A DNA stretch of 64,000 nucleotides, from positions 10,978,501 to 11,042,500 of the forward strand of contig CM026571.1 in assembly GCA_015143295.1 (NCBI GenBank). Reading direction: 5' to 3'. The notes under the pieces are model-generated. The model saw nothing but the letters and a program-made list of their open reading frames with translations. It ran no database searches and was not told where the DNA came from. A program made the position numbers and the translations under genes. Of this stretch, positions 1-64,000 are shown one piece after another. The stretch is from Tetracentron sinense. Lineage: Eukaryota > Streptophyta > Magnoliopsida > Trochodendrales > Trochodendraceae. How positions within the stretch are numbered: the first letter of the stretch is position 1; each line of letters starts with the position of its first letter.

Positions 1-3000
1 GAGGAGAGAGATGGTGCTGCAGACATTGGTGACGCCCAAACTGTCAATTTAATTGAAAATGCATCTGCAAAGGTTGACAAAATCGGGGATTTGACTCCTG
101 TCCAAGATTTTGAAGCCATGATATCACGCAGAGATAGCACAAAATGGGTTAATAAAGCAATTAGAGATATGAAAAACATAATTTTTGACCTGGTGGAGAA
201 CTCCTATGAAGGTGACACTTATCAGAAGGCACTGGAATGTTTAGTTGCTCTTCGCAAGGGTTGCATTCTTGAGCAGGTATGCCTTCTTCTACTGTTTCCG
301 TTTTCAATATTCTCTGGCATGCAACGATTGCAGAAATTGGAATTTTGCCGTATATGACCATCTATATTAATTCAGTAAATCATGGCCACATTTTCCTTGG
401 TTTTGAGGCGAGTTATTTATTGGTAACAGAATATGATATTAAAACTAATCAAAGAGAACAAGCACCAAAAAAATCCCCACGAAAGGAAGCAAAAAGGAAC
501 ATCGACAAAGCCGAAGTTGGAAACTACAAAGTCAAGGTGGATGAAACTCACACCATAGACTACCCTATACCTTCTCCTTGGTTAGAGAAGTCAATTGCAC
601 TTCTAGACATTTCCTTGCAATACTACAGTACGAACTTCCTGAGCAATGTGCATGCAACATTAGGGAGCACTATCCTTCCCAGAGGCTCACCCGGTGCCTG
701 GTGGGTGGTGGCCAGCCTAGACTAGAGTCACCTTCGTCCTTCTATAGTTATGTGAAGAAATCCATACTCAATAGCATAGATCAGCCACATTCTCAAAGCT
801 AACAACTCAGCGTGGTTCCAAGTTGTGAAACCCACTGGCCCCGAAACTCGTTGGCTGAGTTTATTCTTTTTTTGATATATGGTATTGTATCCTGTTGACT
901 CTATCAGAAAAAACAACTTTAATAGCTCAATGGTATTTGTCCTTTCTTTGCTTTCATCCTCTTTTTACTGGTTATCATTTTCACTTTGCAAAATACCACA
1001 TTAGAAAATACTGTGATTCAAACCTCAGCTCTTTATGTTTTGTGCAGCTTCTCAATTTTCCAAGTAGCTGCAAGAAATTAATATTCCACTACATTCATTC
1101 ATGTCCGTAGAGTTGTTCATAATGATCTTAATACTAGAAAGAAAATATGTATGTATACCTAGTTACCTACTTATCTGATAGTGTTAACATGGTTATTTGT
1201 TATTTAAACGAAATTGTGATGGTGACTGTCCGTACTCATTCCTCTCCACTGAATAATATCATTTTTGTAGCTAAGTCAATTACATTTCATAACTTGAGGG
1301 AAACCACTTTTACACTGCCATCAGTATTAAGCTTCAATGGTTAAACATTAGGCTAGTGGCTGTTTGTTACAATAGGGCTTTCAGTTTTCAACATTGCATG
1401 TACTTTATGAGCTATGAGTCTACTGTTCTGTAAGGTATCAAGAAAATGATTCATGTTTAATTCAGATAATTGTCAACAGAAAAGTTGACAGCATAAAGGG
1501 TTAAAAAAAGGAGACATTCATGATCCTTCTTTTCCCTGGTATACATTAAATCCATGATCCTGCAACTGATGTACTTTGCTGTATTAACGAAATACCATCT
1601 CCTAGTTTTTTGTTGACCATCAGCTTTAAAAATTACTATATCACTTCCTTTTTGGCCCACAACATTTTATCCTGGGGCCTTCGAGCCCTTCTTGAGAAAG
1701 GATTTTAGTTTGTCCTTGATCTTGGTTTCAATTCTCTAAAAAAAACTCTCTTCTCAGTTTGAGGTTTCTTTACATTTTGTGGTCATAGAAATATATATGA
1801 TGTATGTATTGATAACTAACTGGTTGCATGTCAGTGTCCAAGTTTAAGGATGTAGAAAATTTTCTGTCTTTTAAAAATTATTAAATGAAATATATATATA
1901 TATATAAAGACCACAACAGCCTATTTGCTTCCAAAAAAATACAAGCACCAAAATGAGCCACAAGCATCCTATTCTGGAACTGGTAGTGTACTTTTTGTTT
2001 TTTATTACCATATTGGGGACTGATAAAAAACATTTAGAAAATGTTTAACGAACAGATTTCAACTACTACAAGAAATGCTCTTCCAGTCAACTTGAAGTTA
2101 TAGATCACTTTTAGCCTAGTCAACACGATCTAACTTATTCATGTTTCTTTTCTGGGACTCTGGATTGAGGTCATATTTAGTTCCTTAGTTTCTTAAGGAG
2201 CTTGATCATTGATATTATCTGTTAGGGCCCGTTTAGACTGCCACATGGTTAGCGTCACTCAGACTAGTGATAAGTGATAACCATGATTACTGCAGAACAT
2301 GAAAGAAGTCAACATTAGCTTCTTTCCATTAAAAAAAAAAAAGTGTTGATTTTCTGGGGCCAAAAGTGTTGGTTTTGCCAGTTAAAATGGCTGTCCATGT
2401 TGTCCAACTGTGCAGCTTCCTAGATGTGGATGGCTCCACTAAACCACTACATTTTGGGAATGTACAAACAGGTCCTCAGTCAAGTATTCTAATCATGCAA
2501 TTTGCTTCATGTGAAGATGCAATTTATAATTTCATGGTTTATATCAATGTATTAGAAGGCTGATAAACACTTGAAATTGCCATTGACAAATCATGATTTT
2601 GTATAATACTATCACGAAAACTGATTTAAAGAAAATCAGTGGTGATATTTCTTAGTTTCATTCTATCACCTGTGTTGCATCATGTGGCCTCGACATGTCA
2701 TGTAGTTGTCGCCATGGGAAGGACACCGTCATTATATTACTTACTGCATATGCTCACACACACTGATAAATTATCCTCTCATTGAAGTTAATCTCATCGA
2801 CCATATTCAACATTGTATCAATCAACTTCCACTTGGTCAAAGGACTTGTAATATAAGCTTTGAGTAGAACACTAAATTGAGGAGGTTACTCCCCATTTAT
2901 GTGTTTCAGGGTATCTCCCAGTGCCACTTTTGTGATCTCAGGCCAATCAACATATCCAATACCTTCCCCATCTCTCTCTGAATTCTGGATGGATGTCATG

Positions 3001-3313
3001 TATAGGAACCAAAACAGTTCAATGAATTCCTGCGCCATCTCTGTAAATTCTGCCAGGAGAAACAGCTCAGCAGTTTCTGTGAATTTCTTGCATCCAAACA
3101 AATTATGTTGATCACCAAGACAGAAGCCACTGACAGGTTTGCTCTACTGCATCTCATCTTGTTCATCATTTTCTTATGTCCGTATGGAAGCTGCTCATAC
3201 ATACCATATTGGATTTCTCATTTGTATTTTGTATATATGCATGCTTGATCAGTGATGCAACTGATGATGAGGCCAAAAGTTTCCTGATTAAAACCGAGCC
3301 CACACTCGAGTAG
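1..3313 (+). CDS. KU80: Ku80 (XRCC5-like), 3' end of gene, last three exons
   Basis: Ku80 pairs with Ku70, encircles broken DNA ends in the nucleus, starts non-homologous end joining and protects telomeres. The window opens inside an exon. Coding exons are 1-276, 3006-3136 and 3253-3313 (TAG stop at 3311-3313), giving 155 residues. All junctions are GT/AG and phases match (0, then 2). The first exon holds the conserved plant Ku80 segment KALECLVALRKGCILEQ, and the second continues with EPKQFNEFLRHLCKFCQ. These belong to the helical C-terminal arm and the start of the C-terminal region. The protein ends soon after an acidic DATDDEAKSFL segment, as plant Ku80 does, without the long DNA-PKcs-recruiting tail of vertebrates. 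The 2.7-kb intron between the first two exons is unusually large for this position. The 5' part of the gene lies upstream. Recognition is from memory of the family and is strong. The exon calls were made by hand. Confidence 0.93.
277..3005 (+). other. Large KU80 intron
   Basis: A 2,729-bp GT-AG intron. I see no gene in it. It is AT-rich, with a short (TA)n run near 1893-1906, a poly-A run near 2330 and a lone MITE-like arm at about 2224 (TTAGGGCCCGTTTAGACTG). The opposite arm was not found. Confidence 0.7.
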
Positions 3314-4616
3314 GTGACAGTCCCAACATGGTTGAAAGTTTCCTCTTTTTGGCTGTTGTGGTTGCACCTTTACAGTTGGAAAGATGCACTGAAGATGACT
3401 TCGGAGAGCTGATGATGTAGAGGTGAATCTTTTTTTGTACCCATTCATCTCAGCTGTATATTTTCTTGTTCTGTATGAACTGTGAGTATTCTGTGATGTG
3501 GGGATATATGTAACTTTTGGTATCATTTTGTATTTCCATATTTTGTAGTCTATTCCATAGTTGTAGGGATGCTATGTATGGGGTGTGATGTTTGCTTCTG
3601 TCATGTCCTATTTAATGGTCAAAAGGGCTATGTAGGTGGGACATGATGGGATAAACCCAAATTTTGGGGTGTAGAAATTAGCAAATATTATTGGATTGGA
3701 ACCAGTGTTTGATCAGGGAAAATAGGTGCATGAAATTATTTTCAGGGATAGAACTGTCATGGTGGAACATGAGTTTTGTTGTAAATGATTTGCAATAGTA
3801 ATTTATGTTTGAGGGATCTAAAAAATGAGTAATTATTTCTGACAATTTTATTTGGGTAATGCTCAACTTACTGCAGCATTAGATGTAGTCTAATGTGCAG
3901 TCCTCATTGGTCATGCCCCCTTTTTACCGCTCATCAATTGAAGATTCACTCACTCTTAGGGTTAAGCAGTATAACCTTAAGAAAAAAAAAACCGAAAATA
4001 TTAACTTAGAGTAAGTTGCGTGTATTTTATTGGGAAGTGATTCGAAAATCTCAATAGTAGGTACTATCGAGAGCCTACAATTTACATGCTTTAAGTGGTG
4101 GGCTCCACTTAATGCTTGACACCATTGGATTTTCAATCCAACGGTCCAACTGTCTGGTTTTTAATCACTTCCCTATTTTATTTCTCACTTTTAAACATTT
4201 TTTGAGTCTTGCTTTTGCATTGGTCATTGTGCTCTATTCGCATTCTTCATCTAGCAAGACTAATAAATGTGACTTGTGGACCCCCTAGTTGTATTCCCTT
4301 GTCTTTGCCTTCAGTCATTGCCTTGTTGTATGATTGAGTTTACCAAAAAAAAAAAAAAAAAAGGACCCCCTAGTTGTACACATGTTGACAGATTAACTTG
4401 AAATGGTTTCTGAAGCTAACTGACGTTGAATGCAAGAGCCTACAATCAGGCATAACGACAGTCCAGCCCTGCTCTCCAGAAGCCTTGCAGCCTGTGGGCC
4501 AGGGAAGTTTCAAAAAGCAAAGCCCTCTTACCTTAGAGTTGGGCTATGGCCCTATCCTCCCTGGCCCAACCATCGATTGTTTCTTACATATAGTAAAAAT
4601 ATGGTACATAGAAAAT
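3314..4616. other. KU80 3' flank with foldback-MITE debris
   Basis: This stretch holds the KU80 3' UTR and intergenic DNA, with no open frame I can support. From about 3870 to 3995 there is one arm of the dispersed foldback family (CCCCCTTTTTACC, then GATTCACTCACTCTTAGGG and an A-rich loop). A 21-bp poly-A run lies near 4344. Confidence 0.5.
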
Positions 4617-4961
4617 GGAAAATAATCACCTCCTTGCTGATGGAGTGAAGCAGGCGTCTCAACCCTCCTTTTTCTTGCCATGTGTCCCTATTTAAGACTC
4701 TTTAACTATGGTTAAGATTCACTCACCTTTAGGGTTCAACCATCAAACATTAGTTTTTAGAAGAAAAACAATTAACCATAGGGGTTAAAATTTCTTAACC
4801 GAAGTTTTAACCCTTATGATTAAATTATTTTTGTCTAAAAATCAAGGGTAAATGCTTTAACCCCAAGGATTAGTGAATCATAACCACAATTAAAGGGAGT
4901 AAAAAGAGGACATGTGGCAAAATATAAGGGGAGCACTCCACCCAGGAGTTGCTTATTTTCC
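4617..4961. mobile_element. Foldback MITE, complete copy (GGAAAATAATCACCTCC termini)
   Basis: The ends GGAAAATAATCACCTCC (4617) and GGAGTTGCTTATTTTCC (ending 4961) are inverted repeats. Inside each end is the family core: AACTATGGTTAAGATTCACTC with GGGTTCAACCATC on the left and its complement on the right, then an A/T-rich loop. The arms pair over most of the 345 bp. No transposase is present, and no clear target duplication was seen. Confidence 0.75.
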
Positions 4962-5025
4962 TTGTCTTGTAGTTTAGAAAGTAAAAATGATATATTTTGC
5001 ATTTGCAATTAATTTTCAAGAACCA

Positions 5026-5126
5026 TCAAATATATATATACTGACTCCGGAGGTTCTCTCAACCCTATCCTAAATTGAAATTTGGCGCTCTTGTTCTTGC
5101 TCCCACTCTGCACTTTGATTACTTAG
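5026..5126. mobile_element. Right-end fragment of the 38.9-kb TIR element family
   Basis: It shares with 39330-39430 the run AACCCTATCCT.AATTGAAATTTG, GCTCCC-type words and the terminal GATTACTTAG. Only the right end is present here. Confidence 0.55.
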
Positions 5127-5271
5127 GGACTAACAGTTGACTTTTTAGCCAAGTTTTTGCAACTCCTGTAAATGAATTTCATTGCACCTGAGGAATTTCA
5201 TAATTTTATAGTAAAAAATAATAATAATTTAAAAGCAGATGCATGCCGTTTTACTGTCTCTAGCAAATCTA

Positions 5272-8200
5272 TCTATACTACTACTATAACCCAATTGGTC
5301 TCCACGTGGCTTCTCCAAATGCTTCCATTTGAGCTCCAAGTTTTCACCATGTGTCATGCCACGTGTCTCTCTTTTCTCTCTGATTGGTCTCCCTTCATGC
5401 CACATGGCTCTTTAAAAACCTCCATTTAAATTCTAGGTCTCTCGAGTAAACCCTTTCGTCTTTCCCATGAAACCTCTATTTCCCATTTATTTGCAACGAG
5501 TGATTACTCTTCTACCATTTTCTATTCATTCATCTTTCCTCCATTAAAACCAATATATGAGTCCCTCCACTTTCCTCTCATAATCCCTCTCATTCATCTC
5601 CCCTATTAATCCACCTCCTTACTAATGAAACGTTACCTTCCTCCTTCCCATTTATTTGCAACTGAGTGATTACTCTTCTACCATTTTCTATTCATCCATC
5701 TTTCCACCATTAAAACCAAAAAATGAGTCCCACAACTTTTCTCTAATAGTCCCTCTCATTCATCCCCCCTATTAATCCCTCTCCTTACTAATGAAACGTT
5801 ACCTTCCTTTTCATTTCTCTCCATAAATGTTCTTCTCCCCAGTTATATAAGAAGGGTGTGATACATGTGTTATGCCCAAGGTTGCAAGGTTGGTGGAGGA
5901 ACGTTGGATACTAAGGAATGAGAATATGTATGGAGGCTGTTAATGAGCGTGGAGAAGGATCAGTTCCTAATAGGGACAGTGAAAGAGATGCAGAAAGAAG
6001 TCTATTCCACGAGAATTTGTTTCGGGTGCTGTTCTCTGGACTATATAGAAGGAGAGAATAGAAGGGTGTTTGAAGACACTATGGCTACAAAGGGAAGATT
6101 ATAAGCACCAAAGTCCATTTGCTGAGTTTTTGTTGCTATCATCTCAGCTACATGGAAGAAGTCTCTGGGATTAATTTTTTTCTACTGATAATTGTTAGTG
6201 CTTCTTAAAGAGGGTTACCTACCTCCATAAATAACACTATTTTATACATTTTCCTTCTTCTCGTTTGATATTTCGTTTAGAGTTTTTAAAGGTTCCCTTG
6301 TTACTAATCCAAAAAATAAAAAATAGGAACACATATTTTCTGAAGGTTGCTTCCGCAGGATAGAATCCATGAAGTTGAAACTGAGGCGAGAGTATTGTGA
6401 CAAGACTAAATATTGTCAAAGTCTAATTTATTATGTTCTCCGGGTGGTGGAAGACAAACCATCTATGCGGTACTTGGAAAACAAATGGAGAAAGGCTGGC
6501 CCCGTGGATGATTGTTTGTATATATTTGATCACAATCATAAGTTGCCCTATGATATCTTTTATCATTTTTTTCTCAGGCATATAGGAGTTCTAATGAGAT
6601 TATTTGGCTAAAAGTAGTGTTGAAAAAAAAAAAATCTCACCCCTAAGCCTTTTGGATCTTTTATTTTGTTTTTTTTTCCTATCCTTGGATAACATATTGA
6701 TAACTAAACAAGAAAATCGTGGGCGTGTCCGAGTCTGTGATAGCATCAATTTTCCTCTTAAAATTTGAATCATATGGGCCTCAAGATTCTGAAGACTTTG
6801 ATACGTTGTTGAAGATGTCAATGTGTGAGCTAAGTGCAAGATCTTAGTTTGCTATGCTCATTATTTCAATAATACTATAGACCTCATTGGCGCGGCAAAA
6901 CTGAGTTGCACAGTTATCTATTCATCAAGAAAATGAAGAGTTCGATTATTCTCTTTACATCTAGGATCCACTCCTAGAAAACCTTAAAGCAGACACAGTT
7001 TTGGAATCAGTGATCTTATAAGAGTGAATATCTTCATAGTATTGAAGTTGCTTGGCCCAAGAGAAGCATTTTGTTATGCATTAGAGTAAATATATTTGTG
7101 GTCTTCCTAGCAAATGTTATATCCCAATGATTAAATCATGTTAATCCTTAATCGAGCAACATCACAAGTAGATTGAGAAATGTATCAATCTTCTAAAGAA
7201 TCTAAAATAGAGCTATTATGTCTTAACGTAAATAATCCCGATATGCGTGTAGCAGAGTTTTCAATCAATTTATGTGAGAACTGGGACAAATTTTTTTTGG
7301 AATCTGAGGTGTATCGGTTTTATGTGCCTGAGGATATATGGATAATTACTTAATTCCTCTATTTTCATAGGTAAGTAATGATGAATATTGACTCTGCCAC
7401 ATCTCATTTGCTATGTTTATTAATTCGTCCATTTTCAAATATCAATATCAGTTAATTTTTACATTATTTCAAATGCCTACTGTTATGCTATGAAACACCT
7501 TAACCTTAAGTTTATAGACATTGCATTTTTGGGAATGATACCTTATGCCTGTGCGTTCCACTAGGCGTATTCCACATGGTAGAATGAGCACACTCCCTAT
7601 AGCCGACATGTGTCCATTTTAACTCTTTTAATTGTGATTAAGATTTTCTAACAAGGGCAGAGCCATGAATGTTTCCTTTGGGGTGAGGGATACATGTATC
7701 AAGAAATTTAATCAATTTAAAGGTATGGGCTGGGTTTGGGAACGGAGGTAGAGGCCCTGAGACTTTTTATTGAGTAATGGATCCATCGTTGACAAAAAAT
7801 TCGTTAATGTCACATTCCAATAAAGGTAGAATAATATGCCCATTTTGATGAAACCATTATATAATAAAAGAGAAATAGAGAGCGTTATTGCTCTAAATAA
7901 AATTAATTGTTGTTCTAAATAAAATTATATTTTTAATTTTTTTATATATTATTTATATAAAAAATTACAAAGTTTTTAAGGGACCAAACTTAAAAGATTT
8001 TTTTATATGATTAGAAAATGAACATTCAATCAGATTTATATCTCTAACTTTATTTTAATTTGATATTAGACACTAATTAGTAACATTTGCTTAAAAGAAC
8101 ATACATAAGATTTTTTTTTTGTCTCTTTCTTGACTTTTTTCAGAAGATGTTAGAATGGAAGAAGCATAATACATATATGCATTTAAATCTGTGCAAGAAA

Positions 8201-8388
8201 GATGATTGTAATAAAAATGACATTATTCATACCATTAATAGTAATTATATATATTGAATTATTTGAAATTTTCAATTATTAATTCAATTTCAAATATGAC
8301 ATGATCAGCTGTGTGAATTTGTTATTTTAAGATTTATTATTTTTCCTTTTATTTACACTATCCGTGCATCGCACGGGGTGTTTGCTAG
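5272..8388 (+). mobile_element. Non-autonomous Helitron-like element
   Basis: Helitrons start TC, end CTRR behind a small hairpin, and insert between A and T. Here A|TCTATACTACTACTATAAC opens at 5272. The element closes at 8388 with the hairpin CCGTGCATCGCACGG about ten bases before CTAG|T. The body is 3.1 kb and has no Rep/helicase. A paired run of about 150 bp repeats at 5455-5620 and 5640-5800 (both with CCCATTTATTTGCAAC). Short ORFs near 6369-6611 match nothing I recognise, so a captured gene scrap cannot be excluded. Confidence 0.7.
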
Positions 8389-9130
8389 TATATACTATAT
8401 ACTATAGAAATAGGATGCCTAAGTGGCATCCTCTTTGATCTCCATTTTAAGATTTGTTATGCCACATCATCACATAGTAGGAACCATAAATACACTCTCT
8501 TAACTTCCCATTTTCTCTCCCCATTATTAACTCTCTCCCATGTCCCAATAGATTCTTCTATTCAACAAAGACCTCTCTCTCCCCAAGTCCCAACTCCACT
8601 TAAGTGGAACTCGTAAATACCCTCTCTTAACCACCCACTTTATAACTTTTTTTTTAATATTAAAAAAAGAACTAATATTTTTTCTAAAAACAAGGATGGG
8701 TTGTATTTAATATTAAAACCAAGAATTAATATTTAACTACCCACTTTATACCTTACAATTTTAGAATTATACTTTATCAATTTTGATTCTAAAAAAAAAA
8801 CAGATTTTTTATTCCTTTTTTTTTCCTGTAGACTACCTTCTTAAATTTGCATTATTCTCTTACAAAGTTTATTTACTTTTTAACCAAATGATTTTTGGGG
8901 GTACTTGATGTTTTGGTTTTAAGGTTTATATACCAACTAAAGTTTCAAATTTTAGATTTTAATTACAAATTCTTTCTCCGGTTAATGTATTTTTCGTTTC
9001 ATATCTCATTAGTTGTAATGATTTTCCTTCCTTATCTTGCACACGCAGACAAACACACATATCTTAAAATATATATGCATGTTTATCTCTTTCTACTTTG
9101 TGCCCATGCATTGCAGAGGAGTTTTACTAG
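8389..9130 (+). mobile_element. Second Helitron-like element abutting the first
   Basis: It starts directly after the CTAG of the upstream copy with TATATACTATATACTATAG and AAATAGGATGCC, a common plant Helitron 5' pattern without the leading TC. It ends at 9130 in GCCCATGCATTGCAGAGG...TTTTACTAG|T, a decayed hairpin plus CTAG. It is 742 bp, AT-rich and non-coding. The exact 5' base is uncertain. Confidence 0.5.
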
Positions 9131-9469
9131 TATATTATAAGAGAACACAAATAGTGGAAGAGAAGTTTGCTGGCTAAACAATTTTTAGCGCAAAACTTAT
9201 AGCTCACAATATCAAAATTTTCTTCTTTAAGTTGTATAGCCTTCCATGCAAAATCTTGCTCACATGGCTTCTCTTCACAACCAGTTCCAAAAGTATAAGC
9301 CATGTGATGTTAAACATGTATAAATGCACAACAAAATCACGCTTGCTAAGTCAAGTCATGTTGATATGACAAACCAGGGTTCAAAACCATCTTCGCCTCC
9401 TGAACACTAAGCCACTCGCCTATGCCCACAAAAAAAAATGGCATACCTCATGCAATAGAGCAAAAACAA
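9131..9469. other. FKBP 3' flank
   Basis: This 339-bp stretch lies between the Helitron end and the FKBP stop codon and presumably carries the FKBP 3' UTR. No feature or clear polyadenylation signal was recognised. Confidence 0.4.
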
Positions 9470-10954
9470 TTAACGGACACCGACCAACTCAACATCAAAT
9501 ACCAGCCATGAGTTCGGTGGTATTTTCCCACCAGCTCCTTGAGTCCCATAACTGCATTACAACATGACAGTATGACATTTTAAATTACAAAGGCAGGCAA
9601 AATTTGCTGAAGGAACAACGAGATGCAATAGATAATCAACAAAAGATGAATAAGGGAAAAAAGCACCGCAGAAAAGATGAAGGGGCAATTTCATACCCCA
9701 TTGATGGTGGGACTGTAAGTCTTCTTTTGTCACCAACGCGCATGCCTGAGAAATAAGCATACATGAAATTATATATGACAACTTATGGCAAAGAGAAAAA
9801 AAAAACTCAAGCTGAATAAAAAGAAACTTAGCCCTCAAGATAACTACCGTTAACACCAACATCCCATCCCTTAATAACTTCTCCTACACCTGTAAGAGCC
9901 AGTATAAAAACAATTAAAACAAATAATAAATCAGATATCTGCCATATACGAGTTCGGTCTACTATGATAGTACCTAGACGGAACTTAAAAGGTGTTCTGC
10001 CAATATTAGAGTCAAATATTTGTCCGTTCTTCTTCAACTTGCCAATATAGTGGACACTGACCTGAAACCAAAACAATTATTATTTCATTCAACTGAATTT
10101 CGTAACTAATATGTTATTTGCAATCAACATAAAATATACAGCACATACACTCAAGATTCAAGAAAAGCGTTAAGTTGACATATAGGATAACAAAAGAAAA
10201 GGCAATAAATTTCAAATTATCCTTTCTGTTCTGTGGAATTAAAACTTGCCGCCTTGGCTTGGGTGGACAAATCCATCAGTTAGTAAGTTAATGGACAATA
10301 TAGAGATTTACCTTTTGCCCAGGAGAAGCTCTTTTGCCATCTGGTTTGCCCATTGCTAGCTCCTCAACAACCAATTCATTTGAGAAGGTCCTAGTTTGAG
10401 ATGGCTTGGCTGCAGATTTATTGTCTTCAATTTCCATAATGGATCCATTATTTCCTTCCATTTCCAAAACAGATTCCTCCACATTCGCATTTTCTTCAGG
10501 CTCCTGGGTCTTATTCTTCTTTTTTTTCTTCTTTTTCTTCTCCGTGGAGCAATTTTCATCAACATGATTGGCATCGAAGTCAAAACTCCTGCTCATAATG
10601 TACAGCAAAATATTGATGCAACTACTATTTTAAAATGCTTATATCTCCATATAAATATCACTTTGACAGCATAGCTTCACATCCAACAAAATAATAAAAT
10701 AAACAAAGAAACATGGGATATTTTTGAGAATATCGCAATTGTGAAGTTTTTTTTTTTAATCACTTCGTGTGTGGGTTGGGGCCTGGGGGGCAACAGGTAC
10801 CCACTTGGAGATCCTAGATGGACAAAGTTTGATTGAGGACCACAACATTCTAAACTACCACATCATTTTCAAGGCAAAAGACAAGGCAGGTAAAAAGAAA
10901 ATGTTATGATCATCCCATGGAGTTGAAATTGAACCTATATGCTAGTGTTCCTCG

Positions 10955-10996
<42 letters not shown>

Positions 10997-13900
10997 CTAT
11001 GGTTCCTTCCAGCATTTCCTTTTTTTAGCTTCACACTGTTTTTAAGAACCATGCTAATAGGGACTGATGAATCAATCTCTTCCCTACTCAAACAGTCACA
11101 AAGGACATTGCTACAGAATATTAGTTAAATCAAGGTGAGAATGACACATTATAGTATACATTAGATCCAAAAGTTTAAAAGAAAGATGCTAGTACTCACT
11201 TATCATTGTTTAGCTTCTGATCTTGCTCATATCTAAAAGGCGATCCCTGGTCCATGTTGTCAGTCTTTGCTTCCTCATGCTGAGCTTTATCCTCTTTGAG
11301 AACATTGCTCTTTTTATCATTACCAGCTTCAAAAGCTTTCCTCTCAGCCAGTTCTTTCTTTTTCTTTTTCGGTTTTGCACCATTTTCAGGGCCAACTTCA
11401 GTAGATGGCAATGGCAAATTGAGTGGCTGGTCAGTTCCCCTGCTTGTGCGAATCAAAGAAATGACAATTAAAGCAAAGATAAACAGAAGCATCTCTAAGC
11501 TACTCTGACTTAAAGCTAACATATTTTAGAAAAGAGTTTCCACATGAGCAGAGGCGGAGCCAGGATATTCTTGTAGGGGGCAAGCGATGGTTGATTGATG
11601 ATGTTAGTAATTGGTGATGGATTTGTGAAGAATGATTAGCGGGACTAAATATTGCCATCTCGTCTGCATGTTTCGTACATATCCTATGGATATTGTTTCT
11701 CCTTGTTTAAGGGAGCAGCTGCCAGACTATGCCCTATTAAATAATAAAATAACATAGTAAATTTTTTTTGAAAAGTTCGGGAGGGGCAATTGCCCCCCTT
11801 GACCCATGGCTATGCATTGCTAAAACATTAAATAACATGGTATAAATTTTCTATTTTTATTTTGTTCAAAAGTTCCCGCGGGGGTGGGCAGCTGCCCCCC
11901 AGCTCCGCCCCTGCACATGAGCATCAATTACAGAAGTGTCCCAGACTCCCACCCACACTATTAGGGAAAATGGTGGCTTGTCGACTGTCGTAGGAACCAA
12001 CTAACAGTAGTTCTAAGGTTTGACAAGAGATCGGAATTCTGTAGCTCGTAGCATGGGAAAAAAAAAAACTAGCACTAGGTCTCAATTCAAGGCAACTCAA
12101 CCAGAACTCTCACCTTCTTGGCTCGCCATCTTGGACAACAGCATCAACTTTCCTTTTTAAGCCAGTAACATGATTGTCATCATCTTTTGCCTTCTTCTTG
12201 CCTTTGGCTGTTTTCTTATCAGTCTTTTCTTTTGTGTCCACTCTTGTATTCTTTTCAGTGCGATTGCTTTTACATAGAGACGAAATTGGGACACCGTCTT
12301 CATCTTCACTTGTCAAGACCTGAACAGCAGTTCTACCCTTGACAAAAATTTGCCGTTGAGAACTATCATCGTCATCAGACTCCCTCAATTGGTACTTCTT
12401 CTTAAGACGTTTACGGTTACCATTCCTATTTGCAGGTTTCTCATCATCCAATACCTCCTCAATCACAACTGAAATTAAACCACCAGAAATTTAAACAGCA
12501 AATCTCAAAATCAAATACTACTACGAATTACAAACCAAAGTGTATCAATAATCTAATATCAATTTAACAACTCCATAGACTGTGATATAGTCATTTAGAT
12601 GGTAACTGCCACTGCACAGAAACAAGGAATCTGTGGCACATGCAATGTTTGAGAGACCCTTTAAACAGCATCTGCATAGGGACACCCATGTCCAAATTCA
12701 GCATGATTAGATGACAACAATCATGCAATTCTCAAATATTTTCCAGGTCATTTTTCTCTGTTTGGTTGATACTGTAGAATTTGTTGGCAATTGGCTTTGA
12801 GAAAATTTCTGTCATTAATTCATGTAGTAGATTTTTAATTCCAGCAAACAGTCACAAGGAAGTCACGAGAAACTACACTGTGAGCCAGTGGCTCAAAAAA
12901 CCTTCAACATCTATTAGGGTCCGTTCTTTAGGTAAGACTTATAAAGTCCAGCACTTTGCTAGTTTTGTCATTTGACAATATGCATGTTCTTTTGAGAACT
13001 AGATGCATAGTGCATTTCATCTCTTGGGTTGTAATTCCCGTAGGACTTCAAATGCAGCAAAATGAATGATTTCAAATCTCCTAAAAATTTATAAGACTTG
13101 AAATCTTATGATAGGAAGAATTAATTATGTTAGAAACCTTGACAATTGACAAAGTGACTCAACTTTCCTAACAACTACCATGACAAAGTGCAAAGTGCCA
13201 AGCTTTATAAGTCTTAGCAAAAGAACGGACCCTTACGAAAATCCTTCATGTAAAATAAAGACTCAAAAGGATTTTGTATTAAACTTAATAAGTGAAGTCT
13301 TAGTTTACACAATAAAAATGATTTTTAATCTCAATTCTATGGTTGCAATAGTAATTTTGGTTAATGTATGACTGTATGAGGCTCATGCCTCAAATATAAG
13401 GCAAGCTTGAAGGCATGAGGAGTGCACCTCATGTGAGCCTTAAACTTAAGGCATAAGCCTTAGGGGATTCTAGCGCTTAAGGTTGAGCCTTGAGGCATTT
13501 TCCGTGAGCTTCACCCCAAGGCCTGCACAGTTGCTCTTGAGATTTGGGGTCATTTTTTATCTTGCTTGGGTGTGGACTGGGCATTCCATTTTTTCCTTTC
13601 AGAATTTTTTATCTTGCTTGGATTATTTTTTTTTACTATAATATTACTAGCTTGGGAGTGGGGTGGAGCTGGGGGACAGGAGCTTTAGGCCCCCCTAAAC
13701 TTTTGAGAAAAAATATATTATTTACAAACAGACACAAATAGACGCGATGACCAATGAACTTGGCCCTATTTTTTTTCCCCGGGGGCTAGGCCCCCAAACC
13801 CCAATTGTTAACTCTCCTGTAAAAGAATCCTGGCTCCACCCCTGCTTGTTGGCAAAAATCGTGGAATGATGTTCACCAAGGCTTGATAGTTGATAGTAAA

Positions 13901-16900
13901 GGTTTTGCCTGAAGCGATCTCATGGGTAATTTGGAAGGAGAGGAATTCGAGGGTGTTTGAGAACACCTACTCTTCTATCCCTCGTACGTGCTCAACGATT
14001 CACCTATTGATCCTCGATTGGTGTTCTGTTCATCATGATATTAGGGTCTTGCGCAAACTCCTTGGGTGAGATCGGCTAATGGCTGTATATACGCTATTTC
14101 GTTTATAGGTGTTTGCTTTTGCTTTGTACAAGTGTCTTAGGCTTTTCTTTATGTTAGTTTACTTATCAATAAACATCAATATGTATTGCTTGTTGTTGCT
14201 TATATATATAAAATATATTTCCTATTTAGCGATTGAAAAAACATTAATTAGAAATAAATACCGGTGTTTTAAAAGGCGTGAAAGGCTTACGCCTCAAGGT
14301 GAGGCTTAAGGAAAACGACTTGAGGCTTAAATCAAGCTAATGCCTTAAACTATGATGCTCGTTTTATGCCTGAGGCATGTGCCTCATACATTAATCAAAA
14401 ATAGGTTTCTATCCACATAACTACGACTTAAATATTAAATTATAAGGTGTGTGCCTCATAATTTCTTTTATCAATAAAAAAACATTATTTGTTCTTTTTT
14501 TTGTTATTAGTCTAAATTAACACTTAATTTATTATTTCTAACACATTTAGCCTTTTTAAAACCCTGTTGAATATATTTCACTTCAGTTTTTCATAGTACA
14601 CATTGCAAAGATTTGGAGCCATTGTCTACCGTATGTAGACGATGACTACTTTGTAATAGTTTGTTGGAATCCAAAATCAGCCACATGATTGACTATTATT
14701 TGTTTTTCAATATCTATATGAACGAAAAAGTAAATCTAAATTTTAGTTTTTCTTACATTATTTAAATTTATTTTTTATGGCTGAATAATTTATATAAGAT
14801 TACATAGGTGTGTGTGTGTGTGATACCTTTAATTAATTTTTTGAATCTTTTTGCTATATTTTTATTTATTTGTTAAAGTTATGTGGTCTAGGGGTTTCTT
14901 GTGAGGCTTAAGACTCGCCCTTGAGGCTTACGCCTATACGCGCAAATTTCGAGCGGTCTCAAGTGATGAGATCAAACCGAACTTTGCTGTCCAATTACCT
15001 CCACTGTTGTGTGGAGTTTATTATTTTGTGGGGGAGTATCCTTCTAATCCGAGTAAACCCGGATTGTTAATTACCTTCCCTTGTTGTAGGGAGGAACCTC
15101 TGATTAAGAAGAAAAAAATAAAAAAGCAAGACATACTTTGAATAAAAATATGTATTTTCATTCAAGGGATGCCCAATCCCCATGTAGATGTTACAGGGTG
15201 CCTCATTGAGGTCTTTATATTGAAGAAGATAGAAGAAAAGAAGAGGGGTGACCATTTGAGGGCTCACTTGGTGTTCTCCATGTGCTGAGAGTCTTCTTCT
15301 TCAGTCTTCACTACTGGCTTGCCTTGGCTTGCTGTATAGAGGGCTCTCAGTTTTGGGGAGCTCTCTCGTGAGTTTTACTTCTTCTGGGAATTCTCTTCTT
15401 AGGGAGTCTCTGTTGAGAGACCCCCTTTTGTACTCGAGAGAGAGTCCATGCGAGTCTCTCTCTTGACTTCCCTATTTTGGGGAGGTTAAACATGGGTCAA
15501 CTCTTCTCAAAGAGGATCATCTGTCAAAGACAGTTGGTCTCCCTTATCTAGGAGACCTGAGGGGGAACAGAGTCCTCTTTTCAGAGGGCTCTTATTGGTT
15601 CTTCTCCTCTTTTTAGGGGAAGAACCCTTATCTTCTTAGAAGAGGAGAGAAGATCACTTTCCTCTTAAATGGGGTGTCAAATGGCACCTAATTACTGGGG
15701 ACTCAAAAGAGTTATCACTCTTCTTTAAATGTGGGGTGCTAGGTGACACCCCATCATTGGGATTTAAGAAGGGGATCCTTATCTCGGGATCCCCAAAAGT
15801 AGCAAAAGATCCCCTTTTTGTAGGAATTCCTTACCACATGGCAGTCAGATATTGACTACCAACTGGGGTGGCTGACCAAGTCCACACTCCACAACCAATT
15901 TAGGATGTGGACCAAGCTAAATGGGGACTGGCTTAGTCAGTTTGCGGACTTGGTGAGTGACCAAGGATAGTCCATGGGTTCCACCCATGGAATTTGGGCG
16001 CAGCGGACCATGCCACTTAGGGATTGGTCATGGGTTAGTTCGCAGAATCCCTTTGTCAAGGACTAGAGATTTGCTTAATCAGGTCTGTCCTCGCGTACAG
16101 ACCCCAAACACGTGTCAATCCCATTAGGATTGGCGGTTGGCATGTCTGAAGGCATCATTGCCTTGCCTACCAGCATTAAATGTTGGCGGACTGGCGACGA
16201 TTGTCCATCTGTCACACGTGCCTTTGGCACGCGTGAAGCCTAACCGCCCATTCTTGGGTGGTGATCAAGTATAGGCAAGTGCATCATGCACCTGCACTGC
16301 CGAGGGTGAGATTTCACTGCCCACAACGCCTCACACATCTTGAGGTCCCAACACTACGCCCAATGCCTTCGCATTTTAAAGCATTTGTATATACATTGGA
16401 TCTAGGATCTTTTATGCATTTGTACTAAATTTAAGGATGATTTCTCATATCTATTGGAAAATGGGGCTTAATCTTAATATTTTAGGCCCTAAATAATTAT
16501 ACTAAAAATACTGAAGGCCGATCTAAAGATTGGATAGAATTCTTTAAGTAACAAAAAAAAACATTAGAGAAAAATAGATATGTGTAGTAAACTATTACAT
16601 ATTTCTGTCATTATTCTAGTACTTATCAAAAATTATTTCATCATTAACGGCAAAATAATCGACCATCAAAAAATGTATACATTTTTATTAAGAATAATTG
16701 ACAAATATTAAAAATGAAGTATGATTACAAAAATGGATACCAAAGATATATAATAGATAATTCTTACATATTTTTAAATCAAAGCATTGACTTATTTTGG
16801 CACATTAGATTTTGCAATTAGGGACAAAAATGACATTTCAAACACATTAGATTTTGTAATTAGGGACAAAAATGACATTTCAATTAAAATTTAGTTTATA

Positions 16901-19560
16901 TTTTTTTAAAAAAAGCTTAAAAATAGACTAATTAGGTTACATGTTGAATGTACATATTCTATATGACTATTGGTCATACTAAACTATATGAATATGTAAC
17001 CTTAAGTACTCTAAAATGTTATTCTGGATCTCCAAGGATCATATATACCCATCATCGAGTAGTTTTGCATCCTAAATTTGGTTTACTTATTGCACATGAT
17101 TATTATTTTGTAATATTTTTTCTAATTGTATAATAATGTCTACTTCAATTTTTTTTAAATATCTTTGAAAAGTACCCTTTTCATCAATTTTTTTTTTTTA
17201 AATTGCAAATTATTATGCAAATCAAAATTTCCTTTTACAATTTTTCAATTTTACAATGTGAATACTGAAATCTATTATGAAACTGATGTTAAAACCTTGG
17301 GGGATCTAGCATGGGTGTATAACCCTATTTTCATGCGCATATATGCACATACAGCATTATAGACACAATTCATGATTCTGTGTACATCCACATATAGATA
17401 GATAAGTTTCTTTACAATGATAAAACTTAAAGCCAACTAGGATGATGCTTCACATCTCTATTAGCAAAGTTGCTTGCGTATATGGATCCAATACAACCCA
17501 AAAATGGGGGTATGAGCTAGGTAACCATATCCATCCAATGAGGGGTCCATGAAAAAAGATTATTCTTTGAGGATTAACCAGGAAAGTATTTGGGATAGGC
17601 CATGTTTGAGAGGTGGCCCCTAGTTGGAAACGCACAATCAATCTTCATAGGCCTTGGATTGTCTCTGGCGACGCCAGAAATTGGTCTCGGGGTTCCATAC
17701 ATTGTGCGACGGTTGGCCAAAAAATGTGGAGAAGTCATTCCATTTTCTCCCCATGATTTGACTTCTCCCCATTTGATATCTCTCCCCCTTATTCTCATAC
17801 ACTTATCTCCACATGTCTTAATATGTGTAGAGAAGTCAAAATCATGGGCCCCATGATTTTGACTTCTCCACCACTTGTCACCTATTCTATGGAACCCCGA
17901 GACAAGCCCTTTCTGGCTTCACCAGAGACAATCCGAGGCCATCTTCATATGTTACAAAGGTACACATGCAATTGCTGGGATCGAGTATCCCTACAAAGTG
18001 TCAAGCTTGAAGGCTTGAAGCAGGGACGACAAAACGGTATTCATAGATCTCGTAGTATATAAACAAATGCATAAAAATAAGTGTCCAGTATATGGAATAT
18101 AATGTGTTATCTAATGAGTTGTATCATAAATCTAGTAACAATTAACAACCATGGTCACCAAGTCAGCATTCGAGAATTATTCATGTAGAGAAAAGTTTGT
18201 AGAAGAAATGGCAAAATTCGGGGCAAAAATGAAAAATGTGGGAAAAATTAATTAATGTAAGATTAATAATTACGAAAAATATATATAAACAAATACATTT
18301 CACGTATAAATATTTATTCACGGCTTTTCAAGAAAACTGGAATAATTCACAAAATTTGCTACTTTTTTGCAAAAGTAACAGTTTTTAGAAAAAATCACGA
18401 ACACATCGTGAATTAAATTTTGAATAATTCACGAAATTTGATACTTTTTGCAAAAGTCACAGTTTTTAGGATGTTTGATGAAATATTGCAAATTATTCAG
18501 GATTTTTGAAAAAAAATCTAAGTGTTGTGTTATTAAGGTAACAACAACACATAAAACACAATTTTAATGTTAAATTTCTCAAAATCAAGCTTTCTATAGA
18601 AGGCAGTAGACCTAATAACATTTACATGTCTATTTGCGAAATTCATAGAAAATATCCAAAGTGTAAAGATGTATACCTGCGCTGTTGGGAACAGGTGAAG
18701 GTGGGAAAACTTCGAGATCACCATCATCAATAAAATCATCCTCGTATTCGTCTTCAGTATCATCATCATTAGACTCCTCCGTCTCCGTCCCGGCAATATC
18801 TTCCCCGTAAGAATCGCTTCAATTATAGTAAAGGGCAACAATAATAAATTCCAAAACAAAATAAAAACAACCCAACAAATAAGCAGCTCTTCGATTCAGC
18901 TCATATTGATCAATAAATCCCCAATAGAATTGTATAAAAATGATCTACAAAACATGAAAAGAAATACCAAATGAGAAACATTTTCCCTAACAAATCAAAA
19001 GGATACCTGTCCTCATCATGTCTGCTGGAATCCCGACGATTACCCAGATAGTAACCCACAAGGTGAACACTATAGGGACCAATAACCGAGAAGACGACTT
19101 CATTGTCCTCCTCGAATTCAAGATCCAATGGGCAAGATTCATTCTTATTGGGCAACAAAATGCATAAGAAAATGGGGCTCTTATCTCCTACCTTACACTG
19201 TACTACATTCCTCTGTGTGGAAGAACCATTACCTAATGTTGCCTGTACAATTACAATAAAATACTCTTAAAATCGATAAAACCCAACTCAGATACATCAG
19301 TGCCATTAAAACCCAATACATGGAAATGCCAAGGAAGAATAAAACTAAAAAGTAGACATCGAGAACATCATAAGCATTTGAAATTTACCTGAGAAATGTG
19401 AAGCCTTCCTCGCAATTTATCGAGCCGATGAACGTACTGATTTCCCGGCTTTACTTCTACTCCTGAAAAAAAAAATGGTATATAGAGATTGAGGAACCCT
19501 AGATTCTAGAATCAATCCATTAGAGAGATACTGATAAGGAGACTAACCCCAAAAGGCCAT
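9470..19560 (-). CDS. FKBP53/FKBP43-like nuclear immunophilin, histone chaperone
   Basis: Predicted 531-aa peptidyl-prolyl cis-trans isomerase with a nucleoplasmin-like N-terminus. Coding exons (plus coordinates, 5' to 3' of the gene): 19548-19560, 19389-19462, 19007-19242, 18677-18816, 12114-12468, 11200-11439, 10312-10588, 9974-10061, 9848-9889, 9697-9745, 9470-9551. All splice sites are GT/AG, phases fit, and the sum is 1,596 nt with TAA. The start MAFWGVEVKPG is the conserved plant start. Residues 1-95 form the nucleoplasmin-like fold. Next come an acidic D/E stretch (about 110-150), then a long Lys-rich middle (about 160-430) with nuclear-localisation-like clusters. The FKBP domain fills about 430-531. 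The ligand-pocket positions Tyr, Phe-Asp (IFDS), Phe, Val-Ile-Trp (EVIKGWD), GYG and the late Phe (FDVELV) are all kept. In Arabidopsis this family binds histones and represses rDNA. The 6.2-kb fourth intron separates the acidic from the basic region and is full of transposons. Confidence 0.93.
10957..10993. repeat. (AG)n microsatellite
   Basis: About 18 AG units in FKBP intron 6. Confidence 0.95.
11549..11913. mobile_element. hAT-type MITE with perfect 8-bp target duplication
   Basis: CACATGAG stands at 11541-11548 and again at 11914-11921. Between them lies a 365-bp element with ends CAGAGGCGGAGCCAGG and (complement) CAGGGGCGGAGCTGGGGGGC. An 8-bp duplication with CAG...CTG termini is the hAT signature. 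It lies inside FKBP intron 5 and has no ORF. A related right end (GGCTCCACCCCTG) is seen near 13832-13845. Confidence 0.88.
12917..13232. mobile_element. Tourist-like (PIF/Harbinger) MITE
   Basis: The ends are GGGTCCGTTCTTT and its complement AAAGAACGGACCC, flanked on both sides by TTA (12914-12916 and 13233-13235). The subterminal pairing continues: AAGACTTATAAAG at left matches CTTTATAAGTCTT at right. A TTA duplication plus a GGG-start TIR fits PIF/Harbinger MITEs. It is 316 bp and lies in FKBP intron 4. Confidence 0.85.
13352..14403. mobile_element. Inverted-repeat element with GCCTCA/GGCTTAAG word arrays
   Basis: The left end (TGTATGAGGCTCATGCCTCA near 13371) and right end (complement TGTATGAGGCACATGCCTCA, ending near 14391) are inverted. 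Behind each end the words GAGGC, GCCTCA, AAGGC and GGCTTAAG recur many times. An AT-rich middle contains a piece of another element (near 13640-13845). I saw no clean target duplication. It lies in FKBP intron 4. Confidence 0.6.
15005..16353 (-). mobile_element. Probable solo LTR
   Basis: Read on the minus strand, this 1.35-kb block starts TGTTGGGACCTCAAGATG and ends CTCCACACAACA, with TG...CA borders. It is GC-richer than its surroundings and carries a TATAAAG-like box and an A/T-rich tail region, but no coding. I could not confirm a target duplication. It is a fossil with no internal region in the window, located in FKBP intron 4. Confidence 0.45.
16354..17649. other. AT-rich part of FKBP intron 4
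   Basis: Very AT-rich intronic DNA with no gene. A 38-base segment is duplicated in tandem near 16805-16880 (CACATTAGATTTTG..AATTAGGG, then GACAAAAATGACATTTC). Confidence 0.5.
17650..17940. mobile_element. Mutator-like MITE with 9-bp target duplication
   Basis: ATCTTCATA at 17641-17649 is repeated at 17941-17949. The element has long terminal inverted repeats, from GGCCTTGGATTGTCTCTGG through GTCTCGGGGTTCCATA, matched on the right with few changes over about 55 bp. A 9-bp duplication and long GG-start TIRs are typical of MULE-derived MITEs. The 291-bp body has no transposase. A second inner pair (GTGGAGAAGTC / GACTTCTCCAC) extends the fold. It sits in FKBP intron 4. Confidence 0.9.
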
Positions 19561-21556
19561 TTCTAAACCCTGGACGAAGCTCGGTCTCGCTAAAACCCTA
19601 CAATGCTCTCCGGTTTTTTTTAAAAAAGAAATAGGCGCTTAGGAGGGATTTTTTCACTGATTCAGTGACTTCAGTCACAAGGGCCCAAAATCTCAAAGGC
19701 CCGTTTGGTTCACAATAACAATAAGTACTGTCATGAAAATTCAGTTTAGTTCACCCACAACAAAAATCAATGTTATCATTATTGATTTTTCAGAAAATAC
19801 ATTATTTCAAATTGAGAGGGAGAGTGATTTTGAGAGAAAATAATTTTGATTTTTTTTATTTTGATTTTGTATTTAATAAGAGACAACTGACCTAGTTCAT
19901 GAGGTTTGGCTAGGACTAGGGGGTATAGAAGATCAAAGACGAAACCAGAAACTCCGACTAAAAATATAGGTCAGTCGCAAGGAAAATAAATTATTTGTCT
20001 TGTGTTATTGCCCTTTTTCTACATTCAATTTCTTAGTGTTTTCTAGCTGCGATACTAACTTTGCAGATTAGTGGGGATTTATTGGTAGAGATTGAATCAC
20101 AACAGGAGCCGCGTCTTGACCCAGTTGCTTGCAATATGAGAGTTCATTTAAAAATGAAGTACCACAGGCAGTTCACTACTCCAAGGTTATACATGTATAC
20201 ATAACAAAAGGCTTTTTTATACTCTCGCATTTTTAAAATATAAAGATCTTATGTGAGAAAATCAATGACTTCAGTAAAAAACATATATAGGACACCAAGA
20301 AATCGAGGATATTGGTTATTTAATACCTTAATTTTAAAACAACTTATAAAATTAAAAAAAATTATAACGATTTCAAAACTTAATAATATTGAAGAATTAT
20401 TATAATTTTAACGATTTTTTTAAACATTAAAATCATAGAATTTAAAGAATTTATTTAATTTTAGGTATATTTTATAAAATCATATGATTATTAAAAAATT
20501 AAGAAAACTCTTCGGACAAAACATACAACAAAACTTACAAAGGGTGATATTGTCAACCAAGCCTTGTTTCTAAAAGATCTCACCTCCCTCTAATGAGAAA
20601 ATCAGTTGAAATGTTTGGGCAAAGGAAGAAGTTTGGAACTGTTGTGGTGCACATATACCATTTGGACTCAATTTTGACCAAGCTCACTTGCTAGAATGAA
20701 GTTTTAAAGAGCTTAAATATTTACTTTTTCACAAGTTAAGGAACCGTTTGGCATCACTCCCAATGAACAATTCTCTATTCCTAGAGTTGTTCTTTGGGAG
20801 TGATTGGTTGGACGGATAATGAGTTGTCAATCCATATTGGATCTCGTGATAAAGCAGTTTGTCTGCTCGCATCTACGCTAAAAGAGGCTGCATTGATGCA
20901 CATTCTCCTCCCATTTGAGTTCACTGCAGAAAAGCTGAACAATGGAGCTCTCCTTTTTGCGTTGTGGCACTTTGGTGATTATAGAAAGAAAGTGATTTGT
21001 AATCATCACTCCATTTACACCAAAGGCTTTTTTGGATAAACTTCTTTGAGAAGAGAAAGATTTCTTCCATAAAACTTTTAAGAAAAATAATTTTTAAAAA
21101 AAGTTAAAATGACAATTTTTCAGAAAAGTTCCTTGAGGAGTGCTAGCACCATACACAAGAAGTTAAAAATTTCCCCTAAACGCAGAGTGAGTGCAACACG
21201 TGATATTGCTACCCAATAACAAAGAGATGGTTTGACACTTGTTGCCACCACCTTGCGTCTTAGGAAGACTGTGACTAGGCTAACATTTTTGAAGTCTTTT
21301 TGGGCTAGCTTACTAAAAAAAATTTTGTTTTAATTTTTAATCGACTCTTGATTTTATAGGAAATCAAAAGTTATGCAAATACGACTTTTGAATTTTTTGC
21401 CAAAAGTTGGTAAGAAGTCGATTTTGATTCAAACAAGTGATTTGTCGGTTGATTTTCCTATAATACGAACCTATCCACATGAGCTCCTATCTTTAGCAAC
21501 TCAAGTTTGAGTCTTAGTGTGGTCGTTGAGTGCCCACAATGAGTGCTAACCCTCCT
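19561..21556. other. FKBP upstream region and AT-rich intergenic DNA
   Basis: The FKBP 5' UTR and promoter should lie in the first few hundred bases here. I see no certain TATA box. At 19698 and 20743 there are lone MITE-like arms (GGCCCGTTTGGTTCAC and GGAACCGTTTGGCATCAC). No supported gene. Confidence 0.45.
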
Positions 21557-22255
21557 AAGAGCATCTCCAACCGTCCTTTATAACTCTAAATATAGAGGAT
21601 ACGGTTGGAAAAGAGCACCCCAACCGTCCTCAATATTTAGAGTTGGGCTTCTATATTGCTGCAATGACCCTCTATATTTAGAGGGTGAGAGAGAAAATAG
21701 TGGGGCCTCTATAACACTATTTATCTCTTACAATGCCATTTATATCTTTTTTTTTTTTTGTCTCTCAATCTTTTTCAAAATGCCAGTTGTATCCTTTTTT
21801 TTGTCTCTCAATGTTTTTTTTAATAATTTTTAAATTTTTAAATTTAATTCATCAATAAAAGATTTTTAAAAAAAATCAAATCCTCTACGGTATCACCCCT
21901 TGAGGTCGCCACATGTCCCTTTTTACACCCCTTAACTGTGGTTAAGATTCATCCACCCATCCTTGTTTTCTTATAAAAAATATTAATTCTTTTTTTTAAA
22001 ATTAGAAAACTATTTTTGATAATAAAAAAACTCTAATAACAAATTTTAATTATCGAGTTAGAGAGGAAAAATGGGGAAGAAAACATATGAAAACTAATTT
22101 TTTTAAATAGTAAATGAATAGTGTTATAGAGTAGGAATAGTGATTTAGAGTTCCACACCATTGGAGCAAATAACTTTAAAGTGGGGCCCATCTCTTCTAA
22201 ATATAGAGATGCTGAAATAGAGGAGAGATATAGAGTATTGCGTTGGAAGGAAGTT
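21557..22255. mobile_element. MITE of the AAGAGCATCTCCAACCG type with nested foldback piece
   Basis: The left end AAGAGCATCTCCAACCG, with TCTAAATATAGAGGA behind it, is inverted at the right (TATAGAGTATTGCGTTGGAAG). The middle, 21890-22025, holds an arm of the dispersed foldback family (CTTAACTGTGGTTAAGATTC), so one element inserted into another. The superfamily is not certain. Confidence 0.65.
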
Positions 22256-22305
22256 ACCTTAATAATGTGTCTCTATTAACCCCTAACATCTAACATAGAT
22301 AGATA

Positions 22306-22578
22306 CTAGTGGATGGCACATGCGATGCACGTGAGAGCGAGGGGAAGGAGTTAACCACAATTAATAGGAGTTAAAAGGGACACGTATTAACCCGCGGGTG
22401 TGATTGAACTCTCCCCGAGTTCAATCGCAATTGACTGTGATTCTATTCTTTAAATAGATAGATGAGGGTAATTTAAGAATTAAAGTAAAACATTAAATTA
22501 AAGTTTTGTTTTATATAAGGGTAATTTAAGAATTTCGGAAAATTCAGGCTACACCTGCCTCTCCCATTATATTAGTAA
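22306..22578 (-). mobile_element. Short Helitron-like element (array unit 1)
   Basis: Read on the minus strand, the 5' end TTACTAATATAATGGGAG lies at 22578. The 3' end at 22306 is GTGCATCGCATGTGCC, eight bases, CTAG, then T. It is 273 bp, non-coding, and contains a foldback-family fragment (22340-22400). Confidence 0.6.
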
Positions 22579-23012
22579 CTAGTGGGCGGTACATGCGATG
22601 CACGTGAGAGAGGGGGAAGGGGAGAGGGACTGGGAAGAGAGACTCTAGTTAGGGTATTTTGAGAATAAAAGAAGGAATATTTCAGGTATAAAAACTTAAG
22701 GTATATTTTGGAAAAAAAAAAGGGACATGTTTGGTTATAGAAATATGACATAGAGACATTTCGAGAACCAAAACCTTTAGAGGCATTTTGAGTATAGCAA
22801 AAAAAAGGCGGGTAGGGCCTTGGTGAGACGTTTACAGAATTTTGCCAAGAGAGTGAGGAGTCCGGTTATTTTGAAGGGTAGTTTGAGTATACCCTAACTA
22901 GAGTCCCCCTTAATCAGGTGTATGTCTTATATATTATTATGATAAGGGTAGTTTGAGTATTCTAAAAAAAAATTAATCTACTTTTTTAAGGGGGATTTCT
23001 CATTATATACGA
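22579..23012 (-). mobile_element. Helitron-like element (array unit 2)
   Basis: On the minus strand it opens A|TCGTATATAATGAG at 23012. It ends with the hairpin region CACGTGCATCGCATGTACCG, then CCCACTAG at 22579, directly against the 5' end of unit 1. About 270 bp (22600-22880) reappear at 23060-23320. Confidence 0.65.
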
Positions 23013-24208
23013 TAATTACAATTATATATAAGAAAAAGAAGAAGATAAGAAGAGAAGGGGAGAGAGACTGGGAAGAGGGACTCTAGTTAGGGTATTTTGA
23101 GGATAAAATAAGGAATATTTTAGGTATAAAAACTTGAGGGACATTTTGGGAAAAAAATAAGAGGGACACGTTTGGTTATAGAAATATGACGTAGAGACAT
23201 TTTGAGAACCAAAAACCTTTAGGGGCATTTTGGGTATAGCTAAAAAAAGGCGGGTAGGGCCTTGGTGAGACGTTCACAACATTTTGCCAAGAGTGCGAGA
23301 AATCCGGTTACACCACTAAAGTTGCAATGTGTCCCTTTTAACATTCCTTAATTGTGGTTAAGATTTACACACCCCTATGGTTCACTCATTGATCCTTGTT
23401 TTTTTTAATATGAAAAAAATCTAACCTTAGGAGTTATTGAATTTTAATCAGGGTTTAAAAAATATTAATATTTTTTTTCTAAAAACCAAGGTTAAGTGGG
23501 TGAACCCTAGGGGTGGGTGAATCTTAGCCACAATTGGAGTCCAATTATGCACTTGAGGTTGTCACGTGTCTCTTTTGACACCCCTTAACTATGGTTAAGA
23601 TTCACCCACCTATCCTTAGTTTTTAGAAAAAAATATGAAAACAAATTGAACCCTAGAAGTTAGTGAATTTTAACCAGGGTTTAAAAAAATTAATATATTT
23701 TTTTCTAAAAACCAAGAATAAGTGGGTGAACCCTAGGGGTGGGTGAATCTTAACCACAGTTGAAGTTTGGTTACACCTTTGAGGTTGCCATGTGTCTGTT
23801 TTGACACAGCTTAATTGTGCTTAAGATTCATCTACCCATAGAGTTCACATACCTATCCTTGGTTTTTAGAAAAAATATATATTAATTTTTTGTAAACTCT
23901 AGTTAAATTCATTAACTCCTATAATTAATTTTTTCGATATTTTTTCCAAAATTCAAGGATAAGTGGGTGAATCTTAACCACATTTATAGAGTGTCAAAAG
24001 AGACACATAGTGACCTAAGTCGCGTAACCGAACTCTAAGGACTCTAAGGAATCCGATTATAATCGTAGAGATTAAGAGGTAGTATGAGAATTAAGGAAAA
24101 TATTTAATTAGGTGTATGTCTTATATAATGATTACGATAAAGGGTAGTTTTAGTATTCTAAAAAAATATTCATCTACTTTTTTAAGAGGGAATTGTCATT
24201 ATATATGA
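23013..24208 (-). mobile_element. Helitron-like element (array unit 3), 3' end missing, holding a foldback triplet
   Basis: The 5' end TCATATATAATGACAATTCC stands at 24208 on the minus strand, abutting the CTAG of unit 4. Its left part duplicates unit 2 sequence. The expected hairpin and CTAG 3' end were not found. The block 23300-24045 is three foldback-family units in a row. Confidence 0.5.
23300..24045. repeat. Three tandem units of the foldback MITE family
   Basis: The units start near 23312, 23545 and 23775. Each opens with a (GG)TTACACC or CAATTATGCAC lead, a (G)AGGTTGCCATGTGTC-like box, AACTATGGTTAAGATTCA and a TATCCTTRGTTTTTAGAAA arm, then the complementary arm. The unit length is about 230-250 bp, all in the same orientation. 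Confidence 0.75.
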
Positions 24209-24981
24209 CTAGTGGGCGGCACGTGCGATGCACGTGAGAGAGGGGAAGGAGAGAGAGACTGGAAAGAGGGATTCTAGTGACAGAATTATAAAATTTTAAC
24301 CTCATAACATATATCCTTACTTTTTCTCTTAAAAAATATTTACAACATAGAGAGGGTGTGCCTCTTCTTTGAAAGACCAAGGAAGGAACATGAGAAAAGA
24401 TAAGGATAAAGATTTGAGGAAATCATGGAGATATTGAGGGATTATTGTTAGTTGTAATTGATATTATTTCAATATCCTTACTAACTTTTCTCATGTAAAA
24501 TAAGATAACATAATATTTTAATTTTTTTTCATATGGAGTTATGGACAAAATAGGAAAAAATATAAAAAATTCACCCTTACTAACTATAAGATCCCATAAA
24601 ATTGTGACTCCTTAGGAATATTAAAAAAAAATCAACCAAATTTTTAACCCCGTTTCTCTCATTATAATAGTAGAAATATAAAAAATTCATCCTACTAATT
24701 ATAAGATACCATAAAATTGGGACTCATTAGGCATATTAAAAAAAAATCAACCAACTTTTTAACTCCGCTTCTTTCATTATAATAGCAGAGATAATTATAA
24801 TTATATATAAGAAAAAGAAGAAAATAAGAAGAGAATAAGAAAATATAGATATATAAAATAAAGAAGATTGGAAGATAAAGAGATAAGAAAGAAGATGAGA
24901 TAGGAGCAAAGTAGTTTTAGAATTACCGAAAGATTCAATCAACGTTTTGAGCATAGGGCATCCTCTTTATATTAGTAAAGA
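24209..24981 (-). mobile_element. Helitron-like element (array unit 4), both ends intact
   Basis: On the minus strand it opens A|TCTTTACTAATATAAAG, then AGGATGCC, at 24981. It ends with CACGTGCATCGCACGTGCCG, then CCCACTAG|T at 24209. At 773 bp it is the clearest Helitron in the array. It contains a local duplication near 24560-24790 (ATCCCATAAAATTG... twice). No Rep/helicase. Confidence 0.75.
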
Positions 24982-26189
24982 TATGATATAACATATAAAA
25001 TGATATTAAAAATTGTCACTTAAATTTTATTTCTTACAAAAATTAAAATATTAAAGAACTATATTTGAAGATGGTAAAAAATTTCATTCATATGTAGCTT
25101 TTTTAAGCCAAATATATTCATAATTATTAAATCAAAAACTTTAAAGAATTGAGGAATCTTATAATATATCACAAAACTAAATTGTCTTTTTCACAATTTC
25201 TCTATACAAAAGCTAAAAAAAGAAATAAATTTGTTTTTTTATCAATCTCAATATTCATTAATGCACGTTCAAAGAATAGCCGGATTGAATGAGAGTAATT
25301 TTTTTTTTTTGATTTACACAACATTTGTTTCAATATTGCTCTCGCCACGACGAATTGTAAGGTTCGAAGACAGAGTAAGAGAATGACAAGTCTATAATAC
25401 AACAGTGAACATGTAGCCTTTTTTTGTTTCTCTTCGACATGCATGCGTCCTATTAAAATCAAAATACAAATTGGATAATGCTTGGTCTCCTTTTTGGATA
25501 ATAAGACAAAAAAAAATTGAGATCCCTAATTCCTAATGATGTATGATCTTGTTGTTCAAAAGCACCTCACACCCCACACCCCCACAAATTTTCGGTCGAA
25601 GATCGTCCAATGGGTCTGAGACCTATGAAGAAGCATATGATCTCTCTTTTTTTATCTTTGCCCTCTCCTCTCCTTGCTTCACCATTCCACCACTTTTTGC
25701 TAGCACCTCCTCTTACCCCCGCTCGATACAATTGCTTCTAAGTTGTGATGTCGTCCCATTTCCTTGCATGCAATGCTGGAATAATACAAATAAACTGTAT
25801 GAGTGTTTGAAATAGATGAAAGCCATGAGGGAGAGGTGATCCGTGGGAGAGAAGGTTTGATAGGAAGAAAAGTGGGTGAGCAACCACATGTCCACCCACC
25901 TGCTTGGTTTCATAGGTAATAATTTTATAATCATCAAGATCTGCTTGGGTGTCATAGCTAATAATTTTATAATCTTCAAGACTGGACACTACGTGTATCG
26001 CACGTGCCTCCCTCCAATAAAGATAAAGAAAAAGACAAAGAAAAACATAAAGAAAGAAATAATTAGAGCCTATTCATCTAGAAGGCAAACACTTCTCCAT
26101 CCCAAATTTCCAACTTCAGAAGCAGTTAGCTCAAGCTCAAGCTCAAGCCCAAGCTCTTCCATCCAGATTCAGATCCGGCATTTCTCTCA
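24982..26189. other. AT-rich intergenic DNA and GSTZ promoter region
   Basis: No gene was recognised. A direct repeat of about 33 bp, TAATAATTTTATAATC with flanks, occurs at 25917 and 25959. A palindrome ACGTGTATCGCACGT at 25991 resembles a Helitron hairpin but lacks CTRR. Multiple AAGCTC words (26130-26160) lie in the presumed GSTZ 5' UTR. Confidence 0.45.
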
Positions 26190-29100
26190 ATGGACCCGAA
26201 CTCTCAGGTATTTCTTTTCATTTCTCTCCTAAAAAACTAGGTACGATTCGATTCTGATAATTTTCTTCATTTCTGTGCAGGAAATCTCTGGTATTTCTTC
26301 AAAGCTTCAATTGTATTCTTTCTGGCAGAGCTCGTGTTCATGGCGAGTTCGGTTCGCTTTAAACCTTAAAGGTCAGCAGCATTAACTCATACATTTTCCA
26401 TTTCAGAGAGTAAGAACCCTTTAATTTCTTTAAAAATGTACCCATTTGCTGTAATTTGGGTGGATCAAGGAACTGAACTTTTGGAAAGTTGTGTAATTTT
26501 TTATTTTATTTTATTTTTGGACAGTGATTACAATTTTTTTTTTTTATGCATAGGACTTCCTTATGAGTACAAAGCAATTGATCTTTCGAAAGGGCAGCAG
26601 TTTAGTCCAGGTGAATATGAAGAATTTCATTTTATTTAGTTACGCCTAAATAACATGTTTCAAGTAATCTGTCATGAATAAGTAAAGGGGTTAACCTCAC
26701 AATGCATGTCATGTCCGAGTTGCAGAGTTTGAGAAATTAAATCCTCTTCATTTCGTTCCGGTGCTAGTGGATGGTGATTTGGTGGTTTCAGACTCCTACG
26801 CCATCTTGCTGGTTTGTAATCTTACATAAGCATCAAAATTTGACTTTTTAACTGCTATTATGGTCTTATCAAGTTTAGCTACCCAGTGAATGTTAAAGCT
26901 TCTGTGATTTTTTTTTTTTTTGTCATTGGTCAGTATTTGGAAGAGAAATATCCCAAAAATGCGCTTTTGCCAGTTGATCCTCAGCGAAAAGCTGTCAATC
27001 TCCAGGTCAGTATGAAACTGGTTCTAATTTCTTTCAAGGTAGAGGCCACTTGAAATTATTCTACGAAAAGAAGTTTGTCATGTTAAATTGGATGACACGA
27101 AATTGAACTGCTAGAAACATGCCCTAAATTCCTGTGCTGAATGATTGCCTGCACGGGAAAAACTATAAATGACATAACATAGTAAATTTCAATTTGCAAT
27201 GATTGCCTGCTAGATATTCCATTTCCTGCGAACATTTCTGAGATTTGGTTGGTTTTTTTTTTTTGGTATAGATAAGGTAGTGAAATTTACGGAATCAGAT
27301 ATTTTCTGGTTATTGAATAAATTACGCCTCTTGGTTTTTCTATTTGCACTGGAGATTCAATTTGGTTTCTGCTGGAGGAGATGCTTAATAATATTGGACT
27401 TTGTTATTCACTACTGTTGGTCACTGTAAACTCTGAATATTAGGAAGTTTGTTTCCCATTATACATATGCAGCTAACCTCCTCACCTTAAAGAGATTTAA
27501 ACATATAGTGGAGAGATGGATGGAATCATTTCCCCTCCTACTATCCGTCTGGTTACGGGGAACCTTTGAGCTTTGTGTTGATTTAGAAAGAGCATACTCT
27601 ATATATTTATAGTGTTCATGCCAATATGCTGAGAAGAATATTTTGCTGCAGGCTGCAAGTATTATCAGCTCTAGTATGCAACCTCTTCATATGTTGTCAG
27701 TTCTGGTATGTTCTTGCATGTGATGGAATTTATGCTTGTTAATTAATTTCGTTACTTGTGATTGCTCAATATAGTTCCATATATCTCCTTCACATCTGCA
27801 GGAGTACATTGAGGAAAAAGTTGGTCCAGAAGAGCGATTATCATGGGCTCAACATTATATAGGAAAAGGTTTTGGTGGTAAGTGTGTCTCCTCCACATAT
27901 CTATTCTTTACCCCATCGTCATGATCAATAACATTTGATTTTTAATGGCATAACTTTGTGTGTAGTTTTGTTTTTCATACCACGTCCATGTAATATTAAA
28001 CACAGGCAACAGTGCGAGTCTATGATTGTCTGTCCCAAGTTGCCCATCGCTTTGGTTAAATTTTCACATTGAACTATGATTGTTATTCAACTGATTTTAG
28101 CTTTCTTTTTGAATATCTTGCTCTAAATCACAAAAACTGTGTATTTTGAAATATTTGCATCAAGAGGGGAGTGTGGGAAAAAAATGTGTCATCTCTTCCT
28201 ATGTTATACAATCAACACACATGCAGGGGTTCGGGTTCCACCTCAATGGTTTGCACATGGTAGATGAACCAATTGGATGATCCTAACCATCCAACCTAAG
28301 ACATTATAAGCGGCCAAAAGAACATCAGAAAATGATCTAGTAAATATTTATACATCGGGTGGATTTAATCATCTAAATCAGTTAATTTTGGACCTAAAAG
28401 ATCTTCTTGAAAGGACTCCTTGAATGGTTGGTCTCAAACCCCCTAGTACCTTGTGTGCAGAATTGACAGGGAGAATGATTTACTGTTATATTTTGGCAAA
28501 AGTATTTCCCTATATATCTTTATTATAATAGATATCCAATTACCTCTGATATCCAATAGCCTTTTGAAAACTGGATTTCCTTTTTAAAACCAGATTTCTT
28601 GTTTTCTTTTGCCTTTCTTCTCCCATTAGCAAGTGGAAGCAATAATTTTTTTAGTTCTAGGGAGATCATACAACCTATAATTCACAAGGGCCTACATAAA
28701 CCCCTAAATGTGCATAAGAGTCGAGTTCTCAATATGTTTCTTTGACTCTAAAGTCAGTCAATTCTCTGCTTAGAAATTTATTCGTTGGTGAATGGTGATG
28801 GTCTTCCTATTAAGAAGAAGTAAACAAGGGTCTTCATCTTCACAAGCTGTTTGAGGCAAAGACACTAGACGATATATCTTAGGTGTGATGGCTCACTAAG
28901 GGTTAACTTATAGATGTGATGAGCAGACTTAAATTGGAAGAACAATGGCATAGATGTGAAGAACATACATAAATTGGTAGAGCAATGGCTTCCACATGCA
29001 GCTTTGAATCTTTGACATAATTATACATAGAAAACTCTGATAAGACTCCTGCTGTTCTCCTGCCCTCTTCAGACATAGCCAAAAGCAGTCTGACCTGCAA

Positions 29101-32100
29101 AATCATAATATTGTGTCAAATAGACTAAATGTACTTGTCCCCATGCCAAGGTGGGCTTTGCAGCTCCAGTTACAAAAAAACTCTGCGAACCTCTTAATAC
29201 CTGTTTTTTTTTAATTTGGCAATGGAGGTTGTCCCAAAGCCTTCGAGCCAAGGACTAGTCCCTTTGGGTATCCGCACCGACCCACTCGAATCTATTAATA
29301 CCTGTACTTTCTTCCCTAATTACCTAAAAATGCCAAGACCACCAACTGTGGACCAAGGTTTACTAGAGTAAAGCATTCTTTTTTAAGCAATTCAACCAAA
29401 TATGTAATCTACTTCCACCAAATTCCTCAATCCACTTAAAATTATCCTGTTTTTACTTGCTGCTTGGCCTTTGAAACACCAAGCATTGGTCCCAGTTGGC
29501 ACTCCCATTAGTTGAAGGCCCTGTGTGGATATTACATATTATTTTGGGTGATTCTTGTTAGTTATGTATGCCCTCGATAGCCATATCACACTAGATTAAT
29601 CAAGATTGATGCCTTTTGTTTATATTCCTTGTTTCCCTATCATGCATAATAATTGGGTATACCGTAATCATATCTAATTTGCTGAGATAGTGATGGTTCC
29701 TTAGCCAACATTGTAGAAGAATCGCATCATGATTAGGGAACCATGGGCATGAGATGAGGATCTTTATTGACCTTGTAAACCTAAAACATCTCTGGACTTA
29801 GAGTGATGATTGGTCATCTTGCTCTTATAAGTACATACATGTGGTGCTGTCATATGGATGATATGATGAGTCTCAATCATGTAGAGTATAGACTCTGAGG
29901 CACACATGTAGGTGCATGTAACATGTACATGACACTGAGGGACATAATGCGAATACTCAATGGTTTGATTACTGTCATAATTAAAATGAGTAATTCTCAG
30001 TGCAAGACACAAATTAGTTTGATGTCTGCACACAGTCCTTAGACTTGAGAGATCTATATCTCTTGATAAACTGTTTGTATGACTTTGATGATACCAATCA
30101 TTGATGTCCAATAAAGAAGTTATATAAGAGTACATTAGGTCATGCACATAGTGCATTGAGGGAGTAGGATGCTCAACAAGGATTCCACTACTCTTATTTG
30201 AGTTAAGATATTCCATTTCCATAGACATGATCACAAAGTTGAACCAATAAGTCTGAGCTCAGCATTTTGATAAAATGGTTTTAGCTTATTGTTTTAAATT
30301 ATTATTATAAAAATAATATCTATTTTCTAAAGGTATTAGAAATCTATTTTGGTGTTCAATATAGTGATCATGGTCATGCTAACATAAGTCAGGGGTTTGA
30401 CAGTAATACCTAAACCTATCCCTAGTGGTTTATGTGGACTATAGTGCCAAGTGGAAGGACTAGACTACATATTAAGTTGTAAGAAAGGGTTACTTTGTAA
30501 TTTACCTAAGTGTTGGGCTACTTCATAATATACAGATGGATGCTATTGTGATATGTAATAGTCTAGGGACTTTTTTTATAAAATTAGAAAGTCTTTGGAC
30601 CTGAAAAGAAAAATGGTTTTCTTAAGGGATCGTAATTGGATTACAATTACCTAACTACATCTAACACTTAAGGAACCCTAATTGGTCCCAAACATTAAGC
30701 TCTCTCTCTCTCTCTTGACATGTGTATATAGCACACACCTAGTTGTGTAACTCACCTACTTGTGTGATCAATCATAACACTATGGTGAGACATGTGTCAT
30801 GTGATGACACACGTACTTGTGGTGACTCACCTACTTGTGATGAGTCATAACACTATGGTGAGACATGTGTCATATTATTGTTTTACTTGTGGTGACTCAC
30901 CTACTTGTGATGAGTCATAATACTATGGTGAGACATGTGTCATGTGCTGACACACCTACCAGTGACTCACCTACTTGTGACGAGTCATGCCACTATAGCG
31001 TGACACTGTGACATATGTCTTTATCTTGATATGTGTCATGTGTAAACACATGGGATAAGCCTATAAATTTGGTGTAGGTGTAGAGAATTCTTGTAAGGAA
31101 TTCATTCTAGTTTTTATGAAAAGCTTGAGAGAACTCCTCTAACCAATATTGATTAGTGAGGGTTTTGAAACCTTCAATTGTTGAAGCTTGGTAGAGGCCA
31201 TCCTTCTACCTTGAGGCTATTGAGAGATTCAAGAGAAGCTGTTTGGACTCCTAGAAGGCTTTACATTTGGAGAGCTCTTTGCGTAACCTTCTTGTTCCTT
31301 CCTTAAAGTCATTAACATATGAGAGATCCTTAAATTATGATATTTCTCCTAAGCATGAAAAAGTTTCATGCTGCTTGTCTCTAACCTATTGGAGAGTGGA
31401 GACTTTCAACTCTTGTTTGATGGAGTATTAAAAAGCCAAGGACAATAGCCATATCCATCGTTGATGTTAAATACAGATCTATGGCAGACTTGGAGCTGGA
31501 AATTTTCTTGGAACAGCAATGGTTCTCACATATCTCAAAAGTTATTTGCACGGCCATATTCAAACTGTTATGCTATGCCCACTTACTACCTGAGCTTCTA
31601 TTCACTGAAGAACTACATTCAGACTGCCTATCATCATGTTAAAAAAAAAATTAGTGGATGGAAAATTTAAGCCAAACTTGCCTTCTTGAGAGTAATAATT
31701 ATAAAAAATGATCACAAGCAATTTTCAAGGACAGGTTTTCTTGTTTCATGTTTGTATGTCTTGCTTTCAATGATCATTCCACAGTGTGGGGAGTTAATAG
31801 ATGTAAACTGTGTAGTGTTGCACTTGAAACTTAATTTAACTTTCTTTATTTTGAAAAGGTGAAACTGAATTAATAGGAAAAAAAATGATACGAACAGGGC
31901 CATTCAAGGGGGATAGTGCAAAATAAGCATGTTATCCAAAATTGCGAGTTCCAAGCAAAACCTCCATTTGCAAGCTTATCATCCATAGAGTTCCCTTCCC
32001 CTTAACCATGGGGAATACGGCTGATAGTTAATCTACACATTTAAGCAATCTATCTCAAAAAAACAAACAGCAAGTCTTGATTCGATGAAGTAAAATGTAA

Positions 32101-35100
32101 TCAGCATTCTAAATCATGAAAACTATGAAAGTGATGTAGTTTCCACAAAATATATGTAACTGCTGAACATTTCGAGTTCTTTTACAAATGGAATGCTTTT
32201 GTTATCCACATTAAAAAAAAAATTCTGTCCTATTGCGAATTTGAACCTTGTTTTTGACATTTCTATTAAAGAATGTCTATGTTTCTAAGATGCGTTATGA
32301 AGAGCTTCTCTTTTGCTGGTGCTAATCTGAATTGTCTCCTCATTTTTGTACAGCTCTTGAGAAGTTGTTGAAAGATTTTGCTGGCAGATATGCTACAGGA
32401 GATGAAGTATACATGGTCTCTTTCTGACTAATCTAATTTATTATCATTCTTGCGAATCTAGTATAACTTTTGACTTTTGTGCTATTCTCTAAACCAGGCA
32501 TTGGTAGTGAGTAGTTTCAAACGAGAACTTAATTTCCTAGGTCTTTTTCTTGTTCTTCTTTATCATGCCTTATCCCAACTATTTGGGATTGGGAACCATA
32601 TCCTCTTATGCTATTCTAGTCTATCAAGAGCCATATATTTGGTTGAAATATGTGGTATCAAATATAATCTCGCTAATTGCGTTTGCTCCAGTGGAAAACA
32701 TATTTCCCCTTTAGTCTTGACTTACACCAACTCACTCCTCACCAGTGTTGTCATTGTCATTTCTGAGCATTTCCATATCATCTCAATCAACTCTCCGGCT
32801 CTCCCTTATGTTATCACCTATCGGACCTACTCCCAGATTCTCTTGATTGCACTCATTTATGTTCTTGTCTTTTATAGTCATTTGTAACTTCTTAGCTATT
32901 TTACCAAAATACCCTTTTCAAGGATGTTAGGTGTTTCTTTTTGTTTTTATCCCTCAGAGAATCAGATGGCAATCCTGCAGGGAAATTACTTATTTTCCAA
33001 TCAACACAGAGTTCTTTATCGTTGGTCATTTTTTTTTCCACCATAGTAGCACACTTATAGTTCTGAACTCTCTTGTTTGTTTGCTTGTTTCTAAGAATCG
33101 CCAAAGGTGAGGTTATTAGTGTCGTTGCTAACTTCTCTAAGCTCAAAGTGCATCCTTAACCTTCCTTGTCATTGCTTTCTCTTTCTTCCCCTCTCTCTTT
33201 CTCTCTTCTTGAACCTATCCATCCCTTTATCTTGTAAACTTTCTCCCAAAGGAGTGACGATTGACAAAGTTTATATCCCTTGTTCAAGCATAGATCTTCT
33301 TGACTTAAAAATATCCTAAGCTTAAGCATGACCTGAGAAGTCCCATAGCTGTTGTTTATTCTTATTCTGATGCTTGGTTGATACTTTTTTTTTTAATTGA
33401 TAATTCTTGGTTGATACTAGTCTTATGGCATGATGAGATGGTATGGTATATTTCATGCAAGGTTTCGAGAAAAGAAAATCTCGGTGGTGACTTATTTAAA
33501 TTTTAGACTACTGTAGACCTCAAACTCAAAACTAACCGAAGGTCTTTATGTGCAGGCTGACGTTTTTTTGGCACCACAGATCTGTGTAGCCATCATGAGG
33601 TTCAATCTTGATATGGTGAAGTTCCTTTCTTTCTTTTTGTATATTGTTTTATGTATCAGACTACCATTAGTTTCATTCCATTTTTAGAGTGGGAGAGAAA
33701 CTGCTTTTTTTTAATCGATAAATAATATGTAATGATAATACAACATAAGTACAACAATGTTTACGGATAATTTAACAACAAAAAGGAAAGAAGGATGAAA
33801 AAGAAACACAAAAAACTGATACAACTACCAAGGCAATAGAAATGGCGAGAAGTCAATCTCAGCTGATCGAACACCAATCATGTAACCAGTCTAATATGAT
33901 AAGAGGGATGCGATCGGTAGGGTGAGATGCATCATTAAAAGTTCGTATGTTTCTCTCCTTCCATACCCCCAGCAAATTGCATCTGGAATTAGGTCCCAAA
34001 ATATAGCTTTAGTATCCAACACATCCATTAGGCACCACCTAGAGAGCATACCACCCAACCTAGAAGGAGAGCTCCAGTTCACCTCAATGCGAGTTAGGGA
34101 ATGCCACTAGAGTGTGCTTACCAGATGACGACGTAGGAGCAATTGATTGACAGACTCCTCTGTGGCCATACAAGATAGCATCTATTGGCAAGACTCCATC
34201 CCCTACTCTTAAGGTGGTCCATAGGGGAAGAAACCAATCTTGGATGGAATTCCAGTATTCCACTAATCGATACGAAAAAGCAGAAACCTGACCACTCACA
34301 ATCACTCTACAATGTGATCTTACACACTGAACGCATCTTTTATCTCTAGACCATAATTGCCTATCTCTAAACCTCGAACGTGGAGGAGACAAATGAGCAA
34401 ACTCAGGAGCCTAAGAAGATTGTTCCGATCATACAACTCTCTCCTCAGTCGTGGAAGCCACGTGGTAACACCATTACAATATTCGAAACACGACGTAGTT
34501 GAACACTGTTTAATAACTGCCAATGGATATATATTAAGAAACTGAGACTTGAGACAACACTACCCACAACATTGGTCCTCCCAAAATCTAACCTCTTCGC
34601 CTGCCCCTAGGACAAATGATATGTATTTACGAAACTCAACTAAACCTGCAATGATAACTTTCTACAATCATTTTGCAAGAAGCTCAACCAAATCTCCACA
34701 ATCATTTTGCAAGAAGGGCACAATTTGCCACAATCGGGTATCTAAAATTTTAAGCCTCCCTCCCTGGTTGGACGAGAAACCTCTTCCCATTTTACTAAAT
34801 GGTACTTCCTATTGCCTTCTTTTTCATTCCACTATAATTCTCTTTGAATCTTCCAAACTATAGCATCCAATGATGTAAAAATAGGGAATAAAGGCATGAG
34901 GTAGGCTTGATCATAGTAGTATGGAAATCATGTCCAAGGTGAGAAGCTTGCTTCCTAGGAAGCGCATTTGGGAAGCGAGTTCGATTTGATTTTCCATTTT
35001 TCGGGAAACGATTGGGAAGCGCTTGGAAAACAAATGGGAAGCGACTGAAAACGACCAAGGAACATTTGGGTTACGATTTATGTCATGATTCTTGGTTACT

Positions 35101-37204
35101 TGCATATTATTATTTTTAGGTTATTTTTTTAAATTGTAGTTGTACCTTTAAGTTGTAAACTTATAGTCATTTACTTCATATTAATAATCACTTATTAACC
35201 TATGATGCTCATTTCATTTTGTTGTCATAATTTTTTCCCAATAGCTTTGAATTGCTTCTAACTTGCTTTCTAATTTTTCAATCGCTTCTAGCTTATTTTT
35301 TTAAACACATTTCTACTCGTATTCCCAAACGCTTCTTGCTCGCTTCATCAATCGATTCTTTCACGCTTCTTTGGTCAATTAATCGTTTTTTGCTTATCGT
35401 TTGCAAAGGATTTAGGAGCTTCGCTTCCCGCTTCTTGTTTTCGCTTCGCTTCTCGCTCTGGTAATTATGGTTTTGACATATAGCTCTTTATGAGCATGGT
35501 TTTCCCTCCTTTGAGAAGGTGGTATCCTCTCCAGCCTGCTACTTGTGGAAAATTTTAGTTTTGTATGGCCTTTATAAGGATCCCCTCCTTCCCACTTCTT
35601 AGTCTTGTATCCAAGCATTCATTAGCAATGCGAACACCATCTAAGATTGTTTCCCTTGAACAAATGCTCCCTAATGCTGAGATATGACTGAGCTCATCAC
35701 CATCTTTAGATGAGTTGCCAACGCTTTAGATAAGATCTTATAAACGCTGCCTACTAAACTGATTGGACGGAAGTCTTTTAGGTTGTTTGTCCCTTGGGGA
35801 TGAGTGAGATGACAGTGCTATTCAAGACCTGATCTAGAAAGTCTATGTTACATAATTTTGTCAACCACCTTCATGAAATCAGGTCCTATTATGGGCCAAC
35901 ATCTTATGTAAAACAATAATGTGAAGCCATGAGGTCCCGGTGCTTTGTCTCCCTCCTCTCCCTGATTGGTCTCACAATTTCATCCTCTGAAAAGGATCTC
36001 TCTAGGTCTGCTACTCTGCTCTATACTCGTAGAAATGCTATCAAATGGCAAACCATCGAGTTTGGGCCTAACAAGGCTGTTCGTCTCGAATAGTTTTTTT
36101 TAGTACCAAACAATCTCGTTCGTGATGTCCTCATTCTCCACCACTGTATCCCCTACTCTCAATCTGGTAATAAGATTAGCCCTATTTATTGCGTTTGCCA
36201 TCTTGTGGAGAGAAACTGCATTCTTGTAAATGCTACAAGATATTTTTCCTTATTTTGAGTGTGTCTTCATTCTTAGGCATTTTTCATCATTCTTTTGACC
36301 TAATTTTCTTTCCTTTGATAATTGATTGCAGCATGTCCATAAAGAAACATAAAAAATGGAAGCATATTCCGTTTCCACCATAATTTTGTGGAAATCATCC
36401 AATAATGCAAGTACAACTAATGGAATGTCCTTGAAACTACATAATGCGTGAACATTGCCATCCAAGGAAAAGCTAGATATATCATATTTTCATTCGGCAG
36501 TTGTTACAAATATGTAGACTGTAGTATCAGCCACTGTACCAAATATTTCTCCTAAATTCATAATGGAGAATAAGGTGATTAATGTTCTTCTCATCTGCTT
36601 AACAGAGAAAGCACATGGAACATAATCCTCTACCTATTTACTTTTCTTCAGTAGAAATGAGATAAACAAACGAAGATCAGCTAACTTATGGTTACTTTCA
36701 CGATGTTGGAACCATATTGAAGCTAGAGCTTGAGAAGTTATGTTACAATGAGATTTTGTTTTAGAAACATGGTACTGCTGAAATGTTATAAAGCTCGTGA
36801 GGGCAAAGGCTTCTTTCTCTGGAGCTCCATGGAAAAACTGAAAACAGGAGCAGTTACAGTCCAGTGTGATTTCTGTAACGTCTTGTGGGTCACTGTCATA
36901 GGATTGTTTTGATGCATCTGAAACATTATATTTTGGGGTTATTCACCCAATGATGGCTTGTTGGAATTGAATCACTTAATGTTATTGCAATAATCCTGTG
37001 TTTGTACTTCTCCATAGTGTTGAAAATACTTGATTTATTAGCTCTACTAGTTTCTTGACCTTGCATAAAAAACATGTTTTTTTCTTTGTTCTTTTTATGC
37101 AGTCCAAGTTCCCTACTTTAAGTAGGATCTATGAAGCATATAAGGTTTTACCGGAATACCAAGCTTCTTTGCCAGAAAGACAACCTGATGCTATTTTACA
37201 GTAA
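26190..37204 (+). CDS. GSTZ1: Zeta-class glutathione S-transferase / maleylacetoacetate isomerase
   Basis: GSTZ converts maleylacetoacetate to fumarylacetoacetate in cytosolic tyrosine breakdown, using glutathione as cofactor. Exons: 26190-26207, 26281-26371, 26554-26610, 26726-26811, 26934-27005, 27652-27705, 27802-27877, 32354-32415, 33556-33615, 37103-37204. All have GT/AG borders and matching phases. The sum is 678 nt, 225 aa with TAA, a normal length. Residues 14-84 form the thioredoxin-like domain. The zeta signature SSCSWRVR lies at 23-30 (catalytic Ser and Cys), the cis-Pro pair VP at 66-67 and the glutathione-binding DSYAI at 78-82. The helical C-terminal domain follows, with SSSMQPLHMLSV, WAQHYI and the typical LAPQI and FNLDM motifs. 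The start is the only in-frame ATG ahead of the conserved core. The first exon encodes just MDPNSQ. Introns 7 (4.5 kb) and 9 (3.5 kb) are swollen by repeats. An AATAAA stands at 37458. Confidence 0.94.
29548..31470. mobile_element. Possible solo LTR in GSTZ intron 7
   Basis: A block of about 1.9 kb begins TGTTAGTTATGTATGCCC. It has a TATA-like CCTATAAATTTGG near 31060 followed by a transcript-leader-like stretch. No coding, and the borders are unsure. It also contains the minisatellite at 30770-31012 and a (CT)n run near 30705. Confidence 0.3.
30770..31012. repeat. Minisatellite, about 72-bp period
   Basis: Just over three units, each with GAGTCATAAYACTATGGTG, AGACATGTGTCAT and GTGACTCACCTACTTGTGA. 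The marks fall near 30771, 30845, 30917 and 30985. The units are shortening and diverged, and lie inside GSTZ intron 7. Confidence 0.8.
32545..33320 (-). mobile_element. RTE-type LINE remnant
   Basis: The plus strand shows the reverse of a familiar plant RTE-LINE pattern: CTTATCCCAACTATTTGGG, then CTATTCTAGTCTATCAAGAG and CACCTATCGGACCTACTCCC. It lies in GSTZ intron 8. No frame survives. Identification rests on remembered consensus runs. Confidence 0.5.
33707..36195 (-). mobile_element. L1-type LINE, 5'-truncated and decayed, with an insertion
   Basis: Minus-strand translations in shifting frames give the plant L1 order. KMANAINRANLITRL (near 36195) is the pre-RT linker. RPISLVGSVYKILSKALA and the RT core lie near 35600-35790, GGKTMLIKS near 35500, and a zinc-binding C-terminal region at 33900-34400. 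The 3' tail is poly-A (T-run at 33707-33714 on plus). Several frameshifts and stops break it. An internal stretch between RT and the GGKTMLIK block is missing. A word-array element (34900-35480) is inserted in it. It lies in GSTZ intron 9. Confidence 0.75.
34900..35480. mobile_element. Inverted-repeat element with GAAGCG/CGCTTC word arrays
   Basis: The left part (34940-35050) carries GAAGCG at least five times. The right part (35240-35460) carries CGCTTC or GCTTC more than ten times in inverse orientation, around an AT-rich centre. The right end, read inward, is CATAATTACCAGAGCGAGAA, close to the right end of the 38.9-kb element (CTAAGTAACCAGAGC). It splits the LINE. Confidence 0.6.
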
Positions 37205-38904
37205 TTCTACTATATTTTCTCCATATTATGAGTTTCAAGTACGAAAGAATACCAGCTCATTGCAGTTAACGCTAATTTTATTTTCTTCTATTTCTATAGG
37301 AAGGATGCTAATTCCAATGCATTTTTTTGTTTCATGTTGAAATGACTGAGATGTTGTTTGCGTGTAATCAAAGGCATTCCTAGCCTATTCAAAAAATAGA
37401 TAGGAAGACATGCTTATGCTGGTTTCATAGTATCACCATTAATTCTTGTTGATACCCAATAAAGCATTTGAAACTTCTAATTTAAATAAACACATCTTAT
37501 ATGCTAGATAGGAGTTTTTATAATGATTAACGTATTGTAATATGCTGTAGACACTTGGCAGCGTAGAAAAAATAATCTATTTGGAAGTCAATCTTTGGAT
37601 TTCCACTTTGAACTGTCCAAGACAATAAAATACACAATACTAAGCCAAGTCAATGGAAAATTGGAAAAGAATCATGATTAATGTAAAAGGATAGATTGAA
37701 AAAAAATAAAAGGGGTGAGAACCTTGGTGAGAAAGAGTGATCCATAGACATATTAGTAAGAGTTTGGTTGTCGATTGATTTAGAGAGAACCGAAGTGGAG
37801 AGGATGGGGAGGATAGGGATATTCTGTGTTCCCTGATATAGTAAAGGAAGTCAGTACATTTTTTGTGATCATTCTCCTCTTGAATCTTTTGTGGCTAATC
37901 TAATGGCTTTCTGAAGAGCTAGCAAACACCTCCCCTCCTAATTTTGTCACGATCTGGGAAAAACTCAAGTTTTCATCTTTTCTAGTTTTGCTAAACAAAG
38001 ACGAGTTTTAGATGGTAAGGGTTCTCTAAGTTTGGGCTGAATTCCCAAGGTTTAATTTGGATGTCGGAACCTAAATTGTGGGGTCATAGCAGCTTTTAGC
38101 CAAAGTATTGAAATTTTGGCACCTGTCTTTGGTTTCTTATCAAAAAAGGAAACACAAGGAGTTTTTATATGTTGGGCAATGATTAAAATAACGGTTTTGG
38201 CTTACATAATGGTTCCACGAACATAATGCTAAAACCGAGTCTTACGTTGTGAAACGTTTTCATTTTTTTTGGAAAAAATATTAGAAATGGGTAAAAATCG
38301 GCTGAGTCTTACGTTGCCAGTAACTTGTAAGATTCACATTAAGGAGAATTGGACCAATTCTGACTACATTGGTCGATGCTGAAGTTGTTGTTCTATTGAA
38401 AGTTGAAACTAAATTGATCACATATATCTACAAAATCAGCTCCGGATCATGTTGTACAAAGTCAGGATCATGTTGTACAAAGTCTCAGGAATTATATAGT
38501 CATTTGATGTTCTTCCAGATTGAGTTAGGTAAATAATATTTAAGAGCATCAACTTTTTGAGTCCATTCCTTTAGGTTTGTATGATCTGGGCAGGCTAATA
38601 TTGGTAATTTTTTTAGATTTGCTGTTGAAAAATTGACAAATCATGTAGGTGTTGTGCGCCAACCAATAGGAAATATATGGAGGTCTCAGTGCTAAAGTAA
38701 TACAGATCAGGCCTAGAAAGTGCTCAGTACTATCACAGAATTTTAGTCCTATATGCCTGCCTGGCAATGCATTTCCTAAACCAGGAATATGATCTTTTCT
38801 CAGGATGACTGAGGGTTTCTATGGTGCATGATCTCTGTGTATCTGTTTGAATTCATTAGTGCAACCTGTCATTTTGTGGAGTTTCAATTGCATTGGAGAG
38901 TTCT
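37205..38904. other. GSTZ 3' flank and intergenic DNA
   Basis: The GSTZ 3' UTR, with a candidate polyadenylation signal AATAAA at 37458-37463. Beyond that, no gene or clear element was seen. Short ORFs here look random. Confidence 0.5.
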
Positions 38905-38912
38905 GGTGGTCC

Positions 38913-39430
38913 CTTAGTAACCCAAACCTCCTAACTTGCTACCCGCTCCCACTCTCAAACCTTGCTCCTGCTCTCAAACCTCGTTTTCACCTCGGGAGCT
39001 CGATTTCAACTTTTGTGAACCTTGCTCTCACCTAAAGATGCGATTTTTGTGTGAAGTTTTATTTTTATCCTAATTTTTCATATGAAATGAAGTGTATTTT
39101 GTTTTTTTTCTTTGTAGGTTATAATATTCATATAAGATTTGTTAATTATTAGTGATCTTGTAATTGAATTTAGAATGATACATTTAATAATTCAATAGTC
39201 ATCTTGTTTTATTATGATGAAAATTTTGAATTATGAATGATTTTATCAATTTTCTGTTAGAGTTTAGAAAACTAAAAAAAATATATTTACATCTACAAGT
39301 AATTTTCAAAAACATCAATATATATTTTATGTATATATATTGGCACTCCCAACCCTATCCTCAATTGAAATTTGAGGATCTTGCGCTCCCGCTCCCGTAC
39401 CCGTACCCGCTCTAAGCTCTGGTTACTTAG
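38913..39430. mobile_element. hAT-like element with perfect 8-bp target duplication and GCTCCC words
   Basis: GGTGGTCC at 38905-38912 is repeated at 39431-39438. The ends CTTAGTAACC and (complement) CTAAGTAACCAGAGC are inverted. Subterminal words GCTCCC, CTCTCAAACC and CCCGTACC repeat on both sides of an AT-rich middle. 518 bp, no transposase. Confidence 0.85.
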
Positions 39431-39438
39431 GGTGGTCC

Positions 39439-40526
39439 TCTTTATGGGTCTTTATCTATCTTCCATCCTTTGTATTCTAGAATTTACTCTAATAGGGGAC
39501 TTGATAGAGGTCAGAGGATTACCTTTTTCGTATCACCTGAATTTTCTTTGAGCATCTCATTGTTTTATCATCAAACATCAGTTTGTAGAGTATTATATCC
39601 GTTCGACTGACCGGGCGCCTAACTTCTTTCCACCTACTTTCGTAATTATAAATCCCTGTCGCTCACGTTCGCTGTTTTCCTTTGGATATTTTCGGTATTC
39701 AAGGTAATAGCAGCATTTGCACACGAAAATGACTACCACCTACTTTCCCTTGTATATAACTTTGAAGATTTGATTTCTACACCAACATTCTGGGTTTTGT
39801 TCTGTTGATTTCCTATCCTATCGTGGGGTAAACCCTGTCCGTCTGTCGTCAATCCCAACCATTCAACCTCTTGAATCAGTCACCGGGTGAGTTCTCAACT
39901 GTCCATTTGAGCTTGCCCCACGTATTTTTTTTTTGGAAGAGGAGAGCGATAAGAACTGAAAGTTCTTTGGAGTGTAATAAGACAGAGACGTAAATTGAAC
40001 ATTTTCATTTTTTTCTTCTTCCTTCCTTCTTTCAGGGAAGTCGGCGTCCAATGAAACATGCCCCTAATAAAGAACCTAAGTGGTTTCCGCGCCGACGTCG
40101 GTGCCTCCTCTCTGATCCATATTTTGACTTTCTTCCAATCGCCCACACCAATTTGGTTACTTACATAACTAAGCAACCATGTTATGCTCGCCAATTTACT
40201 AACCTTAGAAAAAAGATGCAGGAAAAGTTTTTTAAAAAAGGGAAAAAAGAAAAAGGATCCCTCTCTCTCTCTCTCTCTCTCATACTTACACACGTTTTAC
40301 GATCCTGTGGTAGCTAGGGGGGTGATCACCTTCCGTAGGTGAGAAAAGTTTGGTATTATTATCTTGTAGAGTTTGATTTTTCAAATCATACAAACCTCCG
40401 AACAGGGGAATGCTAGCCTTTAACTGCCCCATTTCTCATCAATCAAAAAAAAAAAAAAAAAAACTCCCCCATTCTTAATCGCCTCACTTTATAGTTTATA
40501 GGACAAATCATTTACTTGGACCCGCT
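39439..40526. other. Intergenic DNA
   Basis: No supported gene. It contains a (TC)n run at 40259-40281 and a poly-A run near 40446. ORFs on both strands at 39860-40320 show no family pattern. Confidence 0.5.
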
Positions 40527-40758
40527 GTTTTGAAAACCATACCTAATCCGCGGGTTGAATATGTAAAACCGGGAACCAATCGACTCAATTGGTTCAACTG
40601 GAGAATCGGTGATAAAAAGGGGAAAAAACTGACACTAGAAAAATGGGGAAAAAGGGAATTTTTTTTTTAATAAAGGAGGACATGGTTGAATTGGACCGAT
40701 TGAACTAGGAAAGGGCCACCTAGCAGGTTTGACCAATGATCCGGTTATAAAAACATTG
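40527..40758. mobile_element. Small TIR element (CTGTTTTGAAAACC type)
   Basis: The left end CTGTTTTGAAAACCATACC and the right end (complement) AATGTTTTTATAACCGG are imperfect inverted repeats. The body is rich in GGTTGAA/TTCAACTGG, a pattern common in plant MITEs. Confidence 0.5.
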
Positions 40759-40837
40759 GTTGGATATAAGGCATAAAGTTAGCTTGTCTTATTAACCCGA
40801 GAACAGATCGTGATTCTCTCAAGTTGTAACGGGACTC

Positions 40838-41050
40838 CTTGAGTTGGTTACAACATAAAAGCCTCTTCAATTGCTCTTTTAATTCTGGTTAACAATTTTA
40901 ACATTTATATATATATATATATATATATATTTAAAAAAACTAAGGTTAGATGGTTGAACCCTAAGGGATAATAAATCTTAACCATAGTTAAGTGATATTG
41001 AAATGGTAATTGTTGACATGTCATGGAGTCTGGTTATAACCGTAGAAAAT
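40838..41050. mobile_element. Foldback MITE, partly deleted copy
   Basis: The outer ends TTGTAACGGGACTCC and GGAGTCTGGTTATAACC are inverted. The right core arm (CTAAGGTTAGATGGTTGAACC, then AATCTTAACCATAGTTAAG) is complete. The left core is lost and an (AT)n run stands in its place. Confidence 0.65.
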
Positions 41051-41162
41051 TCCATGTCTTTAGTTTTACTTTTTGACAGGAGGGAGGGAGAGAGAGAGAG
41101 AGAGAGGTGAAATATAATTTAAATTATCTATAAAACACAAATTGGATATGAAAATGGTGGGT

Positions 41163-42754
41163 TTATTCACATTGCATACAACCCATGACCTTCCAGAGCT
41201 TACGCGTTCTTCTTCCAATCTTACTGATCTTTCGGGCAATGAAGGCCGGGAAGAAAATATCTAAAGGCGAAATGACTGGAGGAGCACTTGCTCTTACAGA
41301 AACAAACTCCGAAGTGAAAGAAGAAGAAGAAACTGCTTCTATTGTTTCATCAGCATTACTACTACGACCACTACTGCTCTTTCTTAGATACAAGTTTCTG
41401 CTCCCAACGTCTCCGATCATGTCTGTTTTATTCAGCCCTGTTAAAGAAAGCACAAAATTTCATGTTACCCATTGTCTGATCTTTGGTCAAACTATTACTA
41501 CTAGGGTCTCCTAAGTCCTAGCTAATTGGTTTTAACTTTGGGTTAAATGGCCCATCCAAGAGACAAAATCAGATTTAGGGCTGCACTCAAGCCATGATGG
41601 CTTGTGTAAGCCAAGTTCAAGTTGCATTTCAGGCTCAGACAAATGGAGTTTTTATTTATACTCAAATGTTTAAACAAGCCTAGCTCGAGCTAGACCCTGT
41701 TTGACTTAGATTGAAGCTCGACTCGATTCGGCTTGACATATTTCATATATGTATATATTTATTGATAATACTATTCCTATGAGAAGGATATAGTTCCCAT
41801 TAGCATCAGTTAGCGGTCCCTCTAAGAATCTCAACACATAGTAGGTTGTTTTGGGATTGTCAGTTAGATGTCAAGGTGAGTCTTATGAGACACACATGGC
41901 AAAAAAAAAAGGTTAATCGAACGATTTTAGCTCATTCCATTAGACCCTAGTTTGTCAGCATTAATCATTACAGTTCATTACACTCTCCTTCTAACTTTCA
42001 ATTAGAACTCTCCTTACCTAGGTTATAGAAATCTTTGATTTTCTAAGTTTCAACTAGATAATCTTGTGGTGTAGTTGAGTTAACCAAAATAACAAAAAAA
42101 AAAAAAAACTAGATAATCAGAAAACATTCCATTGACCAAATTTTTTGTCATTTGTCTACCAAAGATTACACCCTAATATCCAAATAGTTGGATTAAAAAA
42201 CAACCTATATATTACTTGTTTTTTTTTAGCGCCGCTGACTATTACTTATAGTAAGTGACGCCCATTATAACGTCACCATATAATAATACTTTTAACTTAC
42301 TTTATCATAACCTATAATAGTTCTTTAACTTCCAATAAAATAGTTTAGAAGATAACAATGACAAAAGCAATAACAAAAGAAAGTAAAGAAACAAAAGCCA
42401 TAATCCTAACTCTCTAGAATCATTGACTATCCTCAAATGTTATTTTTGTGTATGAATGATTAAATTTATGTATTTTCTTATATTGTAGTATAATAAAATG
42501 ATGTAAAATTGACCAAAACAATCTTGAAATCTGAATAAGCTTCATCAACACCACAAAATCGGCTCACCTCGAGCTCGGTCAAGCTTGTTCTAGACATGCA
42601 CAAACCTATAGAATTTAAGCTGGAGCATGTTGAAGCTAAGGTTAACTCGAATGCAAGTCTAATCAAACCCATGGCTGGGGGTGATGCGGCACTTCACTAG
42701 AGTATTGGATACCCTACAGTGCCAAACAGCACCATGGCACTTCATCGATGCATA

Positions 42755-42786
<32 letters not shown>

Positions 42787-44534
42787 GCATTTCTCACAAG
42801 TCATGTGAGCTAATATATAGTTGCCTTTAGTGACCAAAAAAAAATATATATATATACATATAGTTGCCTTTTACCATCTCCAGGGGAGACCAATAAACTC
42901 AATCCAATCCACCAATACTTAAATTGCCAATAGAAAGATGGAAAATAGTCACCTCCTCGGGCCAAGGAGGTGACTTACTGTCTCGTCCCCCCTTTTTGGG
43001 GCCACTTGTCCCCTCTTTACTCCCATTAACTGTGGTTAAGATTCACTCACCCTAGGTTCACACATCTATCCTTGGTTTTCAGAAAAAAATATTTTAAAAA
43101 AAGTAACCATATCCTGTGGTTAATTTTTTAACCATAGTTCAAAGGGTTTATGAGAGTGAGGAGGAATAGTCCCCTCCTCGGCACGAGGAGGTGACTATTG
43201 CTCTAGAAAGATATCCTTTTGAATTCTCAATAATAGAAATTATTTTAATATTATTTTTTACTGGAGACTGCTCAGCCTGCGTGTACATCTAAGCACTCTC
43301 CAATAAATAAATATTAAAATTATTTATATTATTGGGGATTCAAAAATTCAACTCTGACAAAAAAAATCGTTAAAAAAAAAAAAGGAAAGTTGGTTGTGGC
43401 CAGCACCCAGCAGCTCATCCATAGGAATTGTTATTTTTTGGTAACCAATCCACAGGAATTGTTTGAGCTCTTATTGATAGCAAATCAATTGAACGGTTCA
43501 GATTGGTACATATGTGGGCCACTATCAAACGGTTGCTATTTTTAGAAGTAAATGATTTCCAAACCATTTGCATGATAGGATAGGATTTTACCGAGACTGA
43601 CATTTTCCCCATTCAGACAGTTAATCTGGTTTCCAGAAGAGCACCGAGTCAGTGACCGACTCGGCCGAGTTCTGTGAAACAATGGTCGGTCAAGTTACCT
43701 TGGGTAGGTAGAGTTAAAAAAGGGTAAAAGCAAAAAATCAACGTTTGGTCGGTGATACGAGGAGAAAAGGGGGTTGAGAAAAGGGGGTTGGGAAAAGGAG
43801 GTTGGAGGATGGTGCCACGTGTTCCCTTATTGACCCCTTTAACTGTGGTTAAAATTCACCCATTTGACCCTTGAATTTTGGAAATAAAATTTAACCAGAG
43901 TAAAAAAGAAAAAGAAAAATGAAGAAGCTTGAAGACATACTTTCAAGGCTGAAGTAGGAATGATGCAATTCGAAGGACGAAGCAGCGTGACGATGAAGAT
44001 GAGGACTCCGTCCTTCTTCGCTATACTTATCGACGACAAGCCTTATCGTCTCCTCAACGCTCGTTCCCAACCTAACCATGGTCCGGACCGGACCCGGACT
44101 TCCCTCCACCGTCACATTCACCACCACCTTGTCATCCTTCTTGTATTTCTACACTCCAAATTCCCACAAAATTTCAGAGATCGACCCATTTAATCAATAT
44201 GAAATCAAATCAAATCAAATCGTTGGTGTTATAGTACCTCGTAATTATGTGGAGATTGAGAGGGAGAGAAAAGGGGAGATTCAAAGACATCTGTACAAGT
44301 CTGGGGACGAAAGAGAAGAACCTCTGGTTTCGAATTATGCCGATCATCGCCCAGGACTAGACCCATGCTCCAAAGGATCGGCTCTGAGTAGCATCTTTGA
44401 AGAATTTTTATGGGTTTTGAGGGTTTTGATCGGCGAGGTGTTGGAGTTCTTCTGTGAGGCGATGGACTGGGTTGTGGGGGTCTAGTTTTCCGGCCACTCG
44501 CCGAGTTTCGTCGCCTGAAACTCCTCTCTGACAT
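41163..44534 (-). CDS. DUF7054-type plant protein (unknown function)
   Basis: Predicted 259 aa from exons 44238-44534, 43941-44148 and 41163-41437 (TAA at 41163-41165), GT/AG borders, phases 0 and 1, total 780 nt. The first exon encodes a Ser/Arg/Pro-rich basic N-terminus with the conserved [16 protein letters not shown] segment and [10 protein letters not shown]. The second gives [18 protein letters not shown], then [19 protein letters not shown], an apparent ubiquitin-like (beta-grasp) core. The third continues [15 protein letters not shown] and ends in a basic tail with several Cys (MGCMQC). This order matches a plant-only family usually annotated DUF7054. No biochemical role is known to me. 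No transmembrane segment. The 2.5-kb second intron carries a hAT-like element and a foldback MITE. It converges with GSTZ across a 4-kb intergenic stretch. Confidence 0.88.
41576..42699. mobile_element. Inverted-repeat element with AGCTCGA words
   Basis: The left end is TAGGGCTGCACTCAAGCCATG. The right end, read inward, is TAGTGAAGTGCCGCATCACC, then CCCAGCCATGGG. Words such as GCTCGAGC, AAGCTCG and CTCGAGCTCGG lie near both ends. 1.1 kb, no coding. The target duplication is unclear. It lies in intron 2 of the DUF7054 gene. Confidence 0.55.
42940..43205. mobile_element. Foldback MITE, complete copy with terminal CCTCCTCG palindromes
   Basis: The left end is GGAAAATAGTCACCTCCTCG. The right end, read inward, is GAGCAATAGTCACCTCCTCG. 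Each end also forms its own hairpin (CACCTCCTCG..CCAAGGAGGTG on the left). The inner core is AACTGTGGTTAAGATTCACT, then TATCCTTGGTTTTCAG. Part of the right core is lost. Length 266 bp. Confidence 0.75.
43808..43905. mobile_element. Foldback MITE, left arm only
   Basis: GTGCCACGTGTTCCC, then AACTGTGGTTAAAATTCACC, followed by a degenerate arm, just downstream of exon 2 of the DUF7054 gene. Confidence 0.6.
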
Positions 44535-44726
44535 ATAAGAGAGATGAGAGAGTTTAGTCTAGACTCTAGAGAGAGAAAGAGAGAAGTTGCTTGGAGGAGA
44601 GGGGAAGGGTAGTTGTTGTTGGTTGCGTGGGGAGGGTGCTGTCTAACTGTTACTTTGCTTTTTTGAAGTTAACGTCACAGCTTTGGTTCTCTGGGTAATT
44701 ATAGCCTAAATTGTCTGAGAACTCGA

Positions 44727-45000
44727 AATTCTCTCTAGTTGTAACCGGACTCCTTCAAATCCGGTTATGCTCCTGAGGTCGCCACGTGTCTCTTTTGACA
44801 CTCCTTAACTGTAGTTAAGACTCATCCACTCATAATGTTCACCCACCTATCCTTGTTATTTAAAATACAATACCAAAATTTTTTTAACCCTGGAAGTTAG
44901 TATATTTTAACCAGGGTTGAAAAAATTAATATTTTAAAAAAAAAACTAAGGATAGGTGGGTCAACCAAGGGTGGGCATAACCAGAATCCAAGTTAAGAGA
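44727..45000. mobile_element. Foldback MITE, near-complete copy close to the DUF7054 start
   Basis: The left end TTGTAACCGGACTCC has an inner palindrome (CCGGACTCC/ATCCGG). It is followed by GCCACGTGTCTC, AACTGTAGTTAAGACTCATC and TATCCTTGTTATT. The right arm (CTAAGGATAGGTGGGTCAACC) ends GCATAACCAGAATCC. It lies about 200 bp upstream of the gene's ATG, so its G-box sits in the likely promoter. Confidence 0.7.
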
Positions 45001-46071
45001 ATTTGAAGTCATGTGGAGATATGGCAGAAAAGCCATTTTTTTTAAAATTTAAATATTTTCTATTATTGGGAGGAAATCGAAGCATGTAATGCGACACATC
45101 ACGGGTGATGGACCTGATGGTAACTCCTATTGTAGTATGTTGAATTATTATTTCTAAACGGGGTGGATCCATCAAATCAATCTCTTCCATGATACAGTGC
45201 AGCATCGTCTCAGAGATTACCTTGTATCTAAGCATTTGGTGGTGAGGGATGATATGATACTTCTAACTACTAACTAACTGATTGGATGATCTCAAGATTC
45301 TCAACCACCCGATCTGTCTGACTATTGTTTACACCAATGGTTGATATTCGATGAATCATATAATTGGGAGGGGAAATTGCACAGTATCATCATCTCTCTC
45401 TTTTTACAAAATGAGTTAAGTACCGTTTTGCCGCCCTAAACTTAAAGAGATTAATTTTCATGCTGAGCTCCGCATGATATTTAAACTGGAACTTAAAATA
45501 TCACTGTGTTTCAGGTATGATTTGAAATATTTTATGAAAGAGTGTTTGGCTTTTATATCCATAGATGAAGGGCAACTATGTCAAAAGCATGCCATTTTTA
45601 GTAATAAAAAAGTAAAGGTGTCCTATTTGATAAATTTGTCACAAACATATCCTTTTAAGTAATAAAAATATAAGCCATGCCTGTTTTTAGGTGAAGCGGC
45701 CTATTAAAATTATTCGGTAAGTTACAAGGGATTTGTCTGGTAGAGACTTTAACTACCATTCAACTGACAATGGTTTGATTGGTTGTTAAATTCTATGGTG
45801 GCCATTTTTTTTTTTTTAAATTTAGTTTGGAATTGGAGGGTATTCCTGGTAGAGTAAAAATCTACATTAAATCATATAGATGCCTCTTTTACCATACTAA
45901 AAATAATAAAAATGAAAATTTACTTTTTAAGAGTAAATTTGGTATAAAATTCAAAATATACCAAATTGGTCAAGTCACCTGCCTCGTGCTGGCAGAAGAA
46001 AAATTGATAAAATAGGATGGTCACAGCCATTTGATACATTTTTCAGACCAGTAAGAGAAATTATTTCAAAC
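45001..46071. other. Intergenic DNA
   Basis: AT-rich. I see no gene or element that I can name. Confidence 0.5.
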
Positions 46072-46082
46072 ACAAATTGGGA

Positions 46083-46254
46083 ATATCCCAGTGGGATGTA
46101 TCCCCTCTCACTAGGAAGGAGGTCTCGGGTTCAACACTGTTTGGGAGAGAGGTGAGCGTCGTGTTTTCTCACCTGTAACAGAAACTAACCCCAACTAACC
46201 AAAACTAACCCACCCCAACTAACCAATAAAGTGCTTAAACGAGAATTTATTACA
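46083..46254 (+). mobile_element. tRNA-derived SINE with 11-bp target duplication
   Basis: ACAAATTGGGA at 46072-46082 is repeated at 46255-46265. The 172-bp body has a tRNA-like head, with a B-box-like GGGTTCAACAC at 46127-46137 and an A-box-like CCAGTGGGATG upstream. A tail with repeated AACTAACC words follows. Confidence 0.75.
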
Positions 46255-46468
46255 ACAAATTGGGAGATTCTTGAACCTCTCTCATTTCAAATGAGGGGCT
46301 GTTGTGTTCCTTATCCTTAATTGGCTAGGACAAACCTAGTTGTAGTGGCCACGACATTGGGAGTTTGCTTGGTGCCAAAAGTCTGCGTATGAATTAGGCA
46401 GGTTTTTATTTGGCAAAGGATTTCCTCCAGCAGATGGGCATAGCTTATAGACGACGAGGGTAAATATA

Positions 46469-46830
46469 CTTTAGTAAGGAGGTGATAGCATGCATCTTAC
46501 ATGGCGGTACATGCACATATCCCAGCTCACCATGTGTTATCTTTGACACCCATTAACTTGTTACGATTCAGTCAACCTTAAAGTTAAATAATTTAACTTT
46601 GGAGTTTAGAAAAAAATATTTTCTTAAAAATTAATCACATGAACTAGTGAATCATAACTGAGGTCTAATTTTTTTTAAAAAAAACTAAGGTTAGATTATT
46701 TAACTTTATAAGTTATTGAATCTTAATCATAGTTAATGACTGCTAAAGAGAACACTTGGCAAGTTGAAGAGATGTGCACATACCACCCAATAGAACATCT
46801 AAGATGCATGCTATCATCTCCTTAGTGAAG
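46469..46830. mobile_element. Foldback MITE, complete copy (CTTTAGTAAGGAGG termini)
   Basis: About 31 bp at the ends are inverted repeats: CTTTAGTAAGGAGGTGATAG, then CATGCATCTTA, against (complement of right) CTTCACTAAGGAGATGATAG, then CATGCATCTTA. The inner core is a diverged form of the family (ACCTTAAAGTTAAATAATTT). Length 362 bp. Confidence 0.75.
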
Positions 46831-46917
46831 CACCTTTGCACGTGTAGAGGGAAGATGCTATGTGTGAGGGGACTACTCGGGCATTTGTCAGAGGAAATTC
46901 GTTATCCTTTATTATAT

Positions 46918-48027
46918 GGAAAATAATCCTCCCTATGCGGCACATGCAAGGAGGGTGTCGAGTCCCCCTTTTTTTCATCACATGTCTCTTTTTTGATTTC
47001 ATTTAATTGTGGTTAAAATTAACTAACTCTCCTGTAAGGGATAAAATTTGTAAAAATGATTAAGTGTTGGAGAACGAGCTAGCTTTTGTTGTTATGTTCA
47101 CAAAAGGGTGACAGGTGAATCACGTGATTAAAATAGAAAAATGGCCAGTTGCCCGATGCACAACATATCCGTCGTGTATTTCGCAAACGTACCCGTAGTC
47201 TTGTGAACAACATTTCCGGTGTGTTCTCAACAACGTTTCCGTTGTCTTTTACACAACGTATCCGTTGTGATCTCGACAACGATTCCGTTGTCCTATACAC
47301 AACGAACTCGTTGTCTTCTGGATAACTATGTTGAAACCTCATTTTAAGGCATATACAATGGACCCGAGCTCGAGTCAACAACGAGACCGACTCGCAGGAG
47401 GAAGTGATCAGGAGACGATCGTTTTATTTTGACAAGTAGGTGAAAAGTATTGTCTTGATATTTAATGCAGGTTACTTTTGTGTGCTGTCAGAAACAAATC
47501 AACTGAACTAATAGTAGACGCCCATGTGTGACACGTTAGATGGCAAATCTGTCTGACATATTTAGTAATCAGTGTAGACCACGTGGTATGGGCATCTATG
47601 ACTATCCATGAACATCTATGGGCATACCAAGCTAAATCTATAAATAGTTAAATACCCCGAGAAATTCAGTGCATAAGGATAAAAAAAAATCTCTACTCTT
47701 TCTCTCTCATCTGCTTTTGTGCTTGTTACTGTTCATCATCTTCTACATCTACTTACTTTGGCATTGGAGTACAGGTCAGGGTATCACACCCTTCAACTTC
47801 TACCTTTTACCAGTAAACCAGAGTTTGTGTAGCAGTTGCTGACGCGTGTCCTTCCTGGTATTTTCCCCTTCACCTCCAAATTTATATTTTTTTAAACTTT
47901 TATTTATTAAAAAAATTATAGTAAAAATTACTAACCAAAGTTAAAGAGAACTAGCATAATTAAAGAAGACACTTAGCAAAAAAAAAAAAAAAGGGAGGCT
48001 ATGCCGGCAAGGAGCAAACTATTGCTC
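46918..48027. mobile_element. Foldback MITE split by a solo LTR
   Basis: The left half 46918-47032 starts GGAAAATAATCCTCCC and runs to the core TTGTGGTTAAAATTAAC. The right half 47873-48027 completes the fold (ACTAACCAAAGTTAAAG...) and ends ACTATTGCTC, like the 42.9-kb copy. The LTR at 47033-47872 interrupts it. Confidence 0.7.
47033..47872 (+). mobile_element. Solo LTR of the Tat-lineage Gypsy family
   Basis: 840 bp, start TGTAAGGGATAAAATTTG, end TTTTCCCCTTCA. It aligns end to end with the LTR at 54012-54909, including the 23-bp palindrome array, a TATAAATA box (47639) and the shared GACGCGTGTCCTTCC near the 3' end. The flanks TCTCC/CCTCC fit a 5-bp target duplication with one difference. 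No internal sequence adjoins it, so it is a recombination remnant. It looks clearly older than the full element. Confidence 0.88.
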
Positions 48028-48144
48028 TTATATATTTTATTTTGTAAAGGCGTGTGCACACGTTATTGGACTTTCTAAGGAGAGAAATGCTAGCTCCGAT
48101 ACAGAGTTCCAAACTCAGATGGCTAAAGTGACATTGTAACAATT

Positions 48145-48370
48145 TATTATTTTATTTTATTTTATTTTTGGTTCGAGATATACATTTAAGCCGCAACGCC
48201 GGTTAGGTGTTAGTATTTGTTCAGTTAGTGGGTGGGTCGGTGTTAGTATTTGTTTAGTTAGTGGGCGGGTGGAGACTATATACAAACTTTCACCCTCTCG
48301 GGAATGGAACCTGGTACCTCCCCCAAAGCAGGGGATACACTACCATTGGGGCAAAGCCCTGGTGTGTTAA
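48145..48370 (-). mobile_element. tRNA-derived SINE remnant
   Basis: On the minus strand there is an A-box-like CCAATGGTAGTGTATC, a B-box-like CAGGTTCCATTCCCG, a body with CACTAACTAAACAAATACTA words and an A-rich tail (AAAATAAAATAAAATAAAAT). It resembles the 46.1-kb SINE. No clear target duplication. Confidence 0.55.
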
Positions 48371-48494
48371 CCAGTTTATCTTTACTCTTAAGAATAACGA
48401 CACAAGTTGTTGCTTTTATAGGTTATTTTTGCAATTGATTGAAATAACAATCTTATAAAAAGAACAAAATTGTCATTTTAACTTCGCTTGTGAC

Positions 48495-49777
48495 TGTTTT
48501 ATTATGAAGACAAATCATGAGGAGGCCGCTAACCTTAAGGATGACATACATCAGTTTGGGAAGGCATCAGGGCAAAAAGTTAATTTCAACAAGTATGGGA
48601 TAGCTTTCAGTAGCAATACCCATACATCGTTTTAAGTCCCAGATTTTCATTTCCCTAAAGCAAAGAATCCTAGATTATTAGAATGCAAGGATGGTTTGGG
48701 ACTCTCTTATATCCCAAGCAGGAAGAGAGACTCTTATCAGAGCAATCGTGCAAGTCATCCTTGCCTATGCAATGAACTGCTTTAAGCTACCTAAAAGGTG
48801 GGTGGCTGAAGTCCAAAGCGCAATTCTCCATTTCTGGTGGAGTAGTTCCGACAAAATTAAAGATCCATTGGGTGCGATAGAATACCCTTTGCTCTCTAAA
48901 AGAGAAATGAGGTTTGAGGATCCGAGAGCAAGCAAAATTCCATCTAAGTTTGCTAGCTAAAAAAAGAAGGGCGTTTAGTTTCCATTCTCAACTCCCTATG
49001 GGCTAAGGTATGCAAAGCTCTTCACTATACTAGATCCTCCTTTCAGGAAGCTGGGTTTGGGTGCAAGTCCTCTTGGGATTGGTGTAGTATCCTTGCAGAG
49101 AGGAAAGTGTTGCAGCTAGCAGGGTCTTCATTTGGCAGATCTAGAATGGCGATATAGTTAAGGCTGAAGACTATTCGTTAGCAATTAAGCTAAGAACAAC
49201 CCTCTGGAGTATATGGTTACACTGTAATGGGGTCCTTTTCTGGGGAGTTTCACCAAATCCCTCATCAGCTATCAACTATGATCATTTTATCTTCTCTGAA
49301 AATTGGGTCCAGACCAGGCCGAAGCAGGCAATGGTGCAGTAGCGAGGAATTTTGGTGGGTAGGTTATTTGCTCGTTAAACAAACCTCTTCTGGGAGGTTA
49401 GGCTCGTGTGCGAGATCATAGCAATCCGATTTGGTATGCGAATGGCTGTTGAAAACTCTTGGTGAAAGATTGTGATCGAATCCAAAGCTAAGGAGATTAT
49501 TGATTGCCTGAACGTTACCTTTGTTACTCAACCCAGTCCTAGATGATATTCTTCAGCTTCAACAATTTTGTGGTGATGTGATTTTTTAGCACATCAGTCT
49601 GTCTGCTAACTCTATGGCGCATGACTTTAACACAGAAAGATCTCAACGAGAACATTCAATCCTTTGTAATGAACTTGGGCCCGATCCGGCCTCTATTGGT
49701 ATCTGAATCTCGAACTCTAACGGTTCCATCACTTTCTCCGAAATGAAAATTGTCTTCTAACCAAAAATAAAAAAAAC
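48495..49777 (+). mobile_element. L1-type LINE 3' fragment
   Basis: Several frames together show the end of RT (KASGQKVNFNKYGIAFSS, near 48560), then LISQAGRETLIRAIVQV, YAMNCFKLPKRW and ILHFWW (48691-48960). RNase-H-like pieces (ISLSANSMAHDFN near 49600) follow, and a terminal A-rich tail at 49762-49777. Strongly 5'-truncated, with several frameshifts and stops. Confidence 0.78.
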
Positions 49778-49849
49778 TGATTGTAAAAGTAACCGGTTAT
49801 AATAACATGTGTGACTTCAATTGCATGCGAGAGTTTGAAACTGTGTTTG

Positions 49850-50700
49850 GGATCGACTAGCATTCCTTTTAGTTAAGTAATATTAAGTTACCTACCAAAA
49901 GTGTAGAAAATAACAACAAATAGGAATAAAAATAATAGAGATTTACACACAAATTTATGTGATTCGGCAATATGCTTAAGTCCGTGATTGCAGAGAGATC
50001 ATTTCATGAATTTTCTATGAAAAAAGGGTTACAATTCTTTCCGCTATCATTTTCTCTTGTTTTTTTTTTTTTTTTTTGCGTAAAGAAGAAAACGTAATCA
50101 TAAGTCATAACACAATTATATATCTTGTACAATGACGTAACGTAAAATTATGAAATTGACATTAGGTAAACCCCTAAAAATTTAGGGTATAGTTGTACTC
50201 CGGTCTACGGAGTTGAGCTTAATGTACAATCCAAACTGATAATCAACCAAAATACAAGGTGTTGAGTATGCATGAAGACCATTTTCAGGCAAACCATTTC
50301 AATGGTTTTACCACCTTGAGTTATTTTGTATGGAGAAAAAATCCAGAGAGTTTACTTTGAACCATTTGAACGATTGAACAGGAACTGTTTGAATGATCTC
50401 ATAGGTTTTGATCTTTTAGGTCAGAAATTCTCATATTTTAATGTTAGTATATAAGATTCTTAAGGGTTAGGGTTTCATTACCAAGAGAGGTTTTCCTTAA
50501 GAGAGGGAAAAAACTTTGTATTGCTTGGTTGCTTTTGCCTTTTAGCATAATGAAGTGGTGTGAATCTGTGGAAGTAGACATCATTAACCAAATTACGTAA
50601 ATCATGTGTTGTGTATTATTGTTTGTTTTTTTTTTTTTCCAGTTCTTATTCTTTCAGTTATCGTATTATGGGTTATTGTACGATTCCCAAGGTAAGACAC
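49850..50700 (+). mobile_element. Copia-like LTR debris
   Basis: Two landmark runs of plant Copia LTRs are visible. TTTATGTGATTCGGCAATAT lies near 49961, and GTGGAAGTAGACATCATTAA, then ACCAAATTACGTAAATC, near 50567. The borders cannot be placed. It is old and broken, with no coding. Confidence 0.35.
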
Positions 50701-51287
50701 AATCTTGACAAAAAGACCAAGCTAATATAATGGTGAGATCATATGGAATGGATTACGCACCAATCGCAAAAGCGCTCAATGTGTCCATGGGAAGGCGTAT
50801 AGTATCGCATGTTATCTGAAATTGGAGTGGTTCCTTGAACTTACCCTTATGACACCTTAGCGGCTACCTTAGGTCTGGTTGTCTGTATGTTTAGAGGGTG
50901 TGTTAGTTACATGATATCATTTCAACCAAAAAACCAAAAAAAAAAAAGGTCCGATCCAAAAACTCGAATAATGGTTCTCGAATTTAACTTATCACAACCT
51001 AATGTTCATTGCTAAACAGCTCCTTCAAGAGTGCAAAGCTTTATATATCAATACAACAGAGTCGAGGTACAAGAAAGAGCAGTACTAGTTCTAGTTGCTT
51101 TGTGGCCACCCGTTCAATCTTCCTTTCATATCTTAAAGGGTATTCTTCTTCTTCATCAATACCCTATTTTAACTACCTGGGGTCAAGAATACATAACTGC
51201 CATTTTAGTACATCGAGAATCAAAATTTTTAGAGAAATTTTTAGGAAAGTGATTAGTCTACCACATATTTGACTATGTTATTGTCCA

Positions 51288-51440
51288 TGTAGGGTTTAAC
51301 ACCCCTTTAACTATGATTAAGCTTAAAAAAATTAAGGTTAATATTAAAAATTTAAAAAAGGTTATATTGCTTAACCTTAAGAGTGAGTGTATCTTAACCA
51401 CAGTTGAAAAAGGGGGCATGAACCATTGAGGGCGGTGGTA
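51288..51440. mobile_element. Foldback MITE, short deletion form
   Basis: The arms ACCCCTTTAACTATGATTAAG and (complement) CTTTTTCAACTGTGGTTAAG surround a short A/T loop. Confidence 0.6.
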
Positions 51441-51860
51441 TTAGGTTAAACATTTCCCCAATTTTTTTTAATTGAATTGTATGTTATTAAGTCTTTTCTT
51501 ATTGACATGGACCATAACTATCATAATTCATAACTATATATCTCGTTAGACAAATAAAATAAAATAAAAAATCATCTAGTGGAGATGAGGATAAGCCGAC
51601 GCTGACGCTACAAGATTATTAAAAACCCTTTCTAACGATTGATGTTTGTTTTTTGTTTCAATGACGAATACTTACTGCCTTTAAAGTATCAGTGTTTTAA
51701 TCTAATCTAATCTAAATCAGATGCTTCCTAAGGAACAAAGTAATATGCTACCGGAAATGCAGTTGGCACAATGTTCCAACAGCACCTTGAAGAGTATGAT
51801 GCATTTGGCTGCCACCCACATCTCGCCAAAATAAAACAATGGCCGTGCCAAACACTTATG

Positions 51861-52006
51861 CTCCCTTTGTTTTGATGTAAAATAGGGGAAAACAAATGAA
51901 ATTTATAGAAAATGTCAATTGTCTTATAGGAAATACACACAAAAAACTGACATTTTTCTGTGCAATTATTTTGTTTTCCTCTATTTTACATCAAAACAAA
52001 TTGAAC
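51861..52006. mobile_element. Small hairpin MITE (Stowaway-like)
   Basis: CTCCCTTTGTTTTGATGTAA, then AATAGGGGAAAACAAA, pairs with TTTTGTTTTCCTCTATTTTA, then CATCAAAACAAATTGAAC. The 146-bp element folds almost completely. A CTCCCT start is typical of Stowaway, but a TA duplication is not certain. Confidence 0.6.
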
Positions 52007-52149
52007 ATTAACAAAAAACGAGTTTTCCTAATGCTAGCCCCAGTTTCTCAATTCCTCACTTTCTCTATTGGAGGACCACATGTCACAGATTTTCTTGACC
52101 AAATATTATACTTGGGATTCACCACTTTTCTGACGTGTTGTGTTTATGA

Positions 52150-52335
52150 AGGAAATGATAGCATGCATGCGCGCGTTTCGTTCGGCGGTATGTGCACACC
52201 TACCCAACTTGTCTCATGTCCTCTTTGATACTTATTAACTATGGTTGAGATCCACTCACCCCTAGGATTAAATAATCTAACACTGGTTTTCAACAAAAAA
52301 AAAAAAAAAAAGTCACCACATGAGTGAGTGAATCA
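52150..52335. mobile_element. Foldback MITE, left half (46.5-kb subfamily)
   Basis: GATAGCATGCATG matches the terminus of the 46469 copy. Then come ATTAACTATGGTTGAGATCC and a poly-A run. The right half is replaced by GAGTGAGTGAATCAG. Confidence 0.6.
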
Positions 52336-52469
52336 GATTGGGCCTGAACAACCCAGCCCAGTTATTTCTTTATTGAGTTTTAGTGAGCCAGATTGGGCCT
52401 GAACCCAGTTCGGGCTCAACCGAACTCGGCCCACATATATTAAAGGAAGATAATATAGTTCTCAAAATG

Positions 52470-52629
52470 ATATAAATAAATATACATGAGAATTCATTTA
52501 CTAAGGTTAGTAGGTGTTAGGTTACTACAAATGGTGGGCCTTTTAACCGCCACACTGCCTAGACTTGAACCTGAGTCCTCCCCCCAAATGAGACATTTGT
52601 CGTACCACTAGAGCAAACTAGGGGACGTA
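52470..52629 (-). mobile_element. tRNA-derived SINE with target duplication
   Basis: CTCAAAATG at 52461-52469 is repeated at 52630-52638. On the minus strand there is an A-box-like TTTGCTCTAGTGGTACG and a B-box-like CAGGTTCAAGTC. The tail carries CTAACACCTACTAACC words. About 160 bp. Confidence 0.72.
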
Positions 52630-52815
52630 CTCAAAATGTTATTGGCATGATTCAAAATAGAGATTAACTATGAACAAGAGCTCTTGTTGAAGAAGTACTT
52701 AGAGCAACCCAAAAAAGGCCTTGAAGTAGGGGTAGTTTTATATTTGTAAATATAAAATAAGGATATTTTTGTTAACTAAATCCTTTTTCTGTAGTTCCCA
52801 AAAGAACCTAACAAA

Positions 52816-53514
52816 TAGGGCTGTCAATCCGGCCCTTTGATGAGGGGCTTGGCCCTACTCAACCCTTCAAAAGCCCGCAAAATATAAAGCTTTATGTCAG
52901 GCCTAATTTTGAAAGACCCTCTTACTTGAAGTTGAGTCCCAGTAAGCACCTGCCCGGCTGAACCCTCCACTTAATATGTCATACCATATATAATATATCA
53001 CATATATAATATAATAAATTAAGACTAAGACTTACTTGTATGTGTAACGGACTACCATTATTATGTAATCATTTATTTTTGTAAAAAAAAAACTAAGAGA
53101 GACTATTGTGTGTATGTGAAATAAAAGTGTGGTATCTTTTCATAATCTTCTAGTAAGTGGTAATATTTTTTATTTTTTTAATTTATTGTGTTAATCTAAA
53201 AATCTAACGGTATAATTGGGATTTGGAGTGCTAATTTCACCAACCCCTATCACTATAAATTGAACCTAATCCCCCACAATAACAAATGGCCCCAAGCCCG
53301 AACAAAAGAGTAGGGTTACATGCTAGGATTGACAATCAATGTAGGAAAAAAAATCCCAATATAAATGAGGGCCTTGACCCAATCCTAACTCGGCCTGGCT
53401 CTTGAGGATAGAGCTTGGGCCTAGCAAGTCCAGGGCCTTTGAGGGCTAACGACTCACCCCTATAAATGAGGGCTAGGCCCAATAAGACCTAGGCCCTGCC
53501 CTTTGACAGCGCTA
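52816..53514. mobile_element. hAT-like element with GGGCC/GGCCC words
   Basis: The ends TAGGGCTGTCAA and (complement) TAGCGCTGTCAA are inverted. The flanks CTAACAAA and CTGACAAT are a plausible decayed 8-bp duplication. GGCCC, GGGCTTGGCC and GAGGGCC words repeat inside both ends, and the centre is AT-rich. 699 bp, no coding. Confidence 0.65.
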
Positions 53515-53597
53515 CTGACAATGCATATTTTAGGATGCTCTGAGCCTCCGACTATCGCTTCAACAACCGGAGCTGTTCATATGACCTCTTCAAAATA

Positions 53598-53600
<3 letters not shown>

Positions 53601-53637
<37 letters not shown>
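53601..53637. repeat. (GA)n microsatellite
   Basis: About 18 perfect AG units. Confidence 0.95.
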
Positions 53638-53817
53638 AATGGTCATTACTTCTAATAGTCGTTGATAATAGTCATAGAATCTCCCTCAATGGCTGTCTTC
53701 AACCCCCATTTCAAAGCCAATTTGCAGTCTTCTCCATATAACATTCTACTACAGTTTTGGTTTCTCTACCGATGGGTAGGATACCCATTTTTGTCAATTT
53801 GCAATCCTCTCCATATA

Positions 53818-54011
53818 TCTGTACTATAATGAGAGAAGCCCCCTAATGATGGAAATTCTCAAACTACCCCCGTAGCCTGATTTTTGTCAATTCCCAAACT
53901 ACCCTTATATACAAACCTTACAAATTTTCTTTCATTTAATGTTTTACTTAATTTCCAAACTACTCCTTTCTCATCTACAATCTATTTAAAGTTACAAATT
54001 CCTAAACTACC
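53818..54011 (+). mobile_element. Helitron-like 5' end cut by the Gypsy element
   Basis: A|TCTGTACTATAATGAGAG, then AAGCCCCC, matches the 5' ends of the 22-24-kb Helitron units, as do the CCCAAACTACCCTTATA words behind it. The LTR at 54012 interrupts it. The rest would lie beyond the right LTR, outside the window. Confidence 0.6.
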
Positions 54012-54909
54012 TGTAAGGGATAAAATTCGTAAAACCAACTTAACGTTGAGGGACGAGCTCGTTTTTGTCGTTTTGTTCACGAAAGTGACACGTGGACACG
54101 AGTTGGGGTCACGTGCTTAAAATATAGGGGTCACACGTTGTCTGATGCACAACGATCCTGTTGTGCGCATTACGACGTCTTTGTTCTCATGCAGAACAAC
54201 GTTTCCGTTGTGGCTTTGACAACGTGCTCGTTGTCTAAAGCACAACGTGAACGTTGTGCTCTTGACAACGTCGTTGTCGTTACGCGAACAACGAGTCCGT
54301 TGTCTCACAAACAACGATGTCGTGCTGTATTTTAAGGCATCTACGCCGTAACCGAGCTTGAGTCAACAACGAGACCGACTCGTAGGAGGAAGTGATCAGG
54401 AGGCGATCCATAATTCCGACAGGCGTGCCGAACGCGCCGTTTCATGCCGAAAGCACTGTCTTGGCATTTAATGCTGGTCACTTCTGCGTACCGTCCGATC
54501 CCGTCCAATTGGACTTATAGGAGGCTCTCACGTGTAATGCAACCTGCGGCAGATATGTGTAAGATATTTGGCAATGAGTGCAAAGACACGTGGCATGGAC
54601 ACCTATGGCCATCCATGGTCATCGATGGCCATACCAACCCTTGCCCTATAAAAACCCCGTGATTTTTAGTGCACAGGACACTTGTTCATCAACCCAGATC
54701 CGAGAATACGTGTTCAGTGCATCCAGTGCCTTGCGTATTTTTCAGTGACTGTTCTAGCGTTTACTGTTCATCATCTTCTACACTTACTGACTTTACCATC
54801 GGAGTACAGGTCAGGGTGCCACACCCTCCGCTCCAACCTTCTACCAGTAAACCAGAACGTGGAAGAAGCTGCTGCTGACGCGTGTCCTTCCGGTATTTTT
54901 CCCCTCACA
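54012..54909 (+). repeat. Left LTR
   Basis: 898 bp, TGTAAGGGAT...CCCCTCACA. It contains the palindrome array (54149-54330), a TATAAAA box at 54647-54653 and the likely transcription start soon after. It is collinear with the solo LTR at 47033. Confidence 0.9.
54149..54330. repeat. Array of ACAACG-N4-CGTTGT palindromes at 23-bp period
   Basis: ACAACG begins at 54149, 54196, 54219, 54242, 54265, 54288 and 54311. The last six are spaced exactly 23 bp apart. Most are followed four bases later by CGTTGT. The solo LTR has the same array with marks at 47207, 47230, 47253, 47276 and 47299, plus two weaker units before. Confidence 0.93.
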
Positions 54910-54913
54910 AAAT

Positions 54914-54930
54914 TGGCGCCGTCTGTGGGA
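54914..54930 (+). other. tRNA primer-binding site
   Basis: TGGCGCCGTCTGTGGGA stands four bases inside the LTR border. TGGCGCC pairs with a tRNA 3' end in many Tat and Athila elements. Asp or Arg is possible, and I cannot decide. Confidence 0.75.
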
Positions 54931-54959
54931 AATAATAAACGGACCCCCCTTTGCTCTCT

Positions 54960-56650
54960 GTGATCATGGCTGATCAGTCAATAGTGTTTGGGCATGAGGA
55001 TCAAACCCCTCACGCCACTTCTTTCATACCTTCTGTCGTGCATATTCCTGGAGTCAGTCCTTCGTCTGGGCAACCAGAGAGGACCCTGCCCCCCCTGCTG
55101 AGCTCTCTGTTTCAGATCGCATCTTGGCGATGCTACAATTGCAGCAGTCTGCTCTGGATCAAATCACCAGGCAGCAGCAAGTGATGCAGGCAAGGCTGGA
55201 AGCATTCGAGCATAGCAGGCTCGAGGTGGATGATGTGCCACTGCAGAGGCCTTCCTTGAGACGTCAGTTTGACTTCTCTTCTTCTCCTTCTGCCCCGGAG
55301 AACCGTGAAACCAGGTTTGTACTTCTTCTTACTGAAGGGGATGTAAGGCAACCTCCGGTTCGGGCAGAGCAGAGCATCCCTTCGGATCGTGTGAATTTCA
55401 GAGAAGGAGCAGGAAGAGAAAACCTGAGAGTGGGTACTGGAGGCGCAGACACCCAGAAGACTTGGGTAACAGCCAAGGAGGTGGAGGCTTTAATCGGTGC
55501 TCGTGTTAAGAGCATGAAGGGAGGGATTCCTGACCACTTTGCTCAGTCAGTAAAGGACAACGTTGAGAACTCTCCTTTCACGGATGCCATCAACCAGTCC
55601 TATACTTCTTCCAAGTTCATAACTCCGATCTTCCCCATGTACACTGGAAAGACGGACCCGGAGGAGCATTTGTTTGACTTCAAGCACGCGATGGCTGTTC
55701 GCAACCCAGATGATGATCTGTATTGCAAGGCTTTCCCCAACAGCCTGTCTGGGGCAGCATCGAAGTGGTTTCAGAACTTGCCTCCTGGTTCCATCAGCAA
55801 CTTCTCGGAGCTCAGGTCGGCCTTTATTGATCGCTTCATCATCAATAAGAAGAAGAAGGCAGGTGCAGATACTCTCTTCTCTTTGAGGATGAAGCCGGCC
55901 GAATCCTTGAAGGACTTCATTTCGCGTTTCACCGATGAAGTCCACAACATTGACAAGGTTGACGAAGCGAGCTGCATCGCTGCTTTCAAGAATGTTATCC
56001 CTAAGCATTCCGAGCTTTACAAGTCCTTAGCTCTTGACTATCCTGTCAAGATGGACGAGTTGATGGTACGTGCCACCAAGTACGGGAGGTACGAGGAGGA
56101 CGTATCCGTCGTGTCAGTGCCGAAGCCCAGAGCGAGAGTGGTGGATGTCGTGGAGAGGACACCCCGATCATCGAAGAGGAAGGAGAAGAAGCAGATGTAC
56201 GAGTCTTCATCATCTGAGGGCTCGCCACCAAGGAAGCAGAGGGAGAGAGTTGTGTATGTAACCCAGCGGGATCAGCCGGATCGACGCCCGCTGGAAAGAA
56301 ATTTTAACCAGCATCAGAGCAGGACGGAGAGGCGTCCTAATGACCAGCAGGCGAGGCAGCAGTATCAGCCATGCCAGGTGCAGCCTCAAGTACAGCACGA
56401 GAGAGGCGTACATCCTAATGAGAGGCGATCTTTTGCAGATCAAACACCGCGCATCAATTTCACAGTCAGCCCGGCGACCATCATGAGGTCAATGGAGGAT
56501 CAGCCATACTTTGAGTGACCGGCGAGGGCGGTGCAGGATATTACATCGGGACCACGGGTGCATGAGTATTGTCACTATCACAAGTGCCGTGGTCATCATG
56601 AGGTCAACAGATGTCGTATTCTGAGGGAATATTTGGAGAGGCTTGTTCAG
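54960..56650 (+). CDS. Gag region of the Gypsy element (approximate)
   Basis: The capsid-like core (LFDFKHAMAVRNPDD, FISRFTDEVHNIDKV) is typical of plant Gypsy Gag. An Arg/Gln-rich stretch follows, then a Cys/His knuckle-like motif CHYHKCRGHHEVNRC. Fossil element; see the parent entry for its state. Confidence 0.85.
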
Positions 56651-56799
56651 GAGGGGTACTTGGGAGAGTATCTTGCTCCTGACAACGGCGGTGGGGAGCG
56701 CACCAGGGAGCCGGTCTCCCAATCTCGTGGAGGAGAACCCGCCAATAATCCCAGTACCAGTGGAGGAGCTTCCTTGGGCACGATCAATGTCATTTGCCG

Positions 56800-57250
56800 C
56801 GTGCAAACGCCGGAAACTGATGTGGAGAGGAACTTCAGGGCGAAGGCCAGGAAGCTGTCTCATGAGGCTGCAGTGTGCCAGGTGCAAGTGCCCAGCAGAA
56901 GCGTTGAGCAGGCACTCACCTTCACTGATCGTGATCTGGCAGGAGTGATCCGACCTCACTATGATGCTCTTGTTCTCACCATGAGAATAGGAGACTTCGA
57001 CATCAAGAGAGTGCTCGTGGATTCTGGGAGTGGAGCAGACATCTTGTACCTTCATGCTTTCACTCAGATGAAGCTGGATCCTTCCGTCTTCATCCCTGCT
57101 CAGACTCCCCTGTACGGATTTGATGGCAGCTCGATGAAGCCTGTAGGCGACGTTGTCTTGCCCGTTGTGGCTGGACCCGTTGTCCTCCAGACCAGGTTTT
57201 TCGTCCTGGACGCGCCATCACCGTACAATGCCATCTTGGGTCGTTGGTAG
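56800..57250 (+). CDS. Aspartic protease region (approximate)
   Basis: The active-site motif VDSGSGADILYL lies near 57015, with the later ILGR motif near the end, as in retropepsins of Tat elements. Confidence 0.85.
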
Positions 57251-57399
57251 ACCCATGAGATGAAGGCTGTTCCGTCCTCGTACTACCAGGTGTTGAAGTA
57301 TCCAACGCAGGACGGGCCTCAGGAGATCCGAGGTGATCAGTTGGCATCGCAGAAGTGCGATTTTTCTACTTCCGTTGTGCCCTCATAGCAGTTACAGGT

Positions 57400-60300
57400 C
57401 GCTCCCGTTGTGGAGGAGAGCTCGGAGACATCGTTGTGCAGACCTTCCGTTGAGCCCACGAAAGCTGTCAATTTGGGAACGAAAGAAGAGCCAAAGGTGT
57501 TGCAGGTCGGGACGAGCTTGACAACGGAGGAGAAGCTCGAGTTGCTGAGTTTTCTTAGGCAGAATCTTGATGTCTTTGCATGGTCTCACAAAGATATGAC
57601 TGGTATCGATCCGAGTGTTATCTGTCATCACCTCAATGTTGATCCTGCTATCCCTCCAGTGAAGCAGAAACCTCGGAGGCTTGCCCCAGCTTACCATGAT
57701 GCAGTGAATGAGGAGATTGACAAGCTGATCCAGTTCGGGTTCATTCAGGAGGTGCAGTACCCTGATTGGATAGCCAATGTTGTGGCTGTGCCTAAGAAGA
57801 ACGGGAAGGTGAGAGTTTGCATCGACTTCACCGGTGTCAACAAGGCGTGCCCCAAAGACTTTTTTCCCATGCCAAGGATAGACAGGCTCATCAACGCCAC
57901 TGCTGGCCACGAGATGTTATCCTTCATGGATGGTTATTCGGGCTATAACCAGATCCTCCTGGCGGAAGCAGATCGAGAGAAGACCACCTTCATAACAGAG
58001 CGAGGTTTGTTCTGTTATCGGGTGATGCCTTTTGGCTTGAAGAATGCAGGTGCCACCTATCAACGTCTGATGAATCTCATGTTCGGGTCACTCCTTGGCA
58101 AGACGGTTGAAGTGTACATCGACGACATCGTTGTGAAGAGTCGAGTACGAGGTACTCTGGTGGCGGACCTTGCTGAACCTTTCTCTGTGCTGCGATCTTT
58201 CAATCTAAAGATCAACCCAGAGAAGTGCACTTTCGGAGTTACCTCAGGAAAATTTTTGGGTTACCTTGTGAGCCAGCGGGGAATTGAGGCTAATCCAGCT
58301 CAGATCCGTGCTTTGCTGGACATGCCAGAGCCCAAGTCGAAGAAGGAGATCCAGAAGCTGACAGGCCGGATTGCTGCGCTCAATCGGTTTATCTCTAAGT
58401 CGTCCAATCGTTGCAAACCTCTGTTCGAGCTGCTGAGGAAGGACTCCATTTTTGCGTGGACTCCGGAGTGTTCCCGAGCTTTCCTTGCCTTGAAGGAGTA
58501 TTTAGGCTCAGCTCCTATCCTATCGGTGCCAGAGCCAGGTGAAATCTTATATCTCTATTTGTCTGTTTCAGAGCAAGCCCTTAGTTCCGTCCTGGTGAGG
58601 AGCTGTGATGGGGTGGAGAAGCCTGTCTACTTCATCAGCAAGACCTTTCTCAAGGCAGAATGCAATTATAGCAAGCTCGAGAAGGTGTGTCTGGCTCTTG
58701 TCTTTTCTGCAGAGAAGCTTCGTCCGTACTTTCATGCTCATTCTATCGTTGTCATCACAACGTATCCTTTGAAAGTCGTGCTGGGACGACCCGAGCTGGC
58801 GGGGAGGATGTCAAAGTGGGCTGTAGCTCTGAGTGAGTTCGATATCCAATACCGGGCCAGGAACTCAGAGAAGGAGCAAGCGATGACGGGTTTTCTTTCT
58901 GATTTCCCTGTGGAGGAGGAGGCAGAGGACATGGTTGTTGATCTTCGGGAGCTCCCAATTGAAGTTGACAACAGAGATGCCGTTGTGGAGGGGGCCGAGT
59001 CGTCAGAGTGGAACGGTTGGCTGTTGTACGTGGACGAGTCTTCCAATTTCAGTGGTTCGGGACTAGGCGTTGTGCTCATAAGTCCGGACAACATCAAAGT
59101 GCAGAAGATGTCGCGTCTTGGGTTCACTGCCTCCAACAACGAGGCTGAGTACGAAGCCTTACTCCTTGGGTTGGAGAGTGCACGAGAGCTGCAGATCTCC
59201 ACGTTGAGAGTGTTTTGTGATTCACAGCTCTTGGTGAATCAGGTGAATGGTGTTTATGATTGCAAGGACGACCGGATGAAGCAGTATGCTACTCTCGTTC
59301 GTTCGTTGTGTGAAAGATTCACCGTTGTGGAGATCAGGCACACCCGAAGAGATGAGAACAGGCACACTGATGCTTTGGCGTATCTAGCTTCTATGGTGCA
59401 GGCTGACGAGCCTAAGGCTATTCTGATGGAGTTTCAAGAGTATCCTTCGATAACTCTTCAGGCACAGCGAGAAGTGTTCTTTGTCAATCCAGTCCCGAGC
59501 TGGATGACAGGGTTGGTGGCTTATCTAAAGGACGGAGTTCTCCCTATCAGTGTGAAGGAGTCGAGGCCCATTCAGTTCAAGGCATCTCGTTATACCTTGG
59601 TGCAAGGAGAATTGTTCAGGAAATCTTTTGGTGGTCCCTTGCTGAAGTGTGTTCATCCTGTAGACGTGGAGAGAATACTTGCTGAGCTACATGAAGGTAT
59701 ATGTGGCATTCATTCGGGCGGGAGAACCATTGCCCATCGAGCTCTGGGGCAAGGTTACTTCTGGCCTTATATGCAGGCCGATGCTCAGAAGTATGTGAAG
59801 AGGTGCAGCCAGTGCCAGCGGTTTGCTCGCTTGATTCATGCTCCAGCTCAAGAGCTCAGCACTGTATCTCAGCCTTGGCCGTTTGCGCGGTGGGGACTTG
59901 ATATTGTGGGACCTTTCCCGAGGGCTCCAGGGAATCTGATCTTCCTTCTAGTGGCAACTGACTACTTCTCTCGGTGGATTGAAGCTGTTCCCCTTGCACG
60001 TATCAGAGAACAAGAGGTGAAGAAGTTCTTGTGGGAGCATATCATTTGCAGATTTGGCATACCGCAGTCCATCATTACTGACAACGGGAAGCAGTTCTCA
60101 GGACGTTTGATTGCCGACTTTTGCAGCGAGCTGAAGATCAAACATGTCTTCTCTTCCCCATATTATCCCCAGGGGAATGGATTGGCCGAGGCAGCCAACA
60201 AGAATATTCTCAATGCCTTGAAGAGAAGACTGGAATATTCGAAGGGGAAGTGGACCGCCGAGCTGCACAACGTTTTATGGGGGTACAGAACAACTCCAAG

Positions 60301-60740
60301 GAGCCCTACCAATGAAACTCCTTTCTCTCTAGCGTATGGCATGGAGGCTGTCATTCCAACAGAGATCAGTTTGCCTACCGTGCGTTCTTGGCACAACAGG
60401 AAGAAGGGTGGAGAGAAAGATCAGAACGCAGAGCTCATGGCTATTCATCTTGATCTGCTAGAAGAGAAGCGAGAAGATGCCAGCATTCAGATGAGGAGGT
60501 ATCAGCAGCGATTGAGGAAAGCCTACAACAAGAAAGTACAACGGAGAGTGCTGCAGGTCGGTGATCTCGTCCTCCGAAGAGTGTTCCAGAACACAAGAGA
60601 GCTTAACAGTGGCAAGTTGGGACCAAACTGGGAAGGGCCTTATATCGTAGAACGGTTGGGAAGTCCTGGAGTCTGCTACTTGAAAGACTTGCAAGGTAAC
60701 CTCATCTCGAAATCTTGGAACATCATGAATCTGAGGTAAT
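57400..60740 (+). CDS. Pol region: RT, RNase H, archaeal-type RNase H, integrase (approximate)
   Basis: The RT spans about 57650-58300 with VCIDFTGVNKACPKD, FMDGYSGYNQI and YIDD (58115). RNase H covers about 58540-58860. A second RNase H of archaeal type (LLYVDESSN..SGLGVVL, NNEAEYEALLLGLE, FCDSQLLVNQV) covers 59010-59400. Integrase starts with an HHCC zinc-binding region (HEGICGIH...CSQCQ, 59690-59820), then the DDE core (LDIVGP, TDNGKQF, PYYPQGNGLAEAANK; 59870-60230) and a C-terminal domain to about 60740. The two RNase H domains place it in the Tat clade. Confidence 0.93.
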
Positions 60741-61129
60741 TCTTTCAATAGAATCTGTGATATGCTATTTACATGCATCGTTGTGCTTACAAGTTTTCAG
60801 TGATTTTACATAATCATAGTGTTCATATTTCAACATGTGATTTGCAATATTATGTGCCCTGCTCGTTGTCTACGCTATTCTCTGTCTGGTTCATCAGTGT
60901 AATATTGTGAATGTTTTGCAAGTAATTCAAATAAAGTTTTGACTGAACAACGTACTCACAACGAACACGAGTGGCTTATATAAGGATGTCATCTGAGCAA
61001 ATCTAGTGGCTTATCCTAATGACATCCTCTGAGCATGTGCTTCGGAACTGAGTTACATTGCGTTCGTCCTATTAATTTTATTTGTCAGATTGCATTCACA
61101 GTGAACTACGTGAATGATGCATCTGGATC
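60741..61129. other. Non-coding spacer after pol
   Basis: AT-rich, with a near-duplicate of about 30 bp, GTGGCTTAT..A..(AT)GACATCYTCTGAGCA, at 60970 and 61006, and scattered CGTTGT/ACAACG words. Confidence 0.6.
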
Positions 61130-61450
61130 AGTGCTTGCTCGTAGTGCTTGTTCATAAGCGATTGCTCGTAGTGCTTTGCTCATAGTGATTGATCGTGGTG
61201 CTTGCTCGTAGTGTTAGCTCGTAGTGCTTTGATCGTAGTGCTTTGCTCTTGGTGAACGCTCATAGCGAACGCTCGTAGTGCTTTACACGTAGTGTTTGCT
61301 CGTGGTGCTTGCTCGTAGTGCTTTGATCGTAGAGCTTTGATCGTAGTGCTTTGATCGTAGTGCTCTATTCGTAGTAATCTACTTGTAGTGCTTGTTCGTT
61401 GTGCTTTGATCATAGCGTTCTACTCATAGTGTTCTGCTCGTAGTATTTTG
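61130..61450. repeat. Short tandem repeat block in the Gypsy 3' region
   Basis: About two dozen diverged units of 11-15 bp with consensus GCTCGTAGTGCTTTGAT. Tat-clade elements are known to carry tandem repeats between pol and the right LTR. Confidence 0.88.
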
Positions 61451-61787
61451 ATCAAAATAGTTTATTTAGTGTACAACAGTTATAATTTCATGAACATTCA
61501 AATATTCACATAGCGAAGTACCGCATTAACATCAGTACAGTGGACTGTGAAAAATCATTCAACTACTCATGTTGTGTTCTTTCTTATTCTGTGTGCATGC
61601 GTTGTACTATACTACGAGGTGAAAAGAAGTGCAAACATAAGAAAGAGGAGCGATCCATTCATATCAAAGGCCCATTTCTGGGCAATTACAGTGATAACCT
61701 CCCATAAAAGAAAAAAAAGAAGAATTTACATCGTCAAAAAGAGAAGCAGAAACATAAAGAAGAGCAGGGGATCAGAGGGGCAGCAGT

Positions 61788-64000
61788 TCAGACGAGCTCA
61801 AGATCAGCATCTATTATCGTTGCAGCAGGGGCAGAAGTAGAGGCTTCAGCAGTTGGGGCTTCCACCGGAGTGACTTCATCGGCAGCAGCAGGGAGTTCTG
61901 TAGCAGCTGGCTCGGAGGATGGCTCAGCAGGGAGGGGTGCAGGACCTTCAAGAAAGTGAGGCAGCTCGACGCCTTGCACCTCGGGCTCGTTGTCGAGCTC
62001 GATCAGTTCTTTGCTCTGAAGCTCGGAGAACGTGGTTGCGTCCTCTTCATTGTCTTCTTTCAGGCGTCCTTGTTGGCGGAGTGATTCGAGAACCTCCTTC
62101 TCGGTCTCAGCACGATCTTCATCCAAGAGTGTGTCTAGCTGAGACTGATAGTGCTGTTGCAGTCTCAGGGTCACGGACCTCTCGGTGTCCTCTTGAGCTT
62201 TCTTGGCCTCCTCGAGCTCCTCCGCCAGTGCTGTCCTGGCTGCCTCAGTCTCCTCCAGCTGTCTGCCCAAGACTTGGGAGACATGCTCCAGCTCGCTGAT
62301 GCGTACAACAGCGTTCTCTACCTCCTGCTTGGCCTTCTTTTCGGCCTCCTTTGCTGATCGTGCCTCAGCCTCAGCCTTCTCCCGTACCTTGGTGGCAGTG
62401 TTTAGCCTTACCTCAGCACAAACAGTGTCGGCCTTGGCTTGAGACAGATCAAAGTCTGCCTTGAGTCTCTCTTCAACGAGAGTCTGCTCCAACGTCTCCG
62501 TCCTATCTTTCCAGTAATTAATCCCGTCTCGCAGTTGAGTGTACTTATTTTGGTTGCGATCACAGAGCTCTTGCACGAGTGTGTTCATCTGCAAGGAAGT
62601 GTCTGGGTGTTAGCACAACGAGAAGTAATATTTCAAACAGTTGAGGAAGAGGACGAGAGAGGGAGAAGCTTACTGTCGCCACCGACTGGTAGGCGGCGTA
62701 GGACAATTCGGACAGTTGGAGTTTGCCGACCTCAGCGATGTCCCGAGGCAACCTCATCGCGTAAGTTAGAGCTCGGGCGGCCTTCTCCGAGCTCTTCACC
62801 GATTCGTTCACGGTCGGTGAACCGAACTGAGAAAAGTCGGGTGACCAGTGCTGAACGAAGGACGGCAGCATACGATCCGGGAGACTCGTTGTGCCGGCTT
62901 CCGTTGCGGCCAAGGCAATGACAGCGGAGCTCGTGCTGGCGAGGGCAGTGGCAGCTCGAGAAGGGCCAGGCGCCGAGCTGGCCTCGGGCACTGCCGTTGT
63001 CACCTCTGCTCCTGGGCTTGTTGGAGGAGCGGCAGAGGTGGAGGGGGGAGCAGCAACGACTACGCTCTCTTTCTCCAGGCGTTTGTCCGCCTTAGCCTTC
63101 TTTCTGGCCTCGTACTCGGCCTGGGTGGGCATCTTTCTCTTCGGGTCAGCAGTCGCTGTACCCTTGGAAGAGTGGCTCCTCTTCTTCTTCGGCGGTGGTG
63201 GCAGTGGTGGCGGCTGAACCACAGGGCGAGCATACCTCGGCTTCCTGATTAGTGGGGGTGGATTTGTGTCAGTCATATCTTCTTCTTCTTCTTCTCCTTC
63301 GGCTAGATTAAGAGCTGGTGAAGGTGCGGAAGTGGAGGCGCCTTGTTGCTATCGCTGTTGCTGTTGTTGAGTAGTTGCTAGAGTGCTGGAGGAGACACGC
63401 GTGTCAGGCTGGAGTGGTTTCCACCTGATGTATTCCCCACCTCGAGCACGACGGATACCAGTAAGGAGGCCTTCTTCTTCTGGGGCCAACTTCTTGTACG
63501 GGAACTTCTTTGGGTCAACTGCACACAGGAAAGCAAAGTGAGTACAACGAGAGAATTAGCAGGACGAGAGCATACAACGTACAACGAGAACAGAGTCAGG
63601 ACAATGGTGCACAACGGACAACGGGTGACTATAGTGGTATACCTGCTTCCACTCGGAAGACGTTGGGGACCGTGGAACTCTCTGCCTTCCAGCCGCCAGA
63701 GACAACGAAAGGAGTGGCTTTCCATTTTCTTTCTCTATCGAGAATGCCTGAGACGAGCTCTGGATATAGGGGTTTCTTGTTCCACGAATAATAGGAGTAC
63801 AAACCATCGTCATTGCCTCGGCATCTGACGGCATGGCAGAAGTGGAATAGGTGCCTAGCCTCTATTGGGTATCCGTCCTTGATGAATTTGATCATCATGA
63901 ACATGTATTTGTGGAAGCCCGGGTGCTTGTCCCGGTGCGAGTTGCAGGGTGGACAGAACTTCTACCAAGACAGGATGAAGGGGGAAGCGGAGGCCAGCCT
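61788..64000 (-). CDS. Antisense gene in the 3' region of the Gypsy element (approximate, runs off the window)
   Basis: On the minus strand, opposite to gag-pol, long open stretches run from the window edge to about 61790. The part nearest the edge has a GLRFPLHP-like start, as in plant retrotransposon antisense or transposase-like proteins. A Pro/Lys-rich segment follows (PPLPPPPKKKRSHSSK), then a long Glu/Ala-rich coiled coil (about 62590-62000) and an acidic tail. Good GT/AG intron borders are visible (one intron about 62591-62674, another upstream), so the gene looks spliced. Antisense genes are known in Grande and related Tat elements. The function is unknown. Confidence 0.7.

Follow-up and report, generated by a model that had tools for sequence, protein, structure and literature searches.

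A near-periodic array of ACAACG-N4-CGTTGT palindromes in the LTRs of distant Gypsy lineages of Tetracentron sinense

The closest described counterparts of the array reported here are the repeated motif (RM) boxes of Sireviruses (Ty1/Copia), the motif arrays bound by VANC proteins in VANDAL transposons, and the region between pol and the 3′ LTR of Retand elements. The palindrome motif of the RM boxes is called Sirevirus-specific relative to the classic Ty1/Copia set compared, in the part of PMC2829016 that was available. Like the units described below, RM boxes are multiple short dyad palindromes located upstream of the TATA box, for the most part within the upper half of the LTR; the same part of that source also predicts CpG islands and proposes a cis-regulatory role (PMC2829016). 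The available text on VANDAL elements describes dense tandem arrays of short motifs in non-coding transposon parts, again as found here, and the motif recurs in an unrelated element (PMC5735166). Retand elements, in the sections of PMC11963269 at hand, resemble our element in their long pol–3′ LTR region, which carries ORFs on the antisense strand and, in many cases, tandem repeats. Among the titles and abstract openings listed in a literature search, with most subscription papers outside its coverage, none describes a palindrome array of this kind in the LTR of a Gypsy element.

The array lies in a window of 64,000 nucleotides (the whole stretch of DNA that was analysed) on contig C21 of a 1.16-Gb genome. 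It is part of the 5′ LTR of a Ty3/Gypsy element, which has an older LTR of the same group upstream of it. The features of the element and of the older LTR are as follows.

47031-47873, plus strand: diverged LTR of the window's group, old and apparently solo, 66.9% identical to 54010-54908, with the young element following some 6 kb downstream
54012-54909, plus strand: 5′ LTR of the Gypsy element, TGTAAG...CTCACA, 898 bp (LTR–LTR comparison)
54647-54653, plus strand: TATA box of the LTR promoter (direct reading)
54914-54931, plus strand: primer binding site (PBS) TGGCGCCGTCTGTGGGAA (sequence reading)
54998-56518, plus strand: gag open frame with Retrotrans_gag (ORF and Pfam)
56519-57250, plus strand: open frame between gag and RT, at the expected place of the protease (ORF)
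57389-60739, plus strand: pol open frame with RVT_1, RT_RNaseH, a second RNase H (RVT_3) and integrase (ORF and Pfam)
61130-61444, no strand: tandem repeats of 14, 27 and 40 bp in the pol–3′ LTR region (repeat search)
61788-63348, minus strand: a pair of antisense ORFs, 61788-62609 and 62560-63348 (ORF list); antisense frames continue outside the window
about 64530-64543 in window-equivalent numbering (L004 about 1025-1038), minus strand: antisense TATA-like box, about 200 bp before the antisense frame

The 3′ LTR is located outside the window, at 1371-2268 of locus L004 (window-equivalent 64876-65773). Because the two LTRs differ over their 898 bp by only 8 transitions and 4 transversions, four of these differences falling inside the array, the insertion is young; its 5-bp target duplication, CTACC, is found at 54007-54011 and again after the 3′ LTR. 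The coding domains (Retrotrans_gag, RVT_1, RT_RNaseH and rve) are of the Gypsy type, which bears out the first-pass annotation of the LTR. The pol frame was searched against Pfam in three pieces and contains RVT_3 at E 5.5e-19 in addition to RT_RNaseH. No Chromo match was obtained in the pieces of the element that were searched (to 60736), and the open frame at the expected place of the protease gave no Pfam match at E 0.01. A second RNase H domain is a feature of the Tat clade. The region between pol and the 3′ LTR spans about 4.1 kb (60739 to 64876) and holds the tandem repeats and the antisense ORFs, and the anatomy of the element as a whole appears to fit the Retand lineage (Ty3/Gypsy, Tat clade) as laid out in the available part of PMC11963269. 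The older LTR is not followed by a PBS in the sequence read around it (46600-48400). Two AG microsatellites of the same length (18 units each) are present in the window at 10958-10993 and 53601-53636.

Eight palindromic units stand in register in the 5′ LTR (54149-54326), with a possible ninth at 54126, and a second array occupies the older LTR. None of these features has a strand.

54126-54141: possible ninth unit, in register, with a degenerate left half-site and only the right one, CGTTGT, preserved (direct reading)
54149-54164: unit 1, ACAACG ATCC TGTTGT, one mismatch; the 3′ LTR copy is different at that base
54172-54187: unit 2, degenerate, three mismatches; 23 bp past 54149 and 24 bp ahead of 54196
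54196-54211: unit 3, exact palindrome, N4 = TTTC
54219-54234: unit 4, exact palindrome, N4 = TGCT
54242-54257: unit 5, exact palindrome, N4 = TGAA
54265-54280: unit 6, two mismatches, right half TGTCGT
54288-54303: unit 7, exact palindrome, N4 = AGTC
54311-54326: unit 8, two mismatches
47160-47314: second palindrome array, seven units starting at 47160, 47184, 47207, 47230, 47253, 47276 and 47299, the last four exact

Four of the eight units are thus exact; the other four carry mismatches (one in unit 1, three in unit 2, two each in units 6 and 8), and the steps from 54149 to 54311 measure 23, 24, 23, 23, 23, 23 and 23 bp. Palindromes had been annotated earlier at 54149, 54196, 54219, 54242, 54265, 54288 and 54311. 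All seven are present, but only those at 54196, 54219, 54242 and 54288 are exact, the one at 54149 having one mismatch and those at 54265 and 54311 two each, and the degenerate unit at 54172 had been missed. A degenerate unit also occupies the place of unit 6 in the relatives L020, L064, L065 and L066. The window contains 33 sites with at most three mismatches, against a shuffle mean of 15.2 (sd 3.5, maximum 23; 100 shuffles). The CpG observed/expected ratio is 1.64 and 1.81 in the two arrays as compared with 1.02 and 0.59 in the remainder of their LTRs. The array of the young element is placed upstream of the TATA box, as had been described, at a distance of 321 bp.

Genome-wide, the inner spacing of the dyad is fixed at 4 bp, in agreement with the first reading of the window. 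Exact ACAACG-N4-CGTTGT sites number 19,785, against 190 for the same pattern read backwards, whereas half-site spacings of N5-N12 (eight pooled) give 1,109 sites (backwards 648), about 139 per spacing, and spacings of N0-N3 (four pooled) give 618 sites (backwards 274), about 155 per spacing. The 4-bp inner spacing is therefore favoured more than 100-fold. Pairs of exact palindromes 0-30 bp apart give 9,217 matches genome-wide, with none for the backwards pattern; gaps of 0-6 bp are represented by 1,685 pairs and gaps of 8-29 bp by 1,528, and at least 6,004 pairs, if each pair start is counted once, have a gap of 7 bp (period 23) or of 30 bp (period 46 across an imperfect middle unit). A set of 74 loci yields 107 adjacent exact pairs, of which 90 are spaced at 23 bp, 14 at 22, two at 21 and one at 19; these loci do not overlap, seven overlapping or array-less ones having been excluded, and they are a non-random set, many having been picked via a palindrome pair, seven of these from lists favouring other periods. 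The fixed 23-bp period proposed at first therefore stands as the commonest one but is not universal, and a strict 23-bp helical phase was rejected, since periods of 21 and 22 bp also occur, mainly in one of the carrier groups described below (group 3).

The 16-bp unit obeys rules that extend into its spacer. Read from each half-site in 168 different contexts of exact units (both strands counted separately, and the contexts related by descent, so that the draws are not independent), the first N4 position is T in 48%, G in 34%, A in 17% and C in 1%, and the second is A in 48%, G in 36%, T in 16% and C in 0% after rounding. In the window's own group (100 contexts, strands merged), C is found at N4 position 1 in 2/200 and at position 2 in 1/200, as compared with 25% C in the linkers. 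The central bases do vary, as was reported initially, but within limits, and a free spacer was rejected because C is almost missing from the first two N4 positions. The rule is looser in imperfect units, of which 86 were retained (distinct in-register units with one to four mismatches, out of 175 distinct non-exact neighbours, the others being excluded as outside an array): C occupies the second N4 position in 7/86 and G the third in 9/86. The base adjoining the 16-bp unit is complementary in 27% of cases against 28% expected, and an extended inverted repeat was rejected, positions 1 to 6 outside the unit being at or under the expected complementarity. At the seventh base outside, complementarity exceeds expectation (0.44 against 0.27), a point against the operator reading given below.

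A symmetric unit of this kind could act as RNA, with 6-bp stems and 4-nt loops in transcripts serving for packaging or small-RNA production. The window array does fold better than shuffled sequence (−81.4 kcal/mol, z −5.08, 0/200 shuffles as good), but good folding is a property of any palindrome array; in maize Sireviruses, the LTR regions rich in palindromes are described as hotspots of small-RNA mapping in the available portion of PMC5311732. The 86 imperfect units contain nine double changes, against about 14 expected under independence. Five of the nine retain pairing, which is above one third, but three of these five affect the CG pair, which decays to A/T through methylation, and dead copies would in any case show little compensation, which makes this a weak test. 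Furthermore, the loop bases are restricted, and all three carrier groups contain exact sites of identical sequence, in loci largely picked by those letters. A pure RNA hairpin was rejected as the main reading, the double changes not rising above independence, and we regard a role of the array as RNA as very unlikely. Two protein contacts per unit account for these data better than an RNA stem under selection does, with the same caveat on dead copies.

Comparison between families indicates which parts of the array are held. Seventeen LTRs of the window's group were aligned to the window LTR, positions opposite gaps being omitted, and half-site identity exceeds both N4 and linker identity in 17/17 comparisons, so that the half-sites stay alike as the spacers inside and between the units change, as anticipated from the window alone. 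Half-site identity also exceeds that of the remainder of the LTR in 15/17, the exceptions being L019 (0.73 against 0.74) and L062 (0.67 against 0.75). Twelve of the 17 LTRs were found via exact palindrome pairs, a bias toward half-sites, and several are copies of one subfamily; the five found by whole-LTR similarity (the window solo LTR, L028, L039, L043 and L052) agree on all counts, with identities of 0.77-0.82 for half-sites, 0.38-0.56 for N4, 0.34-0.51 for linkers and 0.73-0.76 for the rest. The difference that is clear between families is modest within the solo-LTR family, where, over 30 recent copies, half-sites reach 0.826, N4 0.771 and linkers 0.769, and the half-sites stay under the LTR upstream (0.864) and downstream (0.848) of the array. 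The test put forward with the first reading of the window, whether family members keep half-sites better than spacers, therefore comes out mixed. This deficit is due to the fast decay of CG positions, which stand at 0.744 in half-sites against 0.866 for the other half-site positions, and at 0.755 against 0.858 outside the array. Such a pattern is expected if active elements are constrained and dead copies drift; alone it is no evidence of constraint.

The near-equal pace at which half-sites and other LTR sequence are lost in recent copies would suit a neutral tandem repeat, functionless and kept regular through slippage and gene conversion, as would the number of units, which is variable between loci. 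Tandem duplication contributes: adjacent units have 83% of their N4 bases in common in groups 2 and 3 (33 distinct pairs), and much of the regularity in these groups is therefore recent duplication. In the window's group, adjacent exact units have 39% of their N4 bases in common (45 distinct pairs). There, the half-sites have diverged far less between families than N4 and the linkers have, whereas homogenisation would take the spacers along, and the palindrome also recurs in groups whose LTRs share little sequence that can be aligned. A functionless repeat is accordingly highly improbable, and selection for the site of a dimer is the best reading of the array.

The carriers of the array fall into three element groups, according to a grouping of our own in which group 1 is the window's group and groups 2 and 3 comprise the other carriers. 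Outside the array, group 1 LTRs are alignable to the compared group 2 and 3 loci over stretches of 23-63 bp or not at all. Group 2 (L012/L013, L018, L054, L057, L058, L060 and L061) includes same-strand match pairs 1.9 to 3.1 kb apart. An LTR pair is demonstrated in this group only for L012/L013, with the 79 bp between both loci unread; it is about 1.8 kb, 94.8% identical, starts with TGTAAC and is followed by a PBS one base off that of the window element. Neither L012 nor L013 matches the gag or pol pieces of the window element, and they are therefore taken as non-autonomous, as the short elements of group 2 probably are. Right after the PBS, a second PBS-like sequence (four mismatches; L012 2438-2490) starts with the half-site ACAACG.

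Group 3 (L067-L077 and L079) is assigned to chromoviruses from one element, at C1:33994207 to beyond 34006200, to which the other members are linked through LTR similarity. This element contains Chromo (PF00385, E 4.5e-6), RVT_1, RVP_2 and Retrotrans_gag domains, and its LTR pair is 94.2% identical over 1,901 bp. Its PBS, TGGTATCAGAGC at 33996807, is presumably of the iMet type. The RT is 35% identical to that of the window element, and the array is located about 300 bp into the LTR, where a 26-bp tandem array, ACAACGTGTTCGGCACTATTCACAGC, with one half-site per unit adjoins the palindromes (L079 299-572). In L077, the chromovirus LTR body is inverted at 484-1483 and 2179-3340, flanking the palindrome array.

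Between groups 2 and 3 the similarity extends beyond the palindromes. L012 and the chromovirus LTR have in common a cassette made of palindromes and of a 26-bp tandem repeat with single ACAACG half-sites, which is 81% identical over 323 bp and runs in opposite orientations when each element is read along its own strand. Masking the palindromes leaves a match of 83% over 157 bp; the alignment is possibly shifted by whole units, the sequence being repeats.

We consider it moderately likely that the array is a cis-regulatory operator array, a series of orientation-free sites at which a dimeric DNA-binding protein, probably one of the host, would act to control transcription from the LTR. Each unit would offer two identical half-sites, ACAACG, each followed inward by two bases that are themselves subject to a preference. 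As the half-site centres are 10 bp apart, about one helical turn, a homodimer could reach both on one face of the DNA, and this distance, the rigid N4 and the inner-base preference together argue for a dimeric DNA-binding protein. Since the sites are symmetric, the array could act in either orientation, and units in series would raise local occupancy and thereby set the output of the downstream LTR promoter. A role in transcription is suggested by the position upstream of the TATA box, by CpG richness and by analogy with the Sirevirus RM boxes, as far as these are covered in the available part of PMC2829016. Activation would be our preference over repression; repression or anti-silencing, as with the VANC proteins in the available part of PMC5735166, would leave the same anatomy.

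The array is common to a Retand-like element, short elements and a chromovirus, and the reader is therefore most likely a host dimeric transcription factor tapped by several element types, the breadth of carriers being the one observation that bears on host origin. The first-pass annotation had pointed to a MYB-type factor. The plant MYB core is CNGTTR, and about one third of the half-sites extend to CCGTTG and fit it, but the remaining two thirds do not, with A in 48% and T in 17% at the position of the needed C. As C precedes CGTTG in only about 34% of half-sites, the MYB reader was a guess. A literature search on the half-site hexamers, with most subscription papers outside its coverage, tied neither a MYB nor any other plant factor to the motif. 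A reader of the MYB type is quite unlikely.

Alternatively, the array could be the target of a protein encoded by the elements themselves, for example the product of the Retand-like antisense gene, acting in anti-silencing or autoregulation as VANC does on VANDAL, with the other carriers as free-riders. The antisense frame of the window element at L004 350-826 (minus strand, window-equivalent 63855-64331) has a weak match to Transposase_28 (E 0.0099, 16.5 bits, cut-off 26.2). Of 150 candidates scored for this family (TRP28, PF04195) across the genome, 23 are over its cut-off. A TATA-like box is found 104 to 214 bp ahead of the extrapolated antisense start in 18/19 group 1 loci, a raw count over kin loci (19 left from 22 with a match after three overlapping ones were excluded, all relatives of one group). 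TRP28 antisense ORFs are reported in 97% of Retand clusters, and DNA binding is predicted, in the available part of PMC11963269, and VANC proteins bind tandem-arrayed motifs that are also present in the unrelated AT9TSD1, according to the available part of PMC5735166. An element-encoded reader is at odds, however, with the presence of the array in the chromovirus and the short elements. No antisense gene was seen in the chromovirus among the longer open frames of about 8 kb examined in pieces, and VANC21 motifs are arrayed in one orientation rather than as fixed dyads (PMC5735166, in the part available). We therefore view an element-encoded reader as unlikely and retain the host dimer as the preferred one. 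In group 1, the array of the 3′ LTR is also upstream of the antisense frame, 680 to 930 bp from its extrapolated start (18 loci), and the array might also serve a divergent antisense promoter with its own TATA-like box.

The recurrence of the array at thousands of places, including in distantly related elements, suggests dependence on one DNA-binding protein. It is possible, and we advance it only tentatively, that a single regulator-binding cassette is shared among distant Gypsy lineages, whether exchanged or independently built, and that the Retand-like family, the short elements and the chromovirus all answer one trans-acting dimer. If so, and if the dimer were encoded by one lineage, the other lineages would be stealing its expression or anti-silencing system; if it were a host factor, it would mark a common weak point in host silencing. 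A strict dyad operator in distant Gypsy lineages would mean that unrelated retrotransposons converge on, or trade, one regulatory handle. As such, ACAACG-N4-CGTTGT at about 23 bp provides a defined probe for a protein that might activate thousands of elements in one genome or keep them in check.

Relative to the described systems, the arrays combine familiar and distinct traits. Unlike the RM boxes of the Sireviruses, which are Copia elements, the palindromes here reside in Gypsy-type elements, including distant Gypsy lineages. The RM core is CGG-CCG except in Tnd-1 (ACAATCGATTGT) in the available part of PMC2829016, whereas the unit here is ACAACG-N4-CGTTGT with a near-fixed period. The VANC6 motifs, AGTTGTCC and AGTTGTAC, contain GTTGT, as does the half-site here, but VANDAL elements are DNA transposons with an element-encoded binder and, for VANC21, motifs in the same orientation; VANC binding has been demonstrated by ChIP-seq and EMSA (PMC5735166, in the part available). 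Retand repeats are described between pol and the 3′ LTR in the available sections of PMC11963269, and the palindrome arrays here are in the LTR. Palindrome clusters in plant LTRs are already known; to these, the present arrays add distant Gypsy lineages and an inverted common cassette.
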